This document shows, one piece after another, positions 1 through 64,000 of a stretch of 64,000 nucleotides of DNA. The notes below the pieces were generated by a model. It was given only the letters and a program-made list of their open reading frames with translations, had not been told where the DNA came from and searched no databases. Where the stretch lies: assembly GCF_008729015.1 (NCBI RefSeq), contig NZ_RKSM01000001.1, positions 2,914,001-2,978,000 on the forward strand, written 5' to 3'. A program made the position numbers and the translations under genes. The DNA is from Haloarcula sp. CBA1129 (GTDB lineage Archaea; Halobacteriota; Halobacteria; Halobacteriales; Haloarculaceae). The stretch's first letter is position 1. Each line of letters opens with the position of its first letter.

Positions 1-30
1 ACAGACATCGAGAAACCGTATCTGGACTGA
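1..30 (+). CDS. C-terminal end of an upstream gene (partial)
   Basis: Frame 1 is open from the first base and stops with TGA at 28-30, giving the tail TDIEKPYLD. It ends four bases before the stop of the convergent yccF gene, which suits two genes meeting tail to tail. Nine residues are too few to identify a family or to exclude chance, so this is only a probable gene end. Confidence 0.3.
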   Translation, partial: TDIEKPYLD

Positions 31-33
31 CTG

Positions 34-408
34 TCAGTACTGGTACAGCGACACGACAAATGGGAGCTTGTTGTACATCCAAATCGCCAGCGGGAGGCCA
101 ACGATTGTCAGCGTCAGCGCGTACGCGACGCCGGTCCAGACGCCGCTGGCCCACCAGCCGACGAAGACGAACCAGACCACACGGACGAGCAGCGAGTACT
201 GCGAGCCGCCGTCGCTCTCCGTGACAAGCCGGTCGCGTCGTTTGAGCGTCAGCACGAGTGGCACCCTGTTTATCAGCTTGATACCCAGCGGGATGCCGAT
301 GATTGTGACGTTCAGCAGCCACGCGACCGAGAGCCAGATGCCGGTCACCCACCAGCCGACGAACAGAAACCACACCGCCCGAACGAGGAGAGACCGCTGT
401 GCACTCAT
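34..408 (-). CDS. YccF-domain inner-membrane protein
   Basis: This 124-residue membrane protein has two copies of the YccF module. Each copy has the pattern VRAVWFLFVGWW followed by a hydrophobic stretch ending in a G-(I/L)-P-L motif, roughly residues 6-55 and 71-120. Four membrane segments are likely. Members of the family are small integral membrane proteins of unknown function. The ATG at 408 is chosen because the frame upstream of it is low-complexity and arises from duplicated DNA. The stop lies just after the end of the convergent gene. Confidence 0.85.
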   Translation of the reverse strand: MSAQRSLLVRAVWFLFVGWWVTGIWLSVAWLLNVTIIGIPLGIKLINRVPLVLTLKRRDRLVTESDGGSQYSLLVRVVWFVFVGWWASGVWTGVAYALTLTIVGLPLAIWMYNKLPFVVSLYQY

Positions 409-500
409 ACCCGAATCTACCTCGCCCGGCATCATAAGCTTCCTGTCCAGTGTGTGAGGACAGAAATCGAGCCGGTCTAGAGGTCCGGCGTTACGCTTCA

Positions 501-541
501 AACCCGTCTTCGAAGACGAACGTCCCGTTCCGCTGGACGAC
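501..541. repeat. Direct repeat, copy 1 (duplicated 3' end of aminopeptidase gene)
   Basis: A 41-base perfect direct repeat of 651-691, offset by exactly 150 bases. In the minus frame of the aminopeptidase it corresponds to the near-C-terminal peptide VQRNGTFVFEDGF. It lies outside the gene, so it is probably a relic of a tandem duplication or recombination event. Confidence 0.85.
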
Positions 542-583
542 CTGCACCGACCTTTTTCGGCGTCGGGTCGCCGTTGGCGACCG

Positions 584-637
584 CTCCTCGAAAAACGTCG
601 ATGAAAAAGCCGACCACTCACTCCGTTCGCGGTCGGG
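584..637 (+). repeat. Dispersed intergenic repeat, copy A
   Basis: It starts CTCCTCGAAAAACGT, has a second A-run, then a short inverted repeat (CGACC...GGTCG). The same layout recurs on the opposite strand at 9906-9960 with about three-quarters identity by eye. Both copies are in gene-free DNA. Confidence 0.6.
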
Positions 638-640
638 TAC

Positions 641-1732
641 TCAGTCCTCGAACCCGTCTTCGAAGACGAACGTCCCGTTCCGCTGGACGACTTCCCCGTC
701 AACCTCGATGAACGAGTCCTCGCTCATGTCGACAATCATGTCGACGTGGACGGCCGACTCGTTTTGCTCGTTGTCCTCGCCAACAGTCTCGTCGTAGGCT
801 CGTCCTACCGCCATGTGAACGGTGTCGCCCATCTTTTCATCGAACAGCATGTTGTAAGAGAACTGGTCGATATCGCGGTTCATTCCGATGCCCAGTTCGC
901 CGAGTCGGCTCGCACCGTCATCAGTCGACAGCACCTCGGTCAGCAGGTCTTCGTTCTTGGCGGCGCTGTGCTCGACGACTTCGCCGTCCTCGAACCGAAG
1001 GAAGACATCGGTCACTTCCCGGCCCTGATGGTACAGCGGCTTGTCGAACAGTACCTCGCCCTCGACGCTGTCGGAGACTGGCGCAGTGAACACCTCGCCG
1101 CCGGGAAGGTTCTTCTCACCGTAGTCGTTGAGCGTCTCGTTACCGGCAACAGACATCGTCACGTCCGTCGTCTCCCCGGAAACGATGCGGACTTCGTCGG
1201 CAGGGTCCAGAATCTCGACCATCTGTGCCTGGTGCTCGCGGACGGCGTCCCAGTCCTTGAGGACGGCATCCCAGACGAAGTTCTCGTAGCCCTCCGTCGA
1301 AGTCTGGGCGAGCTGGGCGTTGGCAGGCGCGGGGTATTGTGTGAGACACCAAGTCTTCGAGAGCCGCTCGTTCAGGAGCGGCTGCTGGGACTGCTGATAG
1401 GCGGCCGTTGTTTCGGGGTCAACGTCACTGGTCTCGGTGACGTTGTCACTGCCCTTGATCGCGATGTACGCGTCCATCTCCTCGTACAGCGCTTCAATAT
1501 GGCTCGGCGTCTCGAACTCGTCCCGATTGCGAAGGTAGGCACGACGGAACCGCTCGCCGAGGCGGTCCTGTACGACAAGCGGATTTGCGCCGCGGTCAGC
1601 GGCAAACTCGTGTAGCGCGGTCACAAGATCCGCAGCCTGCGGGTGAGCGTCGATAACGAGGTTGTCGCCCTCGCTCAGGTCGATAGAGTGGTCGACAATG
1701 ACTTCCGCATGTTCGCGAATGCGTGGGTCCAT
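641..1732 (-). CDS. M29-family aminopeptidase (AmpS/leucyl aminopeptidase type)
   Basis: This 363-residue protein matches the thermophilic metallo-aminopeptidase family M29 in length and layout. Its N-terminus is MDPRIREHAEVIVDHSIDLSEGDNL, here read in two pieces around residue 15. Later motifs are EGEVLFDKPL, the acidic block SAAKNEDLLTEVL, and the metal-site region FDEKMGDTVHMAVGRAYDE with HVDMIVDM near the C-terminus. It should remove N-terminal residues from peptides in the cytoplasm using two metal ions. The ATG at 1732 is preferred over an upstream GTG that adds only five residues. Its last codons are duplicated downstream at 501-541. Confidence 0.9.
   Translation of the reverse strand: MDPRIREHAEVIVDHSIDLSEGDNLVIDAHPQAADLVTALHEFAADRGANPLVVQDRLGERFRRAYLRNRDEFETPSHIEALYEEMDAYIAIKGSDNVTETSDVDPETTAAYQQSQQPLLNERLSKTWCLTQYPAPANAQLAQTSTEGYENFVWDAVLKDWDAVREHQAQMVEILDPADEVRIVSGETTDVTMSVAGNETLNDYGEKNLPGGEVFTAPVSDSVEGEVLFDKPLYHQGREVTDVFLRFEDGEVVEHSAAKNEDLLTEVLSTDDGASRLGELGIGMNRDIDQFSYNMLFDEKMGDTVHMAVGRAYDETVGEDNEQNESAVHVDMIVDMSEDSFIEVDGEVVQRNGTFVFEDGFED
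651..691. repeat. Direct repeat, copy 2 (inside aminopeptidase 3' end)
   Basis: This is the in-gene partner of the 41-base repeat at 501-541. It encodes the residues just before the aminopeptidase C-terminus. Confidence 0.85.
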
Positions 1733-1775
1733 ACAGATAGGCACCACCGACGGCCCCTAACCGTTACCCTCCCGG

Positions 1776-1901
1776 CTACTTCTTCTTGCTCTGCTGGAGC
1801 CCTTCCTTGAATCCCTGAAAGGTCCGCCGGAGCATCAGATACATGAAGAAGAAAAACAGGAGGACGGCAGCGAGGAGTGCGTACGTGAGCAAGTCAGCCA
1901 T
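1776..1901 (-). CDS. Small single-pass membrane protein, unknown function
   Basis: A 41-residue protein with one membrane segment (about residues 5-25, LLTYALLAAVLLFFFFMYLML). A basic tail follows, RRTFQGFKEGLQQSKKK, which by the positive-inside rule should face the cytoplasm. The ATG at 1901 is chosen because upstream codons are unlike a protein. It lies 40 bases from the aminopeptidase start on the same strand and diverges from the regulator at 2061. The compact signal-anchor plus lysine-rich end makes a real gene likely, but no function can be assigned. Confidence 0.7.
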   Translation of the reverse strand: MADLLTYALLAAVLLFFFFMYLMLRRTFQGFKEGLQQSKKK

Positions 1902-2060
1902 ACCGGCGGTTGTCGAGCCGACATCAAAGTCCTTTCGGGAGACCCGGCTTCGGGCGTCTACCGGGCGATATTGAAGGGTAAAATGCGGGTTTGACCGATA
2001 GCTACAACGACCACTGTGCTTTGGCAAAGACTCATAATCCCATAGAACATACAGATAGTC

Positions 2061-2744
2061 ATGTCGTTGCTGCCTTCTCGGGACCCGGCGACCCCGGACG
2101 CCGAACCTCGAGTCATCGGTGTCGACAGTGATGATGCGGACGACGTGTTGTCGGCACTCTCGGCAGAGACAGCGCGTAACTTACTGTCAGAGCTAAACAA
2201 GGAGCCAGCACCGCCGTCGGAGCTGGCCGACCGGGTGGATACGTCGCTGCAAAACGCCCAGTACCATCTGAAGAAACTCAAGAATGCCGGTGCGGTCGAG
2301 GTCGTCGATACGGCGTACTCCGAGAAGGGGCGCGAGATGGACGTGTTCGCGCCGGCCAACCAACCGCTCGTTATCTGCGCCGGTGACGAACAGGAGACAT
2401 CGGGGCTGCGGGCGGCGCTGGCGAACATCATCGGTAGTCTCGCTGTCATCGGCTTCGCCAGCCTGCTGATCCAGCAGGTGTTCGGGAGCGGACTGGGGTC
2501 GCTGTTTGGCGGCCCAGCAGTGTCGTCCGGAAGTGCGGACACCGGGACCCGGGATCCGAGTTTTTACCCCGAGAACGCGACCGTGACCGATGGGGGCTTT
2601 GAAGCCACTGCGGGCGCGCTCGATACCGCCGCACGAGGCGGTGCCGAGGCCGCTGCCGCCGCGATTCCGCCGGGACTAGCGTTCTTCGCCGGCGGCGCGT
2701 TCGTCCTCGCGGGGATGGCGGCGCTGTGGTACATGCGGCAGTAG
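2061..2744 (+). CDS. Membrane-tethered winged-helix transcription regulator
   Basis: This 227-residue protein has an N-terminal ArsR-like winged helix (about residues 27-100). It shows LSALSAETARNLLSELNKEPAPPSELA and then LQNAQYHLKKLKNAGAVEVV, the recognition-helix region. After a short linker come two hydrophobic segments (about 118-142 and 200-224) flanking an extracellular-looking loop. A DNA-binding domain attached to the membrane suggests a sensor that reports an envelope signal directly to DNA. It diverges from the small membrane protein at 1776-1901. The target and signal are unknown. Confidence 0.8.
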   Translation: MSLLPSRDPATPDAEPRVIGVDSDDADDVLSALSAETARNLLSELNKEPAPPSELADRVDTSLQNAQYHLKKLKNAGAVEVVDTAYSEKGREMDVFAPANQPLVICAGDEQETSGLRAALANIIGSLAVIGFASLLIQQVFGSGLGSLFGGPAVSSGSADTGTRDPSFYPENATVTDGGFEATAGALDTAARGGAEAAAAAIPPGLAFFAGGAFVLAGMAALWYMRQ

Positions 2745-2813
2745 TCCTTTCGCGCCTGCAGCGTTCTGCAAAAACGAAGGGAAAACCTCGACCAGAAGTG
2801 TCCCTGTATACCG

Positions 2814-3323
2814 TTACCGTTCGACGGTTGTCGTCGAAATCGGTGTTCCGTCCGGGGAGCGAAGGCGAACGCGAACGTCGCCGGCCATCACATCCAGTTC
2901 AGCGTGGGCCGGCTGATAGCGTCGAGGGTCGGCGTAACTCCCCGGGTTGACCAGCGTCCAGCCGCCGAAGTCAGTCAGTACAGGTTTGTGTGAGTGACCG
3001 ACGACAACGATATCGGCGTTTTCCTGCCGGGCCAGCATCCCGAGGGCGGTTTCGGTGTGTTCGTGGCCGTGTACGACGACGATGGTCAGCCCCTCCCAAG
3101 AGACGGTCGCAACGTCAGAAAGCCGGGCACGGACCGCCGGCCGATCGTTGTTCCCGACGACGCCGGTCAGTTCGTCGCATTCGGCGTCGATAGCATCGAG
3201 GACCTGCTCGGTCATGAAATCGCCCGCGTGGAGAACGCGGTCGGCCTCGCGGACAGCGTCAAGCGTCCGACCCGTCAGTCGATGGTCGTCCGTCCCGTGC
3301 GTATCTGAGATGACAGTGAGCAT
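2814..3323 (-). CDS. YfcE/MJ0936-family metallophosphoesterase
   Basis: This 169-residue calcineurin-like phosphoesterase shows the full motif set: ISDTHG at residues 5-10, HAGDF, GVVGNND, VVHGHEH and VVVGHSHKP, followed by LVNPGS. These residues bind two metal ions. Family members such as MJ0936 hydrolyse phosphodiesters in the cytoplasm, but the natural substrate is unknown. The ATG at 3323 starts directly on MLTVISDTHG, the usual family start. It diverges from the cation transporter at 3390. Confidence 0.88.
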   Translation of the reverse strand: MLTVISDTHGTDDHRLTGRTLDAVREADRVLHAGDFMTEQVLDAIDAECDELTGVVGNNDRPAVRARLSDVATVSWEGLTIVVVHGHEHTETALGMLARQENADIVVVGHSHKPVLTDFGGWTLVNPGSYADPRRYQPAHAELDVMAGDVRVRLRSPDGTPISTTTVER

Positions 3324-3389
3324 ACCGCGCGTAGCAGCCCCAGATATAAATCCAGAAGCATTTTGCGTGATGGATGTGACGGAAAAATA

Positions 3390-4361
3390 ATGGCAGGGAG
3401 TAAATCAGTCGTCATCGCCGCACTGATAGCCAACGGCGCGATTGCGATCCTGAAGTTCTTCGGCTTCCTCCTGACAGGGAGCGCCGCGATGCTGTCGGAG
3501 ACGTACCACAGCATCTCTGACACCGGAAATCAGGTATTCCTGCTCATCGGAATCCGATTCAGCGAGCGGGAACGTGACCGTCGCCATCCCTTTGGCTACG
3601 GCAAGGCGCAGTTCTTCTATAGCTTTCTTGTCTCCGTGTTCCTGTTCGGTATCGCCGGCTGGGAGAGCGCGAAACACGGCTACAGCCAGCTAACCAGTGG
3701 CGGCCACGGCGGCGGTGGACACGCTGGCGAGGCGGTCGAGTTTTTGTTTTTCACGTATCAGCCGCCGGCATGGCTGGACCCGCTGTGGGTCAACTACACT
3801 GTCCTCCTCGGTGCGTTCGTCTTCGAGACGTACGCCCTGATAAAGGCCCGCGCCGAGATGAAACGTCAGATCGACCGGAACGACTGGTCGGGCTACCGCG
3901 AGGCGTTCCGCAAGACGAGCGACGTGACGACGCTGACCGCGCTGACCGAGGACACCATCGCGCTCGCGGGCATCGTCATCGCGCTGGTTGGCCTGTTTCT
4001 CGAACAGCAGACCGGCAACCCGTTTTTCGACCGAGTCTCCGCGCTGCTCATCGGGATTATGCTGATGGGCTTCGCTCTGGCGCTGGCTTGGGAGAACAAG
4101 CGTCTGTTGCTGGGGGAGAGCCTCCCAATGGACGAGGAACAGCGCCTCCGTGATGTCGTCATGCAAAACGAGCACGTGGACGAAGTCATCGGCTTCCGAA
4201 CGGTGTACTTCGGTCCGAACGAGGTCATCGTCTTCGCCGACCTGCGGTTCGTGTCGGACCTCGACGTGGAGTCGATGGACGACGAGATAACGGCCCTCGA
4301 ATCGGCGATGCAGGACGCCAACGGCGACATCAGGAAGGTCTACATCGAGCCGGAGCTGTAA
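3390..4361 (+). CDS. CDF-family cation diffusion facilitator (ZnT9-like)
   Basis: A 323-residue divalent metal/proton antiporter. The first membrane helices carry the metal-site signature SETYHSISDTGNQ (HxxxD). Helix 5 has TALTEDTIALAG, an E-D pair in place of the usual HxxxD, as in the ZnT9-like branch. A His/Gly-rich loop (GGHGGGGHAGE) lies between helices 3 and 4, and a cytoplasmic C-terminal domain ends KVYIEPEL. The ATG at 3390 (MAGSKSVV) is preferred because the nine upstream codons are not conserved-looking. Its last 22 bases overlap the convergent lipoprotein gene. Confidence 0.9.
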   Translation: MAGSKSVVIAALIANGAIAILKFFGFLLTGSAAMLSETYHSISDTGNQVFLLIGIRFSERERDRRHPFGYGKAQFFYSFLVSVFLFGIAGWESAKHGYSQLTSGGHGGGGHAGEAVEFLFFTYQPPAWLDPLWVNYTVLLGAFVFETYALIKARAEMKRQIDRNDWSGYREAFRKTSDVTTLTALTEDTIALAGIVIALVGLFLEQQTGNPFFDRVSALLIGIMLMGFALALAWENKRLLLGESLPMDEEQRLRDVVMQNEHVDEVIGFRTVYFGPNEVIVFADLRFVSDLDVESMDDEITALESAMQDANGDIRKVYIEPEL

Positions 4362-5092
4362 GGGTCGTTCCCCTCCAGCCACCACGGAATCGGGACGCGA
4401 CCGATATCAGTGGTGACGGTCACGCTCGCGTCGATATCCGGTCGGTCCGGTCGTCGTTCGCTGTGTTCGACGGATCTGATTACCCCTTGTCGGTCGACGT
4501 ACAGCCGCGACCGTCCGATTTCGGACTCGTTCTCGCCGGTCGGTGACTCTACTGTCTCCGTTGAGGACAGAACAGCGACCGGCCGTCCGTTCCACCGGAA
4601 GGAGTCCACCTGCCGGTACTCGGTATTCGACAGGAGCCGTCGAAGCAGATCAGTCCCTGCTGGCGAGGTGACCAGCGACGTGTTCGGCGCGGCGGGGGTA
4701 GTGGCGTACGGCGTATCTGGGTCGTCCCGGACATTTGTGTACACCGTCCCGTTGGCGAGAACCGCGTCGTCAGATATCGGACCGAACCGCCGTCTGACCC
4801 GCGTTATCTCTCTATCTCGGTCTACCCAGACATCGAGCGTGTTCTGTGGCCCCGCCTGTTCGACGTGGCGGTGGAAGCTCCGGGTCGAAAGCGCCCGCTC
4901 GTGACGGTCCAATAGCCGGTCCAGATCGACCGTCCCGTTGGTGGTCGGGGCTGTCACCGTTGCGTCCAGCGAGTGAGTGGGGACCGGGGCAGGGGTTACC
5001 GGGTCGCTGTCACCTGCCGTCGGGCCGGCCGGAAAGAAGCCGGAACAGCCCGCGAGAAGCGCGATAGCGACGGTGAGCGAGACACGCCACAT
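4340..5092 (-). CDS. Haloarchaeal lipoprotein, unknown function
   Basis: A 250-residue secreted protein with a signal peptide and lipobox: MWRVSLTVAIALLAGC, so the mature protein should begin at Cys16 and carry a lipid anchor. A short Pro/Thr-rich spacer follows, then a soluble domain containing LDRLLDRHERALSTRSFHRHV and later VYTNV and RLYVDRQGVIR. This resembles the haloarchaeal lipoprotein families of LolA-like appearance, but that is only a resemblance. The ATG at 5092 is fixed by the signal peptide. It is divergent from the helicase gene. Confidence 0.8.
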   Translation of the reverse strand: MWRVSLTVAIALLAGCSGFFPAGPTAGDSDPVTPAPVPTHSLDATVTAPTTNGTVDLDRLLDRHERALSTRSFHRHVEQAGPQNTLDVWVDRDREITRVRRRFGPISDDAVLANGTVYTNVRDDPDTPYATTPAAPNTSLVTSPAGTDLLRRLLSNTEYRQVDSFRWNGRPVAVLSSTETVESPTGENESEIGRSRLYVDRQGVIRSVEHSERRPDRPDIDASVTVTTDIGRVPIPWWLEGNDPYSSGSM

Positions 5093-5166
5093 GTGCCTTA
5101 GCAGGGGCGCTCGCGGCAAGTAGCTGTGGGCGAACCCTTTTGCCGGTGAACGGCCAATCAGCGCAC

Positions 5167-7344
5167 GTGGCAACGACAGACGACGGCTACATGCGGTTTT
5201 TCCCCTTCGAGGAGCCGTACGACCATCAGCAGGAGGCGATGGGAACGATATACGACGCGCTCGAAGAGGGGCATGACGTGCTGTTCGAAGGGGCCTGTGG
5301 GACCGGGAAGACGCTCGCGTCGTTGGTTCCAGCGCTGGAACACGCCCGCGAGACCGGCAAAACCGTCGTTATCACGACGAACGTCCATCAACAGATGCGC
5401 CAGTTCGTCGAGGATGCCAGAGCGATTACCGACCAAGAGCGACTGCGAGCGGTCGTCTTCCGGGGGAAAGGATCGATGTGTCACATCGACGTGGACTACG
5501 AGGAGTGTCAGGCGCTGCGGGACACGACCCGTGATCTGGTCGAGGTCGAGAGCGACATCGCCGAACTGGAACAGCGCGAGGGGGAACTCCTTTCTGACGG
5601 GCAGGCTGGCAGCAGCGAGGCGATGGAGGCCCGCAACGCCGTCGTCGAGGAACTCCGGGACCTACAGGACGAACGGGAGGAAATCGAGACAGAACGGTCG
5701 ACCTGCGACCACTACTACCGGAACCTCACCGTCGACACCAGCGAGTTCTACGCGTGGCTGTTCGACGACGTTCGGACGCCCGACGACGTGTACGAGTACG
5801 CCCACGAGCAGGGGCTGTGTGGTTACGAGCTGCTCAAGGAGGGGATGGACGGCGTCGACCTCGTCGTCTGTAACTATCACCACCTGCTGGACCCGACCAT
5901 CCGCGAGCAGTTCTTCCACTGGATCGGCCGCGACCCCGAGGACATCATCGCTGTCTTCGACGAAGCCCACAACGTCGAGTCCGCGGCCCGGGACCACGCC
6001 CGGCGCACGCTGACCGAGAACACGCTCGATCAGGCCCTAGAGGAACTCGACAACGAGGAGGACGCCCGGACCGACGCCGCGGCCAACGTCATCGAAACGT
6101 TCCGGGACGCCCTCATCGAGGCCTACGAGGACGCCTTCGAGTTCGGTGGTCGCGCGGCCGTCGACGAACACTGGGACGACATCACCATCGCCAACGACGA
6201 CCGAAAAGACGACCTGACGCTCGCCTTCCTCCAAGGGTACACCGGCCCCGGCTTCCACGAGGAACTGGACCGCGCGCTGGAACTCGGCCGGGACCTCGAC
6301 GCCCGCTATCAGGAGGCGTTCAAGCAAGGTGAACTAGACACCAGAAAGGAGTGTCAGACCCTGCAGGCCGCCGGTTTCATTTCCGACTGGCTCGAGGAAT
6401 CGGACGACACCGGCCAGTATCCCGTGGTCAGCGTCCGCCGTGACGAATCGACGGACGACGTGTATGGCCGCGCGGAACTGTACACCTGCATCCCCGAGGA
6501 AGTCACCCGTGACCTGTTCGAGGACCTGCACGCGGCAGTGCTGATGAGCGCCACGCTCCGGCCCTTCGACGTGACCGAGAACGTCGTCGGCGTCGAGGAC
6601 GCGGTGACGATGGCCTACGGCGCGCAGTTCCCCGAGGAGCGCCGCCGGACCTACGCCGTCGACGGCCCTGCGCTGTTTTCCAGCGAACGCGACGACCCCC
6701 AGACCCAGCAACGCATCGCGCGCACGCTCGAAGACATCGTGCGCTTCACGCCCGGAAATACGCTCGTGTTCTGCCCGTCTTACAGCGAGGCCGAGCGCTA
6801 CCACGACATGACCGCCGTGAGCGCGACGCGGTACCTAGACGAACCGGGAACGCAGGCGCGTGACCTCCGCGAAGCCTTCACAAACGGCGATGACGGCGTC
6901 CTCTACACCTCGCTGTGGGGGACGCTGGGGGAGGGCGTGAGCTACGACGGCGACGACGCCCGGACCGTCGTGGTCGTCGGCGTCCCCTACCCTCACCTCG
7001 ACGACCGCATGGACGCCGTCCAAGACGCCTACGACGTGGCCTTCGGCGACGACGAGGGCGACGCCGGCTGGCGCTACGCCGTCGAAATTCCGACAGTTCG
7101 CAAGACCAGACAGGCCCTCGGGCGCGTGGTCCGGTCGCCCGACGACTTCGGCGCGCGAATCCTGCTGGACAAACGCTACACGGAGGCCGCTGAGATGGAG
7201 ATGCACGACTACGCCGTCCGCGGGACGTTCCCGACGGAGGAACGCCGCGAGATGGTAGATATCGGCCCAGAGAAACTCAAGTTCGCGATGCTGAACTTCT
7301 ATCAGGATATGGACGCGTACGACGGGCCGCCGCCGAAGCCGTAG
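5167..7344 (+). CDS. XPD/Rad3-type DNA helicase with Fe-S cluster
   Basis: A superfamily 2 5'-3' DNA helicase of about 725 residues, probably acting in nucleotide excision repair. Walker A is GACGTGKT (about residues 42-49) and the Walker B box is DEAH (265-268). Motif VI is RKTRQALGRVVRS near residue 640. Four cysteines at about 105, 114, 180 and 218 sit where XPD holds its [4Fe-4S] cluster, although the spacer between the second and third is long and coiled-coil-like. The start is uncertain: TTG 5140, GTG 5146, GTG 5167 or ATG 5191. GTG 5167 is chosen because it gives ATTDDGYMRFFPFEEPY with a minimal extension. Confidence 0.9.
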   Translation: MATTDDGYMRFFPFEEPYDHQQEAMGTIYDALEEGHDVLFEGACGTGKTLASLVPALEHARETGKTVVITTNVHQQMRQFVEDARAITDQERLRAVVFRGKGSMCHIDVDYEECQALRDTTRDLVEVESDIAELEQREGELLSDGQAGSSEAMEARNAVVEELRDLQDEREEIETERSTCDHYYRNLTVDTSEFYAWLFDDVRTPDDVYEYAHEQGLCGYELLKEGMDGVDLVVCNYHHLLDPTIREQFFHWIGRDPEDIIAVFDEAHNVESAARDHARRTLTENTLDQALEELDNEEDARTDAAANVIETFRDALIEAYEDAFEFGGRAAVDEHWDDITIANDDRKDDLTLAFLQGYTGPGFHEELDRALELGRDLDARYQEAFKQGELDTRKECQTLQAAGFISDWLEESDDTGQYPVVSVRRDESTDDVYGRAELYTCIPEEVTRDLFEDLHAAVLMSATLRPFDVTENVVGVEDAVTMAYGAQFPEERRRTYAVDGPALFSSERDDPQTQQRIARTLEDIVRFTPGNTLVFCPSYSEAERYHDMTAVSATRYLDEPGTQARDLREAFTNGDDGVLYTSLWGTLGEGVSYDGDDARTVVVVGVPYPHLDDRMDAVQDAYDVAFGDDEGDAGWRYAVEIPTVRKTRQALGRVVRSPDDFGARILLDKRYTEAAEMEMHDYAVRGTFPTEERREMVDIGPEKLKFAMLNFYQDMDAYDGPPPKP

Positions 7345-7420
7345 CGTTGTAGTCCGGCCAAAAACGGTGACCGACCGGAAACCGGATGTTTTGAAACCCT
7401 CCACACGAAACTCGGGGGCA

Positions 7421-8053
7421 ATGCTAGTTGCCTTCGACTTCGACGGGACGCTCTCCGACTCGGAGATGACGGTCCTGCTGGGAAGCCAGAACGGGACGGC
7501 TGAGGACATGGCCGATATTACCGAGCGTGCGATGAACAACGAAATCGAATACGCCGAGAGCCTTCGCCAGCGGTGTGCGCTCCTCGAAGGCCTCGCTGAT
7601 GAGCAGGCACAGACGGCCTTCGACGAGGTGGCCCTGCGACCCGGCGCGGCCGAAGTCATCGAGGCCCTTCGGGATGCCGGCGTCTACGTGGCTATCCTCA
7701 CCGGTGGGTTCGAGCGCGGCGTCGAGGCTGCACTCGAAACAGACGGCGTTGAGGTCGACGCTATCGTTGCCAACCGACTGCCTGTTGAAGACGGGAAACT
7801 CACGGGAGAAGTCCGCGGGCCGCTCATCTCCGGAACCAAAGACGACGCGATGGAGGTCGTGACCGCCGTCACCGGAGAGGACCGGGACACAACGGTCGCC
7901 GTCGGCGATGGGGCCAACGACCTGCCGATGCTCGAAGTCGCGAATCTGGCTATCGGCTTCGATCCGAAACCGGCCGTCGCGCCGTCGTGTGACACGTCAG
8001 TCGAGACGATGAACGAACTGTACGAACTGCTGGAAGCCGAAGAAATCCTGTAG
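7421..8053 (+). CDS. serB: Phosphoserine phosphatase
   Basis: A 210-residue HAD-superfamily phosphatase performing the last step of serine synthesis. Motif I is AFDFDGTLSDSE with the two catalytic Asp residues. Motif II is LTGGFERGVEAAL, a conserved lysine lies in SGTKDDAMEVV, and motif IV is VGDGANDLPML. The length and order match SerB. The ATG at 7421 begins MLVAFDFDGT, the usual family start. An upstream in-frame ATG at 7367 would add an unconserved 18 residues. The partner enzyme SerA is encoded at 26160-27746. Confidence 0.92.
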   Translation: MLVAFDFDGTLSDSEMTVLLGSQNGTAEDMADITERAMNNEIEYAESLRQRCALLEGLADEQAQTAFDEVALRPGAAEVIEALRDAGVYVAILTGGFERGVEAALETDGVEVDAIVANRLPVEDGKLTGEVRGPLISGTKDDAMEVVTAVTGEDRDTTVAVGDGANDLPMLEVANLAIGFDPKPAVAPSCDTSVETMNELYELLEAEEIL

Positions 8054-8330
8054 CGCAGTCTTCGTTTTCGCTGCTCGTTGTCGATACTGTGTGGACCTGT
8101 TGGCAGGAGAGAAAACGGAAACGGGGAGAGGCACGCTCCCCACGGATGCGAGCATTCGTTGTCGGACCAATGACAGAGTATGGTTGAGCGTGAACCGACG
8201 CGTGCTCGCTACCGGCGACGGTTCATTGAATACATAATCCTCTCCCGTAATAAACCTAATGAATGGCTGAATTGTTGCAGAGTGTTGGTACGATCGTCCA
8301 GATATACCTCAGAGAATACCGTATCTTTGG
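8054..8330. other. Gene-free stretch, one short hairpin
   Basis: No gene is seen. A GGGGAG...CTCCCC inverted repeat at 8123-8141 could help end serB transcription, but no T-run follows it. The rest is moderately A+T-rich without recognisable repeats. Confidence 0.5.
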
Positions 8331-9629
8331 TTAGTTCGTTGCCTGACCGATAGCTTGGTCGAGGTCGGCTTTGATATCTTCGACGGACTCGGTGCCGACG
8401 GAGAGTCGGACCATGTCGTCGGTGACGCCGGCAGCGGCCTTTTCCTCGTCGGTGAGTTGTTGGTGGGTGGTCGAGGCCGGGTGGATAATGAGCGTCTTTG
8501 CGTCGCCGACGTTGGCAAGCAGTGAGGCGATCTCTGTCGATTCGACAGTCGTTCGGGCGGCGTCGTAGCCCGCTTCGAGGCCGAACGTTATCATGCCGCC
8601 GTAGCCGCCGTCGAGGTACTCGCTAGCGGTGTCGTGGGTCTCGTGGTCTTCGAGGCCGGGATAGGTGACCCACGAGACCTCGGGATGGTCGGCGAGGAAC
8701 TCGGCGACGCCCATTGCGTTGTCACAGTGACGGTCCATCCGCGCGGGCAGCGTCTCCAGACCCTGCATCGTCTGCCACGCGTCGAAGGGCGACTGCTGGC
8801 AGCCCAGATCACGGAGGCCACGGGCGATGGCGGCGTAGGTGAAGGCTGCGTCCTCGAATCGCTCCCGGAAGTTGACGCCGTGGTACGCGGGGTTGTCGCC
8901 GGCGATTTCCGGGTACTTGTCGGCGTGTTCCTCCCACGGGAAGGAGCCACCGTCGACGAGAACGCCGCCGACGGTGGTGCCGTGGCCGTGAATCCACTTC
9001 GTCGTCGAGTTCCAGACGAGGTCAGCCCCGTGTTCAATCGGGTTACAGAGGTACGGTGTCGCGAAGGTGTTGTCGACAAAGAAGGGGACACCGTGGTCGT
9101 GTGCGATCTCGGCCAACCGTTCGAAGTCGGGCGTCACAAGCGACGGGTTGCCGATGGTCTCACAGTGGACGTAGGCCGTGTTTTCGTCGATAGCCTCGGC
9201 GTAGGCGTCGTAGTCGAGTGTGTCGACGAAGCGGGTTTCAACGCCGTTTCGCGGCGCGGTGTGGGTGTAGTAGGTGTAGGTCCCGCCGTACAGCGACGAC
9301 GCCGTGACGACGTTGTCGCCCACGTCGGCAAGCAGGAACGTCGCCAGGTTCAGCGACGCCATCCCGGAGGCCGTGGCGACCGCGCCGACGCCGCCCTCCA
9401 GCGCCGCCAGCCGTTCCTGCAACATCCCGACGGTGGGGTTCATCAGCCGCGAGTAGATGTGACCCGGCTTCTCCAGTGCGAACTGCTTTGCGGCGTCTTC
9501 AGCGTCCTCGAAGACGTAGGAGGTGGTCTGGTACAGCGGCGGCGCGCGCGAGCGGGTCTCGGCGTCCGGCTCTTCCTGCCCAACGTGCAAGGCGTCGGTC
9601 TCGAATCCGTGGTCTTGGTCGTCACTCAT
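8331..9629 (-). CDS. O-acetylhomoserine sulfhydrylase-type PLP enzyme
   Basis: A 432-residue Cys/Met metabolism PLP enzyme. It has the N-terminal ETDALHVGQEEPD, the YSRLMNPT substrate motif, and ASGMASLNLATFLLADVGDN. Further on are VDNTFATPYLCNPIEHGADL and STTKWIHGHGT, where the lysine should bind PLP. The length (about 430) and the insert GGSFPWEEHADKYPEIAGDNPAYHG favour O-acetylhomoserine aminocarboxypropyltransferase (MetY) over cystathionine gamma-synthase, so direct sulfide incorporation into homocysteine is likely. The ATG at 9629 (MSDDQDHGFETDALHVG) is the conserved start. A homoserine O-acetyltransferase is not in the window. Confidence 0.88.
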   Translation of the reverse strand: MSDDQDHGFETDALHVGQEEPDAETRSRAPPLYQTTSYVFEDAEDAAKQFALEKPGHIYSRLMNPTVGMLQERLAALEGGVGAVATASGMASLNLATFLLADVGDNVVTASSLYGGTYTYYTHTAPRNGVETRFVDTLDYDAYAEAIDENTAYVHCETIGNPSLVTPDFERLAEIAHDHGVPFFVDNTFATPYLCNPIEHGADLVWNSTTKWIHGHGTTVGGVLVDGGSFPWEEHADKYPEIAGDNPAYHGVNFRERFEDAAFTYAAIARGLRDLGCQQSPFDAWQTMQGLETLPARMDRHCDNAMGVAEFLADHPEVSWVTYPGLEDHETHDTASEYLDGGYGGMITFGLEAGYDAARTTVESTEIASLLANVGDAKTLIIHPASTTHQQLTDEEKAAAGVTDDMVRLSVGTESVEDIKADLDQAIGQATN

Positions 9630-10012
9630 ACACTTCACTTTCACCTGACGGGCCTTAATTTCGACTGCACCGGTCAGGCCCGCCACTGCTACGAGATAGC
9701 GGTGATTCTTCGCGCCGTTTCCAAACCGATTCGGGGCTGGAAGGCCCTCAGAGTCGTTATCGTACTTCTGAAAGGACACGTAGGCGAGTATTCGGGCCGG
9801 GAGCAAGTGGTGCGACGACTGTCGCACCCGAAGCGACCCGGGGAAGGGCAGGCCCGCCGGCGTGAATGGGTAGTAGCATACCGCTCGCCGGCGGCGAGCG
9901 GTTTCACCGGTCGCGAACCCAGTGAGCGACCGGCATTTTTCGCCCACGTTTTTCGAGGAGCCTTCCCGCAGCGAGCCAAGCGAGCGAGGAAAGGCGACGC
10001 TGAAAAAGGTGG
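9630..10012. other. Intergenic region with hairpins and dispersed repeat
   Basis: No gene is seen in 383 bases. It holds a perfect hairpin with 9-base arms (CCGCTCGCC, 9881-9901), a second inverted repeat CCGGTCGC/GCGACCGG (9907-9933) followed by a T-run, and repeat copy B. On the minus strand a T5 run comes directly after the DP1 stop, a likely transcription end. Confidence 0.65.
9906..9960 (-). repeat. Dispersed intergenic repeat, copy B
   Basis: Read on the minus strand it begins CTCCTCGAAAAACGT, continues with a second A-run, and ends with an 8-base inverted repeat CCGGTCGC/GCGACCGG. It is the inverted counterpart of 584-637. Confidence 0.6.
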
Positions 10013-11581
10013 TTAGGTAAACTTCCGAACCGTCATCTCCAGTGTATCCAGATCCAGAATCGGCGCGAAACCGGCGTCGGGGTCGATGTTGACGCTCTTC
10101 TGGAACTCGGTCTGGGCCTGCCAGCACCCGGAGTTCAGTGCAACGACGTTGTGATACTCGCCCCAGCCGAGCTTGTGGACGTGGCCGGTGTGGAACACGT
10201 CGGGGACCTCCTCCATCACGAGATAGTCGCGGTCCTCGGGAGCGAGTCGGGTGTGGCCGCCGTACTGTGGCGCGACGTGGCGCTTCTTCAGGAGCTGGTA
10301 CATCGCCTTGTGTGGTTCCTCGTAGCTCGCTTCCTCGTCGGGGAGTTCGGCGATGACCTCGTCCAGTGAGACGCCGTGATACATCAGGACTGTGACACCC
10401 TCGACGGTGACCAGCGAGGGATTGGAGTGGACCTGTGCATCGTGGGCAGTCATGATGTCCCGGAGTTCCTCGTCGAACCCGGGCTGGGGCTCGGCCAGCC
10501 GAACGGCGTCGTGGTTTCCCGGAATCATCCGGATCTCCATGTCTCCCGGCACCTCTTTGAGATACTCCGAGAACGCGCGGTACTGGTCGTAGATATCGAT
10601 GATATCCAGTTCCTTGTCCTGCTCGGGGTAAATTCCGACGCCCTCGACCATATCGCCGGCGATGAGCAGGTACTCGACGCTCTCGGCTTCGGGCGTGTGG
10701 AGCCAGTCGGTAAACCGGTGCCAAGCGTCTTCCATGAACTCCTGACTACCCACGTGGACATCGGAGATGAGCGCCGCCTGCACGTGGCGGTCAGCAGTCG
10801 ATGGGCTGTGGGTCCGCGGGACATCCGGGAAGTACAGCGAGTCCACGAACAGGATGCCGGCGTCGTCGGCCAGCGTTCCCTCAACAGCAATGATCTCGTC
10901 CATGAGCAACTGCTGGACCAGATCGGCGATGGGCCGGTCTTTCATCACGAGACAGGGGAACGTGCCGTTCGTGTCTTCGAGCTCGACCAGCCAGTGCCCG
11001 CTGGCAGTCGAACGGATATCCGAGACCATGCCGATAAGCGCAGCGTCGCTGCCACCGCCCATGTTCTCGATGGCGTCGGTCGGCCGGTGGTTCACTCTGC
11101 CGCGCAGTTTGCCCGCCAGTTTCTCATAGCGGTCGCGAAACACCGCAACGAAGTCCGAGTACTCGCCGGTCCCGGTGGACTGCCCGGTCATGTCGTTTGC
11201 GACCTCGATAGCTCGGAGGGATGTGTCCACGTCCCGTGACCCCCCCGTTTCAGGTGGAGCTGACACCTCCGAGTCAGTCGATGTGACTGCACTCGTTCCA
11301 GTTGAAGCGGAGGGGTGTGATTGGGGTGGAGTGCCGATAGCTTCGTTTCCGGAGTCCGGTTCGGTATTCGGCGAGCTCTCGGTTGCTTCTATCGCTTCAA
11401 TCACAGATTCGACGTGATCGGTTGTCAGCTTCAGCGCTTCATCGGGGAGGGTTTCGAGTGCGCGTTCCAGCGTCGCCGATGGATCCGGCGTATCAGCGAT
11501 CCGAGTCACTGCCTCGCGCTCGGCGTTGTAGCCGCGGCTTGCGAGTTCGCTGACGATTCGTGCCGGCGTCTCCAGAGGCAC
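10013..11581 (-). CDS. polB: DNA polymerase D small subunit (DP1)
   Basis: The 522-residue exonuclease/regulatory subunit of replicative polymerase D. The C-terminal half is a calcineurin-like phosphoesterase giving 3'-5' proofreading: ISDVHVGSQEFM, LLIAGDMVEGVG, MIPGNHDAVRL, MYHGVSLDE and FHTGHVHKLGW. Before this is an OB-like region (SGHWLVELEDTNGTFPCLV), and the N-terminus (about 1-75) is a helical domain. A low-complexity acidic linker (about 75-145) joins them. GTG at 11581 (VPLETPARIVSELASRGY) is chosen over the GTG at 11590. The large subunit is at 30506-34693. Confidence 0.93.
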   Translation of the reverse strand: MPLETPARIVSELASRGYNAEREAVTRIADTPDPSATLERALETLPDEALKLTTDHVESVIEAIEATESSPNTEPDSGNEAIGTPPQSHPSASTGTSAVTSTDSEVSAPPETGGSRDVDTSLRAIEVANDMTGQSTGTGEYSDFVAVFRDRYEKLAGKLRGRVNHRPTDAIENMGGGSDAALIGMVSDIRSTASGHWLVELEDTNGTFPCLVMKDRPIADLVQQLLMDEIIAVEGTLADDAGILFVDSLYFPDVPRTHSPSTADRHVQAALISDVHVGSQEFMEDAWHRFTDWLHTPEAESVEYLLIAGDMVEGVGIYPEQDKELDIIDIYDQYRAFSEYLKEVPGDMEIRMIPGNHDAVRLAEPQPGFDEELRDIMTAHDAQVHSNPSLVTVEGVTVLMYHGVSLDEVIAELPDEEASYEEPHKAMYQLLKKRHVAPQYGGHTRLAPEDRDYLVMEEVPDVFHTGHVHKLGWGEYHNVVALNSGCWQAQTEFQKSVNIDPDAGFAPILDLDTLEMTVRKFT

Positions 11582-11669
11582 GTTCCACACTCAGTGTCTG
11601 CGGGCAAAAGGATAGCGAACCGACAGCCGTCACAAGATTGATACGCCGCTGTCGGCAATCCGAGATAGA

Positions 11670-12380
11670 ATGGGTCGGGACGAATCCACCAGCAGCACGC
11701 CTCCAGACAGGACAGAGGAGTCTGTGGAGGCCGGCCCTGCGTTTCGTTTCGGGCTGTACGTCCGTGATATCGCCACGAGCGTCGGGGCGGTTTTGCTTGT
11801 CGGCGCGTTCCTGTTTGCCGTCAGTGGGGTGTGGCCCCCACTCGTCGCCATCGAGAGCGGGAGCATGGAGCCACATATCGACACCGGCGATATGGTGTTC
11901 GTCATGGACGCGGAGCGCTTCTCGGGACAGGAGACCCGTCACGGCGTTGTAACGGCAGCGGCCGGGGCAGAAACCGGGTATCGGACCTTTCAGCAGTCCG
12001 GGGACGTCATCGTCTTCGAACCCAACGGTAACGAGCAGCGAACGCCGATCATCCACCGGTCGATGCTGTGGGTCGATGCCGGCGAGAACTGGTACGGCCG
12101 CGCGAATCAGACGTACATCGGGAGCGCGGACAGTTGCGACGAACTTCGGAACTGTCCGGCACCGCATGCTGGGTTCATCACGAAGGGGGACAACAAAGTG
12201 ACCAACACTAGATACGATCAGGTCACTGGAGCAAGTACCGTTGTCCGCCCGGAGTGGGTCATTGGAACCGGGACCTTTCGAATCCCACGTCTCGGATACG
12301 TTCGCGTCCAGCCGGCACAGCTATCGCACACAGCAGTATCGGTGCTGGCTGCAGAAACTTCAGTACCGGCGGCGAGCTGA
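11670..12380 (+). CDS. Signal peptidase I, Sec11 type (paralogue 1)
   Basis: A 236-residue membrane serine protease that removes Sec signal peptides. A membrane helix (about residues 37-58) is followed by the catalytic box ESGSMEPHI with Ser65. His129 lies in TPIIHRSM, and Asp174 lies in FITKGDNK, giving the archaeal Ser-His-Asp set. The middle holds the family-typical DMVFVM and PGDVIVF-like segments. It diverges from DP1 and is followed 71 bases later by a closely similar second copy, so a recent duplication is likely. Confidence 0.88.
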   Translation: MGRDESTSSTPPDRTEESVEAGPAFRFGLYVRDIATSVGAVLLVGAFLFAVSGVWPPLVAIESGSMEPHIDTGDMVFVMDAERFSGQETRHGVVTAAAGAETGYRTFQQSGDVIVFEPNGNEQRTPIIHRSMLWVDAGENWYGRANQTYIGSADSCDELRNCPAPHAGFITKGDNKVTNTRYDQVTGASTVVRPEWVIGTGTFRIPRLGYVRVQPAQLSHTAVSVLAAETSVPAAS

Positions 12381-12451
12381 CCAAACCGGAAGATAGCGTT
12401 CGGTCCAACAACAGAAAGTTGATTGGTCGCCTCCGAGTATTCGTGGTACGA

Positions 12452-13144
12452 ATGGCCGGGCCAGACCGTCGGTCGTCGGATGGAGACGAAACCGAGGGAC
12501 CGGAAGGGATGATGTACGTGACCGATATCGTCAGTAGCGCCGGCTCAGTCCTACTTGTCGGGGTGTTGCTGTTCGCCGTCAGTGGTGTGTGGCCCCCACT
12601 TGTCGCTATCGAAAGCCCCAGCATGGACCCTCATATCAAGGAAGGTGACCTCGTGTTCGTGATGGAAGAAGAGCGGTTCTCCGGACCGGGCGACCACGAT
12701 GGCGTCGTCACCGCAGCAAACGACGACAGCTATCGGAAGTTCCAGCGTCCGGGCGACGTTATCGTATACGAACCCGACGGCAACAGTCGACAAACCCCAA
12801 TCATCCACCGAGCGATGCTGTGGGTTGCGGAGGGCGAGAACTGGTACGACCGAGCGAACAAGGACTACATCGGTAGTGCGGACAGCTGTGATGATCTCAG
12901 TTCCTGTCCGGCCGACCACGCCGGCTTCATCACCAAGGGCGACAACAACGGCCGGTACGATCAGGTTGGCTCCAACCCCATCAGCGAACCGGTCAAACCC
13001 GGCTGGGTCGTCGGCACCGCGGAAGTACGAGTCCCACTGCTGGGGCAGGTTCGACTCCAGTGGAATCAGGCCGGAGCGGCGGAGCCGGTGGCGACCACGA
13101 ACGGAACGGGGTCGACAGCCGTGAACACGACGGCGACCGGATAG
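12452..13144 (+). CDS. Signal peptidase I, Sec11 type (paralogue 2)
   Basis: A 230-residue paralogue of the preceding gene. It has the same single N-terminal membrane helix (about 27-48), Ser57 in ESPSMDPHI, His119 in TPIIHRAM and Asp164 in FITKGDN, so it is probably active. Long shared blocks such as SGVWPPLVAIES and the GSADSCD segment show tandem duplication. The N-terminus and the C-terminal tail differ, the latter ending in an Asn/Thr/Gly-rich stretch. The ATG at 12452 is preferred because upstream codons overlap the first gene and look random. The pair may differ in substrate choice or expression. Confidence 0.87.
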   Translation: MAGPDRRSSDGDETEGPEGMMYVTDIVSSAGSVLLVGVLLFAVSGVWPPLVAIESPSMDPHIKEGDLVFVMEEERFSGPGDHDGVVTAANDDSYRKFQRPGDVIVYEPDGNSRQTPIIHRAMLWVAEGENWYDRANKDYIGSADSCDDLSSCPADHAGFITKGDNNGRYDQVGSNPISEPVKPGWVVGTAEVRVPLLGQVRLQWNQAGAAEPVATTNGTGSTAVNTTATG

Positions 13145-13208
13145 GTCGTTGGGAGGACTGTTTCACCTGCAGCGGCAGATACCATCCGCCGTCGACACAG
13201 TTCGCGGC

Positions 13209-14783
13209 TCAGTTGTCGAACCGGGCCTGAACGAACGGCTGGACGTCGTCGATATCGCCGAGTCGCGAATCCGACAGGAGTACCGCCTCCGTCTCTTCGG
13301 TTGGAACCGACAGCGAGATCTCTTTGGTCCGGCCATAGCGTCCCTTCGAGACGACGACGGCGTTGACGATGCCGAGCATATCCAGTTCCGAGATGAGGTC
13401 GGTGACGCGGCGCTGTGTCAGGATGTCGGCGTCGATCTCCTCACAGAGGTTCTTGTAGATGTTGAACACCTCGCCGGTGTTGATGTTGTGGACCCCGTTT
13501 TTCTCCAGCAGGATGATGGCAAAGAGGACGATCTTCGACTGCGTGGGGAGTGTCCGGACGACCTCCACGACGCGGTCGAGTTCGATCTTCTCTTGGGCCT
13601 GCCGGACGTGGTCTTCGAGGACGTTGTCCGTCTGGTCGCGTTCGGCGAGTTCGCCGGCCGTCCGGAGGAGATCAAGCGCGCGACGGGCGTCCCCGTGTTC
13701 CTGTGCGGCGAAGGCCGCACACAGCGGAATGACATCCTCGGTGAGCGCGTCGCCTTTGAACGCCACGTCCGAGCGTGCCTGCAAGATGTCCCGGAGCTGG
13801 TTCGCGTCGTAGGGCGGGAAGACGATCTCCTCCTCGCCGAGGCTGGATTTGACCCGCGGGTCGAGGAAGTCAGTGAACTTCAGGTCGTTCGAGATACCCA
13901 TAATCGAGACGCGGGAGTTCTCCAGTTCGGAGTTCATCCGGGAGAGGTTGTACAGGGTGTCGTCGCCGCTTTTCTCGACGAGCTTGTCGATTTCGTCGAG
14001 CATGATGACGACCACGCGCTCGTGGTAGTCGACGGCGTCGAAAAAGGAGCTGTAGACCCGGTCTGTCGGCCACCCCGTCATCGGGACTTCCTCGAACTCG
14101 GACTTGTCGGCTTCCAGCGATTCGATTTCGGTTTCGATGTCGTCGATGGAGTCAAACGCCGTCTCTTCGAGTGCAGCCGTGTTCTCGCGTGCCCGTGACT
14201 GAAGATCTTCGAGTTCAGCGACGCGGTCGTCGATGAGCTGAGCGTTCTTGTCGATGAATTTGTTCGCCAACTGAGCCAGTACTCGATACTGGGTATCAGT
14301 CACCTCGCAATTGATGTATTCGACCTCGCAAGGGACCTCGTATTTCTGTGAGGTCGTTTCGAGTTCCTCGCTGACGAACTTCGCCGACGCGGTCTTGCCC
14401 GTTCCGGTCTTGCCGTAGATGAGGATGTTCGACGGCGTGTCACCGCGCAACGCGGTAACGAGGATAGTCGCCATGTTGTTGATCTGCTCTTCGCGGTGGG
14501 GGAGTTTGTGCGGCGTGTACGAGGGACGAAGCACCTCTTTGTTCTCGAATATCGGCTCCCCTTCGAGGAGATCGTCGAACAGGCCACGGGACGCCTCGTC
14601 GGAGGGATCGTCAGACCCCGCATCGAGATTGTCGAGAATAACGTCGTCGAGATCGGACGGCCCGGTCGATGTCCCGGACTCCGTTTTGACGTCGAGTTGC
14701 CCGTCGGACCCGTCAGCGTCGTTCGACGTCTCTGTTGTCGACGAATCGGGTTCCGGGGGCGAGTTGTCGCTTTCGTCAGTCAT
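13209..14783 (-). CDS. orc1: Orc1/Cdc6 replication initiator
   Basis: A 524-residue AAA+ origin-recognition protein. A disordered acidic N-terminal extension (about 1-75) precedes the ATPase core. Walker A is GKTGTGKT (124-131), Walker B is VIMLDEIDKL, and sensor 1 is IMGISNDLKF. A winged-helix DNA-binding domain occupies the C-terminus (DILTQRRVTDLISELDMLG). It should bind the ORB repeats immediately upstream (14784-15724) and load the MCM helicase. A TATA-like box lies at 14930-14938 on this strand with an ORB-like TCCAGTTGAACC just downstream, so self-regulation is plausible. Confidence 0.94.
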   Translation of the reverse strand: MTDESDNSPPEPDSSTTETSNDADGSDGQLDVKTESGTSTGPSDLDDVILDNLDAGSDDPSDEASRGLFDDLLEGEPIFENKEVLRPSYTPHKLPHREEQINNMATILVTALRGDTPSNILIYGKTGTGKTASAKFVSEELETTSQKYEVPCEVEYINCEVTDTQYRVLAQLANKFIDKNAQLIDDRVAELEDLQSRARENTAALEETAFDSIDDIETEIESLEADKSEFEEVPMTGWPTDRVYSSFFDAVDYHERVVVIMLDEIDKLVEKSGDDTLYNLSRMNSELENSRVSIMGISNDLKFTDFLDPRVKSSLGEEEIVFPPYDANQLRDILQARSDVAFKGDALTEDVIPLCAAFAAQEHGDARRALDLLRTAGELAERDQTDNVLEDHVRQAQEKIELDRVVEVVRTLPTQSKIVLFAIILLEKNGVHNINTGEVFNIYKNLCEEIDADILTQRRVTDLISELDMLGIVNAVVVSKGRYGRTKEISLSVPTEETEAVLLSDSRLGDIDDVQPFVQARFDN

Positions 14784-14929
14784 AGTCGAGGGGATCCCCT
14801 TCGTTTCGTGTGGAGAGAGTTGGAGACACCGGAACAGAGGGAGCGAGGAGTGCGTCAGTACCGTCGTTAGTGAGCATCAGCGCTCTCCGGTGTGTCCAGT
14901 TGAACCACATGAACCGTACCGTGAGTCGA

Positions 14930-14938
14930 TATTAAATA
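14930..14938 (-). promoter_or_regulatory. TATA-like box of orc1
   Basis: On the minus strand it reads ATTTAATAT. A start of transcription about 25 bases downstream would fall at the ORB-like element at 14895-14906, leaving a leader of roughly 120 bases. Confidence 0.5.
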
Positions 14939-15186
14939 TTTCGGTACACCACCTATGAAAGATATATGTTGGTACATTGATTGTTTCTATCGGGTGCGTA
15001 TCGTTGTGGTAAAGAGAACTGTAGCTTCAGCCTCGTCGAGGCAAGTCGGATACGATACAGCAGGAGACTGACTGGAGGGAAAGGGAGGCGTGGTGCGGTT
15101 CCGGGCGCTGCTACGCTATGTGAATATAGGTGAGGATACCACAAGGAGGGACGGAGCCGGCAGGGCAGATCGACCGCACCGGGCAA

Positions 15187-15218
15187 CCCCCCCCCCACCC
15201 CTTCGTTTCCGGTGGAAC
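15187..15218 (-). repeat. ORB element, left outer
   Basis: On the minus strand: GTTCCACCGGAAACGAAGG followed by GGTGGGG and more G residues. This matches the haloarchaeal origin recognition box (dyad plus G-tract). It shares its dyad with the plus-strand ORB at 15211-15248. Confidence 0.8.
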
Positions 15219-15248
15219 TGGAAACAGGCCCGGGGGTGGGGGGAGGGG
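15211..15248 (+). repeat. ORB element, left inner
   Basis: GGTGGAACTGGAAACAGG followed by CCCGGGGGTGGGGGG. The G-tract points right, into the A+T-rich core. Confidence 0.75.
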
Positions 15249-15437
15249 ATGCAGATGCTATCTTCTAGTAAGAGGAAAGATTTAATACAGTATCTCATAA
15301 ACCAAAGCCGCACTAGATAAAACAAATAACTAGAAGGGGTCTGTAGTCGTTTTCTAGTGTCTAGGCGGCTCTAGCTAGTGTAATCACAGTTCGCGGTAAT
15401 CTGAACAGTTGGTCCGCTCCCGATTCGACCGACAATT

Positions 15438-15470
15438 TCCCCACCCCTCCCCACGGGGATGAACGGTTCC
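15438..15470 (-). repeat. ORB element, right inner (degenerate)
   Basis: On the minus strand GGAACCGTTCATCCCC precedes GGGGAGGGGTGGGG. The dyad is imperfect but the G-tract is intact and points left, into the core. Confidence 0.6.
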
Positions 15471-15493
15471 AGTTGAAACGAAGGGGTGGGGGG
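15465..15493 (+). repeat. ORB element, right outer
   Basis: GGTTCCAGTTGAAACG followed by AAGGGGTGGGGGG, the best match to the haloarchaeal ORB in this window. It is inverted relative to 15438-15470. Confidence 0.85.
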
Positions 15494-15724
15494 CTAGGCT
15501 CGTCGCCGACAATCCGAGTCGGTGGGCCGAGAGATCGGGTTCCACCTGAACAACTCCCGCCAGCTGTACTCATCCCAGCGTTCACACGTTCGTCCGCGCT
15601 ATTCGATGCTCTTCTATCTCATATCAATAATAATACTGATGTCTGACGTAGGCTTAAGTGAATTCGCCTATCTTTTACGGGCAGAGCCGCCATACCGGAC
15701 GACTCCGGGCGGCGGGAGGATAGG

Positions 15725-16366
15725 ATGGGATTGTTAACAAACCTCAAAGATAGCATCTCACGCGCGGCATCGACGCTGTTCTCGGAAGAAGATCCGAAGC
15801 GTATCGGGATCTACGGCCCGCCAAACGCCGGCAAGACCACGTTGGCGAACCGTATCGCACGGGACTGGACTGGCGACGCCGTCGGCCCGGAGAGTCACGT
15901 TCCCCACGAGACTCGACGCGCCCGCCGTAAGGAGAACGTCGAGATCGAACGCGACGGGAAGAAAGTGACAATCGATATCGTCGACACGCCGGGCGTGACG
16001 ACGAAGGTCGACTACACCGAGTTCCTCGAACACGACATGGAGAAAGACGACGCTGTCCGTCGCTCGCGGGAAGCGACGGAGGGTGTCGCCGAAGCGATGC
16101 ACTGGCTTCGGGAGGATGTCGACGGCGTCATCTACGTGCTGGACTCCGCGACCGATCCGTTCACACAGGTCAACACCATGCTCATCGGCATCATCGAGAG
16201 CCAAGACCTACCGGTGTTGATTCTGGCAAACAAGATCGACCTCGAAGAGTCTTCCGTCCAGCGCATCCGAAACGCCTACCCACAGCACGAGACAATTCCG
16301 CTGTCGGCGCTTGAGGGAGATAACATGGACGAGGTCTACGACAAAATCGCGGAGTACTTCGGGTGA
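15725..16366 (+). CDS. oapA: Origin-associated Era-like GTPase OapA
   Basis: A 213-residue GTP-binding protein. G1 is GPPNAGKT (31-38), G3 is DTPG after IDIV, and G4 is NKID after LILA. A short amphipathic N-terminus precedes the G domain. It corresponds to OapA, the GTPase beside the main origin in haloarchaea. The role at the origin is not settled. A clear Shine-Dalgarno GGAGG (15715-15719) five bases before the ATG confirms the start, unusual in a genome with many leaderless genes. It leads the three-gene oap operon and diverges from orc1 across the origin. Confidence 0.9.
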   Translation: MGLLTNLKDSISRAASTLFSEEDPKRIGIYGPPNAGKTTLANRIARDWTGDAVGPESHVPHETRRARRKENVEIERDGKKVTIDIVDTPGVTTKVDYTEFLEHDMEKDDAVRRSREATEGVAEAMHWLREDVDGVIYVLDSATDPFTQVNTMLIGIIESQDLPVLILANKIDLEESSVQRIRNAYPQHETIPLSALEGDNMDEVYDKIAEYFG

Positions 16367-16370
16367 TATA

Positions 16371-16754
16371 ATGGCAGAAGTCAAAGATCCAGACGACGGC
16401 GTCCAAATCGACCTCATCAGCGGCGAACGCATGGCCGGGCTGGCCTCGATGGAGAAGATCCGAATGATTCTCGACGGGGTCCGTGACGGCAACATCGTCA
16501 TCCTCGAAGAGGGACTCTCCCCTGACGAGGAGTCCCGCCTGATCGAAGTCACGATGACGGAGATCAGCCCCGACGAGTTCAACGGCATCGAGATCGAGAC
16601 CTACCCCAAGTCTGAGGCCGCCGATGCCAGCATCCTCGACCGACTGATGGGCAAACAGTCGACCCAGAAGCTGACAGTCATCGGGCCGGCGAACCAGATA
16701 GAGACGCTCCACAAGGACGAAACGCTCATCAGCGCCCTCGTCTCCCGGAAATAA
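16371..16754 (+). CDS. oapB: Origin-associated DUF2073 protein OapB
   Basis: A 127-residue acidic protein: IDLISGERMAGLASMEKIRMIL, then GNIVILEEGLSPDEESRLIEVTM, ending ETLISALVSRK. It matches DUF2073, the OapB family found next to oriC1 in haloarchaea. The ATG at 16371 lies four bases after oapA, and the TAA shares a base with the oapC start, so translation should be coupled. No catalytic motif is visible. An RNA- or DNA-binding role has been suggested for the family, but nothing here proves it. Confidence 0.87.
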   Translation: MAEVKDPDDGVQIDLISGERMAGLASMEKIRMILDGVRDGNIVILEEGLSPDEESRLIEVTMTEISPDEFNGIEIETYPKSEAADASILDRLMGKQSTQKLTVIGPANQIETLHKDETLISALVSRK

Positions 16755-17440
16755 TGCCCCACCAGTGTACGGACTGTGGCCGTGGCTTCGACGACGGGTC
16801 GAAGGAGATGCTCTCGGGCTGTCCCAACTGCGGCGGGAACAAGTTCCAGTATCAGCCCGAGGGGGCCGACATCTCCGAGACGCCGGACGCGGAGCCGCCG
16901 GAACCACCGGGATCCGACAGCACTGTCGCCCGGACCGTCGGCAAGACCGCCGCATCGGTACGTGACTTCGTCAGTGGCTCCGCCGCGGACGGGGACCACT
17001 CCGCTGAGCAGTCGCGCCTCGACGCCGACCGGTCGGCCGATTCACGGCCGAGTGACCCATCCCACACTCCTGACTCGCCGTCGACCGAACCCGACCGCAC
17101 GTCTGTGTCTGAAGATTCGGCACAGGCTAGTGCTCGCGGCGATATCGTCGAGCCGGATGAACTCCCATCCGATGCCCCGTCGGCGTCTGACTCTGAGCAC
17201 CAGTTCTGCCCTGTCGGCGCGGATCCCGACCCACCAGCGGAACCGGAGCAAGAGGACCGCCCTGACTTGGAAGAACTGCGCGCGGAACTCAACGACCAGT
17301 TCGAGTCGATCAAGGTGCTGGAACCCGGCCAATACGAGCTGAACCTGATGGAACTGTACGACCGCGAGGAGTATATCATCGCGTTGCAGGAAGACGGACA
17401 CTACTCTATTCAGGTCCCGGAAACTATCCGCTCCGACTGA
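16754..17440 (+). CDS. oapC: Origin-associated zinc-ribbon protein OapC
   Basis: A 228-residue protein. The N-terminal zinc ribbon is C5-x2-C8 ... C23-x2-C26 (CTDCGRGF and GCPNCGGNKF). It is followed by a long disordered Asp/Ser/Pro-rich linker (about 35-165). A conserved C-terminal domain begins near EELRAELNDQFESIK and ends LQEDGHYSIQVPETIRSD. This arrangement matches the OapC (DUF2072) family beside haloarchaeal origins. The start overlaps the oapB stop (TAATG). The function is unknown, and the linker shows drift expected of disordered halophilic regions. Confidence 0.87.
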   Translation: MPHQCTDCGRGFDDGSKEMLSGCPNCGGNKFQYQPEGADISETPDAEPPEPPGSDSTVARTVGKTAASVRDFVSGSAADGDHSAEQSRLDADRSADSRPSDPSHTPDSPSTEPDRTSVSEDSAQASARGDIVEPDELPSDAPSASDSEHQFCPVGADPDPPAEPEQEDRPDLEELRAELNDQFESIKVLEPGQYELNLMELYDREEYIIALQEDGHYSIQVPETIRSD

Positions 17441-17526
17441 CTGCCACGCTTTTCCTGATTCGCCAATCCCGGATTACCCCGTAGAACCGCTGCACACACC
17501 ATTATGTCTCAATGCGGGCACAACCA

Positions 17527-17534
17527 TTATATAA
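17527..17534 (+). promoter_or_regulatory. TATA box of the 41-residue protein gene
   Basis: TTATATAA lies about 31 bases before the ATG at 17562. That spacing predicts transcription starting at or within a few bases of the start codon. Confidence 0.65.
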
Positions 17535-17561
17535 TATGCCGTGGATGCTTCGGATAACGCC

Positions 17562-17687
17562 ATGAGCCACCGAGAACTCTCGACATCGGATTCACACCTC
17601 GAAGAGTGGGCGTCACTCCTCGGTGCTGATATCGACGACGACGGACGCGACAGCGATTTGCTTGACGATCAGGACGAACCCGCATAA
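17562..17687 (+). CDS. Small acidic protein, 41 residues, unknown function
   Basis: ATG to TAA encodes MSHRELSTSDSHLEEWASLL then GADIDDDGRDSDLLDDQDEPA. The composition (about a third Asp/Glu) and GC-rich third codon positions fit a haloarchaeal protein. A strong TATA box at 17527-17534 is placed for a leaderless transcript. It lies downstream of oapC but seems to have its own promoter. No family is recognised. Possible roles are a small regulator or adaptor, but this cannot be read from sequence. Confidence 0.6.
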   Translation: MSHRELSTSDSHLEEWASLLGADIDDDGRDSDLLDDQDEPA

Positions 17688-17754
17688 CGGTCACAGTTCG
17701 TCAGTGAACGCCACTCGCAGTCGTAGCTACGTCTCTCACACCGCTAGTGAGGCG

Positions 17755-17783
17755 AAAAAATAGCTCGGGACGACCGCCGTCCC
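17755..17783 (-). terminator. Probable terminator of malate dehydrogenase gene
   Basis: On the minus strand a hairpin GGGACG-loop-CGTCCC (17767-17783) is followed by a T6 run (17755-17760), 20 to 50 bases after the mdh stop. Confidence 0.5.
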
Positions 17784-17804
17784 AAAACTCGGTGGTTGTG
17801 ACCG

Positions 17805-18719
17805 TTACGAGATTTTGTCGTACTGGTCGGAGAGCTTCTCGGCGGCGTCGGCCATCAGGTCCTGCTCGTAGTCGTCGAGGTCCCACTCGACGATCTCTTC
17901 GACGCCGTTACTGCCGAGGCGGACCGGGACACCGAAAGCGGTGTCCTCGTGCCCGAACTCGCCCTCTAGCTTGACCGAGGCCGGCAGCACCTCGCCGGTG
18001 TCGTGGAGGATGGCTTCGACCATGTGCGCGACACCGCGGGCTGGCCCCCACTCGGTCGCGCCCTTGCGCTCGATGACGTCCATCGCGGACTCCTGCAGGT
18101 CGCCCAGCAGCTGTTCCTTCTCGTCGTCGCTGAACTCGGGGTCGGTCCCGTCGACGCGGACCTTCGAGAACACGGGGACCTGTGCGTCGCCGTGCTCCCC
18201 GAGAATCGTCCCTTCGACGTTCTGGACCGGCGCGTCGAACTCCTCGCTCAGCACGTAGCGGAACCGCGCGGAGTCCAGACGGCCGCCGAAGCCGATGACC
18301 TGCTCGCGCGAACGATCGCCGGCCTCGTAGAGGTGGCGGTTGAGCAAGTCGACGGGGTTCGAGGTGGTCAGTGAGATGTAGTCGTCGTTGTGCTCGTCCA
18401 GTGAGGACTGGATGTCCTCCATGATGGGCGCGTTGTCGCCCGCGAGGTCGATGCGTGTCTGGCCCGGCTGGCGCGGAATCCCGGCCGTGATGACCACGAC
18501 ATCCGAGCCGGCGGTGTCCTCGTAGCCGCCCTGCCGGACGCGCGTGTTCGAATCGTAGGCGATGCCGTGGTTCGTGTCGGCAGCCTGCCCGACCGTGTCG
18601 TCTTCCTTGTCCGGGATGTCCACGAAGACGACTTCATCAGCGATGTCACGGAGCGCGATGTTGTACCCTGCGGCTGCGCCGACCGTACCGGCTGCGCCGA
18701 CTACGCTTACCTTTGTCAT
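17805..18719 (-). CDS. mdh: Malate dehydrogenase
   Basis: A 304-residue NAD-dependent malate dehydrogenase of the LDH-like (tetrameric halophilic) type. The NAD fold is [13 protein letters not shown] (7-19). The substrate-specificity Arg83 in [10 protein letters not shown] marks it as malate rather than lactate dehydrogenase. His176 in [13 protein letters not shown] is the catalytic base. The sequence matches, from memory, the well-studied Haloarcula marismortui enzyme almost throughout, including its length. The ATG at 18719 ([11 protein letters not shown]) is used. A TATA-like GTTTAAC lies at 18747-18753, placed for a very short leader. Confidence 0.95.
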
Positions 18720-18746
18720 ACCATTCACAACGGCTCGGGCGCGAAC

Positions 18747-18753
18747 GTTAAAC
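18747..18753 (-). promoter_or_regulatory. TATA-like box of mdh
   Basis: GTTTAAC on the minus strand, centred about 31 bases before the mdh ATG. Confidence 0.5.
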
Positions 18754-18846
18754 GTGTCGAAACCCCGATTCCGCCGGGTATCGTTCAGACAGTATCGACA
18801 TCTCGCACCCGTAAACTGTTTTCAGCCCCGTGGCGTTGTGACACGT

Positions 18847-19653
18847 ATGAGCGACTTCGACAAGGAAGCCGAACGCGAGAAACTCCGCGAGAAGTTCGAG
18901 AAAGAGGAGGATAACCGGGCGGCGACCGAACAGATGAGCGAACTCCTGTTGAAGGGGGCGACGATGACGAACGCCCACTGCAGCGAGTGTGGCGACCCCA
19001 TCTTCCGCTACGATGGTCAGGAGTTCTGTCCGACCTGTCAGAAGCCGGTCGCTCGCGACACGCAGGAAAACGGGGCGGATACGTCGGATGCTGACGGGCA
19101 GGAGGGGCAGGCCGACGACGGTGACCAGATCGAAGTCGCCGACCCCAGCGACGAGGCCCGCGTCCAGTTCGGCGACGACAGCAACGAGCCGGAGCGGACT
19201 GCGGCCGAATCCGGAGCGACGGGCGGGCAGACTGCACCGGACGCACCTCCCGCCGCACCTCAGGGAACATCCCGTTCGGACCCATCGGCGAACACGCCGC
19301 CAACTCCACCCGAAGCGGGGGACGACAGGACCACACAGCCCCGGCGCAATCCCGCGGCACCCTCTCAGGACGCTCGACCCGGCGCTCCGACACCCGCTGA
19401 GCGGACCACTGAATCCGAGCCGCAGTCTGGGACCGGTTCACAGGACCCCCCCGTTTCCGCTCGACAGCCCTCGTCACCCGAAGGCGAGACCGGTGACGTT
19501 GCGGCAAATCTGGACGCGGCGTCCGCACTACTGGCCGAGACGGTTCACCGCTTCGCCGAGCGCGCCGCGGCGACCGAGAACCCACGCGAGGCTCGCGAAC
19601 ATCTTCAGGCAGCCCGAGAAGCGGCGGAAGCGTTGGACGCGGCGCGGTTCTGA
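18847..19653 (+). CDS. Autoantigen p27 (SSSCA1)-like zinc-ribbon protein
   Basis: A 268-residue protein. An N-terminal helix (DKEAEREKLREKFEKEE) leads to MSELLLKGATMTNAHCSECG, and a zinc ribbon uses Cys45, Cys48, Cys61 and Cys64. This is the Sjogren's/scleroderma autoantigen 1 family, widespread in archaea with unknown function. A very long Pro/Asp/Glu/Thr-rich linker (about 72-215) joins it to a C-terminal helical segment (NLDAASALLAETVHRFAERA). The ATG at 18847 begins the conserved helix. It is divergent from mdh and convergent with hef. Confidence 0.82.
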   Translation: MSDFDKEAEREKLREKFEKEEDNRAATEQMSELLLKGATMTNAHCSECGDPIFRYDGQEFCPTCQKPVARDTQENGADTSDADGQEGQADDGDQIEVADPSDEARVQFGDDSNEPERTAAESGATGGQTAPDAPPAAPQGTSRSDPSANTPPTPPEAGDDRTTQPRRNPAAPSQDARPGAPTPAERTTESEPQSGTGSQDPPVSARQPSSPEGETGDVAANLDAASALLAETVHRFAERAAATENPREAREHLQAAREAAEALDAARF

Positions 19654-19661
19654 ACAGAACG

Positions 19662-22184
19662 CTATGGATCGTAGTCACTGGCGATGACTTCCCGAATCCG
19701 GTCGGCGGTCACGTCGCCGATGCCGGACACGTCCAGTAGGTCCTCTTTGTCGGCGGTCATCACCGCCTCGACGCTGCCGAAGGCTTCGAGCAGCGTGCGC
19801 GCGGTCACCGGCCCGACTTCGGCGATTGAGGCGACAACGTACTCCTGTTGTTCGGGGAGCGTCTTGGACTGTTTTTCGCCGTGGACGCTCACCTCGCGGT
19901 CGACCACCTCCTGTTCCCGCCCGGCGATGACCTCAAGCAGGTCGGCGGTCTCGTCTTCGTCGCTGGTCCGGAGGACGCTCGCGCCGAAATCGACCGCCAG
20001 TGACGCGAGCGCGCCCTGAATCGCCTTGTGGTGGACGTTGCGCGCGCCGAAGAGGTCTTCGCCCTCGATGACGACGACGGGCCGACCGTAGTGGCGGGTG
20101 GCGTCGCCGACCTGTTCGAACATCGACCGGTCGCCACCGGTCAGCGTGTCCATGAAGTCCGCGACGGTCTTGCGCTCGACGACGACACGGTCCGAGAGGA
20201 CGTAGTCCCCGACGGCCAGCGTTTCGAGTCGGGTCTCGATGCCGTCCCGCGTCGAGAGGTCCCGGGCGATGTTCGAGTCGAGTTCCCGCTGGTCGGCGAC
20301 GATTTCGACGGGGTCGTCCTCGGTATCGCGTCCGGCGCTGGCGACCGCTCCCTCGTCGTCCGTCGCGGCGCTCTCTCCGCCTGCCTTCAGTTCGTCGGCG
20401 TCGGCCGATGCTGACGGGTCTTCCGCAAAGGCGTCCAGTCCGGCCTGACCGTCGCCGCTGTCGTTCTCAGCGGTTGATTTGTTAGCTTTGCTACCCCTCC
20501 CGTTTCCAGTGGAACCGCCGTTCCGTGTGGCGGTTTCCTCATCGCTGGTTCCACTCGAAGCGGTCCCCGTTTCGGTGTCGGGAACAGCCTCGTCTCCCTC
20601 ATACTCGTCAAGGTCGGTCTGGTTGAGGCGAGCCTCCAGTTCGCCGGCGGCGCTTTTGAGTTCGTTCAGCTCGCGTTTCATGCGCTTCTGGTCGTTGCGG
20701 GCCTTCCAGAAGTACGCCTCGTCGCGCGTGTCCTCGGCCAGCAGGACGACGACGCGACCCTCGGCCTGTCGCCCGGTCCGCCCTTTCCGCTGGATGGCCC
20801 GAATCGCGGTCGGGACCGGCTCGTAGAACAGCACGAGGTCGACCTCGGGCACGTCCAGCCCTTCCTCGGCGACGGAGGTGGAGACGAGCACCTCGAACTC
20901 GCCGTTGCGGAACCGGTCGAGCGTCTCCTGTTGCTGGCTCTGTGTCATCCCCTCGCTACCGTCGGTGTCGCTCTGGCCGACGAACTTCTGTGTCTCGAAG
21001 TGGTCCGAGAGGAAATCCACGAGCGTCTCGGCGGTGTCGCGGGACTCGGTGAAGACGATGACCCGCTCGCCGTTCTCGATGCCCAGCGTCTCGGCGAGCA
21101 ACATTCGGGTCTGGCGGAACTTCGGATGCAGGTCATCATAGCTGTCGGCCTTCCGCATCGCCTCCCGTACTTTCGGCTCGCTGACGAGGCGCTGGTCGGC
21201 CTTCGATGCGCCCGAGGAGCGGGCGGCCTCCTTCAGCCGCTCGAAGTACCGCCGCAGGGACTCGACGCTCTGGGTCTCGACGTACGTGACGGCGGTCCGG
21301 AGCTTGCGAATTTCGGCGAGGAGGCTCATCCCTTGGTACCCCTCGCTCTGGTCGTTGTTCATCAGGTCCCGCAGTTGCCCCTGAATCTGCTGAATCTCGC
21401 GCTCGGAGATATCTGCCGAGGATTTGTTCGTGACGCCCAGTTCCTTCAACTGCGAGAGGCGGTCTTTGATGACTTCGTTGATGGCGTCACGGATTTCGAC
21501 GACGATTTCAGGTAGCTCGATGCGGTTCCAGTCGACGCTGGTGTCGTGGGTGTACTCGGCCACGTCGGCGTCGTCCTCGGTCATCACCGCGACTTCAGAC
21601 AGGCCGAGGTTCTCACACACTTCGAGTATCGCCTCCTCGTCGTCGCCGGGGGAGGCACTCATCCCCGTTACCAGCGGGTCCTCGGCGTCGGCGTGGTAGC
21701 GGTCGGCGATGTAGTTGTAGGCGTAGTCGCCGGTCGCTCGGTGGCACTCGTCGAAGGTGCAGTGGGTCACGTCGGCAAGTGAGATGCGGTTGCCCACGAG
21801 GTCGTTTTCGACGACTTGCGGCGTCGCGATGACGATGCGGGCGTCCTCCCACAGCGCGGCGCGGTCGTCGGGCCGGACCTCGCCGGTGAACACGACGACG
21901 TCCTCGTCGTCCAGTTCGAGCGCTTCGCGGTAGAACTCGGCGTGTTGCTGGACCAGCGGCTTCGTCGGGGCCAGCATCAGTGCTTTTCCGCCGACGGCGT
22001 CGAGCCGCTCGGCGGTCACCAGCAGCGAGACAGTCGTTTTCCCCAGCCCGGTCGGGAGACAGACGAGCGTGTGGTCGCCGCTCGCCGTCGCCGCCAGTTC
22101 GGTCTGATAGCGGCGGTTCTCCAAGAATTCGGGCGTCACCAGCGGGCGTTCGACGTACTCGCCACCGGCGTCGGTGGTCGCCAT
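19662..22184 (-). CDS. hef: Hef-type helicase/nuclease (FANCM/XPF family)
   Basis: An 840-residue enzyme that processes stalled replication forks. The N-terminal SF2 helicase has CLPTGLGKTTVS (Walker A), FDECHR (motif II), MSASPG (motif III), and a C-terminal helicase lobe ending AIQRKGRTGRQAEGRV. A disordered acidic linker (about 525-625) leads to the XPF nuclease domain with EIVADQREL and the catalytic ERKTVADF. A helix-hairpin-helix tail follows (VGPVTARTLLEAFGSVEAVM...VSGIGDVTADRIREV). It is the last gene of a four-gene minus-strand run with the dolichol-kinase-like gene, glyS and a CBS gene. Confidence 0.94.
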   Translation of the reverse strand: MATTDAGGEYVERPLVTPEFLENRRYQTELAATASGDHTLVCLPTGLGKTTVSLLVTAERLDAVGGKALMLAPTKPLVQQHAEFYREALELDDEDVVVFTGEVRPDDRAALWEDARIVIATPQVVENDLVGNRISLADVTHCTFDECHRATGDYAYNYIADRYHADAEDPLVTGMSASPGDDEEAILEVCENLGLSEVAVMTEDDADVAEYTHDTSVDWNRIELPEIVVEIRDAINEVIKDRLSQLKELGVTNKSSADISEREIQQIQGQLRDLMNNDQSEGYQGMSLLAEIRKLRTAVTYVETQSVESLRRYFERLKEAARSSGASKADQRLVSEPKVREAMRKADSYDDLHPKFRQTRMLLAETLGIENGERVIVFTESRDTAETLVDFLSDHFETQKFVGQSDTDGSEGMTQSQQQETLDRFRNGEFEVLVSTSVAEEGLDVPEVDLVLFYEPVPTAIRAIQRKGRTGRQAEGRVVVLLAEDTRDEAYFWKARNDQKRMKRELNELKSAAGELEARLNQTDLDEYEGDEAVPDTETGTASSGTSDEETATRNGGSTGNGRGSKANKSTAENDSGDGQAGLDAFAEDPSASADADELKAGGESAATDDEGAVASAGRDTEDDPVEIVADQRELDSNIARDLSTRDGIETRLETLAVGDYVLSDRVVVERKTVADFMDTLTGGDRSMFEQVGDATRHYGRPVVVIEGEDLFGARNVHHKAIQGALASLAVDFGASVLRTSDEDETADLLEVIAGREQEVVDREVSVHGEKQSKTLPEQQEYVVASIAEVGPVTARTLLEAFGSVEAVMTADKEDLLDVSGIGDVTADRIREVIASDYDP

Positions 22185-22250
22185 TACCCACGCGTTCGTC
22201 CCGCCGGTGGTTAAGGGTTCAGATACCGCGGTGGAAGTGGACGCGGTCGG

Positions 22251-22841
22251 TCAGAACGGGAAATATCGGACGCCGACCCACATCGCCAGTGCGCCCAAGA
22301 CCGGAATCGAGAAGTTGTCGTCGATGACGTAGCCGGCGATGCGGGGTTTGACGCCGTCGGCGAACGTCGCCGCGGCACCGCCGAGCACGGCGGCGGCAGG
22401 AGGAACGAAAGGGGCTGCAAGCAGCGTGCAGACGCCGAACATCACCAGCAGGACCCAGACCTGCTTGACGTTGCTGGCATCGCTGGAACCCAGCAGGCCG
22501 CTGATCGGGTCGCCGATGGCGAGCATCAGCATCGCCGGGACGGCGATGTCGGTGGTCACGCCCGGGAGTCCCACGGCGAAGGCAACGATGGCGATCCCGA
22601 CGATGTACAGCGCGTACCCGGCGGGGTTGTCCTGTTCGTATTCGCGGGTGAGCCGGTCGTACACCACCCAGTCCAGCCCGGTCGTGAGCCGCACGGTTTC
22701 GAGAATCAAGACGACGACCAGCGCGACAGCTAGGAACCCCTGAACGACGCGCCACGTAATCAGGTCCGGCCGGAGCAGATGCGCAAGCGGCACCGTCGCG
22801 CCGGTGACGTGGACGAGTCGACGGGATACCTCGTCGGCCAT
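22251..22841 (-). CDS. Dolichol kinase-like / polyprenol kinase membrane protein
   Basis: A 196-residue protein with about six membrane helices. The N-terminal signature SRRLVHVTGATVPL, the internal AIGDPISGLLGS and the C-terminal GGAAATFADGVKPRIAGYVIDDNFSIPVLGAL match the SEC59/dolichol kinase and CTP-transferase superfamily. It may phosphorylate dolichol or a related polyprenol used for lipid or glycan assembly. The substrate is inferred only from the family. Its ATG follows the glyS stop without a gap, so the two are surely cotranscribed. It ends 66 bases before hef begins. Confidence 0.78.
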   Translation of the reverse strand: MADEVSRRLVHVTGATVPLAHLLRPDLITWRVVQGFLAVALVVVLILETVRLTTGLDWVVYDRLTREYEQDNPAGYALYIVGIAIVAFAVGLPGVTTDIAVPAMLMLAIGDPISGLLGSSDASNVKQVWVLLVMFGVCTLLAAPFVPPAAAVLGGAAATFADGVKPRIAGYVIDDNFSIPVLGALAMWVGVRYFPF

Positions 22842-24629
22842 CTACAGGTCGTCGAAGGTGAGGTCGCCGCTCGCGAGGCGTTCGAGCCGGTCGGCGAGTC
22901 CGTCGATTGGGAGCCGTTTCTGCTCGGTCGTGTCCCGCTCGCGGACGGTAACTGTTCCCGCTCGCGGCTCATCGCCGCTCGCGCTGTCCGAGGCGCGTTG
23001 CGCCTCGCTGTCCTCCAAGCTCTCGTAGTCCACAGTGACACAGTAGGGCGTGCCGACCTCGTCCTGCCGACGGTAGCGCCGGCCGATGGCCCCGGAGTCG
23101 TCGTAAGTCACGGAGAGGCCGGCAGTCCGGAGGTCGGAAGCGATGTCGGTCGCGAGGTCGGCCATCCCGTCCTTGTCCATCAGCGGGAAGACGCCGACCG
23201 TGGTCGGGGCCTGCTCCGGCGGGAGGTCGAGGTAGGTCCGCTCCTCGCCGTCAACCTCGTCGGTCTCGTAGGAATGTGCGAGGACGGTGTAGATGATTCG
23301 GCCCACACCGAAAGATGGTTCCACGACGTGTGGCCGGATGTGTTCGCCGTTCTCGGTGACCTCGTCGACGCTGAAGTTCGTCTGTTCGACGGGGACGGTG
23401 TGGGACTCACCATCGACCTCGACGGTGACCTCGTCATCGTCGAAGGCGTCGGGATTCCGTTCGGCCAGCGCTTCGAGCGCGTCGGCGACCGCGCCGGCGT
23501 CGCCGCCGAACTCCGGCCCGAGATAGCTCATGTCCGGGTCGACGGTCGCGCGCTCGACGGTAATCGGCTCGTCGTACTGTTTGAACACCGTGTAGTCCTC
23601 GCCGGAGTGTTCGGCGTGTTTCGAGAGGTCGTAGTCGCCTCGGTAGGCGAAGCCGGTGATCTCTATCCAGTCGCTGTCGACCTCGCTCTCGGCGTCCCAG
23701 CAGTCGGAGGCGTAGTGGGCGCGCTCGCCAGCGAGGTGCTGGCGGTACCGGAAGCGGTCCATGTCGACGCCGATGCGTTCGTACCACTCCTTGGAGACGC
23801 CCAGATAGTAGGCGACCCACTCGCTCGTGATGACGCCTTCATCGACGGCTTCGCGGACTGTGAGGTCACGCTGACCGCCGTCCTCGGCCTGTTGGTCGGC
23901 GGCGGAGTACAGCGGCAGGACCACGTCTTCGACCTCGGCCAGCGGTGGCTCGTCTTCCTCGGGGTCGATGAAGTGCTCCAGTTCGGCTTGGGTGAACTCC
24001 CGGACGCGGACCAGCGACTTCCGCGGGGAAATCTCGTTCCGGTAGGCCTTGCCGATCTGTGCGACGCCGAAGGGAAGCTGGTTCCGGGCGTACTCCGAGA
24101 GCTGTGGGAACTCGACGAAGATGCCCTGTGCGGTCTCCGGGCGGAGATAGCCCGGCGACGACGACCCCGGCCCGATGTTGGTCTCGAACATCAGGTTGAA
24201 GTTGTCGACCGGCTGGTCTGCCAGCGACGTGTGACAGGAGGGGCACTCGATGCCGTGGTCGGCGATGAGATCCATCACCTCCTCGTTGGGGAGCGATTCG
24301 GCCTCCTCGATGTCCGTGTTGTCCTCGACAAGGTGGTCGGCGCGGTGGGTCGCGCCGCACTCGCCGCACTCGACGATCATGTCGTCGAAGCCATCGAGAT
24401 GGCCCGAGGCCTCGAAGACCGGTTCGGGCATGACGTCGGGGGCGGAGATCTCCTGATGGCCTTCCTTGACGACGTAGCGGTCCCGCCACGCGTCCTCGAT
24501 GTTCGATTTCAGCGCAGCGCCCTGTGGCCCGTAGGTCCAGAAACCCGCAGCACCGCCGTAGGCACTCGAAGAGGGAAAGTAGAAGCCGCGACGCTTCGCC
24601 AGCTCGGTGAGACGTTCGCCTTCGTTCAT
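22842..24629 (-). CDS. glyS: Glycyl-tRNA synthetase
   Basis: A 595-residue class II aminoacyl-tRNA synthetase of the archaeal/eukaryotic alpha2 type. The start is MNEGERLTELAKRRGFYF with the conserved FWTYGPQGAALKSNI. A zinc-binding insert has CGECGATH and CPSC. Motif 2 is YRNEISPRKSLVRVREFTQAE, and motif 3 lies near EPSFGVGRIIYTVL. The C-terminal anticodon-binding domain begins around PEQAPTTVGVFPL. Its ATG overlaps the stop of the CBS gene by four bases (ATGA), and the next gene starts directly after its stop. Confidence 0.95.
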   Translation of the reverse strand: MNEGERLTELAKRRGFYFPSSSAYGGAAGFWTYGPQGAALKSNIEDAWRDRYVVKEGHQEISAPDVMPEPVFEASGHLDGFDDMIVECGECGATHRADHLVEDNTDIEEAESLPNEEVMDLIADHGIECPSCHTSLADQPVDNFNLMFETNIGPGSSSPGYLRPETAQGIFVEFPQLSEYARNQLPFGVAQIGKAYRNEISPRKSLVRVREFTQAELEHFIDPEEDEPPLAEVEDVVLPLYSAADQQAEDGGQRDLTVREAVDEGVITSEWVAYYLGVSKEWYERIGVDMDRFRYRQHLAGERAHYASDCWDAESEVDSDWIEITGFAYRGDYDLSKHAEHSGEDYTVFKQYDEPITVERATVDPDMSYLGPEFGGDAGAVADALEALAERNPDAFDDDEVTVEVDGESHTVPVEQTNFSVDEVTENGEHIRPHVVEPSFGVGRIIYTVLAHSYETDEVDGEERTYLDLPPEQAPTTVGVFPLMDKDGMADLATDIASDLRTAGLSVTYDDSGAIGRRYRRQDEVGTPYCVTVDYESLEDSEAQRASDSASGDEPRAGTVTVRERDTTEQKRLPIDGLADRLERLASGDLTFDDL

Positions 24630-25471
24630 AGGCCTCGCAGCAGATCGATATCCCGGACGATGCCGGTGAGCTCGTCACCCGACAGCAGCGGGATCTGTTC
24701 GATGTCGTGCTCGATCATCAGCTGTGCCGCCTCCTCGGCGGTGCGGCGCTTGTTCACCGTCACGACGTCTCCGGTCATGAACTCGCGGACAGGCTCGACC
24801 GGGAGTTCGACGTTTCGGGTGGGCATATACCGACCGCCGACGGCCTTGATTCCCTCCCAAGCCCAGTCGTCGTCTTGGTTGGCAATGGAGTCGCCGGTGT
24901 CGTCCTCGCCCTCGACGACGCGAGCGACTGCGATGATGTCGACCTCGGTGAGCATCCCCGACATATCACCGTCATCGCCGAGTACCACGCCGTACGGGAC
25001 ATTGGCGTGGGAGAGTTCCCGCTCGGCGACGGTCAGCGGCGTCCCTTCGTACACGCAGTTGATGTCGCGGTTGGCGAGCTCGCCGACGATCTCGTCACCG
25101 TCGACGTCGCCGTTAGCGATAGACCGGATCACGTCGGTCACTGTGATGATGCCTTCGAGGCGACCATCGACGATGGGCAGTCGTCGCTCGCCGTCCTCGA
25201 CCATCATCTGTGCGGCAGCCTCGATAGATGTGTCACCGCTGATTGTCGGGACTTCCTCGACGAGCAGGGCGAGCTGGTCCTCGTCGGGACTCTCGATGAG
25301 CGCATCGCGTGAAATAATCCCTCTGAACTCCTCGCCATCGTCGGTTTCCTTGATAACTGGGACCGACGAGAAGGCCTGCTCTTGGAGGTACTCCAGCGCG
25401 TCATCACGGGTACCGGGAATAGTGACCGTGACGACCTCCGAGCGTGGCGTCATAGCGTCTGCGACGTTCAT
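24626..25471 (-). CDS. Four-CBS-domain protein
   Basis: A 281-residue protein built from four CBS motifs, i.e. two Bateman modules: MNVADAMTPRSEVVTV; the second with VPTISGDTSIEAAAQMMV...RLEGIITVTDVIRSI; the third with GTPLTVAERELSHANV; and the fourth with VREFMTGDVVTVNKRRTAEEAAQLM. CBS pairs bind adenosine nucleotides such as AMP, ATP or SAM. With no attached enzyme domain it may act as an energy-sensing partner. The ATG at 25471 is chosen over 25495 since MNVADAM is the canonical CBS start. It overlaps glyS by four bases and heads the operon. Confidence 0.85.
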   Translation of the reverse strand: MNVADAMTPRSEVVTVTIPGTRDDALEYLQEQAFSSVPVIKETDDGEEFRGIISRDALIESPDEDQLALLVEEVPTISGDTSIEAAAQMMVEDGERRLPIVDGRLEGIITVTDVIRSIANGDVDGDEIVGELANRDINCVYEGTPLTVAERELSHANVPYGVVLGDDGDMSGMLTEVDIIAVARVVEGEDDTGDSIANQDDDWAWEGIKAVGGRYMPTRNVELPVEPVREFMTGDVVTVNKRRTAEEAAQLMIEHDIEQIPLLSGDELTGIVRDIDLLRGL

Positions 25472-25844
25472 ACTGCCAGAACTTCCTTCCCGCATCTACT
25501 AAGTCCTTAACATCCGTCCGTTTTCCGCGTCCGGGTAGCATGCCGTGTGGCTGGCGGCTATCGCCGACACCCATGTAGGCGCTATCTCGGAAACCGAAGG
25601 CCCGTACCGACCCGAGAATAACTACGTCTTCTGCCATATCGATGCTCCGTATCTTTATGTGAACAGAACCACTTCCTCAGCCGCTGCCGGTTGAGATATA
25701 AGGCCCTGACTATGCTGGCCTACGAACCAGATCATACCAATCCTGACAGGACATGAACTATTGTCAGACGGTTGGCTCAGCGTCAGACCACTCCCCTCTA
25801 TGGGTTTCGCTAAATTTTTATAGGGTTGTTACATATTATCATGC
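25472..25844. other. Gene-free stretch upstream of the CBS operon and a small protein gene
   Basis: About 370 bases in which no open frame looks like a protein. The right end is A+T-rich and contains the TATA box at 25815-25822. The left part must hold the promoter of the CBS-glyS-hef operon, but no clear box was picked out. Confidence 0.5.
25815..25822 (+). promoter_or_regulatory. TATA box of the 55-residue protein gene
   Basis: TTTTTATA is centred 26 bases before the ATG at 25845, the classic spacing for a leaderless archaeal transcript. Confidence 0.65.
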
Positions 25845-26012
25845 ATGGAGTCGGATACTGTCGCTCCGGTTGAGATGGCCGCGGACGGAGACATCATGGC
25901 GTCCGTCGAAGAGGGTCCAACGGACCAGTTTATCCTCGCTGACGTGACCCGAGACGACGCCTATCTCACAGCCCCGCTCGCGGACGCCGCCTCGCTCCCG
26001 GCCTGGCGATAG
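25845..26012 (+). CDS. Small acidic protein, 55 residues, unknown function
   Basis: ATG to TAG encodes a protein starting MESDTVAPVEMAADGDIM and ending ADAASLPAWR. The core EEGPTDQFILADVTRDDAYL alternates charged and hydrophobic residues like a compact beta-rich domain. Codon use and acidity match the neighbours, and a TATA box sits at leaderless spacing. It resembles small conserved haloarchaeal proteins seen near serA-type genes, but no function is known. It is followed 147 bases later by serA on the same strand. Confidence 0.65.
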   Translation: MESDTVAPVEMAADGDIMASVEEGPTDQFILADVTRDDAYLTAPLADAASLPAWR

Positions 26013-26159
26013 GTCGCTGTCTGTTGCTCCAGTTTTTTCGAACGGTTCCACTCAGCAGGACGCCCGATCAGCGGCGCGGTTGCTCCGAACGAGTCCTCAT
26101 CCGCAGTCGCTCGGACGGAGAAAACAAGCGTTATGCCGCCCCAGTAAGTTCGATTCGGT

Positions 26160-27746
26160 ATGAAGGTACTCGTTACGGACCCTATCGCTGACGCCGGCCT
26201 CACGCGACTCCGTGAGGCGGGCCACGACGTCGAAACAGCCTACGAGGTCGAGGGCGACGCGCTTCTCGATGCGGTGGCCGACGCGAACGCGCTCATCGTT
26301 CGCTCTGGCACCGACGTCTCCGAAGAAGTGTTCGCGGCCGCACCCGACCTCATCATCGTCGGCCGGGCCGGTATCGGTGTGGACAACATCGACATTGACG
26401 CCGCGACCGACCACGGTGTCATCGTCGCCAACGCTCCCGAAGGCAACGTCCGCGCTGCCGCGGAGCACTCCGTCGCGATGGCGTTTGCCACTGCTCGCTC
26501 TATCCCGCAGGCCCACGACCGCCTGAAAAACGGCGAGTGGGCCAAAGGCGAGTTCCTCGGGACCGAAGTCAACAACAAGACGCTTGGCGTCGTCGGCTTC
26601 GGTCGTGTCGGCCAGCAGGTCGCCAAACGACTCGGTAGTCTGGGCATGGACATCGTCACCTTCGACCCCTACATCAGTCAGGAGCGTGCCGACCAGTTCG
26701 GCGCGGAACTCGTCGACGATCTCGACGACTGCCTCGCGAAGTCCGACTTCATCACGATCCACACGCCGCTGACCCCCGAGACCGAGAACATGATCGGCGA
26801 AGACGAACTCGCTCTGCTCGAAGGCGGCTACGTCGTCAACTGCGCTCGCGGCGGCATCATCGACGAGCCGGCACTTGCTGAGGCCGTCGAGGACGGCGTC
26901 CTGAAGGGCGCAGCGCTCGATGTGTTCGGCGAGGAACCGCTCCCCGAAGACAGCCCGCTACTCGACGTGGAGGACATCATCGTTACGCCCCATCTGGGCG
27001 CGTCGACGGAGGCGGCACAGGAGAACGTCGCCACGTCAACGGCCGACCAGATTATCGCCGCGGCCAACGGCCAGCCCGTCGCCAACGCCCTGAACGCCCC
27101 GTCGCTGGACGAGGCGACGTTCAAGCAGGTCGGGCCGTACCTCGACCTCGCCGACACCGCCGGCCGCATCGCTGTCCAGTTGTTCGGCGGTCACATGTCC
27201 GAAGTCGAGGTCACCTATGCGGGCGACATCGCCGAGCAGGACGTGGAGTACGTCACCGCCAGCGCGCTGAAGGGCGTGTTTGCGCCCTCGGATCTGCAGG
27301 TCAACGCCGTTAACGCCCCACAGATCGCGCAAGACCGGGGCATCGACGTGACCGAATCCAAGACTCGGACCTCCGAGGATTACCAGAGCCTCATCACTGT
27401 CACTGTCTCCGACGGCGAGGAATCCGTCTCCGTCTGTGGGACCCAGTTCGGCGGCGAGGAACCCCGTATTGTCCGCATCGACGATCACCGAATCGAGGCC
27501 GTCCCCCACGGGCATATGCTGGTCGTCCGTAACCGCGACGAACCGGGTACTATCGGCTTCATCGGTACGGTGCTTGGCGAGGCCGATATCAACATCGCCG
27601 GGATGTTCAACGGCCGCGAGACCATCGGCGGGGAAGCCCTGTCCGTGTACAACCTCGACGAACAGCCGCCACAGGACATCATCGAGCGACTCAACGGCGA
27701 TAGTCGCATCATCGAAACGACCTACGTCGAACTCGGCGACGAATAA
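26160..27746 (+). CDS. serA: D-3-phosphoglycerate dehydrogenase
   Basis: A 528-residue first enzyme of serine synthesis. The N-terminal substrate domain (MKVLVTDPIADAGL) and NAD domain carry VVGFGRVGQQVAKRLGSLG. The catalytic arginine lies in NCARGGIIDE, the glutamate in FGEEPLPEDSPL, and the histidine in VTPHLGAST. An allosteric intervening domain (about 320-445) and a C-terminal ACT domain (HMLVVRNRDEPGTIGFIGTVL) make it the long type-1 form, which is often inhibited by serine. The window also encodes SerB (7421-8053); the aminotransferase step is not seen here. Confidence 0.95.
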   Translation: MKVLVTDPIADAGLTRLREAGHDVETAYEVEGDALLDAVADANALIVRSGTDVSEEVFAAAPDLIIVGRAGIGVDNIDIDAATDHGVIVANAPEGNVRAAAEHSVAMAFATARSIPQAHDRLKNGEWAKGEFLGTEVNNKTLGVVGFGRVGQQVAKRLGSLGMDIVTFDPYISQERADQFGAELVDDLDDCLAKSDFITIHTPLTPETENMIGEDELALLEGGYVVNCARGGIIDEPALAEAVEDGVLKGAALDVFGEEPLPEDSPLLDVEDIIVTPHLGASTEAAQENVATSTADQIIAAANGQPVANALNAPSLDEATFKQVGPYLDLADTAGRIAVQLFGGHMSEVEVTYAGDIAEQDVEYVTASALKGVFAPSDLQVNAVNAPQIAQDRGIDVTESKTRTSEDYQSLITVTVSDGEESVSVCGTQFGGEEPRIVRIDDHRIEAVPHGHMLVVRNRDEPGTIGFIGTVLGEADINIAGMFNGRETIGGEALSVYNLDEQPPQDIIERLNGDSRIIETTYVELGDE

Positions 27747-27779
27747 CACACGGCGGACTCTTCCGAAAGCCAGTCGCGA

Positions 27780-27995
27780 CTATTTTCCGTCGATAAGGCG
27801 CTCGTACCGGTCGACGACGGCCTGACGGTGCTCGCGTTCCCGTTCGAGCGCGGTTTCCAGTGTCGCCACCTGCGAGCGTAACAGCGCGATCTGTATCTGA
27901 TAGATCGTACTGGGGGTCTGTCGGGGCGATGGTGACGGGGAACCCGACTGGTCCCCGGAGTCGAACAACGCCGCTGAATCGCGGGACGAGGCCAT
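27780..27995 (-). CDS. Small coiled-coil protein, unknown function
   Basis: A 71-residue protein with a disordered Ser/Pro-rich N-terminal half. Its C-terminal helix (about 30-70) reads YQIQIALLRSQVATLETALE and then REREHRQAVVDRYERLIDGK, a clear heptad coiled coil. It converges with serA with 33 bases between the ends. The composition and clean ATG at 27995 suggest a real gene. It may be a dimeric adaptor, but there is no direct evidence for a partner. Confidence 0.65.
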   Translation of the reverse strand: MASSRDSAALFDSGDQSGSPSPSPRQTPSTIYQIQIALLRSQVATLETALEREREHRQAVVDRYERLIDGK

Positions 27996-28052
27996 ACCCG
28001 TGACAGGACCGCCACGGGCAAAAACACCCGTCGGACGGCCGTCACGCGCCTG

Positions 28053-28280
28053 TCAGTCACCTTGAGAGGTCCGGCCGCTACTGTCGCCGGAGACGGCGAA
28101 CTCCGTGACGAGTGGCACCCGGAGCGTGAGCGTCGTTCGTCCGTCGACGCCAAACAACTCGACGAACGCCGGGTTCACCACCCGGATTATCGGCTCGCCG
28201 TCGACGAACTCCGCCTCTGCGACGGCGTCGTCGGTGTGTTCGAACAGCGCCTCGAAGCGCGTGGCGGCCGTCTCACTCAT
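28053..28280 (-). CDS. Orphan PAS half-domain protein
   Basis: A 75-residue protein. MSETAATRFEALFEHTDDAV followed by VNPAFVELFGVDGR is the first half of a PAS sensor domain. The rest (TTLTLRVPLVTEFAVSGDSSGRTSQGD) does not complete the fold, so the gene may be truncated or frameshifted. Its ATG overlaps the stop of the sensor kinase by eight bases, implying coupled translation. It could be a small accessory to that kinase or a decaying remnant of a longer PAS protein. Confidence 0.6.
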   Translation of the reverse strand: MSETAATRFEALFEHTDDAVAEAEFVDGEPIIRVVNPAFVELFGVDGRTTLTLRVPLVTEFAVSGDSSGRTSQGD

Positions 28281-30339
28281 CCCCGTACTGGGTGGCAGCG
28301 ACGAACTCGAAGCGGGCCCCACCGGTCCCGCTTTCGGTTACAGACACGTCCCAGTCGTGTGCGTGTGCGATTTCTTCGACTATTGTCAGTCCGAGCCCCG
28401 TGCCGTCGTCGCTCGTCGTGTAGCCGTTGTCGAAGATGCTGTCCCGCTCCTCTTCGGGGATACCGACTCCGTCGTCAGCGACGTAGAACCCGCCGTCGAG
28501 CGCCCCGACCCGGACGGTCGATGCTTGCCCGTGCATGACGGCGTTCCGGAACAGGTTCTCGAAGAGGTGTTTGAGACGGGTATCGTCCCCCGAGACAACG
28601 AGGCTGTCCTCCTCAACGACCAGTTCCGTTTCACAGGAGCTGACGTGGGTCCAGCAGGCACGTGCAACAGCACTAACGTCGACTGGTGACGGGTCCTCGA
28701 CGCGGTTCCCCTGCCGGGTCAGCGTCAACACGCCTTCGATGACTTCTTCCATCCGTTCGTGGGCCTGACGTATCCGGTCGAGACCGGCGGGACACTCATC
28801 GAGCTGGCTCAGCGTGCCCTTGGCGATCTGGAGCGGGTTCCGGAGGTCGTGTGAGACGGTGCTCGCGAACTGTTCGAGCCGCTCGTTCTCCCGCTGTAGC
28901 TCTCGCTCCTTGCGAAGCCGTTGCAGGGCGATTTCGGCGTTGCTGGCGATTATCTGGACGAGGTTCAGGTCGGTCTCGTCGAACGCGTCCGGCTCTGTTT
29001 GGCCCACGCTGATAACGCCGTAATCGCTGACCGGGACGTACAGCCACGAGACGACCGGTTCGAGTTCCGTGCCGCCGTCGTGGTTGCGGATGTCCGTGTA
29101 GACCCGCGCCCGCTGGTCTTCGAAGGCCGCGCCGGGGAACCCCTCGCCGACCTCGTAGGTCGGTCGCTCCGACAGCAACTGCTCGGCCTTGTCGTTGACG
29201 TGAATCGGCTGGAGCTCTCCGTCCCGGTGGACACGGATCACGTTGATGCGGAACTCCAGAATCGACTCGATGGCCGTCCCGACTTCGGCGGCGACCGCCG
29301 CCGGGCTGTCCGCGCTGAGTAGGTCCCGCGTGGCCTCGTGCAGTGCCTTTATCTTCTCTTCTCGTCGCCGTTTCTCGGTGATGTCCGTGTTGATGGCGAC
29401 GTAGCCGCGCGGCTCGTCGTCGCTCGGAAGCGGGGCAATCGTCTGCTCGATGACGTAGGGCTCGCCGTCGGGGCGCTCGTTGACCAGTTCACCCCGCCAC
29501 ACGTCGCCGGCTCCGATGGTATCCCACAGGTCCTCGTAGAAGGCCTCGTCGTGCTCGCCCGATTTGAGGACACGTGGCGTGTGGCCGATGACCTCCGATG
29601 CGGCGTACCCGGTCAGCTCCTCGAACGCCGGATTGACGTACTCGATGACGCCGTCGGAGTCCGTGAACACGACGGCGTGACCCGCGCTCTCGACCGCTTC
29701 CCGGAATTTCCACGGACTGATGTTATCAATCTTCGGACGGCCCCCGCCCGTCTGTCCGCCGTCGGCCCGCGCCGCTCGCTGTCCGTCGGCAGTCCCCCGT
29801 ATCAGATTGAGGTGGGCGGAGAGGACATCGGCGTCAATCCGTTCGAGTTCACACAGCACCTCCGGTCTCGCCAGTTCGCGGAGCCGTCGGCACACGCGGT
29901 GAAACCCATGGCTCCCTTCGAGGTCGCTGCTCGACAGGGTTGCATCGAGCACGTGCGCCTTCCGCGTCAGCGACACCGCCTCACGGAGGTCGCCGTTTCC
30001 GAGCGCCGCTGCCCGGTCGATTGCCCGCCCGAGCGCCGCCCCGTCGACCGGCTTGTGGAGGTAGTCGTCACATGGGAGCGAGAGGAGTTCTGGCGTCGGC
30101 TCGGTTCCGGCCACGACGAGCACGTAGTACGACCCGCTGGCGTTCTGGACCGTCTCTTTCAGTTCTTGAAACGCCATTCCCGGGCGGCCGTGGTCGTAGA
30201 CGACGATGTCCGCCCGTTTAAACGAAGGCGCGATTTCGTCCACTGTCTCGGCCAGCGCGTAGCTGTCTGCCGGATTGAGGCCCGTCTCGTACACCCGGTG
30301 GTCGACTGAATCGTCGATGACCAGCACGTCTCGGTCCAT
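28273..30339 (-). CDS. Sensor histidine kinase with receiver-like, PAS and GAF domains
   Basis: A 688-residue soluble signalling kinase. A receiver-like N-terminus has IDDSVD, Asp49 in VVYDHGRPG and the KP of LHKPVDG at about 96. A linker domain (110-205) is followed by PAS (about 213-325, FTDSDGVIEYVNPAFEELTGY). GAF spans about 335-478. HisKA has phospho-acceptor His497 in STVSHDLRNPLQ. HATPase (585-688) has NLFRNAVMHG, YVADDGVGIP and GTGLGLTIVEEIA. No membrane segment is seen, so it senses a cytoplasmic signal. A TATA-like element lies at 30366-30376 on this strand, and a PAS fragment gene follows. Confidence 0.92.
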   Translation of the reverse strand: MDRDVLVIDDSVDHRVYETGLNPADSYALAETVDEIAPSFKRADIVVYDHGRPGMAFQELKETVQNASGSYYVLVVAGTEPTPELLSLPCDDYLHKPVDGAALGRAIDRAAALGNGDLREAVSLTRKAHVLDATLSSSDLEGSHGFHRVCRRLRELARPEVLCELERIDADVLSAHLNLIRGTADGQRAARADGGQTGGGRPKIDNISPWKFREAVESAGHAVVFTDSDGVIEYVNPAFEELTGYAASEVIGHTPRVLKSGEHDEAFYEDLWDTIGAGDVWRGELVNERPDGEPYVIEQTIAPLPSDDEPRGYVAINTDITEKRRREEKIKALHEATRDLLSADSPAAVAAEVGTAIESILEFRINVIRVHRDGELQPIHVNDKAEQLLSERPTYEVGEGFPGAAFEDQRARVYTDIRNHDGGTELEPVVSWLYVPVSDYGVISVGQTEPDAFDETDLNLVQIIASNAEIALQRLRKERELQRENERLEQFASTVSHDLRNPLQIAKGTLSQLDECPAGLDRIRQAHERMEEVIEGVLTLTRQGNRVEDPSPVDVSAVARACWTHVSSCETELVVEEDSLVVSGDDTRLKHLFENLFRNAVMHGQASTVRVGALDGGFYVADDGVGIPEEERDSIFDNGYTTSDDGTGLGLTIVEEIAHAHDWDVSVTESGTGGARFEFVAATQYGDE

Positions 30340-30505
30340 CTCTTGCCTCGCTTTCTATCAGTATTCATAATATATCTCGCCCGGATTGCAAGTAGCTGAG
30401 AACGCGGTCCGAATTTAAATGCCGTCCCGAACATGGGAGCGCCCGCTGGCATGCCCCGCGCGACAGACGGACCTGCCGAGTGTCTCGGGATGGCTCCGAG
30501 ACGGT

Positions 30506-33500
30506 TCACATGAAGTCAGCGATGCCTGACTGTTTGTTGTGGTCGTTCTCGAACACCGACTCGATTTTCCGTTCGAGAATCTTGAGCCGCTGTTTCGTGT
30601 AGTCTCGCGCGCCGAACTCGTCGGCGACGCGGATGGCCGTGTCGATGTACTTGTTGACCGACCCCTCGTGGACCGTGAGGTTCACCCGGCCGCCACATTC
30701 CCGGCAGTCACCGGTCAGGGGCGCACGGCGGAACGACTCCCCGCAGTCCAGACACCGGACCTCCTGTCTGGAGAAGGCCCGGAGGTTCCCGATGAGGTCC
30801 GGCAGGAAGTGGTACTCGATGATGCGCTCGGCCACGTCGCTCTCGACGACGGCCCGGAGCTTCCGGGAAATCTCCAGCTGGGCGTCCATCTTGTCCTCCA
30901 TCGACCCGAGCGTCTTGTACGCCGAGAGGTCCGGCCCGGCGGCGATGTTCGCCGTGTCGTGGGTGTGGCGGAACTCGGTGTATTCGCGGTCGGTCCCCAG
31001 CGTCTCCTCGGCGATTTTCATGATGTCCTCGACCTCCGTCGGGTCCTTCATTTCGCGGGTGGCCTCGTAGAACTCCCGGGGATACGATTCCATGATGTCC
31101 ATGTTGTGGGCCTCGTCGTCGATTTCGCTGGGGTCGATCCGCGAGGACATCACCAGTGGGGCGTCCATCTGTCCGCCCCGCTGGTTCGGGAGATACGACT
31201 TCGAGAAGTTCAGGAGGCCGTCCATCAGGAGCATCACGCAGTCCTCGTCGCCGTCACACTGCCCGACGTAGGTCCCCTCGACGGCCACTCGGTGGGTGTC
31301 AGCGACTGTGAGACAGTAGACGTGATCTACGTCGCTCTCGACGTACTCAACGGCGGTGACGGTGTCTGTCGGGGCTGCACCGTCGGTTGCTGCTGTCGAT
31401 TCTGCATCGCGTGCCGTCATCGTCGTCGTCTCGCCGCCGTCGTAAGCGGGGAGTTCGTCGCCGGCAGTCAGGTCACTGGCCGGGACCTCATCGACACCGT
31501 CTGACCCGGCTCGAAGCATCGTGTGGTCGGGTGTGACACGAAGTGTCCGGTCGCCGACGGTGAGCCGAACGAGGTGGTCCGGCGCGGGGTGTTTCGAGAC
31601 GGCGTCGACCGGCTTGCGACAAGGGCCGCTTTCGCTGAGCGACGACACGGTGAGGCCGCCGTCGAGTTCCTGAACGAGCGTCCCGAAGTCGTCTTCTTCG
31701 GGGTCCACAAGCCGCTCCTCGACCAGCGCCTCGATGGTGCCGTATTCCCAGTTGCCGCCTTCGTCCTCGTACCACAGTCGGGTGTCCGGATGGAAGCAGT
31801 TCCGTCGCTTGGCGGCGTGGAAGTACGGATGTGCGTAGCCGACGGCCGCCGAAGTGAAGCCGACCACGCGCCCGACCGTCGCTGCGCTGGTGTGGGGAGC
31901 CATCCCGAAGACGAGTTCGCCGACGAGGTCCTCGCGGTCGTCGAACTCGTAGAACCGCTCCAGCCCGTAGTACTGTTCCAAGAGGTCGTCGACGAAGCGG
32001 GCGGTCTGGAGCATGTGTTCGGCCGCCCCGTCCGAGAGCACGATATCCTGAACTTTCAGCTCGACCAACTGGTCGTCGTGAGTCAGCGGGTCGCCGTGGA
32101 TGTCCTCTTTGTACCCCAGTCCCCGGAGTCGTTCGGCGGACACGTCCAGTTCCGAGGCACGGACCGCCGTCACCGGCAGGTCGGTCATGTCGTAGCGGAC
32201 CGTCCCGTCTTTGAACGCCGACACGTCGTGTTTCGCTCGGAGGATACCCTTCTCCATCGGCTCCGGGACCTTCTCCTCGGAGGTGAGCCCCTTGACGGCT
32301 TTCAGTTGCTCGAAGGCCGTCTCGCGTTCGCCGACGTTTTGCAGCGCGTCCCGATACGCTTCCTGCAGGTCGAGCACTTTGTACTGGGTCGGCGAGGCGA
32401 GCGTTTCACACCGGGAACACTCCGCACGGCCGGACTCGTCGCGCTCGACCTCGGCTTCGCAGTCGGGACAGATGTACACCGGCTCGGTGGTCCCGCTGCA
32501 CTCGGGACAGCCCGCGTGGTGGGTTTCGGTCCCGCAGTCGGGACAGCGCCGGCGGGCGATTTCGACCTCGACGCGGCCGGGCGTGTCGCTCATGTCGTCG
32601 GCGTGTTTCGTCGCCTTGGCCACGTCCCGCTGTGCGCCGCCGGCCTCGCCGATAGGGCTGAGCGTGTGGACGGCCGGCGAGAGGTCCCGCCGCTCGGATT
32701 TCTCGGGCCGCCCCATCCGGTTGCCGATGCGGGTCGGCGCGCGCTCCCGTATCTGGAACGGGGCGATTTCGTTGACTGCTACAACAGCGTTCTGGCCGTC
32801 TTCGCGCTCAGCGTCTTCGGCAACGCCGATAGCGTCGAGCGATTCGCTCTCGCCGTAGGTCTTGGCGCGCTCGGAGAGGTCCGAGGGCGTCCAGTCGCGC
32901 TTTAGCGACCGCGAGAACCCGAGCGTCCGCACCAGCGGCACCCAGTCGGTGACCGTAATCGTGTCCTCGTCTTGGGTGTGCTCGACGAGCAGGTGTTCCA
33001 GTGTTTGCTGGACGGCATCGGTCCGGGGCAGGACGAGTGCGCCGTCGTCGCTGGCCGCGCCGCCCGCCGTCTTCTCAGCTTCCGGGTTGGCGTACGCGCC
33101 GTCGGCTTGCGCGACCTGTGCGTCCTCGACGGCGTCGGCGAGCGCACACACCTGATCGACGCTCACGTCGTGCCAGAGGTAGGTGTATTTCGGGTGTAAG
33201 GGGGCGTCGTAGTCGGTCGCCCACTCGATGGCTTCCTCGACGCTCGGGTCCGTGAGGTCGATGTGGGGCGAGTCTTGCATCGCCTGCACGTCAGCGCCGG
33301 CAGCATCGAGGTCCTGTTCCCACCACTCGACGGTGTAGGACGCCGGCGCGAGCGGGTGGTTGTTCTCGACGAACTCCCCGTAGTTGACGAGGTACTCGCC
33401 GAGGTCAAGTATCTTCTCGACGCCGTTGCGGACCTCTAATGCTTCCTCGGCGTTGTCGATGCGGCGCACGTCGCCGTTGGCAAGGCGCACGGTCGGCCCT

Positions 33501-34693
33501 TCGATGGTGTCGACCGGTACAACGCCGGCGGCTTTCCCCGGCCGTTCGGTCTTGATTTGGGTGCCGGTCGCGAGGAAATCATCGACGAGATGCATCGTCG
33601 CTGGATGGACGCCGGCGGTGGCGAAGCCGTGGTTTCGCGACCGCCCATAGCGAAGCCGGAACCCGCCCGCTTTCGACGGGTGGGAGAACACCGGCCGGCC
33701 GGCGATGAGGTCCCGGAGGTACTTATCGGCGGGCTCGACGCGCGGCGGCCCCGACCGCTCGTCAGCGTCGTCCTCGGCGCTGTCGTCCGCCCCGTCGCTT
33801 GCGTCGCCGCCGCTCTCGTCTTCCGAACCGTCCTCCTGATCGGCGTCGTCCTTGCCGATGGTCCCGTCGATGAGGTCCTGCAACCACGGCCAGTCGACCT
33901 CGTCGAGATTTCGGGTGTAGCGCTGGATTTTGGGCGCTTTGAGCGCGATTCCCTCGGCCAGCACCAGACACATCCCGCCCCGGGGAGAGTTCGAGTCGAC
34001 GCGTTCGAGGTCCCGGTAGCCCGACACCTCCTCGTCGCCGGTCGCCTCGCCGTCGAGCATGATGGGCATGTGCTCGGCGATGAACTTCGTCTCCTTCTCC
34101 TTGGGCGAGTACTGCAGCCCGGTGTCCTTGTCGTAGAGGTCGATTTCTTCGGCGTAACGGCCGATCTCTTCCTCGCGGGCCTTGTACTGGTCGATGCCCA
34201 GCAGCGCGCGGGCGTAGTCCGCGACCAGCACGGAGAGCGCCTGTGCCGTTCCGCCGGCCGAGCGGATCGGGCCGGCGTAGTAGACGTTGATGAACTCCGT
34301 GCCGTCGTCGTTCTCTAACAACTCGACGCGGTCGATACCCTCGATGGGGGCGGCGACGACACCCTCGGTCAGCAGGGCAACAGCCGTTCGGACCGCGCCC
34401 TCGACTTTCCCTTCGCGGCTGTCGTAGTCGCCGACGGTCCCTTCGACGAAGTCATCGACCAGTTCCAGCGCGGCCTCCTCGCGCGACATCTGCCCCTCTA
34501 ACTCTCGCACTCGTTCGGCGACCCCGTCGATGCCGAGGATGTTCTCGACCCGGTCGGCCATGTCCCGGGCTGTCGGAATTTCGACCTGCGGCTTCGGGTC
34601 GCCGCCACGCTCTTTGGCCCGCTCGGCGACGTCGAAGGCGGCTTCGAGCTGGGTTTCGAGCGTTTCGAAGTACTGTTCGTCGACCTCCCGCAT
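30506..34693 (-). CDS. polC: DNA polymerase D large subunit (DP2) with mini-intein
   Basis: A 1395-residue precursor of the catalytic subunit of replicative polymerase D. The N-terminus is MREVDEQYFETLETQLEAAF. A central double zinc finger reads CPDCGTETHHAGCPECSG and CPDCEAEV...CSRCE. The catalytic DGD lies in CDGDEDCVMLLMDGLLNFSK (from residue 1146), and a C-terminal zinc finger has CLDCGESF...CRECGG. Residues 966-1145 are an intein inserted directly before CDGDED; after splicing the protein is 1215 residues. The ATG at 34693 lies one base after the stop of the PPC gene. The small subunit gene is at 10013-11581. Confidence 0.95.
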   Translation of the reverse strand: MREVDEQYFETLETQLEAAFDVAERAKERGGDPKPQVEIPTARDMADRVENILGIDGVAERVRELEGQMSREEAALELVDDFVEGTVGDYDSREGKVEGAVRTAVALLTEGVVAAPIEGIDRVELLENDDGTEFINVYYAGPIRSAGGTAQALSVLVADYARALLGIDQYKAREEEIGRYAEEIDLYDKDTGLQYSPKEKETKFIAEHMPIMLDGEATGDEEVSGYRDLERVDSNSPRGGMCLVLAEGIALKAPKIQRYTRNLDEVDWPWLQDLIDGTIGKDDADQEDGSEDESGGDASDGADDSAEDDADERSGPPRVEPADKYLRDLIAGRPVFSHPSKAGGFRLRYGRSRNHGFATAGVHPATMHLVDDFLATGTQIKTERPGKAAGVVPVDTIEGPTVRLANGDVRRIDNAEEALEVRNGVEKILDLGEYLVNYGEFVENNHPLAPASYTVEWWEQDLDAAGADVQAMQDSPHIDLTDPSVEEAIEWATDYDAPLHPKYTYLWHDVSVDQVCALADAVEDAQVAQADGAYANPEAEKTAGGAASDDGALVLPRTDAVQQTLEHLLVEHTQDEDTITVTDWVPLVRTLGFSRSLKRDWTPSDLSERAKTYGESESLDAIGVAEDAEREDGQNAVVAVNEIAPFQIRERAPTRIGNRMGRPEKSERRDLSPAVHTLSPIGEAGGAQRDVAKATKHADDMSDTPGRVEVEIARRRCPDCGTETHHAGCPECSGTTEPVYICPDCEAEVERDESGRAECSRCETLASPTQYKVLDLQEAYRDALQNVGERETAFEQLKAVKGLTSEEKVPEPMEKGILRAKHDVSAFKDGTVRYDMTDLPVTAVRASELDVSAERLRGLGYKEDIHGDPLTHDDQLVELKVQDIVLSDGAAEHMLQTARFVDDLLEQYYGLERFYEFDDREDLVGELVFGMAPHTSAATVGRVVGFTSAAVGYAHPYFHAAKRRNCFHPDTRLWYEDEGGNWEYGTIEALVEERLVDPEEDDFGTLVQELDGGLTVSSLSESGPCRKPVDAVSKHPAPDHLVRLTVGDRTLRVTPDHTMLRAGSDGVDEVPASDLTAGDELPAYDGGETTTMTARDAESTAATDGAAPTDTVTAVEYVESDVDHVYCLTVADTHRVAVEGTYVGQCDGDEDCVMLLMDGLLNFSKSYLPNQRGGQMDAPLVMSSRIDPSEIDDEAHNMDIMESYPREFYEATREMKDPTEVEDIMKIAEETLGTDREYTEFRHTHDTANIAAGPDLSAYKTLGSMEDKMDAQLEISRKLRAVVESDVAERIIEYHFLPDLIGNLRAFSRQEVRCLDCGESFRRAPLTGDCRECGGRVNLTVHEGSVNKYIDTAIRVADEFGARDYTKQRLKILERKIESVFENDHNKQSGIADFM
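31259..31798 (-). mobile_element. Mini-intein in DP2 ending in Gln
   Basis: A 180-residue in-frame insertion starting CFHPDTRLW (Cys1, block A). Block B is LRVTPDHTML, block F is VDHVYCLTVADTHRVAVEG, and block G is TYVGQ before the extein Cys. No homing-endonuclease motifs fit in the roughly 80 residues between B and F, so it is a splicing-only mini-intein. The last residue is Gln instead of Asn, and the usual penultimate His is Gly. The insertion point, next to the polymerase DGD motif, is the known PolII intein site in archaea. Confidence 0.9.
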
Positions 34694-34694
34694 C

Positions 34695-35117
34695 TTAGAT
34701 ATTCCAGAGGTCCAAGTCGGTTGGTTCGTCGTGTTCCCGCTGGAGTTCCGTATCGAACCCGCGGACGTACAGTTCACCCGCCCAGACGGTGCCGGCGTTC
34801 AGGTGGCCGGCGACTGCCTCGCCGTCAGGCCGTGAGAGGACGGCGTGGGTGTGGGCGAACCGCTCCCCGTCGAGATGCGAGATGTTGCCCATGCAGGCGG
34901 CGACCTCAAGTGGTTCGTCGAAGATCAGCGAGTCGTACTCCGTTCGGTCCTGATCGTAGAACATGAGTTCCGCGTTCTGGACCGCCCCGAGCCCGTAGAA
35001 GAAGCCGGCGTCGATGCCCTGTTCGTCCGCGAAGGCTTCAATCTCTCCCCGCCAGTCCGCACCGTGCTCCAGTCGGCAGACGAACTCGGACGTACTGTCG
35101 ACTTCGCGGTAATCCAT
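34695..35117 (-). CDS. PPC (PD1-like/DUF296) domain protein
   Basis: A 140-residue single PPC domain. MDYREVDSTSEFVCRLEHGADW leads into IEAFADEQGIDAGFFYGLGAVQNAELMFYD. The conserved metal/active-site-like HLDGERFAHTHAVLSRPDGEAVAGHLNAGTV spans about residues 80-112. PPC proteins form trimers, and some bind DNA in plants and archaea; enzymatic roles are also proposed. Its stop is one base from the DP2 start, so the two are cotranscribed and probably translationally coupled. The TATA-like box at 35168-35175 serves this pair. Confidence 0.85.
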   Translation of the reverse strand: MDYREVDSTSEFVCRLEHGADWRGEIEAFADEQGIDAGFFYGLGAVQNAELMFYDQDRTEYDSLIFDEPLEVAACMGNISHLDGERFAHTHAVLSRPDGEAVAGHLNAGTVWAGELYVRGFDTELQREHDEPTDLDLWNI

Positions 35118-35167
35118 ATCTGTACTGGATGGCAGGCCAGTGCAAAAACGTTGCTTTCGGCCCAACT

Positions 35168-35175
35168 GTTTATAT
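35168..35175 (-). promoter_or_regulatory. TATA box of the PPC-polC operon
   Basis: ATATAAAC on the minus strand, about 55 bases before the PPC start codon, giving a leader of roughly 25-30 bases. Confidence 0.5.
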
Positions 35176-35214
35176 CTGAAGCCGGGACCACCGTCGCTGA
35201 TGACATAGCCACGG

Positions 35215-35253
35215 CCCGGCGCGCACAGCGGTTGCGCGGCACACCGCGCCGGG
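35215..35253. other. GC-rich hairpin between CPDase and PPC genes
   Basis: Arms CCCGGCGCG (35215-35223) and CGCGCCGGG (35245-35253) form a perfect 9-base stem with a 21-base loop. It lies after the phosphodiesterase stop and before the PPC-polC promoter, so it may be a 3'-end structure. No T-run follows it. Confidence 0.55.
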
Positions 35254-35306
35254 ACCGACGCGTGCCGCCTGTTCGCCACTGTGCTGAGAAAGCCGCCAGA
35301 CCGTCG

Positions 35307-35816
35307 CTACGCCGGCAGCGACACCCGACTCACCGGCTGCTGTCTGTCGGCGTCGTAGAAGGAGAGTTCGTCGACGGTCCATCGGATCGGATCGATATCC
35401 CGCTCGACCAGCCGCGCGGCCGCGTCGCGGTCCCCGCCACGTGCGACGGTCACGTGCGGGACGTACTCGTCGCCCTCCATATTCTCGACGGGGTCGAAGC
35501 GCTCGCAGAGCTGCTCGTGCAGGTCGACGAGTCCGGGGCTCTCCACGGCGAGGTACACCACCGGCGAGGGACCGGTCACGGCCGTCTCGAACTGCTCGGC
35601 GCCCGTAATACGCGCCTCGAACGCCGGCTGGCCGCGAAGCGCCTCGCGTCCTTGCGTTTCCAGCCGAGCGTATGCCGCATGGTCGCCGTCGCCTAACCGC
35701 TTGGCGACCAGTGTGTGCTCGCCCCGGCCCCGCCGCTGTGCGAGCGGCAGTTCGGATGCGAGGTCGGCCGCCAGCGACGTGACTGCCGACGGGAGTGGGA
35801 CGTTGATGCTGTACAC
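35307..35816 (-). CDS. thpR: RNA 2',3'-cyclic phosphodiesterase (2H/LigT family)
   Basis: A 169-residue two-histidine phosphoesterase. The first motif is His34 in GEHTLVAKRL and the second is His121 in YVPHVTVARG, with the internal VENMEGDEY. The family opens 2',3'-cyclic phosphates at RNA ends to 2'-phosphates. GTG at 35816 gives (M)YSINVPLPSAV, the typical haloarchaeal start; the nine upstream codons are unlike the family. It lies on the same strand as the PPC-polC pair but is separated by a hairpin and a new promoter. Confidence 0.87.
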   Translation of the reverse strand: MYSINVPLPSAVTSLAADLASELPLAQRRGRGEHTLVAKRLGDGDHAAYARLETQGREALRGQPAFEARITGAEQFETAVTGPSPVVYLAVESPGLVDLHEQLCERFDPVENMEGDEYVPHVTVARGGDRDAAARLVERDIDPIRWTVDELSFYDADRQQPVSRVSLPA

Positions 35817-35856
35817 ACCACAGGGGTCGCCCGCTGTCGGCAAAAAGAGCGCGGTC

Positions 35857-36045
35857 CTACAGCCGGTCGAGCAGCCAGAGGACGATGAGGACGACCAGAA
35901 GCACGCCGAGTATCGGCTGGAGTGGCCCGAGCAGCCAACCTAACAGTCCCAGAACTCCGCCGATAATTTCGAGCACTAACCAGACCACAACGAGGACGAG
36001 GACAATCTTCAGCAGGGTGTCCACGTCGAGTTTGGCTCTGTCCAT
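35857..36045 (-). CDS. Small two-helix membrane protein
   Basis: A 62-residue protein with a charged start (MDRAKLDVDTLLK). Two membrane helices follow (about 14-32, IVLVLVVVWLVLEIIGGVLG, and 38-60), and it ends WLLDRL. The central GLLGWLLGPLQP makes a tight hairpin. The ATG at 36045 is favoured because upstream codons are disordered and not conserved-looking. Small haloarchaeal membrane proteins of this design are common and uncharacterised. It lies 41 bases upstream of the phosphodiesterase on the same strand. Confidence 0.7.
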   Translation of the reverse strand: MDRAKLDVDTLLKIVLVLVVVWLVLEIIGGVLGLLGWLLGPLQPILGVLLVVLIVLWLLDRL

Positions 36046-36204
36046 GCTCGATAGGACTCTCTCGCGGGGCAAACCCCTTGTGGCCGTGTGGACTGGCGAT
36101 TCGGGTTCGGGGACCGAAGACGGCATGGGGTGTAAGGCTGCTGACTATCAGTTCACACAATCGGCAATAAACGATATACCTGCCGAGGGGATAGCCGCGG
36201 TAGG

Positions 36205-37290
36205 ATGGCCCGGACCGCTGGAACGCTGGTAGTCGTCATCGTCGCGATAGCACTGCTTGGACCGACAGCGACCGGGGTCGGGTTCGGCGGCTTCGAACAG
36301 CAGTCTGTCGACGCGGACGTGGTCGTGATGACTGCGGACGTAGAACCGGATGGGACCGCCGACTGGACGGTCGCCTACCGCCTCCGGTTGGACGACGACA
36401 ACGCCACACAGGCGTTCGAGGATTTGCAGGCGGATATTCAGGCTAACCCGTCGGCGTACACGGACCGCTTTGAGAGTCGAATGCAAAGCACAGCCGGGGT
36501 TGCAGAGAACGCGACCGGCCGCGAGATGGCTATCGAGAACGTCACTGTGAGCGCGCGCGAGGAGACGTTCGGCCAGACCTATGGCGTCATCACCTACCGC
36601 TTCCAGTGGACGAACTTCGCCGCCGTCTCCGGCGACCGAATCGAAATCGGCGATGCGCTCTCGGGGCTGTTTCTGGACAGCGAGACCTCGCTGACAGTGC
36701 AGTGGCCGTCGGACTACCGATCCAATTCCGTCGCCCCACAGCCCGACGAACGTGGCAACGCCTCCGTCACGTGGCGCGGCCAACAGCAGTTCGGGGAGAA
36801 CGAGCCACGCGTGGTCACCAGTCCGCCCAGCGGCGATGGGGGTAACAGTCCCCTCATCGCCGGCTTCCTCGCCTTGGTCGGTATCGCCGCCGCAGCGTAC
36901 GTCCTCAAGCGGTACGGCGTCCTCGGTGGCGGTGAGCCGGCCGAGCCACCGACGTCGATGGTCGAATCGGACGACGCCACCGCGGGACAGCCCACTGCCG
37001 GCACAGACGCCGCTGCCGGCGAACCGCCGGCCGAACTCCTGAGCAACGAGGAGCAGGTCCTGCAACTGCTCGAATCGAACGGCGGGCGGCTCAAACAACA
37101 GCAGGTGGCCGGCGACCTCGACTGGACCGACGCCAAGACGAGCCAAGTCATCGGGGGCCTGCGCGATGAGGACAAGGTCGAGACGTTCCGTATCGGCCGG
37201 GAGAACGTTGTGACGCTCCCCGATACTGACGTGACCGGTGGGGGCAGCGACGAAGGCAATGGGACCGACAGCGGCGACGAAACACAGTGA
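36205..37290 (+). CDS. Surface-anchored protein with cytoplasmic winged helix
   Basis: A 361-residue type I membrane protein. The signal peptide (MARTAGTLVVVIVAIALLGP) is followed by an exterior domain (about 30-215) containing DVVVMTADVEPDGTADW and YGVITYRFQWTNFAAVSGD. A membrane helix sits at about 220-243 (SPLIAGFLALVGIAAAAYVL). A cytoplasmic winged helix (about 280-335) reads SNEEQVLQLLESNGGRLKQQ and later KTSQVIGGLRDEDKVETF. This is the haloarchaeal DUF7343/DUF7345-type layout. It probably couples an outside signal to transcription. The signal and target genes are unknown. Confidence 0.82.
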   Translation: MARTAGTLVVVIVAIALLGPTATGVGFGGFEQQSVDADVVVMTADVEPDGTADWTVAYRLRLDDDNATQAFEDLQADIQANPSAYTDRFESRMQSTAGVAENATGREMAIENVTVSAREETFGQTYGVITYRFQWTNFAAVSGDRIEIGDALSGLFLDSETSLTVQWPSDYRSNSVAPQPDERGNASVTWRGQQQFGENEPRVVTSPPSGDGGNSPLIAGFLALVGIAAAAYVLKRYGVLGGGEPAEPPTSMVESDDATAGQPTAGTDAAAGEPPAELLSNEEQVLQLLESNGGRLKQQQVAGDLDWTDAKTSQVIGGLRDEDKVETFRIGRENVVTLPDTDVTGGGSDEGNGTDSGDETQ

Positions 37291-37392
37291 TAAAGCTGTC
37301 GACGGTTCACCGGAACTCGCGGTCCGAAGCCACTGCAGTATCGTGGTTTTAATCCGGCTTAATCGGCGGTAACCCGGTTTCACCGACTCCTA

Positions 37393-37398
37393 TTTATA
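37393..37398 (+). promoter_or_regulatory. TATA box of the secreted coiled-coil protein gene
   Basis: TTTATA centred about 32 bases before the ATG at 37428, predicting a very short leader. Confidence 0.55.
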
Positions 37399-37427
37399 GG
37401 GCATTTGGAGTCCAAGTGAGGTGTACA

Positions 37428-38219
37428 ATGAGACGAGCGACCCCGGTAGTGCTGGCGATGGTGCTCGTGGTGAGTACGCTCGCTGCCGTCCCAGCCGCGA
37501 CGATGGCACAGGAGACTGACACGGTAACCGAACAGGCCGACGAGAACGCGATGGCCCCCGGCGCGCAGCTGGCGGGCGTCGTTAGCGTGCAGGAGGCCGA
37601 ACTGGACGGTGAGGTCCAGTCCCGGACGTTCGGGGTTCGTATCGCACAGGCGAACACCGACGACGCAAAGGCCTCCGTTGTCGCCGACCAACTGAACGAC
37701 TCTGAGTCGCGACTGGAAGAACTCCAACAGCGCAAGCAGGCGCTGGAGCAAGCCCGCGAGAACGGTTCGATGACCGAGGGAGAGTACCGAGCGAGGGCCG
37801 CACAGCTCCACGCCGAAACGAAGAACGTCCAGCGACTGGCTACCGAAACGAACGAGACAGCCAGCCAACTCCCCGCTGTGGCGCTGGAGAAGAAGGGGAT
37901 CAACGCGACGGCAATCAAGACCCTCTCACAGCGCGCGGGCGAACTGAGCGGACCGGAAGTCGCCGCTATCGCACAGGGCATCGCAGGGCCGAACGTCGGC
38001 CAGCAGGCCCGGCCTGACGTTGCTGGTGACCGCGGCGGCGATGCGGCGAACCGATCCGAGGCGAACGACCGGCCCGGAGCCGAGCAGCAACACACTCCGA
38101 TGAACGAGCAGCCCGTCGACGGCGGGGGGACCTCGACCAACGAGACCGCAACTGACGGCGAGGACACCGAGCCCTCGCCCGCCGACAACGGATCTGCCAG
38201 CGATGACGCTGGCCGGTAG
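37428..38219 (+). CDS. Secreted coiled-coil protein, unknown function
   Basis: A 263-residue exported protein. The signal peptide MRRATPVVLAMVLVVSTLAAVPAATMAQ has AxA-type cleavage sites near 24-28. The mature part contains a coiled coil (about 80-145: LNDSESRLEELQQRKQALEQ, then AREN...AAQLHAETKNVQRLATETNE). A conserved-looking region reads LPAVALEKKGINATAIKTLS, and the tail is disordered and Asn/Asp/Glu-rich. No anchor is seen, so it may be released or bound to the S-layer. The ATG at 37428 is fixed by the signal peptide and TATA box. Confidence 0.78.
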   Translation: MRRATPVVLAMVLVVSTLAAVPAATMAQETDTVTEQADENAMAPGAQLAGVVSVQEAELDGEVQSRTFGVRIAQANTDDAKASVVADQLNDSESRLEELQQRKQALEQARENGSMTEGEYRARAAQLHAETKNVQRLATETNETASQLPAVALEKKGINATAIKTLSQRAGELSGPEVAAIAQGIAGPNVGQQARPDVAGDRGGDAANRSEANDRPGAEQQHTPMNEQPVDGGGTSTNETATDGEDTEPSPADNGSASDDAGR

Positions 38220-38614
38220 CACTACGATATCGACTGCTTGAGGGTTGTCACACGCCGGTCTACGTGCCGCTACTGGTCGTAATGTGTGGTACTGATGCAG
38301 ACTATTCCATGCGACTGAGGACCATACCCATGCCACCGCTAACACGGAAACTATTAGTACCCGACTCACACAGCAGAAAGTAGATGACGCGGACCTCTCT
38401 CACCACGATGCTCGCTGCGGGCAGCGAGGGGTCCCTCCGTTTCTCCCCACGACGACGACGACCGGGCCGTTTCTAGGCCCACTACTACTTACTCTTCACT
38501 CGACAGGTTCGTTTCGTCGCTAGACGCCGTCGTCGTCGGTTCGATGGGATACTCGATCGATTGTTTGATCGAGAAACCGACAGGCACACCACGGAACCAA
38601 TCCAGAACACATCC
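38220..38614. other. Leader/regulatory region of argG
   Basis: No gene is seen in 395 bases. Two inverted repeats stand out: CTCGCTGC/GCAGCGAG at 38411-38428, and CTCGATC/GATCGAG at 38552-38573, the second ending 41 bases before the argG ATG. They are candidate regulator sites or RNA hairpins for arginine control. Confidence 0.5.
38552..38573. promoter_or_regulatory. Inverted repeat upstream of argG
   Basis: Arms CTCGATC and GATCGAG are separated by eight bases. The position close to the argG start suggests an operator. This is inferred from symmetry alone. Confidence 0.4.
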
Positions 38615-39883
38615 ATGCCAGAAGGAAACGGAACCGTCGCGCTCGCCTTCTCGGGCGGGCTCGACACGACAGTCTGCGTATCGCTGCTGAAAGAGGAGTA
38701 CGGTTACGACGAGGTCATCGGCGTCACCGTCGACGTCGGCCAGCCCGACTACGAGTTTGAGGAGGCCGAAGAGACCGCCGAGGCGCTGGGCGTCGAACAG
38801 CACGTCGTCGACGCTACCGAGGAGTTCGCTGACCTCTGTATGGAGGCCGTCAAGGCCAACGCCGACTACCAGGGCTACCCGCTCGGAACCGCCCTCGCGC
38901 GCCCGGTCATCGCCAAGGCCATCCTCTCGGTCGCCGAGGAAGCGGGCTGTTCGGCCGTCGCCCACGGCTGTACCGGCAAGGGTAACGACCAGCTTCGCTT
39001 CGAGGCCGTCTGGCGCGACTCCGACCTCGATGTCATCGCGCCGGTGCGCGAACTCGGACTCACCCGCGAGTGGGAAAACGAGTACGCCGCGGAGAAGGGC
39101 CTGCCCGTCGAGGGCGGCGACGGCGGCCGCTACTCCATCGACACGAACCTCTGGAGCCGCTCCATCGAGGGTTCCGAACTCGAAGACCCGAGCACCATCC
39201 CGGCCGACGACATCTACAAGTGGACCGACAACCCCTCCGACAAGGACGCTGAACTCGTCGAAGTCGAGTTCGAAGCGGGAATCCCGGTCGCCGTCGACGG
39301 CGAGGCACTCGGCGGGGTCGAACTCATCGAGCAACTCAACGAACAGGCGGGCGCGCACGGCATCGGCCGCACGGACATGATGGAAGACCGCATGCTCGGG
39401 CTCAAGGTCCGCGAGAACTACGAACACCCAGCGGCCACCGTGCTGCTGACGGCCCACGAGGCGCTGGAAGGCCTCGTCCTCACGCAGGAGGAACGCCAGT
39501 TCAAGGCTCAGGTCGATCAGGAGTGGTCCCAGAAGGCCTATCAGGGCCTCGTCGACGCGCCGCTGACGGGTGCACTTGAAGCGTTCATCGACGACACCAA
39601 CGAGCGCGTCACCGGGACAGTCACGGTGAAACTTGAAGGTGGCCACTGCCGCCCAGTCTCGCGTGAGTCCGACTACGCCGTCTACAGCGAGTCGGCGGCC
39701 TCGTTCAACGAGGAGGACGTCTCCGGCGGTATCACCCAGCAGGACGCGACCGGCGTCGCGAAGTACCACGGCTTCCAGTCCCGTCTCGCGAACAAGATTC
39801 TGGCCGACGCGAAGAAAGGGGCCGCTGTGACGGATGGCAGCGGCGAGCAATCGGACGCCGCGACTGAGGTCACGGAGGAGTAA
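38615..39883 (+). CDS. argG: Argininosuccinate synthase
   Basis: A 422-residue enzyme joining citrulline and aspartate with ATP to make argininosuccinate. The ATP pyrophosphatase loop is ALAFSGGLDTTVCVSLL near the N-terminus. The conserved GYPLGTALARPVIAK, VAHGCTGKGNDQLRFE and GRYSIDTNLWSRSIEG all follow in order. The ATG at 38615 (MPEGNGTVALAFSGG) is chosen; the upstream in-frame region lies in the regulatory leader. The C-terminus has a short acidic extension typical of halophiles. argH follows after four bases. Confidence 0.95.
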   Translation: MPEGNGTVALAFSGGLDTTVCVSLLKEEYGYDEVIGVTVDVGQPDYEFEEAEETAEALGVEQHVVDATEEFADLCMEAVKANADYQGYPLGTALARPVIAKAILSVAEEAGCSAVAHGCTGKGNDQLRFEAVWRDSDLDVIAPVRELGLTREWENEYAAEKGLPVEGGDGGRYSIDTNLWSRSIEGSELEDPSTIPADDIYKWTDNPSDKDAELVEVEFEAGIPVAVDGEALGGVELIEQLNEQAGAHGIGRTDMMEDRMLGLKVRENYEHPAATVLLTAHEALEGLVLTQEERQFKAQVDQEWSQKAYQGLVDAPLTGALEAFIDDTNERVTGTVTVKLEGGHCRPVSRESDYAVYSESAASFNEEDVSGGITQQDATGVAKYHGFQSRLANKILADAKKGAAVTDGSGEQSDAATEVTEE

Positions 39884-39887
39884 GCGA

Positions 39888-41390
39888 ATGAGCGACGGCG
39901 AGGACCACGAGACGGCGGACGGGGCTGGCGACCACGATGAGACGGTCGTCCGCCGTGACCGCTTCGCCGGCGGCCCCGCCCGGTCGTTCCTCTCCTCGCT
40001 GTCCGACGACGAGCGCATCTTCGCGGCCGATCTGGCTGTTGACCGCGCACACGTCGTGATGCTGGCCGAAGAGGAGATCATCGGCCGCGAAACGGCCGGC
40101 GAGGTGCTGGCCGCGCTGTCGGATGTGGAAGACGCGGGTCACGGAGAACTGCCCGACGGTGAGGATGTGCACGAAGCCATCGAGAGCGCCGTGATCGAGC
40201 GCGTCGGGTCGGAGGGCGGAAAAATGCACACCGCCCGCTCGCGCAACGACGAGGTGGCGGCCTGCATCCGCTACCGTCTGCGCGAGGATATTCTGAATCT
40301 CGTGGAGACCGTCATCGGCGCTCGCGAGCAACTCATCGAGGTCGCTCGCGCCGAGCGCGAAACGGTGATGCCCGGCTACACGCATCTCCAGCCCGCCCAG
40401 CCGACGACGGTCGCCCACTGGGTGCTGTCCTACGAGCAGGCCCTCCAGCGCGACACCGCGCGCTTGCTGGACGCCTACGAGCGGGTCAATCAGAACCCCC
40501 TCGGCTCGGCGGCGTTCGCGGGCACGCCCTTCGACGTGGACCGCGAGCGCACGGCCGAACTGCTCGGGTTCGAGGGTGTTGCTGAGAACTCGATGGACGC
40601 CTCGGCGACCCGCGATTTCCTCGTCGAGACGACCAGCGCCGTCGCAACGTTGGCAACGACGCTGTCGGGACTGGCCGAGGACGTGGTCGTGATGGCGAGC
40701 AAGGGTCACGTCGACCTCGACGACGACTACTCGTCTACGTCGTCGATTATGCCCCAGAAGAAGAATCCGGATACGTTGGAGCTTGTTCGCGGACGCACGG
40801 GCGACGCCGTCGGGGGATTGAACGGCCTGCTGACCAACCTCAAGGGCCAGCCCCGCGCGTACAACCGCGACCTTCAGCGTGCCGGCCGCCACGCATGGGA
40901 CGCCATCGACAGCGTCACCGAGAGCGTGGAAGTCGCGGCGGGCGCGGTCGCAACCGCTGACTGGCCCGCCGAGACGCTGGAGGCCGCGGCGGCCGACGGG
41001 TTCGCGACGGCAACCGGTGTTGCCGACCTGCTGGCGATGGCCGGCGTCCCATTCAGGACGGCCCACGAGGTCGTCGCCGAGGCCGCCGCGCAGTTAGGTC
41101 CCGAAGACGACGCACCAGACTACGAATCTCTGTCGGCCGTCGCCGAGGACGTGCTGGGCAAGCCCCTGTCGGCGTACGTCGACCGCGAGGCGCTTGAGGC
41201 CGCACTCGACCCGACCGAAAGTGTCGCGATGCGGGACTCTCGCGGTGGCCCGGCCCCCGATGCCGTCGCCAAGCAAGTCTCGGTGGCCGAGGACGCACTC
41301 GCCGTAGACAGCGAGGCACTGACCGACCGCCGGCAGGCGGTTACACAGGCGGCTGACCGCCGCCAGACGGAGGTGGACCGATATGTCTGA
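39888..41390 (+). CDS. argH: Argininosuccinate lyase
   Basis: A 500-residue member of the fumarase/aspartase superfamily that splits argininosuccinate into arginine and fumarate. The signature is STSSIMPQKKNPDTLELVRG, with the catalytic serine in the flexible loop. Earlier are GKMHTARSRNDEVAACIRYRL and MPGYTHLQPAQPTTVAHW. An acidic N-terminal extension (about 1-25) precedes the conserved start RFAGGPARSFL. The ATG at 39888 lies four bases after argG, so the pair is an operon. A hairpin follows the stop at 41400-41414. Confidence 0.95.
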   Translation: MSDGEDHETADGAGDHDETVVRRDRFAGGPARSFLSSLSDDERIFAADLAVDRAHVVMLAEEEIIGRETAGEVLAALSDVEDAGHGELPDGEDVHEAIESAVIERVGSEGGKMHTARSRNDEVAACIRYRLREDILNLVETVIGAREQLIEVARAERETVMPGYTHLQPAQPTTVAHWVLSYEQALQRDTARLLDAYERVNQNPLGSAAFAGTPFDVDRERTAELLGFEGVAENSMDASATRDFLVETTSAVATLATTLSGLAEDVVVMASKGHVDLDDDYSSTSSIMPQKKNPDTLELVRGRTGDAVGGLNGLLTNLKGQPRAYNRDLQRAGRHAWDAIDSVTESVEVAAGAVATADWPAETLEAAAADGFATATGVADLLAMAGVPFRTAHEVVAEAAAQLGPEDDAPDYESLSAVAEDVLGKPLSAYVDREALEAALDPTESVAMRDSRGGPAPDAVAKQVSVAEDALAVDSEALTDRRQAVTQAADRRQTEVDRYV

Positions 41391-41399
41391 GCGACCACC

Positions 41400-41420
41400 G
41401 TCCCCTCGTGGGACAATTAT
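41400..41420 (+). terminator. Possible terminator after argH
   Basis: GTCCC-CTCGT-GGGAC hairpin (41400-41414) followed by AATTAT, ten bases after the argH stop. It is a weak but well-placed structure. Confidence 0.4.
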
Positions 41421-41522
41421 ACCATACTTCTGATACACGATTCGGTAACGTGGCGGATTTGGGCTTTTCGTACCATTAGAGTGCAGTATATTTAGTGATT
41501 TTATTCTGATATGTTCGAAGAC

Positions 41523-41528
41523 TTTAAG
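41523..41528 (+). promoter_or_regulatory. TATA-like box of the lysW-argF operon
   Basis: TTTAAG about 30 bases before the lysW ATG at 41556. A further A+T-rich patch (TATATTTAG) lies just upstream. Confidence 0.45.
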
Positions 41529-41555
41529 TGAGTCCCTGTCACAGGATGAACTACA

Positions 41556-41720
41556 ATGGCAGAATGCATCGAGTGTGGGGCGGACGTGTCCCTGCACGAC
41601 AACCTCGAAGTCGGAGAGATCGTTGACTGTGCCACCTGCGGTGCCGAACTGGAAGTCGTCGGCGCCGACCCCGTCGAGCTCGACAGCGCACCCGAGCTCG
41701 AAGAGGACTGGGGTGAGTGA
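41556..41720 (+). CDS. lysW: Amino-group carrier protein LysW
   Basis: A 54-residue carrier protein. The zinc ribbon uses Cys4, Cys7, Cys25 and Cys28 (ECIECGADV and VDCATCGAEL). An acidic middle follows, and the protein ends ELEEDWGE. The C-terminal Glu is where ArgX attaches the substrate glutamate, so intermediates stay bound to the protein through the next steps. In bacteria-like pathways an acetyl group does this job. It heads the operon of carrier-dependent enzymes that follows, and its small size makes it easy to miss. Confidence 0.93.
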   Translation: MAECIECGADVSLHDNLEVGEIVDCATCGAELEVVGADPVELDSAPELEEDWGE

Positions 41721-41804
41721 GGTGTTCGCGGTGGCGCGGCGCTCGACGCCGTACGTGACCGTGGCGCTTGAGGCCGCGAGCCGCGAACGCACGGAGGATT
41801 CAGC

Positions 41805-42704
41805 ATGAAAGTCGGACTCCTCTACTCGCGCATCCGCCGGGACGAGAAGCTCCTGCTGTCGGAACTGCGCGAGCGCGACCACGAGATAGAAAAGATAGAC
41901 GTTCGCAAACAGCAGTTCAACATCAGCGAGGCCCCCGAGTCGTTCGAGGACCTCGACATCGTCGTCGACCGCTGTCTGGCGACCAGCCGCAGCGTCTACG
42001 CGACGAAGTTCGCGAAGGCCTACGGTGTCCCCGTGGTCAACGGCCCCGAAGTCGCCGACACCTGCGCGGACAAGGTCAACAACAGCCTCGCGCTTGAGGC
42101 CGCGGGCGTCCCGACGCCCAACACCGACGTGGCGTTCACCAAGGACGCCGCGCTCGAATCCATCGAGAAGTTCGGCTACCCCTGCGTCCTGAAGCCGGTC
42201 GTCGGCTCTTGGGGTCGCCTGATGGCGAAGATCGACTCCCGCTCGGCCGCCGAGGCTATCCTCGAACACAAGGAGACGCTTGGCCACTACGAGCACAAGA
42301 TCTTCTACGTTCAGGAGTTCGTAGAAAAACCCGGCCGCGACATGCGCGTACTGGCCGTCGACGGTGAGCCGATTGCGGCGATGGTCCGCTCCTCGGACCA
42401 CTGGCTCACGAACGCGGCGAAGGGCGCAGAAACCGCCGAGTTCGAACTGGACGACCGCGCGCTGGAACTGGTCGAGAAGGCCTCCGACGCGGTCGGCGGC
42501 GGGCTGCTCGGTATCGACCTGATGGAGGTTGGGGTGTCGGAAGACGACACCCACGACTTCGAGGACTACACCGTCCACGAGGTCAACCACACCGTCGAGT
42601 TCAAGGCGCTGAACGAGGTCACCGATGTGGACGTGCCCGCGAAGGTCGTCGACTGGCTCGAAGAGAAGGCGGCGACAGCGACCGACGCCGAGGTGACCGC
42701 ATGA
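41805..42704 (+). CDS. argX: Glutamate--LysW ligase ArgX
   Basis: A 299-residue ATP-grasp ligase. The N-terminal domain begins MKVGLLYSRIRRDEKLLLSEL. The ATP-grasp core has CVLKPVVGSWGRLMAKI, IFYVQEFVEKPGRDMRVLAVDG and the metal-binding GGGLLGIDLMEV ending VHEVNHTVEFKAL. It attaches glutamate through its amino group to the LysW C-terminus. LysX of lysine synthesis is a close relative using aminoadipate. ArgX is preferred because argF, argG and argH are adjacent and no aminoadipate genes are seen. It overlaps argC by four bases. Confidence 0.92.
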   Translation: MKVGLLYSRIRRDEKLLLSELRERDHEIEKIDVRKQQFNISEAPESFEDLDIVVDRCLATSRSVYATKFAKAYGVPVVNGPEVADTCADKVNNSLALEAAGVPTPNTDVAFTKDAALESIEKFGYPCVLKPVVGSWGRLMAKIDSRSAAEAILEHKETLGHYEHKIFYVQEFVEKPGRDMRVLAVDGEPIAAMVRSSDHWLTNAAKGAETAEFELDDRALELVEKASDAVGGGLLGIDLMEVGVSEDDTHDFEDYTVHEVNHTVEFKALNEVTDVDVPAKVVDWLEEKAATATDAEVTA

Positions 42705-43738
42705 CATATACCGCAAGCGTCGTCGGCGGCTCCGGGTTCACCGGCGGGGAACTGCTTCGCATCCTCGATGGCCACCCCGAGTTCGAACTCGAACAGGCCA
42801 CCAGCCGTTCGAAGGAGAACAAGACCATCGGACACCAGCATCCGAACCTCCGGCACTCGGACCTGCGCTTTTCATCGCCCGAAGAGCTAGAGTCCGTGGA
42901 CGTGCTGTTCGCCGCGACGCCCCACGGCGTCTCGATGGAGCAGATCGACGCGTTTCAGGAGGCTGCCGGCACGGTCGTCGACCTCTCGGCGGACTTCCGC
43001 CTTGATTCGGAGGCCCAGTACGACGAGTGGTACGACGGGCACACGCGTCCGGAACTGCTCGAACAGAGCGAGTACGCCCTGCCGGAGCTGAACCGCGGCA
43101 ACCTCGCGGGCGCAGACCTCATCGCCTCCGGCGGCTGTAACGCCACGGCGACGATTCTGGGCCTGCTCCCGCTGTTCGAGGCCGACATCCTTTCGGGCGA
43201 CGAGCAGGTCGTCGTCGACGTGAAGGTCGGCTCCAGCGAGGGCGGGGCCGGCGGCGGCGAGGCGTCGAGCCATCCCGAGCGCTCGGGCGTCGTCCGTCCG
43301 TACGCGCCCACGGGTCACCGCCACGAGGCCGAGATCCAGCAGTTCCTCGGCATCGATGTGTCCTTCACCGTCCACGCGGTGGACATGATCCGCGGCGCGA
43401 GCGCGACCTGTCACGTCTTCCCCGAGGGCCCGGTCTCGAAGGGCGACCTCTGGGGCGCGTACCGCGGCGAGTACGAGGACGAACCGTTCGTCGAACTCGT
43501 CGCCGGCGGCGGTGGCGTCTACCGCTACCCCGAGCCCAAGTCGGTCGCGGGCACGAACCGCGCCGAGGTCGGCTTCGAACTCGATCCCGGCAACAAGCGA
43601 CTGGTCGTGTTCTCAGCTATCGACAACATGATGAAGGGGTCGGCTGGTCAGGCGGTCCACGCGGCCAACGTCGCACTGGGTATCGAAGAGACGGCGGGCT
43701 TGGAGTTCCAGGGGCTCCACCCCGTCGGCGCACCGTAA
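42701..43738 (+). CDS. argC: LysW-gamma-glutamyl-phosphate reductase
   Basis: A 345-residue NADPH-dependent reductase converting the phosphorylated LysW-glutamate to the semialdehyde. The Rossmann motif is ASVVGGSGFTGGELLRIL. The catalytic cysteine lies in ASGGCNATATILGLLPL. The conserved VGSSEGGAGGGEASSHPER and the C-terminal IDNMMKGSAGQAVHAANV complete the ArgC/LysY pattern. The start overlaps the end of argX (ATGA). Family membership is clear, and carrier dependence is inferred from the neighbouring lysW and argX. Confidence 0.93.
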   Translation: MTYTASVVGGSGFTGGELLRILDGHPEFELEQATSRSKENKTIGHQHPNLRHSDLRFSSPEELESVDVLFAATPHGVSMEQIDAFQEAAGTVVDLSADFRLDSEAQYDEWYDGHTRPELLEQSEYALPELNRGNLAGADLIASGGCNATATILGLLPLFEADILSGDEQVVVDVKVGSSEGGAGGGEASSHPERSGVVRPYAPTGHRHEAEIQQFLGIDVSFTVHAVDMIRGASATCHVFPEGPVSKGDLWGAYRGEYEDEPFVELVAGGGGVYRYPEPKSVAGTNRAEVGFELDPGNKRLVVFSAIDNMMKGSAGQAVHAANVALGIEETAGLEFQGLHPVGAP

Positions 43739-43757
43739 CCTCTGGAGAGGCTTTTTC

Positions 43758-44618
43758 ATGACAGTAGTTATCAAAGTCGGTGGCGCTCGCGCGGTCGACC
43801 CCGCGGGGGCGCTTGCGGACGTGGCATCGCTCGTGGCCGATGGTGAACAGGTCGTCGTGGTACACGGCGGCTCCACCAAAGTCGACGAAACGCTCGAACG
43901 GCTCGGCGTCGAGCCCGAATACGTCGAGACGCCGTCGGGCGTCGTCGGCCGGTTCACGGACGAGACCACGATGGAGGTGTTCGAGATGGCGTTTGGCCAC
44001 CTCAACACCCAGCTCGTCGCCGGCCTCCAGAGCGAGGGCGTCGATGCGGTCGGTCTCAACGGCGTCGACGGCAAACTGCTCTACGGACCGCGCAAGTCCG
44101 CAGTGCGGGTCGTCGAGGACGGCAAGAAGAAGATTCGCCGTGGCGACCACTCGGGCACCATCAAGCAGGTCAACGGCGACCTGCTAGAATCGCTGCTTGA
44201 CGACGGGTACACGCCTGTCGCTGCGCCGCCGATGGCCGGAGACGACGACGGCGAAGTGATTCCGGTGAACACCGATGCCGACCGCTCGGCGGCGGCTATC
44301 GCCGGCGAACTCGACGCGCAGCTGGTACTCCTGACCGATGTCGAGGGCGTCTACGCTGACCCCGATGACCCGTCGACGCTCATCGAATCGGTCGAGACGG
44401 CAGCCGACTGGGACGCTCTCGAAGACGCCGCCGAGGGATTCATGGGCCGGAAAATCATGGCCGTCGAGGAGGCGCTCGATGGCGGCGCGTCCGAGGCGGT
44501 CGTGGCCGACGCCAACGCCGAGTCGCCGATTCTGTCGGCACTCGATGGCGGCGGGACCCACGTCCACGCGAGCGCACTCGAACAGGACACAGACCAGACA
44601 GCGACGGAGGAACAATGA
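43758..44618 (+). CDS. argB: LysW-glutamate kinase (acetylglutamate kinase family)
   Basis: A 286-residue amino-acid kinase that phosphorylates the side-chain carboxyl of LysW-bound glutamate. The phosphate loop is TVVIKVGGARAVDP. VVVHGGSTKVDETLERLG lies in the substrate site, and the NAG-kinase-like VIPVNTDADRSAAAIAGEL and LTDVEGVYADPDD sit towards the C-terminus. GGARAVDP replaces the GGSA of classical ArgB, as in LysZ. It sits 19 bases after argC and overlaps the next gene by four bases. Confidence 0.92.
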   Translation: MTVVIKVGGARAVDPAGALADVASLVADGEQVVVVHGGSTKVDETLERLGVEPEYVETPSGVVGRFTDETTMEVFEMAFGHLNTQLVAGLQSEGVDAVGLNGVDGKLLYGPRKSAVRVVEDGKKKIRRGDHSGTIKQVNGDLLESLLDDGYTPVAAPPMAGDDDGEVIPVNTDADRSAAAIAGELDAQLVLLTDVEGVYADPDDPSTLIESVETAADWDALEDAAEGFMGRKIMAVEEALDGGASEAVVADANAESPILSALDGGGTHVHASALEQDTDQTATEEQ

Positions 44619-45742
44619 GCGGATTCGTCTTCAACGAGAAACCCATCCAGATCGAACGTGGCGACGGTGCCTACGTCTACGACGACGGCGGCACAGAGTA
44701 CTTAGACATGGGCGCGTCCTACGCCTGTGTCCCGCTGGGACACGGTCACCCGGCGGTCCAGAGCGCCGTCAGCGAGCAGCTAGAGAAGCTCACGTACGTC
44801 CAAGCGTCGTACCCCAACGCCGAGCGGACGGCCCTGTACGAACTGCTCGCCGACACCGCGCCGGACCCGATTGAGAAGACTTGGCTCTGTAACTCCGGGA
44901 CCGAGGCCAACGAGGCCGCGCTGAAGTTCGCCCGCTCGGCGACGGGCAACTCCAAAATCGTTGCGACGATGCAGGGCTTCCACGGCCGGACGATGGGCGC
45001 GCTGGCGACCACGTGGAAGAACAAGTACAAGAAGCCCTACGAGCCGCTTATCGGCGACGTGGAGTTCGTCCCCTACGACGACAGCGAGGCACTGGCCGAG
45101 GCCGTCGACGAGGACACCGCCGCGTTCATCGTCGAACCGGTTCAGGGCGAGGGCGGCATCAACCCGGCTTCCGACGGCTACCTCGAAGCAGCGCGGGAGA
45201 TTACCGAAGACGCCGGCGCGGCGCTCATCTTCGACGAGGTCCAGACCGGCATGGGCCGGACCGGCGCGCTGTGGAACTCCCAGCGCGCCGCTGTCGCACC
45301 TGACATGATAACCGCGGCGAAGGGGCTGGGCAACGGCCTCCCCGTCGGCGCGACGCTGTGTCGCGACTGGATCGCCGAGAACTACGGCTCCCACGCCTCG
45401 ACGTTCTCCGGGGGGCCGGTCATCTCAGCGGCCGCCGGCGCGACCGTCTCGACCGTCGTCGAGGACGACGTTCCGGAAAACGCCGCCGCGATGGGCGACT
45501 ACCTCCTGACCGAACTGGAAGCGGCCATCGGCGACGACGTGCGGGACATCCGTGGCGAGGGCCTGATGATCGGCGTCGAGGTCGGTCGCGGCGCGAACGC
45601 GGCGCTGAAGGAACTCGCGCTGAACCATCAGGTGCTCGCACTGCCGGCCGGCCGGACCGTCGTCCGCCTGCTCCCGCCGCTGACCATCGACGAGGACCAC
45701 GCCGACGCCGTCGTCGACGCGATGGCGGAGGTGGTGGGATGA
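44615..45742 (+). CDS. argD: LysW-ornithine aminotransferase (ArgD/LysJ)
   Basis: A 375-residue class III PLP aminotransferase turning the LysW-bound semialdehyde into the ornithine derivative. CNSGTEANEAALKFAR, MQGFHGRTMGALATTW and IFDEVQTGMGRTG all match. The PLP lysine lies in ITAAKGLGNGLPVGA. The C-terminal MIGVEVGRGANAALKEL and PAGRTVVRLLPPLT are typical. It is shorter than most bacterial ArgD proteins, as is LysJ. Four-base overlaps join it to both neighbours, implying tightly coupled translation. Confidence 0.93.
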   Translation: MSGFVFNEKPIQIERGDGAYVYDDGGTEYLDMGASYACVPLGHGHPAVQSAVSEQLEKLTYVQASYPNAERTALYELLADTAPDPIEKTWLCNSGTEANEAALKFARSATGNSKIVATMQGFHGRTMGALATTWKNKYKKPYEPLIGDVEFVPYDDSEALAEAVDEDTAAFIVEPVQGEGGINPASDGYLEAAREITEDAGAALIFDEVQTGMGRTGALWNSQRAAVAPDMITAAKGLGNGLPVGATLCRDWIAENYGSHASTFSGGPVISAAAGATVSTVVEDDVPENAAAMGDYLLTELEAAIGDDVRDIRGEGLMIGVEVGRGANAALKELALNHQVLALPAGRTVVRLLPPLTIDEDHADAVVDAMAEVVG

Positions 45743-46800
45743 GCGAAGCAGCGACTCAGGAAGCCGACACCGAGGCACGGGACCTGCTGGAAGCGATTGT
45801 TCGCACGCCATCGGTCTCGCGCAACGAGGGCGAGGCGGCCCAGCGGCTGGTCGAGTTCTTCGAGGCCCACGGCCGCGAGGCGTGGCTCGACGAGGTCGGC
45901 AACGTTCGTGCGCCCGCCGACGATGGCGTCTTGCTCACCTCGCACATCGACACGGTTCCGGGGGACATTCCGGTCCGTGTCGAGGAGACAGACGAGGGCG
46001 ACGTGCTGTGGGGCCGCGGCAGCGTCGACGCGAAGGGACCGCTGTGTGCGATGGCCGTCGCGGCCGTCCGCACCGGGGCCTCGTTCGTCGGCGTCGTCGG
46101 CGAAGAGGTCGACTCGAAGGGCGGGCGGTTCCTCGTCGAGGACCGCGACTCGGCACCCGACGCGGTCATCAACGGCGAACCCTCCGGCTGGGAGGGCATC
46201 ACGCTGGGCTACCGCGGCCTGCTGGCTGGGACCTACGTCGCGACCAGCGAGTCCGGCCACTCCTCGCGCCCGGAGAACAACGCTATTCAGGATGCCATCG
46301 ACTGGTGGTCGTCGGTCGACGAGGAGTTCGACGACGACGAGTGGCATCCGGTGTTCGAGCAGGTCACCTGCAAACCCGTCGACTTCGAGGGTGGCCCTTC
46401 CACTGACGGCCTCTCAGTCGAGGCGACAATGGACGTGCAACTGCGGGTCCCGCCGGAGTACACCACCGACGAGATCCGAGAGATAGCTGACGGCTATCTG
46501 TCGAACGGGACCGTCAACTGGAACGACAGGGTCGAGCCGGTGATGCAGAGCCCTCGGACCAGCGCCGCCAGAGCGTTCCGTGCTGCGATTCGGCAGCAGG
46601 GCGGTGAGCCCACGCTCCTCCGCAAGACCGGGACCAGCGACATGAATGTCTACGCGAAAGCGTGGGACTGTCCGATGGTGACCTACGGACCCGGCGACTC
46701 CGATCTTGATCACGCACCGAACGAGCACCTCCCGCTCAAGGAGTACGACCGCTCCGTTGCGGTGCTTGAAACCGCGACCGAACGCCTACTGGAGGACTGA
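45739..46800 (+). CDS. argE: LysW-ornithine hydrolase (ArgE/LysK family)
   Basis: A 353-residue M20-family metallohydrolase releasing ornithine from LysW. Metal-site motifs are LLTSHIDTVPGD (His and Asp) and WGRGSVDAKGPLCAM (bridging Asp). VVGEEVDSKGGRFLV supplies the catalytic Glu, and RKTGTSDMNVYAKAWDCP lies near the end. It is the LysK type, which cleaves the isopeptide link to the carrier. The ATG at 45739 overlaps the argD stop. Frames further upstream lie within argD and are ignored. Confidence 0.93.
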   Translation: MSEAATQEADTEARDLLEAIVRTPSVSRNEGEAAQRLVEFFEAHGREAWLDEVGNVRAPADDGVLLTSHIDTVPGDIPVRVEETDEGDVLWGRGSVDAKGPLCAMAVAAVRTGASFVGVVGEEVDSKGGRFLVEDRDSAPDAVINGEPSGWEGITLGYRGLLAGTYVATSESGHSSRPENNAIQDAIDWWSSVDEEFDDDEWHPVFEQVTCKPVDFEGGPSTDGLSVEATMDVQLRVPPEYTTDEIREIADGYLSNGTVNWNDRVEPVMQSPRTSAARAFRAAIRQQGGEPTLLRKTGTSDMNVYAKAWDCPMVTYGPGDSDLDHAPNEHLPLKEYDRSVAVLETATERLLED

Positions 46801-46801
46801 T

Positions 46802-47698
46802 ATGGATCTACTTGATGTCGACGACCTCACGACCGACGAACTGGCGACCGTCCTCGACCGCGCCGCGGCAATCAAGGCCAACCACGGCGGGGGGAGTACA
46901 AGCGACCTGCTCGATCAGCAGACGCTGGGGATGATCTTCGAGAAGCCCTCGACGCGAACCCGCGTCTCCTTCGAGACGGGGATGACGCAACTGGGCGGCC
47001 ACGCCGTGTTCCTCGGTCCCGACGACATCCATCTGGGCCACGGCGAACCGGTGAAAGACACCGCCCGCGCACTCGGGCGATACGTGGATTTCATCATGGC
47101 GCGCGTGTTCGATCACGCTGACGCCGAGGAACTGGCCGAGTACGCCGAGGTCCCGGTTATCAATGGGCTAACCGACGACGCCCATCCCTGTCAGACGCTC
47201 GCGGACCTGCTGACCATCCGCGAGCAGTTCGGGGACTTCGAGGACATCTCCGTGGCGTGGGTCGGTGACGGCAACAACGTCTGCCAGTCCTTCGTCATCG
47301 GCGCAGCGATGGTCGGGCTCGACCTCACCGTCGCCACCCCAGAGGGCTACGGCATCTCCGACGATGTGGCCGACCGCGCCGCCGCTTTCGGAAACGCGCC
47401 TGAGACGACCCACGACCCCGAGGCTGCAGTTGCCGACGCCGACGTGGTGTACTCTGACGTGTGGGTCAGTATGGGACAAGAAGACCAGCGCGGCCAGAAA
47501 CTCGAAGACTTCGAAGGGTTCCAGATCACGACGGACTTGCTCGAACACCGACCGTTCATGCACTGCCTGCCCGCCCACCGTGGCGAGGAGGTCACTGACG
47601 ACGCCATCGAGTCGGACAACGCCGTCGTCTGGGACCAAGCAGAGAACCGCCTGCACGCTCAGAAAGGACTGCTCGCGTGGCTGGCCGAACAGGAATAG
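46802..47698 (+). CDS. argF: Ornithine carbamoyltransferase
   Basis: A 298-residue enzyme making citrulline from ornithine and carbamoyl phosphate. The carbamoyl-phosphate loop is FEKPSTRTRVSFE. VINGLTDDAHPCQTLADLLTI includes the HPCQ motif, and WVGDGNNVCQSF follows. The ornithine-binding SMG loop is VWVSMGQE, and HCLPAHRGEEV supplies the catalytic Cys region. It begins one base after the argE stop and ends the seven-gene operon. Its product feeds argG and argH upstream, so the locus encodes the whole route from glutamate to arginine. Confidence 0.95.
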   Translation: MDLLDVDDLTTDELATVLDRAAAIKANHGGGSTSDLLDQQTLGMIFEKPSTRTRVSFETGMTQLGGHAVFLGPDDIHLGHGEPVKDTARALGRYVDFIMARVFDHADAEELAEYAEVPVINGLTDDAHPCQTLADLLTIREQFGDFEDISVAWVGDGNNVCQSFVIGAAMVGLDLTVATPEGYGISDDVADRAAAFGNAPETTHDPEAAVADADVVYSDVWVSMGQEDQRGQKLEDFEGFQITTDLLEHRPFMHCLPAHRGEEVTDDAIESDNAVVWDQAENRLHAQKGLLAWLAEQE

Positions 47699-47791
47699 CC
47701 CGCCCCGAACGGAGTGGGTGCGATTTCTTGTCACCGAACGACCTGCGTTGCTCGGCTGTCGAGCCTTGCTTCGCTCCGCTCAGACCAAGCT

Positions 47792-47825
47792 TTGGGTGAG
47801 TGCTGAGCGTGTAGCGCTCACCCAA
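47792..47825. terminator. Hairpin between convergent argF and PRTase-HAD genes
   Basis: TTGGGTGAG (47792-47800) pairs with CTCACCCAA (47817-47825), and an inner GCT/AGC pairing extends the stem past one mismatch. It lies between two gene ends and could stop transcription from either side, though no long T-run is seen. Confidence 0.45.
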
Positions 47826-47841
47826 GCCGGAAGCGAGTGGT

Positions 47842-48819
47842 CTAGAGAAGCATCGACGAGGCCCGCTTGACGAAGTCCACCGGGTCTGACCTGAACTGGT
47901 CGACGTACCTGAACGGGTCGGATTTGACGGCCTCAACTGACATCCGGCCGTTTCTGGCGACACGGTTCAGATACCCCTGCCGGAGCATCCGGTTTTGTTC
48001 CTTGCTGTAGACGGGCTTGTTCGTCTGTATGGCTATCGTTCGGGCCTGTGAGTGTGCGCTTTCGATGAACAGTCTGGCGTCTGAGGATTGGTACACCCCA
48101 GCCTTGTACTCCCCGTGGTTGCCTGCGGCGACCCGTGTGGCCTTGTCCGGATACTGCATCATCACCAGTTCGTCGTACTCGATCCCGTGCTCGTCGAGCC
48201 AGGCGGCGGTCTCGCTGCGGTACTTCTCCAGCCGACAGGTGACGATTTTCCCGATTTCCACCGAGGGAACACAGATCGGATCGACAGTCGAAATAAACTC
48301 CCGGTATTTCGGCCCATCGTCGTTCTCTTCGGGCGTCGGGTCGCGACAGAGGATGCCGTCTAGGTCGACACAGGAGTCCATAAGGAAGTCGTGGTGCATC
48401 ATGTTCCACTCGAATACTCTCGGGAACGGCAGGGTTCGTGCGTACGTATCGACGAACCGCTCGGACCCCTCGTCCACGTACACAGCGCCGTAGTACACGT
48501 CTGCGGACAGATCAAACCCGTCAATTGTCGACTGTGCATCGGTCATTTCGCTCCCGGTGTAGACGGTGTCGTCGACGACCAGTATCTTCGAGAACTTCGA
48601 GAGGTCGAACTCGCCGTCGTACCGTTCCCCCGTCTGGAGGAGCCTGCCCTCCCGCAACCCATCGATATCCGTCATCGGGAGATTGAGATGTAGTGAGAGT
48701 AAGTTTGACACTAGCATCCCGCTTCTGGGTATTCCGACGATCAGATCCAAGCCGTCTGGTAGATCGACGATCCACTCCTGCGTATCAGCACTGAGATGAT
48801 CGAAACTCCTGTAATTCAT
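47842..48819 (-). CDS. Phosphoribosyltransferase-HAD fusion protein
   Basis: A 325-residue two-domain protein. The N-terminal PRTase-like domain has the PRPP-binding signature KILVVDDTVYTGSEMTDA (78-95) and VGIPRSGMLVSNLL. From about residue 138, FEWNMMHHDFLMDSCVDLDGILCRDP opens a HAD-like domain with DLDG at 152-155. The tail is basic and helical. Family members with this fusion occur in genomes with surface-polysaccharide clusters, but the substrate is unknown. Codon use is less GC-biased than its neighbours, and the upstream 520 bases are A+T-rich, so acquisition by transfer is possible. Confidence 0.8.
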   Translation of the reverse strand: MNYRSFDHLSADTQEWIVDLPDGLDLIVGIPRSGMLVSNLLSLHLNLPMTDIDGLREGRLLQTGERYDGEFDLSKFSKILVVDDTVYTGSEMTDAQSTIDGFDLSADVYYGAVYVDEGSERFVDTYARTLPFPRVFEWNMMHHDFLMDSCVDLDGILCRDPTPEENDDGPKYREFISTVDPICVPSVEIGKIVTCRLEKYRSETAAWLDEHGIEYDELVMMQYPDKATRVAAGNHGEYKAGVYQSSDARLFIESAHSQARTIAIQTNKPVYSKEQNRMLRQGYLNRVARNGRMSVEAVKSDPFRYVDQFRSDPVDFVKRASSMLL

Positions 48820-49341
48820 TGGTTTCTGGGATTGGGAAGTATTAGCACTCTCATCGTCGCTCGGTCACCACGAAGAGCAATGCGCTTACTTCTTTTATAA
48901 CTGACATTAGTGGGTGAGTATTAATGCTTTTGATTTGTAACTAGATAGCACATTCGGATGCGAATATGAGTAAACAGTGACAATTCCTTCCGGATGGGGG
49001 TGATTCTCCACCCGAAACAGCACCCTTTTTGATGTGTTTGGCAATCATTTTCACAGTATGGTTGCTGCTGGAGTCCTGCTAGCTCGTGACTCCAACTGAA
49101 CCGGTGGTTGTGTTGCTACATTCGACACCTGCTCGCATGGGTACGCCTTCCGAGCAACGGCCATACTGTCGGCTGTAAGTCTATGACGAATTTCGCCACC
49201 CCGGGGTGGCGAATATCTTGCAATAGTTACAGCCAACAGTACCCACAGCTCTGAACCGCATGGTAGCGGCCAGAGCCGATGCCACGGGGTGAGGTTGAGG
49301 TAACGACCCAGTTTATCCGAGTTGGAACAGTACAGATGGGT
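48820..49341. other. A+T-rich gene-free island with a perfect 22-base palindrome
   Basis: No gene is supported in 522 bases. The left half is markedly A+T-rich for this genome. A perfect 22-base palindrome lies at 49192-49213. The region is consistent with an old insertion or with the control region of the flanking genes. Confidence 0.6.
49192..49213. repeat. Perfect 22-base palindrome
   Basis: The left arm TTCGCCACCCC (49192-49202) is followed at once by its exact complement (49203-49213), with no spacer. It lies about 130 bases before the start of the TrmB-like regulator gene. Confidence 0.85.
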
Positions 49342-49731
49342 ATGTCTGTCAACCCGTCCCCGGACCGGGTCCACGAGCTGATGGTCGACGACGAACCGAA
49401 TCTCTCGGACGTGATGGCCTGTGTTTTCGGCGTGCAGGAACACGAGGTACGGACGTATCAGACATTACTTGAGACGCCTGCAAGCACCGTCGAGGAACTC
49501 GCTGACGAACTCGGCCGGGACCGCTCGAACGTCAATCGGTCGCTGTCGACACTCCGTGAGAAGGGGCTCGCGACACGAAAACGGCGGTTGCTCGACGGTG
49601 GCGGCCACGTGTACCAGTACACCGCGACACCGCTGCCGAGGGCCCGCGAACTGATGCACGAGACCCTCGACGAGTGGACTACCGCAGTCCATCGCCGTAT
49701 CGACGAGTTCGACGCCTCGGCCGACGAGTAG
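49342..49731 (+). CDS. TrmB-like winged-helix transcription regulator
   Basis: A 129-residue DNA-binding protein. After MSVNPSPDRVHELMVDDEPN comes the winged helix (about 20-95). YQTLLETPASTVEELADELG leads into RDRSNVNRSLSTLREKGLAT, the recognition helix, and the wing ends GGGHVYQYTATPL. A C-terminal helix (ARELMHETLDEWTTAVHRRI) may dimerise. No ligand domain is present, so it is a short TrmB-type factor. The ATG at 49342 is chosen; 49336 would add two residues. The palindrome upstream is a candidate binding site. Confidence 0.83.
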   Translation: MSVNPSPDRVHELMVDDEPNLSDVMACVFGVQEHEVRTYQTLLETPASTVEELADELGRDRSNVNRSLSTLREKGLATRKRRLLDGGGHVYQYTATPLPRARELMHETLDEWTTAVHRRIDEFDASADE

Positions 49732-49793
49732 CTGGTCCGGCGTTGCGACCGGCAACCGTCCGACTTTTGCCCGGTGGGGGCGTGGTCCCGACA

Positions 49794-51173
49794 ATGGCTG
49801 ACTTGGAACTCACCGACGACGTGCCGCCGGCTGCCGACGACGGCGTCTGGCTGGCCTGTATCGAGTGTGGTGAGACGTTCGCTCCCTTCGACGCGATCCG
49901 CTACACCTGCGATGACTGTGACGGCCTGCTTGAGGTCCGCTACGACGACCTGCCGACCTTCGACGAGTTCGAGGGGTCGGGCGTCTGGCGGTACAACGCC
50001 GCTCTGCCCTTCGAAGAGGGCGTCACGCTTCCCGAGGGCGATACGCCGCTACACGAGATGCCCCGCCTGAAGGAGGATATCGGCGTCGACGCGCTCCGCG
50101 TGAAACACGAGGGAATGAACCCCACCGGTTCGTTCAAGGACCGCGGCATGACCGTCGGTGTCCGAGTCGCCCAAGAGGTCGGTGTCGACCGACTGGCCTG
50201 TGCCTCCACCGGCAACACCTCCGCGGCGCTTGCGGCTTACGGCGCTCGCGGCGGCATGGAGACGCTCGTCCTCCTCCCCGCCGGGAAGGTCGCCGCCGGG
50301 AAAATCGCACAGGCGAGCCTCCACCGTGCGCGGATTCTGGAGGTCGACGGCAACTTCGACCAGTGTCTCGACATCGTACAGGACCTCGCGGCCCGTGGCG
50401 AGGCCTACCTGCTGAACTCGTTGAACCCCTTCCGTCTGGAGGGCCAGAAGACCATCGGGCTGGAGATTATGGAGGAGTTCTACGCCGACAACGGCGAGTA
50501 CCCGGACCGCATCGTCCTGCCGGTCGGCAACGCCGGCAACACTGCGGCGCTGTACAAGTGCTTCCGCGAACTCGTCAAGGCCGGTGCGATCACCGAGGAT
50601 CAGGTCCCCAAGCTCACTGGCGTTCAGGCCGACGGAGCCGCCCCGATGGTCGAGGCCATCGAGAACGGCTACGAGGACACCCGCCGCTGGGAAGACGTCG
50701 AGACCCGAGCGACCGCCATCCGTATCGGGAACCCGGTCAACGCGCCGAAGGCGCTCCCGGGCATTCGAGAGACTGGCGGTACCGCCGTCGCCGTCTCCGA
50801 CGAGGAAATCACCGAAGCACAGCGCGACATCGCCGGGGAAGGCGTCGGCGTCGAACCGGCCTCTGCGGCCTCCGTTGCGGGCCTCCGGAAACTCCGCCGC
50901 GAGGGTGAGGTCGACAGCGACGAGTCGGTCGTCTGCCTGACGACGGGCCACCTGCTCAAAGACCCCGAAGCAGCTGCCGAAGCCGGGAACGAGCCGGAAC
51001 CGGTCGCAAACAGCACCGAGGCCGTGCTGGAACTCATCGAGGAACCGTCGTCGGTCACTGACACGGTTCGGCGACAGGTCTCGAAGGCCACCGACGCACC
51101 GCTGGTCCCAGCGCTGGTCGCCGGCGGTCTTGGCGTTGCGTACCTGTATCGGAAGCTCCGCTCGAAAGAGTAA
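49794..51173 (+). CDS. thrC: Threonine synthase with hydrophobic C-terminal tail
   Basis: A 459-residue PLP enzyme converting phosphohomoserine to threonine. An N-terminal zinc-ribbon-like segment (CIECGETF and CDDCDGLLEV) precedes EGMNPTGSFKDRGM, where the lysine binds PLP. CASTGNTSAALAAYGARGG and the phosphate loop PVGNAGNTAALYK follow. Beyond the usual end is an acidic linker and a final segment APLVPALVAGGLGVAYLYRKL (about 434-455) that looks like a membrane anchor. The window also holds aspartate kinase, the first enzyme of the same pathway. Confidence 0.92.
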   Translation: MADLELTDDVPPAADDGVWLACIECGETFAPFDAIRYTCDDCDGLLEVRYDDLPTFDEFEGSGVWRYNAALPFEEGVTLPEGDTPLHEMPRLKEDIGVDALRVKHEGMNPTGSFKDRGMTVGVRVAQEVGVDRLACASTGNTSAALAAYGARGGMETLVLLPAGKVAAGKIAQASLHRARILEVDGNFDQCLDIVQDLAARGEAYLLNSLNPFRLEGQKTIGLEIMEEFYADNGEYPDRIVLPVGNAGNTAALYKCFRELVKAGAITEDQVPKLTGVQADGAAPMVEAIENGYEDTRRWEDVETRATAIRIGNPVNAPKALPGIRETGGTAVAVSDEEITEAQRDIAGEGVGVEPASAASVAGLRKLRREGEVDSDESVVCLTTGHLLKDPEAAAEAGNEPEPVANSTEAVLELIEEPSSVTDTVRRQVSKATDAPLVPALVAGGLGVAYLYRKLRSKE

Positions 51174-51331
51174 CCTGACACACAGGGGTTCTCCACTCGC
51201 CGTTTCAGCCCAGCAGACATATCTATCTGGCTCGGGAACGTCAACACAATGACCGGACAGAGACCGGTAGTACATGCGGTGGGGCAGATTCCGGACGGAA
51301 CACTCCCGACAGCACCGTCTCAGGTGGCACT

Positions 51332-52006
51332 GTGACGGGCGTCTACGAGCGGGCGCTCGGCGACGCGGCGGCCGACCTCCATCCGAAGGTTCGCGACCGG
51401 TACAGCCTCGCTCCCGACGACGGGACGGTCTGTGTCGGCCGCGGCGAGATGGACATCACCCGCGGGACGCTCGTCTTGCCGGCGCTCTACGCGATGACGA
51501 CCCAGAACATGCTGTTTCCCGAAGCCGGTGAGGATGTGCCGTTTTCAGTGACGACGGTGGCCTACACGACGGCTGGTGGTCACGAGGCCATGACGACCCG
51601 CCGCGCCTTCGACTTCGGCGACACCACCCGTCTGTTCGACTCGCTGACGGTCTGGGACGCCGAAGCCGAGCGGCTGCTTGATTTCCTTGGGACTCGCGGC
51701 CGCATCGCCAGCGAACTCCACCCGCGGGTCGAGGACGGCGCGCTCGTGGTCGCCGGCGGCCGGCAGTGGGCCCGTCTGGGCAACCGCTACGTCCCGCTAC
51801 CGGGGCCGCTGGCCGCCGATGTTGAGGTGCGTGACCGTTACGACGAGGCCGACGAGCGGTACCACGTCACCGCGACCGTCGAGAACGGTCTCGTGGGCCA
51901 CATGCTCGGCTATCGCGGGACGTTCACGCAGAACCAGACTGCCAGCGACGGGACGCCTGACGACCTCCGAATCGTCCCCGGGCTTGACCGACTCCCGCCG
52001 CAATGA
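51332..52006 (+). CDS. DUF4166 domain protein
   Basis: A 224-residue soluble protein with YERALGDAAADLHPKVRDRY near the start, RGEMDITRG, RRAFDFGDTTRLFDSL, and the C-terminal VENGLVGHMLGYRGTF. These fit DUF4166, which in Bacillus is linked to YndJ. The start is GTG 51332, inside the stop of a tiny upstream frame. Its stop overlaps the start of the YndJ gene by four bases, so the two are one unit. The biochemical role is unknown. Confidence 0.78.
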   Translation: MTGVYERALGDAAADLHPKVRDRYSLAPDDGTVCVGRGEMDITRGTLVLPALYAMTTQNMLFPEAGEDVPFSVTTVAYTTAGGHEAMTTRRAFDFGDTTRLFDSLTVWDAEAERLLDFLGTRGRIASELHPRVEDGALVVAGGRQWARLGNRYVPLPGPLAADVEVRDRYDEADERYHVTATVENGLVGHMLGYRGTFTQNQTASDGTPDDLRIVPGLDRLPPQ

Positions 52007-52977
52007 GCGACCGCGCCGCCGGGCCCCGGACCGAACCACTCGGCAGCGTGACCCAACCGGTCATCGGGAGCATCGCCGTGGGGGACCTGAGCGCGGTGCT
52101 TGGGACGGTGGTCTGGCTGGCGTTGACGGCTACTGGGGCACTCGACGCTATCGAACGGGCGCTTGCACTCGCGCCGCTCGTGCTGGTCCCGCTCGCGCTC
52201 CGAACGGCGGTCCACGGGACGTTTCCGGCACCTGCAAATCGGTTCACGACCACTGCCATCTGGCTCCAGCCGGTCAGTGCACTCCTGCTCGCGGTCTCGC
52301 TGGTCGTTTCGTCACCGGCTCCGCTGGCCGCCGCGCTCGCAACGCCGTGGCTGGCCGTCACCGGCCTCCTCGGATACGCCGCGCTCGTGCGGACTCGCAG
52401 ACGCGGCGGTCTGTCGCTTCCGGAGACCGCTATCGATGCCGGCTTCGCCTACGTCTCAGTTGGCGCGGTCGCGCTCCTGCTGGCCCACCTCGACCTGACG
52501 TTCTGGTTCGACCGCGTCATCATTCGACTGACGGCGGTCCACTTCCACTACGCAGGGTTCGTCCTCCCAGTCGCAACAGGACTGACCGGCCGGCGTCTCG
52601 GTGACCGCTCGCGGGGATTCCGCACTGTCGTCGGTGTCGTCCTCGTCGGTCCGGCGCTCATCGCGGTCGGCATCGCCTTCTCGCCGCTGGTGGAAGTCGT
52701 CGCAGTGAGTGTCTTCACCGTCGCTGTCGCGGCCTTCGGTGTCGTGGTCCTGCGTCGTGTCGTCCCGAACTGCTCCCGTCCGCAAGGGGTCCTGCTCGGC
52801 ATCGCGGCGGTGGCGCTTCCGGTTTCGATGGCGCTCGCGCTCGGCTACGGAGTGTCGACGTTCACCGGTCGCTCGCTGGGTCTGACAATCTCGACGATGG
52901 TTGCGCTTCACGGCTCGCTGAACGCCTTCGGGTTCGGACTGTGTGCGATGCTCGGCTGGCGGCTCTCGATCCCGTGA
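52003..52977 (+). CDS. YndJ-family multi-pass membrane protein
   Basis: A 324-residue protein with about nine membrane helices. The YndJ signature is FWFDRVIIRLTAVHFHYAGFVLPVATGL (about 166-195), and the end LGLTISTMVALHGSLNAFGFGLCAMLGW is also typical. The conserved HFHYAG and HGSLNA histidines could bind a metal or cofactor. Function is unknown in bacteria and archaea. It is translationally coupled to the DUF4166 gene, and the repeated pairing of the two families argues for one joint activity. Confidence 0.82.
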   Translation: MSDRAAGPRTEPLGSVTQPVIGSIAVGDLSAVLGTVVWLALTATGALDAIERALALAPLVLVPLALRTAVHGTFPAPANRFTTTAIWLQPVSALLLAVSLVVSSPAPLAAALATPWLAVTGLLGYAALVRTRRRGGLSLPETAIDAGFAYVSVGAVALLLAHLDLTFWFDRVIIRLTAVHFHYAGFVLPVATGLTGRRLGDRSRGFRTVVGVVLVGPALIAVGIAFSPLVEVVAVSVFTVAVAAFGVVVLRRVVPNCSRPQGVLLGIAAVALPVSMALALGYGVSTFTGRSLGLTISTMVALHGSLNAFGFGLCAMLGWRLSIP

Positions 52978-52983
52978 CGCTAG

Positions 52984-53382
52984 TCAGTGCTCCGCTCGCT
53001 CCGGCTCTAACCGGTAGCGCGTCGTCTCCTGTCCGTCGAACCGGGGACCGTTTCCGGTGGAGGTGAATCCGACCGCCTCGACAGCTGTCTGGACCTCTGA
53101 TTCGTCTTCCGGTAGCAGCAACTCGACGGTCATGTGTTCGCGGCGGGCGAACTCGATCGGGTCGGTCAGGAGTTCCTCGCATGCGTCGCTCGAGCCGGCC
53201 AGTTGCGTCACGTGGACGGTCCCACGCTCGGCATCGAAGCTCACGAACCCCACAATGTCGTCGTTCTCCTCGGCCACGCGGACGGTGCGGTCGTGGACGA
53301 GGTTTCGCATCACGTCCGGTGGCCCGTCGGCGAGGGCTGCCAGTCGATCGGCGTCGTCCTCGATAGCGTCGCGGATATCCAT
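52984..53382 (-). CDS. GNAT-like acetyltransferase
   Basis: A 132-residue protein that starts MDIRDAIEDDADRLAALAD, with VRVAEENDDIVGFVSFDAERGTVHVTQLA as the central beta strands and EAVGFTSTGNGPRFDGQETTRYRL at the end. This is the GNAT fold layout. The acetyl-CoA loop (Q/RxxGxG/A) is weak: the aligned region reads AGSSDACEELL, so catalysis is uncertain. The ATG at 53382 is the conserved start. It converges with the YndJ gene with a six-base gap and diverges from aspartate kinase. Confidence 0.75.
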   Translation of the reverse strand: MDIRDAIEDDADRLAALADGPPDVMRNLVHDRTVRVAEENDDIVGFVSFDAERGTVHVTQLAGSSDACEELLTDPIEFARREHMTVELLLPEDESEVQTAVEAVGFTSTGNGPRFDGQETTRYRLEPERAEH

Positions 53383-53584
53383 ACTTGTGTGTGGGAACCC
53401 CACGCAAATAAACGGTGTGTCGGACGCTCCGGGGGTGCGTTCGCCCCCGCGGCAACAGGTCTTCACGCGACGGAATCCGCCGGTCGCTGTCGACAGTGAG
53501 ACGCGGTCACAGATGAACACAGTTATCCCGAGCGACGGATAACGCGAGGGCAATGGTTCACATGCACACGGACACGGTGGTAGC

Positions 53585-54760
53585 ATGCGCGTAGTCGCCA
53601 AGTTCGGTGGGACGAGCCTCGGTAGCGGCGACCGCATCAACCGGGCCGCAGACTCGATTGCCGCTGCCGTCCAGCAGGGCCACGAGGTCGCGGTCGTCGC
53701 CTCGGCGATGGGCAACACGACCGACGAACTGCTCGACGAGATCAACTACGACGCCGACTCCGCAGACCGTGCGGAGATCGTCTCGATGGGCGAACGGACC
53801 TCTGTCCGGATGCTCAAGGGCGCACTCGCCGCCCGCGGCATCGAGGCCGTCTTCCTCGAACCCGGCAGCGAGGACTGGCCGATCATCACCGACGAGTACG
53901 GCGAAGTCGACGTCGAGGAGACACAGAAGCGCGCCCACGCGCTCGCCGGCCAGCTCAAGGACGTCGTCCCGGTCATCACCGGCTTCTTGGCCGAAGACTA
54001 TCAGGGCAACGTGACGACGCTTGGCCGTGGCGGCTCCGACACGAGCGCCGTGATGATGGGCGACTACATGGACGCCGACGAAGTCGTCATCGTCACTGAC
54101 GTCGAGGGTGTCATGACCGGTGACCCACGCGTCGTCGAAGGTGCGCGGAACGTCGGCAAAATCTCCGTCGACGAACTCCGCTCGCTGTCGTTCCGCGGGG
54201 CCGAGGTGGTCGCGCCGTCGGCGCTGTCGTACAAGAGCGACGCCCTCGGCGTTCGCGTCGTCCACTACCAGCACGGCGACCTGCTCTCCGGTGGCACGTC
54301 CATCGAGGGCGAGTTCCAGAACCTCATCGACCTGCAGGAACAGCCGATCGCCTGCGTGACCGTCGCCGGCCGCGCTATCCGGAACAGCCCGGGTATCCTC
54401 GCGGACCTCGCCAGCGCCATCGCTGACGAGGAGATCAACATCGAGGCCAACTCCTCGGGGATGGACTCGCTGACGTTCTACGTCGATGAAGACGACGCTG
54501 AGGAGGCCGAGGCACTGCTGCACGCCCGTATCGTCGACGACGAGACGCTCTCGTCGGTCACCGTCGAGGACGATATCGCCGTCATCCGCGTCACCGGCGG
54601 CGACCCGAGCCAGTCGGCGCTCGCTCATCAGGTCGTCGAGCCGCTGGCCGACGCCCACATCCACCTCTACGACGTGATTACGTCGGCAACGTCGGTCTCC
54701 GTGTTCGTTCCGTGGGAGGACCGCGAACAGGCCCTCTCGCTCGTTCAGGACGTGTTCTGA
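53585..54760 (+). CDS. lysC: Aspartate kinase
   Basis: A 391-residue amino-acid kinase making aspartyl phosphate for threonine, methionine and lysine. The N-terminus MRVVAKFGGTSLGSGDRI carries the KFGGTS motif. TLGRGGSDTSAVMMG and VTDVEGVMTGDPRVV follow in the kinase core. Two ACT domains fill the C-terminus (VTVAGRAIRNSPGILADLAS and IAVIRVTGGDPSQSALAHQV), so feedback control by an amino acid is likely. The ATG at 53585 is directly on the conserved start. thrC lies 2.4 kb upstream on the same strand. Confidence 0.95.
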   Translation: MRVVAKFGGTSLGSGDRINRAADSIAAAVQQGHEVAVVASAMGNTTDELLDEINYDADSADRAEIVSMGERTSVRMLKGALAARGIEAVFLEPGSEDWPIITDEYGEVDVEETQKRAHALAGQLKDVVPVITGFLAEDYQGNVTTLGRGGSDTSAVMMGDYMDADEVVIVTDVEGVMTGDPRVVEGARNVGKISVDELRSLSFRGAEVVAPSALSYKSDALGVRVVHYQHGDLLSGGTSIEGEFQNLIDLQEQPIACVTVAGRAIRNSPGILADLASAIADEEINIEANSSGMDSLTFYVDEDDAEEAEALLHARIVDDETLSSVTVEDDIAVIRVTGGDPSQSALAHQVVEPLADAHIHLYDVITSATSVSVFVPWEDREQALSLVQDVF

Positions 54761-54764
54761 GTTT

Positions 54765-55427
54765 TTAATCGGTTGAGGAGGCCTGCTCGAACCGGCTTGC
54801 GGGCAACAGGAGTTCGCTGACCTCTGGCAGGTGTTTCAGATTGTAGACGATCTTCGCGTCGTCAGACACCGGTGCAGCGATACACGACAGGCGAATTCCC
54901 TTCTCGGTGAGTTCGGGCGGGAGGATGTGGCTCGTCGGCGACGGCATCTCGCCGTCGACGACCGCCACCGCACAGTTCGTACACGCGCCGCCGCGACAGG
55001 CAAACGGCCACGCAAAGCCGTTTTTCTCGGCTGCTTCCAGCAGCGTGTCGTTCGGGTCGACGTAGAACCGCCCGAAATCGGACGATTGCAGGTTCGCGTC
55101 GCCGGCTTTCTCAAACAGATCCTCGTCGCCGAGCGCCCAGCCGCGGTCATCCAGCACCTCGAAGTTGAGGAACTCCACCATCGGATCGTCCGGTTCCGGC
55201 GGGGCCTCCTCGGCCTCGGGTTCTGTCTCCGCTGTCTCGTCGGGCAGCGGGTCCCCGGGCTCGTAGCCGTTCTGCAGCCGCTCGTAGGCTGTCTTGACTG
55301 CCTGAAACTCGGCCGCCGACCCACCCTGATCGGGGTGTGCCTCCTTCACCCGCTCGCGGTACGCGTCGACGATCTCCCCGTCGTCGGCGTCCGGCGTGAT
55401 CCCGAGGACTTCGAATGGGGACTCCAC
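54765..55427 (-). CDS. J-domain / halophilic [2Fe-2S] ferredoxin fusion
   Basis: A 220-residue fusion. Residues 1-55 form a J domain (MESPFEVLGITPDADDGEIV, HPD at 31-33). An acidic Pro/Glu linker (56-82) joins it to a halophilic plant-type ferredoxin. That domain has the haloarchaeal acidic insert (VEFLNFEVLDDRGWALGDED), ligands Cys144, Cys149, Cys152 (CRGGACTNC) and Cys182, and the end KIVYNLKHLPEV. It may deliver electrons to an Hsp70-bound partner or help build Fe-S proteins. It converges with lysC with a four-base gap. Confidence 0.9.
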   Translation of the reverse strand: MESPFEVLGITPDADDGEIVDAYRERVKEAHPDQGGSAAEFQAVKTAYERLQNGYEPGDPLPDETAETEPEAEEAPPEPDDPMVEFLNFEVLDDRGWALGDEDLFEKAGDANLQSSDFGRFYVDPNDTLLEAAEKNGFAWPFACRGGACTNCAVAVVDGEMPSPTSHILPPELTEKGIRLSCIAAPVSDDAKIVYNLKHLPEVSELLLPASRFEQASSTD

Positions 55428-55514
55428 GCGATACAGTAGCGGTCACGGACATAAATTCTCTCGTCCCGCTGCAGTATCTGCAGGCTGCCGGCGACGGACG
55501 ACGTACCGTTGTGG

Positions 55515-56213
55515 TTACCGGCCCTGCGTCAATCGGAAGCCGATTTCCCGCGGCAGATCGGCGTCCTCGACCGCGTCGATGACTGCGCTCGTGTCGTAAG
55601 CCACGCGGTGCTCCTCGACCGTTAGCCCGTCGAGGTCGAGTACGGCGTAGGCCGCCCGGTGGTTCCTGTCTCGGGGCTGGCCCACGCTGCCGGGATTCAG
55701 TACGATCCCGTCGTCGTACACCTCGTGGTGTTGCTGGTGTGTGTGGCCCATCACGAGCACGTCCTCGTCACCCAACAGGTCCGGGCCGAACTCCTCGGGG
55801 AACGTGTAGTGGTCCGGGTCGTCTGGATGACCGTGGACGAGCTTCACGCGGCCGTCACACACTCGTCGCTCGTCAGGCAGCGCCGCCAGCCACTCGGTCT
55901 GCTCGTCGGACAACTGTTCCGTGGCGTGTTCGACGCCGGCCTGCGCCATCCCGTTGAACGCAAACGGCGTCTCGGCGGCGACGGCCCTGTCGTGGTTGCC
56001 CATCACTGTCGGGACTTCTTCGGTCGGCCAAGGGACATCATCGGAGAGCGCATCGATGTGCCCGCGCATCGCGTCGACGCAGTCGGCGTGCCAAGGGTTG
56101 TAGCCGACGACATCGCCCGCACAGACCAGCCCGTCTACCGGCGGCATGTCCGCAAGCACCGCCGCTAGCGCCACCCGATTCCCGTGGATATCAGAGAGGA
56201 TTCCGAGTTTCAT
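55515..56213 (-). CDS. Calcineurin-like metallophosphoesterase
   Basis: A 232-residue phosphoesterase with ILSDIHGN (4-11), VCAGDVVGYNP, TVMGNHDRAV, VHGHPDDPDHY and VMGHTHQQ followed by VLNPGSVGQPRDRN. It has all dinuclear metal ligands. The VGYNP and PGSVGQPRD motifs place it near the YfcE/Ap4A-hydrolase-like group seen in many archaea. The substrate is unknown. It belongs to a different subfamily from the shorter phosphoesterase at 2814-3323. The ATG at 56213 starts on MKLGILSDIHGN. Confidence 0.88.
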   Translation of the reverse strand: MKLGILSDIHGNRVALAAVLADMPPVDGLVCAGDVVGYNPWHADCVDAMRGHIDALSDDVPWPTEEVPTVMGNHDRAVAAETPFAFNGMAQAGVEHATEQLSDEQTEWLAALPDERRVCDGRVKLVHGHPDDPDHYTFPEEFGPDLLGDEDVLVMGHTHQQHHEVYDDGIVLNPGSVGQPRDRNHRAAYAVLDLDGLTVEEHRVAYDTSAVIDAVEDADLPREIGFRLTQGR

Positions 56214-56289
56214 TGCTAGTGTCTACCCCCTGTGGGGTCTTGAGTGTCGGTCCCGGCTCAGTATCTGTGTCCGCTGTGCGGCCATCCGC

Positions 56290-56898
56290 TCACTCCCCGT
56301 TGTACACTGCCACGTCGAACTCGCCTGCCGACCCCGCGACGCCGGCCGAACAGACGGCGTGCTCGTACTCGTGGTCGTACACCTCGCGGGCGACCTCGCT
56401 GGCGTCGGTCGCAGTCAGGTCGAACGCCGTTGGACCGTTCTCCTCGTAGGTCGCCACAAGCGTCGGCTCGGTGACCTCTTCCACGAGCAGGGCGTCCCGC
56501 CGGACGGTCCCGATGACTGCGCCCGGGCCGTCGGCGTTGGTCGTCGGGTCCGCCGCGTCGACGCCGACAATGCCAGCGACCCGCGGCGTGTCGTAGTCGT
56601 CCTTCTCGAAGTCGAGCGAGAGGAGCGGCTCCGCGACGGCGTCCCGCGCCGGATAGCCCAGTTCGAGCTTTTCCGCGATGGGGTCGACGTGCGAGCCGTT
56701 CCCGACGACTGCGCCCCGCTCGGTGACGCGGACGCCGTTGTAGGAGATGTAGGGGTTGTCCGTCTCCGGGGCGTCGGGTGTCGGTTCGACGGTCACGGTG
56801 CCGTCGCGCTTTACTGTCTGGCGGTTGGGGAACGAGCGTGAGGAGACACGGTACGCGCCGACCTCGGGACTGACGACGACGAATCGTCCGACGTACAT
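56290..56898 (-). CDS. purO: Archaeal IMP cyclohydrolase
   Basis: A 202-residue archaeal-type IMP cyclohydrolase, which closes the purine ring in the last step of IMP synthesis. The start [26 protein letters not shown] is diagnostic of PurO. It is followed by [45 protein letters not shown] and the C-terminal [21 protein letters not shown]. It is unrelated to bacterial PurH. The ATG at 56898 is certain from this motif. The tRNA-Gln gene lies upstream on the other strand. Confidence 0.92.
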
Positions 56899-57061
56899 AC
56901 GCGAGTGTGCACGGCACCCCGAAAAAGTGCTATCGATGTCTGGCTCCGCGTTGCCACTGCTGTAAAATCAGGTCGAGAATTTGAGAACTGGTGGCACAGG
57001 ACATACGGCGATGAATCGCGCAACGCTTACAAAGGGGCACCCGATACTGTAGAGTGCACAC

Positions 57062-57134
57062 AGTCCATTGGGGTAGAGGCCAATCCTGAAGCCTTCTGGG
57101 GGCTTCGACCCTGGTTCGAATCCAGGATGGACTA
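57062..57134 (+). tRNA. tRNA-Gln (anticodon CUG)
   Basis: The 73 bases fold as a complete tRNA. The acceptor AGTCCAT (57062-57068) pairs perfectly with ATGGACT (57127-57133), followed by discriminator A. The anticodon stem AAGCC/GGCTT encloses TTCTGGG with CTG at 57096-57098, read as Gln. The T arm is CCTGG-TTCGAAT-CCAGG. The D arm is short (GGG with CCT) and the variable loop has four bases. No intron is present and CCA is not encoded. Its 3' end is duplicated 115 bases downstream. Confidence 0.92.
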
Positions 57135-57227
57135 TTTCTGTGGCGAGCAAACTCGCGAGCCGCGAAATCGTAATTACTGGTTCGAACCCCGCCAGTCGCG
57201 CGCAGCGAAGCGAGCACGTCTGGCTCC
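57113..57227 (+). repeat. Tandem repeat unit 1 (tRNA-Gln 3' end plus flank)
   Basis: A 115-base unit beginning GGTTCGAATCCAGG within the tRNA T arm and running into flanking DNA. Unit 2 follows directly. A third T-loop-like GGTTCGAACC lies inside this unit at 57179-57188. Confidence 0.8.
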
Positions 57228-57336
57228 GGTTCGAATCCAGGATGGACTATTTCTGCGGCGAGCAAACTCGCGAGCTGCGAAACCGTAATTACTGATTCTG
57301 CCAGTCGCACGTAGCGAAACGAGCACATCTGGCTCG
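57228..57336 (+). repeat. Tandem repeat unit 2 (copy of tRNA-Gln 3' end)
   Basis: The first 28 bases equal 57113-57140 exactly, so the tRNA 3' 22 bases plus six bases are repeated. The rest shows scattered substitutions and a short deletion relative to unit 1. It is not a working tRNA, as the 5' half is missing. Confidence 0.8.
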
Positions 57337-57401
57337 AATCGGCTATTCCACTCGGCAACACCGGCCCTCGCATACTTGTGGCTCCCGTTCGGAGACATTG
57401 T

Positions 57402-57833
57402 ATGGCACCGACGCACGTCCTCGTCCCGCTGGACGGCTCACCGCTGGCTGACGAGGCGCTGACCTACGCGCTGGAGACGTTCGACTGTCGGATTACTGTG
57501 TTGAACGTCGTTGCACCGCTCGATACGGGAATGAGCGAAGGGGGGATGCTCGAACCGGACGCGGATCGCCGGGCGGCGGCCGACGAGCGGGCCACAAATC
57601 TCGTCGAGCGGGCGTCACGAGAGGCCAGCGAGGCCGGCCGACAGGTCGAGACAGCCGTCGAGACAGGTGACCCGGCTGAGACGATTCTGGACTACGTCGA
57701 GGGAAGCGACGTGGATCAGGTGGTGATGGGCGGTCACGGTGGGACGAAAAACGAGATCGCTCGGCGGTTGCTGGGGACCGTCGCGACGGCGGTCGCCAGC
57801 GAAGCGCCGGTGACAGTGACGGTCGTCCGGTAG
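57402..57833 (+). CDS. Universal stress protein, UspA family
   Basis: A 143-residue UspA domain protein. MAPTHVLVPLDGSPLADEAL is the usual start, and LVERASREASEAGRQVETAVETGDPAETIL follows. The ATP-binding loop is MGGHGGTKNEIARRLLGTVATAV (G-2x-G-9x-G-type). It likely binds ATP and forms dimers in stress conditions. The ATG at 57402 is the conserved start. It lies just after the tRNA-Gln repeats and converges with the phosphate transporter. Confidence 0.9.
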   Translation: MAPTHVLVPLDGSPLADEALTYALETFDCRITVLNVVAPLDTGMSEGGMLEPDADRRAAADERATNLVERASREASEAGRQVETAVETGDPAETILDYVEGSDVDQVVMGGHGGTKNEIARRLLGTVATAVASEAPVTVTVVR

Positions 57834-57894
57834 TGTCGTCGGTCAGTACTGGCTGGGACCGACCCGGAGTCCGGACAGAGGACACCAATCAGTT

Positions 57895-59088
57895 TCAGAC
57901 TTGGCCGCCGAGGAGCGCTTCAAGGACCTGATACACGCCGTAGCCGATGACGACGCTGGTGACGAGTGTGATGAGCCAGAACCCGACAGTCACACCGATT
58001 TTCCGGCGTGAGACGCCGGCGGAGCCGCCGGCCAGACCGCCGCCGATGACCCCGGAGATGATGATGTTGTTGAACGAGATAGGGATGCCAAGCGCGATGG
58101 CGGCTTGGGCGATGATGAATCCGGGGACCAGCGCCGCGATGGACCGGCGGACGCCGAGTTGTGCGTACTCGCGGGAGGTCGCCTGTAGCAGGCGGGGCGC
58201 GCCCATCCACGCCCCGCCGAGGATACCTACTGCGCCGAGCGCCAGCAACACGAACCCGGGCAGGCCGAGTTCGGCGCGGTAGAGGTTCTCCAGTGGTCCG
58301 GTCGCGAGGCCGACCTGACTCCCGCCGCTGGAGAAGGCGACGACGCTGCCGAGGACGACGAGAAAGGTCTTGATACCCCTGTCGACTGAGGCCTGCGTCT
58401 GCAGGCGGATGTAGTAGAAGCTCCCCGCCGCGAGCAGTAGCGTCGCGGCGATGGCGGCGATATCTGTCCCGGCGACCATCGCGGCGAAGCCGGCCAGCGA
58501 CCCTTGGCTGGTGCCGGGCGGTGACGGGATGATGCTCAACTGGACGTTGGCGACGATGCCGCCGACGACACCAGCCAGTAGCGGGACCCCGACCGTCTCT
58601 GGGATGTCGTCCCGGCGCAACACTGTCGCGGTGAGATAGGCTAGACTCCCCGAGACAGGCGGGACGAGCAGCCAGAAGATAGCGATTCGACGGTAGGTGT
58701 CGAAGACCGGCGCGCCGCCCAGCGAGAGGCCGACGCCGACCATCGCGCCCGTCGTCGCGAACGCCGCCGGAACGGGGTAGCCCGAGTAGATCCCGAACGC
58801 CATGAACCCGGTCGCGGTCAACAGGCCGGCAATGGCCGCGAGCGATGTGATGGCGACGCCGTCGATGAGGCCGGCTCCGACCGTCTCGGAGATACTCCCG
58901 CCCTGGGTCAGTGCGCCCAGCGCGGCGAGGATGCCGATCATGAAGGCGGCGCGCATCGTCGAGATGGCGTTTGCGCCGATAGCCGGGGCGAACGGCGGTG
59001 AGTTGCTGTTCGCACCGAGTGTCCAGGCCGTCACCAGCCCGGTGAGCGTCGCGAGGGCGACCAGCGCCCCAAAGACGACGGTAGTCAC
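57895..59088 (-). CDS. PiT-family inorganic phosphate permease
   Basis: A 397-residue transporter with about ten membrane helices. The duplicated PiT signature is seen as TLGANSNSPPFAPAIGANAIS in the N-terminal half (residues about 24-44) and SFNNIIISGVIGGGLAGG in the C-terminal half. It probably moves phosphate with Na+ or H+. No PhoU-like gene is next to it. The ATG at 59088 gives a membrane helix directly after MTTVVFGALVALATL. It diverges from the nucleoside-transporter operon. Confidence 0.9.
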   Translation of the reverse strand: MTTVVFGALVALATLTGLVTAWTLGANSNSPPFAPAIGANAISTMRAAFMIGILAALGALTQGGSISETVGAGLIDGVAITSLAAIAGLLTATGFMAFGIYSGYPVPAAFATTGAMVGVGLSLGGAPVFDTYRRIAIFWLLVPPVSGSLAYLTATVLRRDDIPETVGVPLLAGVVGGIVANVQLSIIPSPPGTSQGSLAGFAAMVAGTDIAAIAATLLLAAGSFYYIRLQTQASVDRGIKTFLVVLGSVVAFSSGGSQVGLATGPLENLYRAELGLPGFVLLALGAVGILGGAWMGAPRLLQATSREYAQLGVRRSIAALVPGFIIAQAAIALGIPISFNNIIISGVIGGGLAGGSAGVSRRKIGVTVGFWLITLVTSVVIGYGVYQVLEALLGGQV

Positions 59089-59262
59089 CGCGTGCTGGGG
59101 CCCGTCAGGGCCTGCCAGTTGCTGCTGTGTGAGTGCGACCAGACTGTCATTGCCAGCCGTTCACACCCAATACATAAAACGTCCGCGCCGTCGGTGTCGA
59201 CAGTCGATCGGCCCGCCTTGCCATGATTTGTCGCCGGTGTGGCTAATGTGCGACACCGAAGT

Positions 59263-59268
59263 CTTTAA
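59263..59268 (+). promoter_or_regulatory. TATA-like box of the BMP lipoprotein gene
   Basis: CTTTAA, centred about 29 bases before the ATG at 59294, predicting a leaderless transcript. Confidence 0.5.
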
Positions 59269-59293
59269 CGCCTATCGACACCGCTGGTGGGAC

Positions 59294-60418
59294 ATGTCAC
59301 AGCGAAGACGCACGTTCATCAGTAGTGTTGGTACCGCAACTGCAATCGGGTTAGCCGGCTGCCTCGGCGGCGATGGCGGCGACGGAAGCGGCGGTGACGG
59401 TGGGGACACCGACAGCGATGGCGGGGACGGCGGCGACGGTGACAGCGGCCCGGCCGCTCGTATCGGAATGGTGTATGCGACGGGCGGGCTCGGTGACGGG
59501 TCGTTCAACGACCAAGCCCAGACCGGCGCTATCCGGGCAGCGGACGAGCTAAACATCGAATACGGCGAATCTCAGCCGGAAGCGGTTCAGGACTTCGGCA
59601 GCCTCCAGCAGCAGTACGCACAGTCCTCGAACCCGGACTACGACCTCGTCTGCTGTATCGGCTTCCTGCAGGCGGACGCCCTCACGGAGAACGCCGAACA
59701 GTATCCCGAGCAGAACTTCATGATCGTTGACTCCGTCGTTGAGGCGGACAACGTCGGCTCGTACGTGTTCGGTGAGCATCAGGGCTCGTTCCTCATCGGG
59801 CTGATGGCCGCGAAGCTGACCAGTCAGGACTTCTCGGCTGGAGCCGGCTCCACGCAGAGTGACTCCGCGAGCGTCGGCTTCGTCGGCGGTGTCGAGGGTG
59901 ACCTTATCGGCCGCTTCGAAGCCGGCTACAAGGCCGGCGTCAAACATGCGGAGGAGGACGTCGACATCCAGACGGCCTATGTCGGCGACTTCAACGACCC
60001 GTCCGGCGGGCAGGAAGCTGCCCTCTCGATGTACGAGTCCGGTGCGGACATCGTCTACCATGCGGCCGGTAACACCGGGACCGGCGTGTTCCGTGCGGCC
60101 CAGGAGGCCGGGCGCTTCGCAGTCGGCGTCGACCGCGACCAGTCAGTCACGAAAGAGAACTTCAGCGACGTTATCCTCGCAAGCATGGTCAAGCGGGTCG
60201 ACAACGCCGTGTACACATCGATCGAATCGGTCGTCAACGACAACTTCGAGGGCGGCGCGGTGAACACGCTCGGTCTCGAACAGAACGGTGTCGAAGCGGT
60301 GTACGGCCAGCAGCTCGGCTCGGAAATCCCACAGGACGTCAAAGACGAGATATCTGAAGTCCGCCAGAGCATCATCGACGGCGACATCAGTGTGCCGACT
60401 GACCCTGACAACGCCTGA
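59294..60418 (+). CDS. BMP-family nucleoside-binding lipoprotein
   Basis: A 374-residue extracellular solute-binding protein. The N-terminus SQRRRTFISSVGTATAIGLAGC is a twin-arginine signal with lipobox, so Cys23 is the lipid anchor and export is folded via Tat. A Gly/Asp-rich spacer (24-54) precedes the BMP/PnrA-type domain: IGMVYATGGLGDGSFNDQA, FGEHQGSFLIGLMAA and VGFVGGVEGDLIGRFEAGY. BMP proteins bind purine nucleosides. Downstream genes encode the matching ABC ATPase and two permeases, so the four genes form one importer. Confidence 0.92.
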   Translation: MSQRRRTFISSVGTATAIGLAGCLGGDGGDGSGGDGGDTDSDGGDGGDGDSGPAARIGMVYATGGLGDGSFNDQAQTGAIRAADELNIEYGESQPEAVQDFGSLQQQYAQSSNPDYDLVCCIGFLQADALTENAEQYPEQNFMIVDSVVEADNVGSYVFGEHQGSFLIGLMAAKLTSQDFSAGAGSTQSDSASVGFVGGVEGDLIGRFEAGYKAGVKHAEEDVDIQTAYVGDFNDPSGGQEAALSMYESGADIVYHAAGNTGTGVFRAAQEAGRFAVGVDRDQSVTKENFSDVILASMVKRVDNAVYTSIESVVNDNFEGGAVNTLGLEQNGVEAVYGQQLGSEIPQDVKDEISEVRQSIIDGDISVPTDPDNA

Positions 60419-60558
60419 GACAGCTCGGTAGCGCGATTTGTCGGTCTGCTCCGGCCCGGGTCGGGACGATTCGGAGATACCCTACAACAATTCGTCTGAG
60501 TCACCGCGGCCACACACGCAGTTGCCGCATATTTTTGCCAGACATGTGGAACCGTGAA

Positions 60559-60565
60559 GTTAAAA
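60559..60565 (+). promoter_or_regulatory. TATA-like box of the nucleoside ABC ATPase gene
   Basis: GTTAAAA centred about 29 bases before the ATG at 60591. The ATPase-permease genes may therefore have their own leaderless transcript in addition to read-through from the lipoprotein gene. Confidence 0.5.
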
Positions 60566-60590
60566 CACCGGGACGGTAACGGCTCAGAGT

Positions 60591-62147
60591 ATGGAACAGG
60601 CCGTCCACCTCGATGGTATTACAAAGCGGTTTCCGGGGGTAGTCGCGAATGACGACGTCGATCTGGCGGTCGAGAAGGGGACGGTTCACGCACTGCTCGG
60701 CGAGAACGGTGCGGGCAAGACCACCCTGATGAACGTCCTCTACGGGCTCTACCAGCCCACTGAGGGGACGGTCAACGTGCACGGCGAGACACAGCAGTTC
60801 GACTCGCCACGCGACGCCATCGACGAGGGTGTCGGCATGATCCACCAGCACTTCATGCTGGTCGATCCGATGACCGTCACCGAGAACATCACGCTCGGGA
60901 ACGAGCCCCGCAAGTGGCTCGGGCTCACAGTTGACAGCGAGCAGTCCCGAAAACAGGTCCGTGAACTGTCCGAACGGTACGGGTTCGACGTGGACCCCGA
61001 CGCTCGCATTGAAGATGTCGGCGTCGGCGTCCAGCAGCGCGTCGAGATCCTCAAAGCGCTCTACCGTGGCGCAGATGTCCTGATTCTGGACGAACCGACG
61101 GCAGTACTCACGCCACAGGAAGTCGACGACCTCTTTCGCGTGCTCGAAGAGCTGACTGCTCAGGGCAAGACGATTATTTTCATCACGCACAAGCTCGGCG
61201 AGGCGATGGAAGCTGCCGACGAGATCACCGTCCTTCGCGAGGGGAAAAACGTCGGGACGGTCGCGGCCGGCGATATCACCCGGGAAGAACTGGCCGAGAT
61301 GATGGTCGGCCGGGAGGTGTTGCTCGACCTCGACCGCGAGCCCGCCGAGCCGGGTCGGTCTATCCTTGAGGTTTCAGATCTCGTCGTGGAGGACGACCGG
61401 GGCGTCCGCGCGGTCGACGGGATTTCGCTTGACGTCCGGGCCGGCGAGGTGCTCGGTATTGCTGGCGTCGATGGGAACGGCCAGTCGGAACTGGTTGAGG
61501 CAATTACCGGGCTCCAGATGCCTGACGAGGGAACGATCGCATACGATGACGTTGACCGGACCACCGACAGCCGCCGGGAGCGCATCGAGGCCGGACTGGC
61601 CTACATCCCGGAAGACCGACAGGAGCGGGGACTGGTGATGGACTTCGACCTCGTCGAGAACGGCCTGCTGGGGAGCCAGCACGCCGCCGACTACTCCTCG
61701 AAGGGTCGCATCGACTGGAACTACACGCGCGACCACGCGGAGGAGATAATCGAAGAGTACGACGTTCGGCCGCCGGATGCCAACGCCCACGCCAAGTCTC
61801 TCTCCGGCGGGAACCAGCAGAAGTTCGTCGTCGGCCGGGAGTTCGCCCGGGACCCGCGTCTCGTCGTTGCCTCCCACCCCACCCGCGGCGTGGACGTGGG
61901 GTCGATGGAGTTCATCCACGATCAGATCAACGCACTCCGAGAGGCGGGCCGGGCCGTGTTACTCATTTCCTCGAATCTCGATGAAGTCCAGTCGCTCTCG
62001 GACCGTCTCGCCGTCGTCTACGAGGGCGAGATCGTCGACATCGTCGATCCCGAGCGCGTGACTGAGGAACAGCTCGGACTGCTGATGGCCGGGCAGCAAC
62101 CTGACGCCGTCCCGACCATTGCGGCGGACGGGGAGGGCCGCCAATGA
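60591..62147 (+). CDS. Nucleoside ABC transporter ATPase (duplicated)
   Basis: A 518-residue double ABC ATPase of the BMP-transporter (NupA/RbsA-like) type. Domain 1 has LLGENGAGKTTLMNVLYG (Walker A), GVGVQQRVEILKALY and ILDEPTAVLTPQE. Domain 2 has a degenerate Walker A, IAGVDGNGQSELVEAI, the signature SLSGGNQQKFVVGRE, and a Walker B ending in VVASHPTRGVDVG, where the usual Glu is changed. Asymmetric sites are normal in this family. Its stop overlaps the first permease start by four bases. Confidence 0.92.
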   Translation: MEQAVHLDGITKRFPGVVANDDVDLAVEKGTVHALLGENGAGKTTLMNVLYGLYQPTEGTVNVHGETQQFDSPRDAIDEGVGMIHQHFMLVDPMTVTENITLGNEPRKWLGLTVDSEQSRKQVRELSERYGFDVDPDARIEDVGVGVQQRVEILKALYRGADVLILDEPTAVLTPQEVDDLFRVLEELTAQGKTIIFITHKLGEAMEAADEITVLREGKNVGTVAAGDITREELAEMMVGREVLLDLDREPAEPGRSILEVSDLVVEDDRGVRAVDGISLDVRAGEVLGIAGVDGNGQSELVEAITGLQMPDEGTIAYDDVDRTTDSRRERIEAGLAYIPEDRQERGLVMDFDLVENGLLGSQHAADYSSKGRIDWNYTRDHAEEIIEEYDVRPPDANAHAKSLSGGNQQKFVVGREFARDPRLVVASHPTRGVDVGSMEFIHDQINALREAGRAVLLISSNLDEVQSLSDRLAVVYEGEIVDIVDPERVTEEQLGLLMAGQQPDAVPTIAADGEGRQ

Positions 62148-63424
62148 GCGATAGTGGCCCCTCGCGGAACGGCGACAACACATCGACGCCGGACGCGGAC
62201 GACCGGTGGTCACAGTACCGGCAGCGCCTCATCAGGCTCGGGCAGACCTCGGTCGGTGAACGGATTCTCATCGCTGTCTCGGCGCTGTTGCTCTCTATCG
62301 TCGTCGGGACAGTCATCGTCACCGTTGCGGGACTGATGGCGACGTGTCGCTCGCCGGTACTCACGTTCGGTTCCACGACGCTGTGCTATGACCCGTTCTA
62401 CGTGTTCAACCGGCTGTTCCTCGGCGCGCTGGGCGACCCCTTCGCCGGCGGCTGGTCGCCGCTGAACGCGCAGTTCGCGGCGACGCTCCGGGAGACGACC
62501 ATTCTGGTATTCACTGGACTCTCGGTCGCGCTGGCGTTCCGCGCGGGCATCTTCAACATCGGGACGCAGGGCCAGCTTATCATCGGGGCTCTGGCGGCCG
62601 CGCTGACGGTGCTCTGGGCCGGCTCGCTAGTCTCCGGGACGATCGCACTCGTCCTGTTTATTCCGCTCGGGCTGCTCGCCGGCGCGATTGGCGGCGGCCT
62701 CTACGGTGCCATACCCGGCGCGCTAAAAGCCTACGCCGACGCGAACGAGGTAATTACCACTATCATGCTCAACTTCGTTGCCGTCCGGGTGACGCTGTAT
62801 CTCGTCCGGAACCACTTCGCCGACCCGACGAGTCAGGCAACACAGACCCGGACACTGCCGGTCGAGGGACAGTTCCCCTCGATCCTGTTCGACCCGCGGA
62901 CGGACTTCTCGCTGCTCGCGCTCCTGATTGCGCTCGTGTTCGTCGGCGGCGTCTACTACCTGCTCGAACACACGGCCTTCGGCTACGACTTGCGGACTGC
63001 CGGTATCCAGCCCGCGGCCGCGGAGTACGGTGGTGTCGACTCTGCCCGAACGATTCTGACCTCGCTGACGCTGTCGGGCGCACTCGGCGGCATCGGCGGG
63101 GCCGTGTTCGTGATGATGACACTCGGGAAGTTCCAGGCCGGGATCCCGAGCTACGGTTTCGACGGGATCACCGTCTCCATCCTTGCCGGCAACAACCCCA
63201 TCGGGGCCGTCTTCGCCGCACTTCTGTTCGGCGTCCTCAAGTCCGGCTCGAACGTGGTGGCTTTCGCAACCGACGCACCGCCACAGCTCGTCGGCGTTCT
63301 ACGGGGGCTTATCATCCTGTTTGTCGCGATGCCGGAGTTCTTCCGCATCATCGGCCGTCGGCTCGCGACGCGCGAGCGCGACAGACAAGCCACCGCGGCC
63401 GCGGGAGGTGGTGCTGATGACTAA
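62144..63424 (+). CDS. Nucleoside ABC transporter permease 1
   Basis: A 426-residue membrane permease. After a disordered acidic N-terminus come about ten helices with ETTILVFTGLSVALAFRAGIFNIGTQGQLIIGALAA, which is the BPD_transp_2 signature of the NupP/YufP group. Later comes ALKAYADANEVITTIMLNFVAV, the loop that meets the ATPase. It ends in a basic cytoplasmic tail. It pairs with the second permease to form the channel. Confidence 0.92.
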   Translation: MSDSGPSRNGDNTSTPDADDRWSQYRQRLIRLGQTSVGERILIAVSALLLSIVVGTVIVTVAGLMATCRSPVLTFGSTTLCYDPFYVFNRLFLGALGDPFAGGWSPLNAQFAATLRETTILVFTGLSVALAFRAGIFNIGTQGQLIIGALAAALTVLWAGSLVSGTIALVLFIPLGLLAGAIGGGLYGAIPGALKAYADANEVITTIMLNFVAVRVTLYLVRNHFADPTSQATQTRTLPVEGQFPSILFDPRTDFSLLALLIALVFVGGVYYLLEHTAFGYDLRTAGIQPAAAEYGGVDSARTILTSLTLSGALGGIGGAVFVMMTLGKFQAGIPSYGFDGITVSILAGNNPIGAVFAALLFGVLKSGSNVVAFATDAPPQLVGVLRGLIILFVAMPEFFRIIGRRLATRERDRQATAAAGGGADD

Positions 63425-64000
63425 CAACAGCGCTATAGAGCGACTCCGCTCGGCTTCGAGTCGAGTACTCATCGCCGCCGTGGCGTTCCTCACACTGGCC
63501 ATGCTCGCCGGCTTCGGCGTCTTCGCGCCGGCGTCGACGCCCGGCCAGATATTCTGGGTGCTGGCCTCGAAGTCGACGCTGTCATCGACGCTGCGGCTCT
63601 CGGTCCCGATTGTGCTGGCCGCGCTCGGCGGTATCTTCGCCGAGAAAAGCGGGATCATCAACATCGGGCTCGAAGGGCTGCTCATCATCTCGGCCTTCGC
63701 AGCCATCTTCGGGGCCGACGCCACCGGTTCGCTGTGGCTCGGGTTCCTCATCGGCATCGTCGCGTCGACGCTGCTCGCTGGCGTGTTCGCCGTCGTCTGT
63801 ATCGAGTTCCGCGCCGACCAGATCATCGCTGGCTTGGCCGTCTGGCTCATCGCGCTCGGCCTCGCGCCGTTCGCCTCGCAGGTGTTCTACGGCGGGCCAA
63901 ACACCAGCAGCGTCGGTACCTTCGATACAATAACCGTTCCGTCGCTGGCCGAAATCCCGTTCTTCGGCGCGCTGTTCGACGCCTCACCAGCGGTGTACAT
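63417..64000 (+). CDS. Nucleoside ABC transporter permease 2 (partial, runs off the window)
   Basis: The ATG at 63417 overlaps the end of permease 1 by eight bases. The frame stays open to the last base, giving 194 codons of a NupQ/YufQ-type permease: MTNNSAIERLRSASSRVLIA, then SVPIVLAALGGIFAEKSGIINIGLEGLLI, the hallmark of this subunit. It then runs through several membrane helices to DASPAVY. The rest lies beyond the window. With permease 1, the ATPase and the BMP lipoprotein it completes a nucleoside importer. Confidence 0.9.
   Translation, partial: MTNNSAIERLRSASSRVLIAAVAFLTLAMLAGFGVFAPASTPGQIFWVLASKSTLSSTLRLSVPIVLAALGGIFAEKSGIINIGLEGLLIISAFAAIFGADATGSLWLGFLIGIVASTLLAGVFAVVCIEFRADQIIAGLAVWLIALGLAPFASQVFYGGPNTSSVGTFDTITVPSLAEIPFFGALFDASPAVY

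What the first reader, a model, noticed from the sequence alone, without database searches (positions are those of the whole stretch)
15265..15378. Seven CTAG sites in 114 bases of the origin core, in a genome that avoids CTAG
CTAG occurs at 15265, 15313, 15330, 15354, 15361, 15371 and 15375, with another at 15494. By eye the other 63 kb hold only a few dozen. CTAG is depleted in haloarchaea, and some methylate it. Clustering exactly in the unwinding core suggests selection for flexibility of TA steps or for methylation-state control of initiation, analogous in principle to GATC/SeqA in E. coli. I know of no description of this.
Basis: partly seen in the sequence, partly recalled or inferred. 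Interest (0 to 1): 0.8.

Follow-up and report, generated by a model that had tools for sequence, protein, structure and literature searches.

The report
CTAG methylation-site cluster at haloarchaeal origin
The main replication origin of this salt-loving archaeon really does hold a dense cluster of an otherwise rare four-letter site, CTAG, which a conserved DNA-methylating enzyme marks; the pattern was published in 2016, its job is still unproven, and the site itself, not DNA flexibility, is what evolution keeps.

Summary
Seven CTAGs lie at 15265-15378, plus one at 15494; the 64-kb window holds 35 (about 99 expected). [quoted passage not shown]

The phenomenon is not new. Blow et al. 2016 (PMC4752239, Fig 6D) reported CTAG clusters upstream of orc1/cdc6 in Haloarchaea, correlated with an orphan m4C CTAG methyltransferase (Zim). 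This genome encodes that enzyme.

New detail here:
- Across about 150 oriC1 loci, CTAG is the most over-represented of 256 tetramers between the ORBs of MTase-bearing genomes (275 vs 81 expected).
- Related genomes lacking the MTase show no enrichment (9 vs 10.9).
- TA steps as such are not enriched, so the flexibility idea fails.
- GATC does not replace CTAG where the MTase is lost.
- One family (probably Natrialbaceae) keeps CTAGs at fixed, roughly helically phased positions; Haloarculaceae keep the number while positions move.
- In this genome all four tight CTAG clusters lie upstream of orc/cdc6 genes.

The MTase is not sufficient: several MTase-bearing Haloferacaceae have few or no sites. 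Tree-corrected contrasts are too few for significance.

Best reading: a set of m4C target sites that couples origin state to methylation. The effect on initiation is inferred.

The parts
13209..14783 (-). orc1/cdc6 initiator gene of oriC1
   Evidence: NCBIfam ORC1-type DNA replication protein, 651.6 bits over cut-off 501; 97-98% identical to Haloarcula species
15187..15218 (-). left ORB with outward halophile G-string (CCCCCCCCCCACCCCTTCGTTTCCGGTGGAAC)
   Evidence: consensus match at 15195-15209; nearly invariant block across Haloarcula species
15231..15248 (+). internal G-rich repeat, counterpart of element III of Har. hispanica oriC1
   Evidence: sequence; [quoted passage not shown] hispanica (PMC3936714)
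15258..15357 (.). predicted duplex-unwinding element, least stable 100 bp of the window
   Evidence: nearest-neighbour energy scan
15273..15312 (+). conserved promoter-like element (GGAAAGATTTAATA, then AAACCAAAGCCGCA) ending at the CTAG at 15313
   Evidence: found forward in 17 of 33 Haloarculaceae and 15 of 19 f3 cores; 7 of 131 on the reverse strand over all sets
15265..15268 (.). CTAG 1, next to the inner G-rich repeat
   Evidence: retained in all 4 closest Haloarcula
15313..15316 (.). CTAG 2, end of conserved CCGYA block
15330..15333 (.). CTAG 3
15354..15357 (.). CTAG 4
15361..15364 (.). CTAG 5
15371..15378 (.). CTAG 6 and 7, abutting (CTAGCTAG)
   Evidence: site 7 retained in all 4 closest Haloarcula, site 6 in none
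15439..15453 (.). right internal C/G-rich repeat, counterpart of element IV
   Evidence: sequence
15465..15493 (+). right ORB with outward G-string (GGTTCCAGTTGAAACGAAGGGGTGGGGGG)
   Evidence: consensus match at 15475
15494..15497 (.). CTAG 8, abutting the right G-string, outside the ORB pair
   Evidence: present at the same offset (+19) in Har. amylolytica L004 and Har. argentinensis L008
15725..16366 (+). oapA-type GTPase gene, conserved origin neighbour
   Evidence: small GTP-binding domain; next to orc1 in the relatives; the oapABC cluster beside orc1 is described in PMC7921747

Best explanation
The cluster is a maintained set of target sites for the conserved orphan m4C methyltransferase Zim (CTAG), placed between the inverted ORBs of oriC1. 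Likely mechanism, by inference: resting origins carry m4C on both strands of 7-8 palindromes; passage of the fork leaves them hemimethylated; the two states differ in melting or in binding of a protein (Orc1, MCM loader or an unknown reader), so methylation state modulates when the origin can fire again. Shown here: the sites, their place, positive selection for CTAG itself, the MTase gene, and co-variation of cluster and MTase. Not shown: methylation of these sites in this organism, any reader, any effect on initiation.
For: CTAG is the top tetramer of 256 between the ORBs in 65 MTase-bearing genomes: 275 vs 81.2 by dinucleotide shuffle, z 23.8; 15.7 per kb vs 1.46 in the rest of the same intergenic region and 0.18 in flanking genes. 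Haloarculaceae 212 vs 58.8; f3 119 vs 37.1; f4 (Haloferacaceae-type) with MTase 49 vs 27.7; f4 without MTase 9 vs 10.9. The own MTase (L002) is 48.5% identical to the pFZ1 MTase next to an MjaI-family restriction gene, the MthZI CTAG system. CTAG is m4C-methylated in Haloarcula marismortui (PMC6606915). In this genome all four loci with 3 CTAGs at gaps of 15 or less lie upstream of orc/cdc6 genes.
Against: MTase presence is not sufficient: 5 of 5 g15 (probably Halorubrum) genomes that carry the MTase have 0 CTAG, and 4 of 5 g19 (Haloprofundus) have 0. Tree-corrected independent pairs are only 4-6 and not significant. An MTase-less Halovenus MAG (L077) has 10 CTAG, though a 2.4-Mb MAG may simply miss the gene. 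In Hfx. volcanii a strain deleted for the CTAG MTase and other RM genes showed no growth defect and only oriC2 was CTAG-rich; that species also grows without origins (PMC5867850). No reader is known.
Confidence: 0.5

Rival explanations
1. The CTAGs are cores of binding sites for a sequence-specific protein at the origin, and methylation is incidental or merely modulates it.
For: In f3 (probably Natrialbaceae) the sites form a TTACTAGA-like array at near-fixed columns (19/19, 19/19, 18/19, 16/19) with spacings of 10, 20-22 and 31 bp, clustering by helical turn (R 0.57 at 10-10.5 bp), and CTAG is the best retained of 84 tetramers (0.71 vs median 0.15).
Against: In Haloarculaceae, including this window, there is no phasing (R 0.05), only a weak W-CTAG-W context, and positions move while number is kept. 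Enrichment tracks the MTase across families. f3 genomes are related, so the phasing is not many independent observations.
Confidence: 0.25
2. The clusters act on expression of the adjacent orc/cdc6 genes rather than on the origin.
For: Other clusters in this genome lie 102-362 bp upstream of orc starts (799729, 1018591, 1469870), and none of those three loci shows a clear haloarchaeal G-string beside its cluster. CTAG enrichment near starts of genes was reported in Haloferax (PMC11001535).
Against: At oriC1 the cluster is 482-595 bp from the orc1 start, between the ORBs; the AT-rich orc1-proximal segment (14928-15027) has none.
Confidence: 0.12
3. The origin is merely a refuge: a genome-wide process removes CTAG elsewhere and spares this AT-rich non-coding DNA.
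For: CTAG is depleted genome-wide (PMC6471742), and lower-GC segments hold somewhat more.
Against: Relief from depletion gives the expected number, not 3.6 times it. Equally AT-rich segments of the same genome hold at most 2. The rest of the same intergenic region has 1.46 per kb against 15.7. CTAG is the most conserved tetramer in f3.
Confidence: 0.06
4. Selection for flexible TA steps that ease melting.
For: The cluster lies in and beside the least stable 100 bp of the window.
Against: TA steps are at base-composition expectation; only the CTAG context is raised, TTAG and CTAA are depleted, TTAA is not enriched; the tightest part is 56% GC.
Confidence: 0.03

Closest known systems
CTAG motif clusters upstream of orc1/cdc6 in Haloarchaea with an orphan m4C MTase (Blow et al. 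2016, PMC4752239, Fig 6D)
   Same: Same motif, same kind of location, same MTase family, several orc loci per genome, correlation with the MTase
   Different: Blow et al. used 500-bp windows; here sites are placed between the ORBs, TA-step and GATC-replacement ideas are tested, conserved-position and turnover regimes are separated, and MTase-bearing genomes without clusters are listed
Dam/SeqA control of E. coli oriC (GATC)
   Same: Cluster of palindromic sites of an orphan MTase at an origin
   Different: m4C instead of m6A, rare instead of common motif, archaeal Orc1 origin, no SeqA-like reader known, MTase loss tolerated in Hfx. volcanii
Haloarcula hispanica oriC1 (PMC3936714)
   Same: Inverted ORBs with outward G-strings, internal G-rich repeats, AT-rich centre, next to cdc6A
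   Different: That study mutated the G-rich elements, not CTAG; its text does not mention CTAG
MthZI CTAG restriction-modification system of plasmid pFZ1
   Same: MTase homologous to the one in this genome (48.5% over 85%)
   Different: There it is paired with an MjaI-family endonuclease; the haloarchaeal enzyme is reported as an orphan

Membership tests
Haloarchaeal oriC1 | Intergenic region next to orc1/cdc6 with conserved oap gene on the other side | tested here: met
Haloarchaeal oriC1 | Inverted ORBs with halophile G-strings flanking an AT-rich element | tested here: met
Haloarchaeal oriC1 | Replication (ARS) activity | not testable with these tools
   shown only for relatives (PMC3936714)
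Orphan-MTase motif cluster at an origin (Blow 2016 type) | Significant motif cluster in non-coding DNA at the origin | tested here: met
Orphan-MTase motif cluster at an origin (Blow 2016 type) | Cluster at orthologous locations in other species | tested here: met
Orphan-MTase motif cluster at an origin (Blow 2016 type) | MTase of that specificity in the genome | tested here: met
   by homology only:
Orphan-MTase motif cluster at an origin (Blow 2016 type) | Cluster presence correlates with MTase presence | tested here: inconclusive
   clear across families and within g17; absent within g15; only 4-6 independent pairs
Dam/SeqA-like replication control | Sites methylated, and hemimethylated after replication | not testable with these tools
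   CTAG is m4C in Har. marismortui (PMC6606915)
Dam/SeqA-like replication control | Reader protein of hemimethylated sites | not tested
   no candidate known
Dam/SeqA-like replication control | Methylation state changes initiation | not testable with these tools
   needs mutants

The most novel reading that the evidence does not exclude
Archaea use a methylation-state clock at their main origin: m4C on CTAGs between the ORBs licenses or delays firing of oriC1, read in one lineage by a protein that binds a helically phased CTAG array; an archaeal counterpart of Dam/SeqA that arose independently.
Probability: 0.3. Interest if true: 0.88.

Novelty: already known. Interest (0 to 1): 0.5.

Why it matters
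CTAG methylation by Zim is almost universal in haloarchaea, yet its function is unknown. A cluster confined to the unwinding region of the main origin, with CTAG itself under selection, points to replication and gives a small, editable target (eight sites) in a genus with genetics and ARS assays. A positive result would be, to my knowledge, the first methylation-based control of an archaeal origin.

Tried and rejected
(1) TA-step flexibility: rejected by TA-context counts. (2) Replacement of CTAG by GATC in lineages without the CTAG MTase: not seen; GATC in their cores is at shuffle expectation, 18 vs 15.1. (3) Refuge from CTAG depletion: rejected by over-representation and by AT-matched controls. 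(4) MTase as a sufficient cause: rejected within g15 and g19. (5) L003 as the CTAG MTase: set aside; it resembles an MTase on a Proteus vulgaris plasmid (probably M.PvuII) and has an Mrr-type neighbour. (6) Tree-corrected test: too few independent MTase losses. (7) CTAG at sigma-type promoters: scan uninformative in archaea. (8) Literature search for an effect of m4C on duplex stability gave nothing on target.

Full report
OBSERVATION. CTAG lies at 15265, 15313, 15330, 15354, 15361, 15371, 15375 and 15494, as stated, and 35 times in the window against 98.7 expected. No other tetramer of the 256 forms so extreme a local cluster in the window; 100 shuffled windows reached at most 5 per 114 bp, and 5000 shuffles of the core itself never gave 7. 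Eighty-two segments of 114 bp with GC of 45% or less from about 300 kb of the same genome hold 0.17 on average and 2 at most.

PLACE. The region is oriC1 of a Haloarcula-type genome: orc1/cdc6 at 13209-14783 (-), 98% identical to Har. amylolytica, and an oapA-type GTPase at 15725-16366 (+). Inverted ORBs with outward G-strings lie at 15187-15218 and 15465-15493, with G-rich repeats just inside, as in Har. hispanica oriC1 (PMC3936714). The stretch 15258-15357 is the least stable 100 bp of the 64 kb. Seven of the eight CTAGs lie between the ORBs; the eighth abuts the right G-string.

PRIOR ART. Blow et al. 2016 (PMC4752239) searched for motif clusters of orphan MTases in non-coding DNA and found CTAG clusters upstream of orc1/cdc6 in Haloarchaea, at several orc genes per genome, correlated with the MTase. 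(Their running text prints 'CATG' and 'orc6/cdc1'; the figure legend has CTAG and orc1/cdc6.) Ouellette 2018 (PMC5867850) found CTAG density raised only at oriC2 of Hfx. volcanii and no growth defect in the strain deleted for the CTAG MTase and other RM genes. The 2023 survey (PMC10609329) repeats the replication hypothesis. DasSarma 2019 (PMC6606915) shows m4C CTAG in Har. marismortui and says the function is unknown. The claim of novelty therefore falls.

METHYLTRANSFERASE. Two PF01555 MTases are in this genome. L002 is 48.5% identical over 85% to the MTase of plasmid pFZ1, which sits beside an MjaI-family endonuclease gene, so it is the CTAG enzyme by homology. L003 resembles an MTase on a Proteus vulgaris plasmid and has an Mrr_cat neighbour.

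COMPARISON. Inter-ORB cores were taken from 76 relatives with tested MTase status and from 118 class-wide genomes; the two sets partly overlap, so about 150 distinct loci. In MTase-bearing genomes CTAG is the most over-represented tetramer (275 vs 81.2, z 23.8). By group: Haloarculaceae 212 vs 58.8; f3 (probably Natrialbaceae) 119 vs 37.1; f4 with MTase 49 vs 27.7; f4 without 9 vs 10.9; remaining families 45 vs 16.9. Against a simple rule, five g15 genomes with MTase have none, and g19 is nearly devoid. On a tree of oap genes there are only 4-6 independent pairs, so the association cannot be called significant after correction.

WHAT IS SELECTED. TA steps are at expectation, and 32% of them sit in CTAG. 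TTAG and CTAA are depleted, TTAA is not enriched, and GATC does not take over in MTase-less relatives. In f3 the CTAGs occupy near-fixed columns at spacings of 10, 20-22 and 31 bp and are the best retained tetramer (0.71 vs median 0.15). In Haloarculaceae exact retention is low (0.18) although most cores hold 4-9 sites. So one lineage keeps positions, the other keeps number.

GENOME-WIDE. Three CTAGs at gaps of 30 or less occur at eight places in this genome, four of them just upstream of orc/cdc6 genes; with gaps of 15 or less, all four places are upstream of orc/cdc6 genes. The gap limit of 15 was chosen after seeing the first result. In other Haloarculaceae, five of six further clusters examined are also next to orc/cdc6 genes. 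Three of the orc loci of this genome with clusters show no clear G-string beside the cluster, so some clusters may act on orc expression or on origins of another ORB type.

MECHANISM. Shown: the cluster, its place, selection for CTAG, the MTase gene. Inferred: m4C at these sites, hemimethylation after replication, and a difference between the two states in melting or protein binding that tunes re-initiation. I give about 0.5 to a methylation-dependent role and 0.25 to a binding-site role independent of methylation.

VERDICT. A true and striking pattern, already published in outline; the flexibility reading is wrong, the methylation reading is plausible and directly testable.

Noticed in passing
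window 15273-15312; cores of L004-L083 and L138-L237: A conserved, orientation-fixed promoter-like element (TTTWWW, 14-32 nt, CCGYA) sits inside the origin core, mostly at about +54 to +72 from the left ORB, in many families: 58 of 131 forward, 7 reverse, 2 in shuffles. It may mark transcription or another bound element within the unwinding region.
   Followed up: partly
f3 origin cores, L218-L237: Near-fixed TTACTAGA-like array with 10, 20-22 and 31 bp spacing, suggesting a protein bound on one face of the helix.
   Followed up: partly
G000:C1:1018591, 799729, 1469870 (L118, L120, L125): Three other orc/cdc6 genes of this genome carry tight CTAG clusters upstream but no clear G-string ORB beside them.
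   Followed up: partly
L003 1345-3911: A second m4C-type MTase, like one on a Proteus vulgaris plasmid (probably M.PvuII), next to a convergent Mrr-type endonuclease gene: a likely restriction-modification pair.
   Followed up: partly
G000:C2:9743-10843 and G000:C1:805213-806313: A 12-kb contig and the chromosome carry orc/cdc6 copies with the same score and, in part, the same upstream G/C-run layout, hinting at an integrated plasmid.
   Followed up: no
g15 genomes G148, G183, G186, G228, G245: Genomes of a mostly MTase-less genus that carry the CTAG MTase but have no CTAG between the ORBs: natural material to test whether the enzyme has other duties.
   Followed up: no
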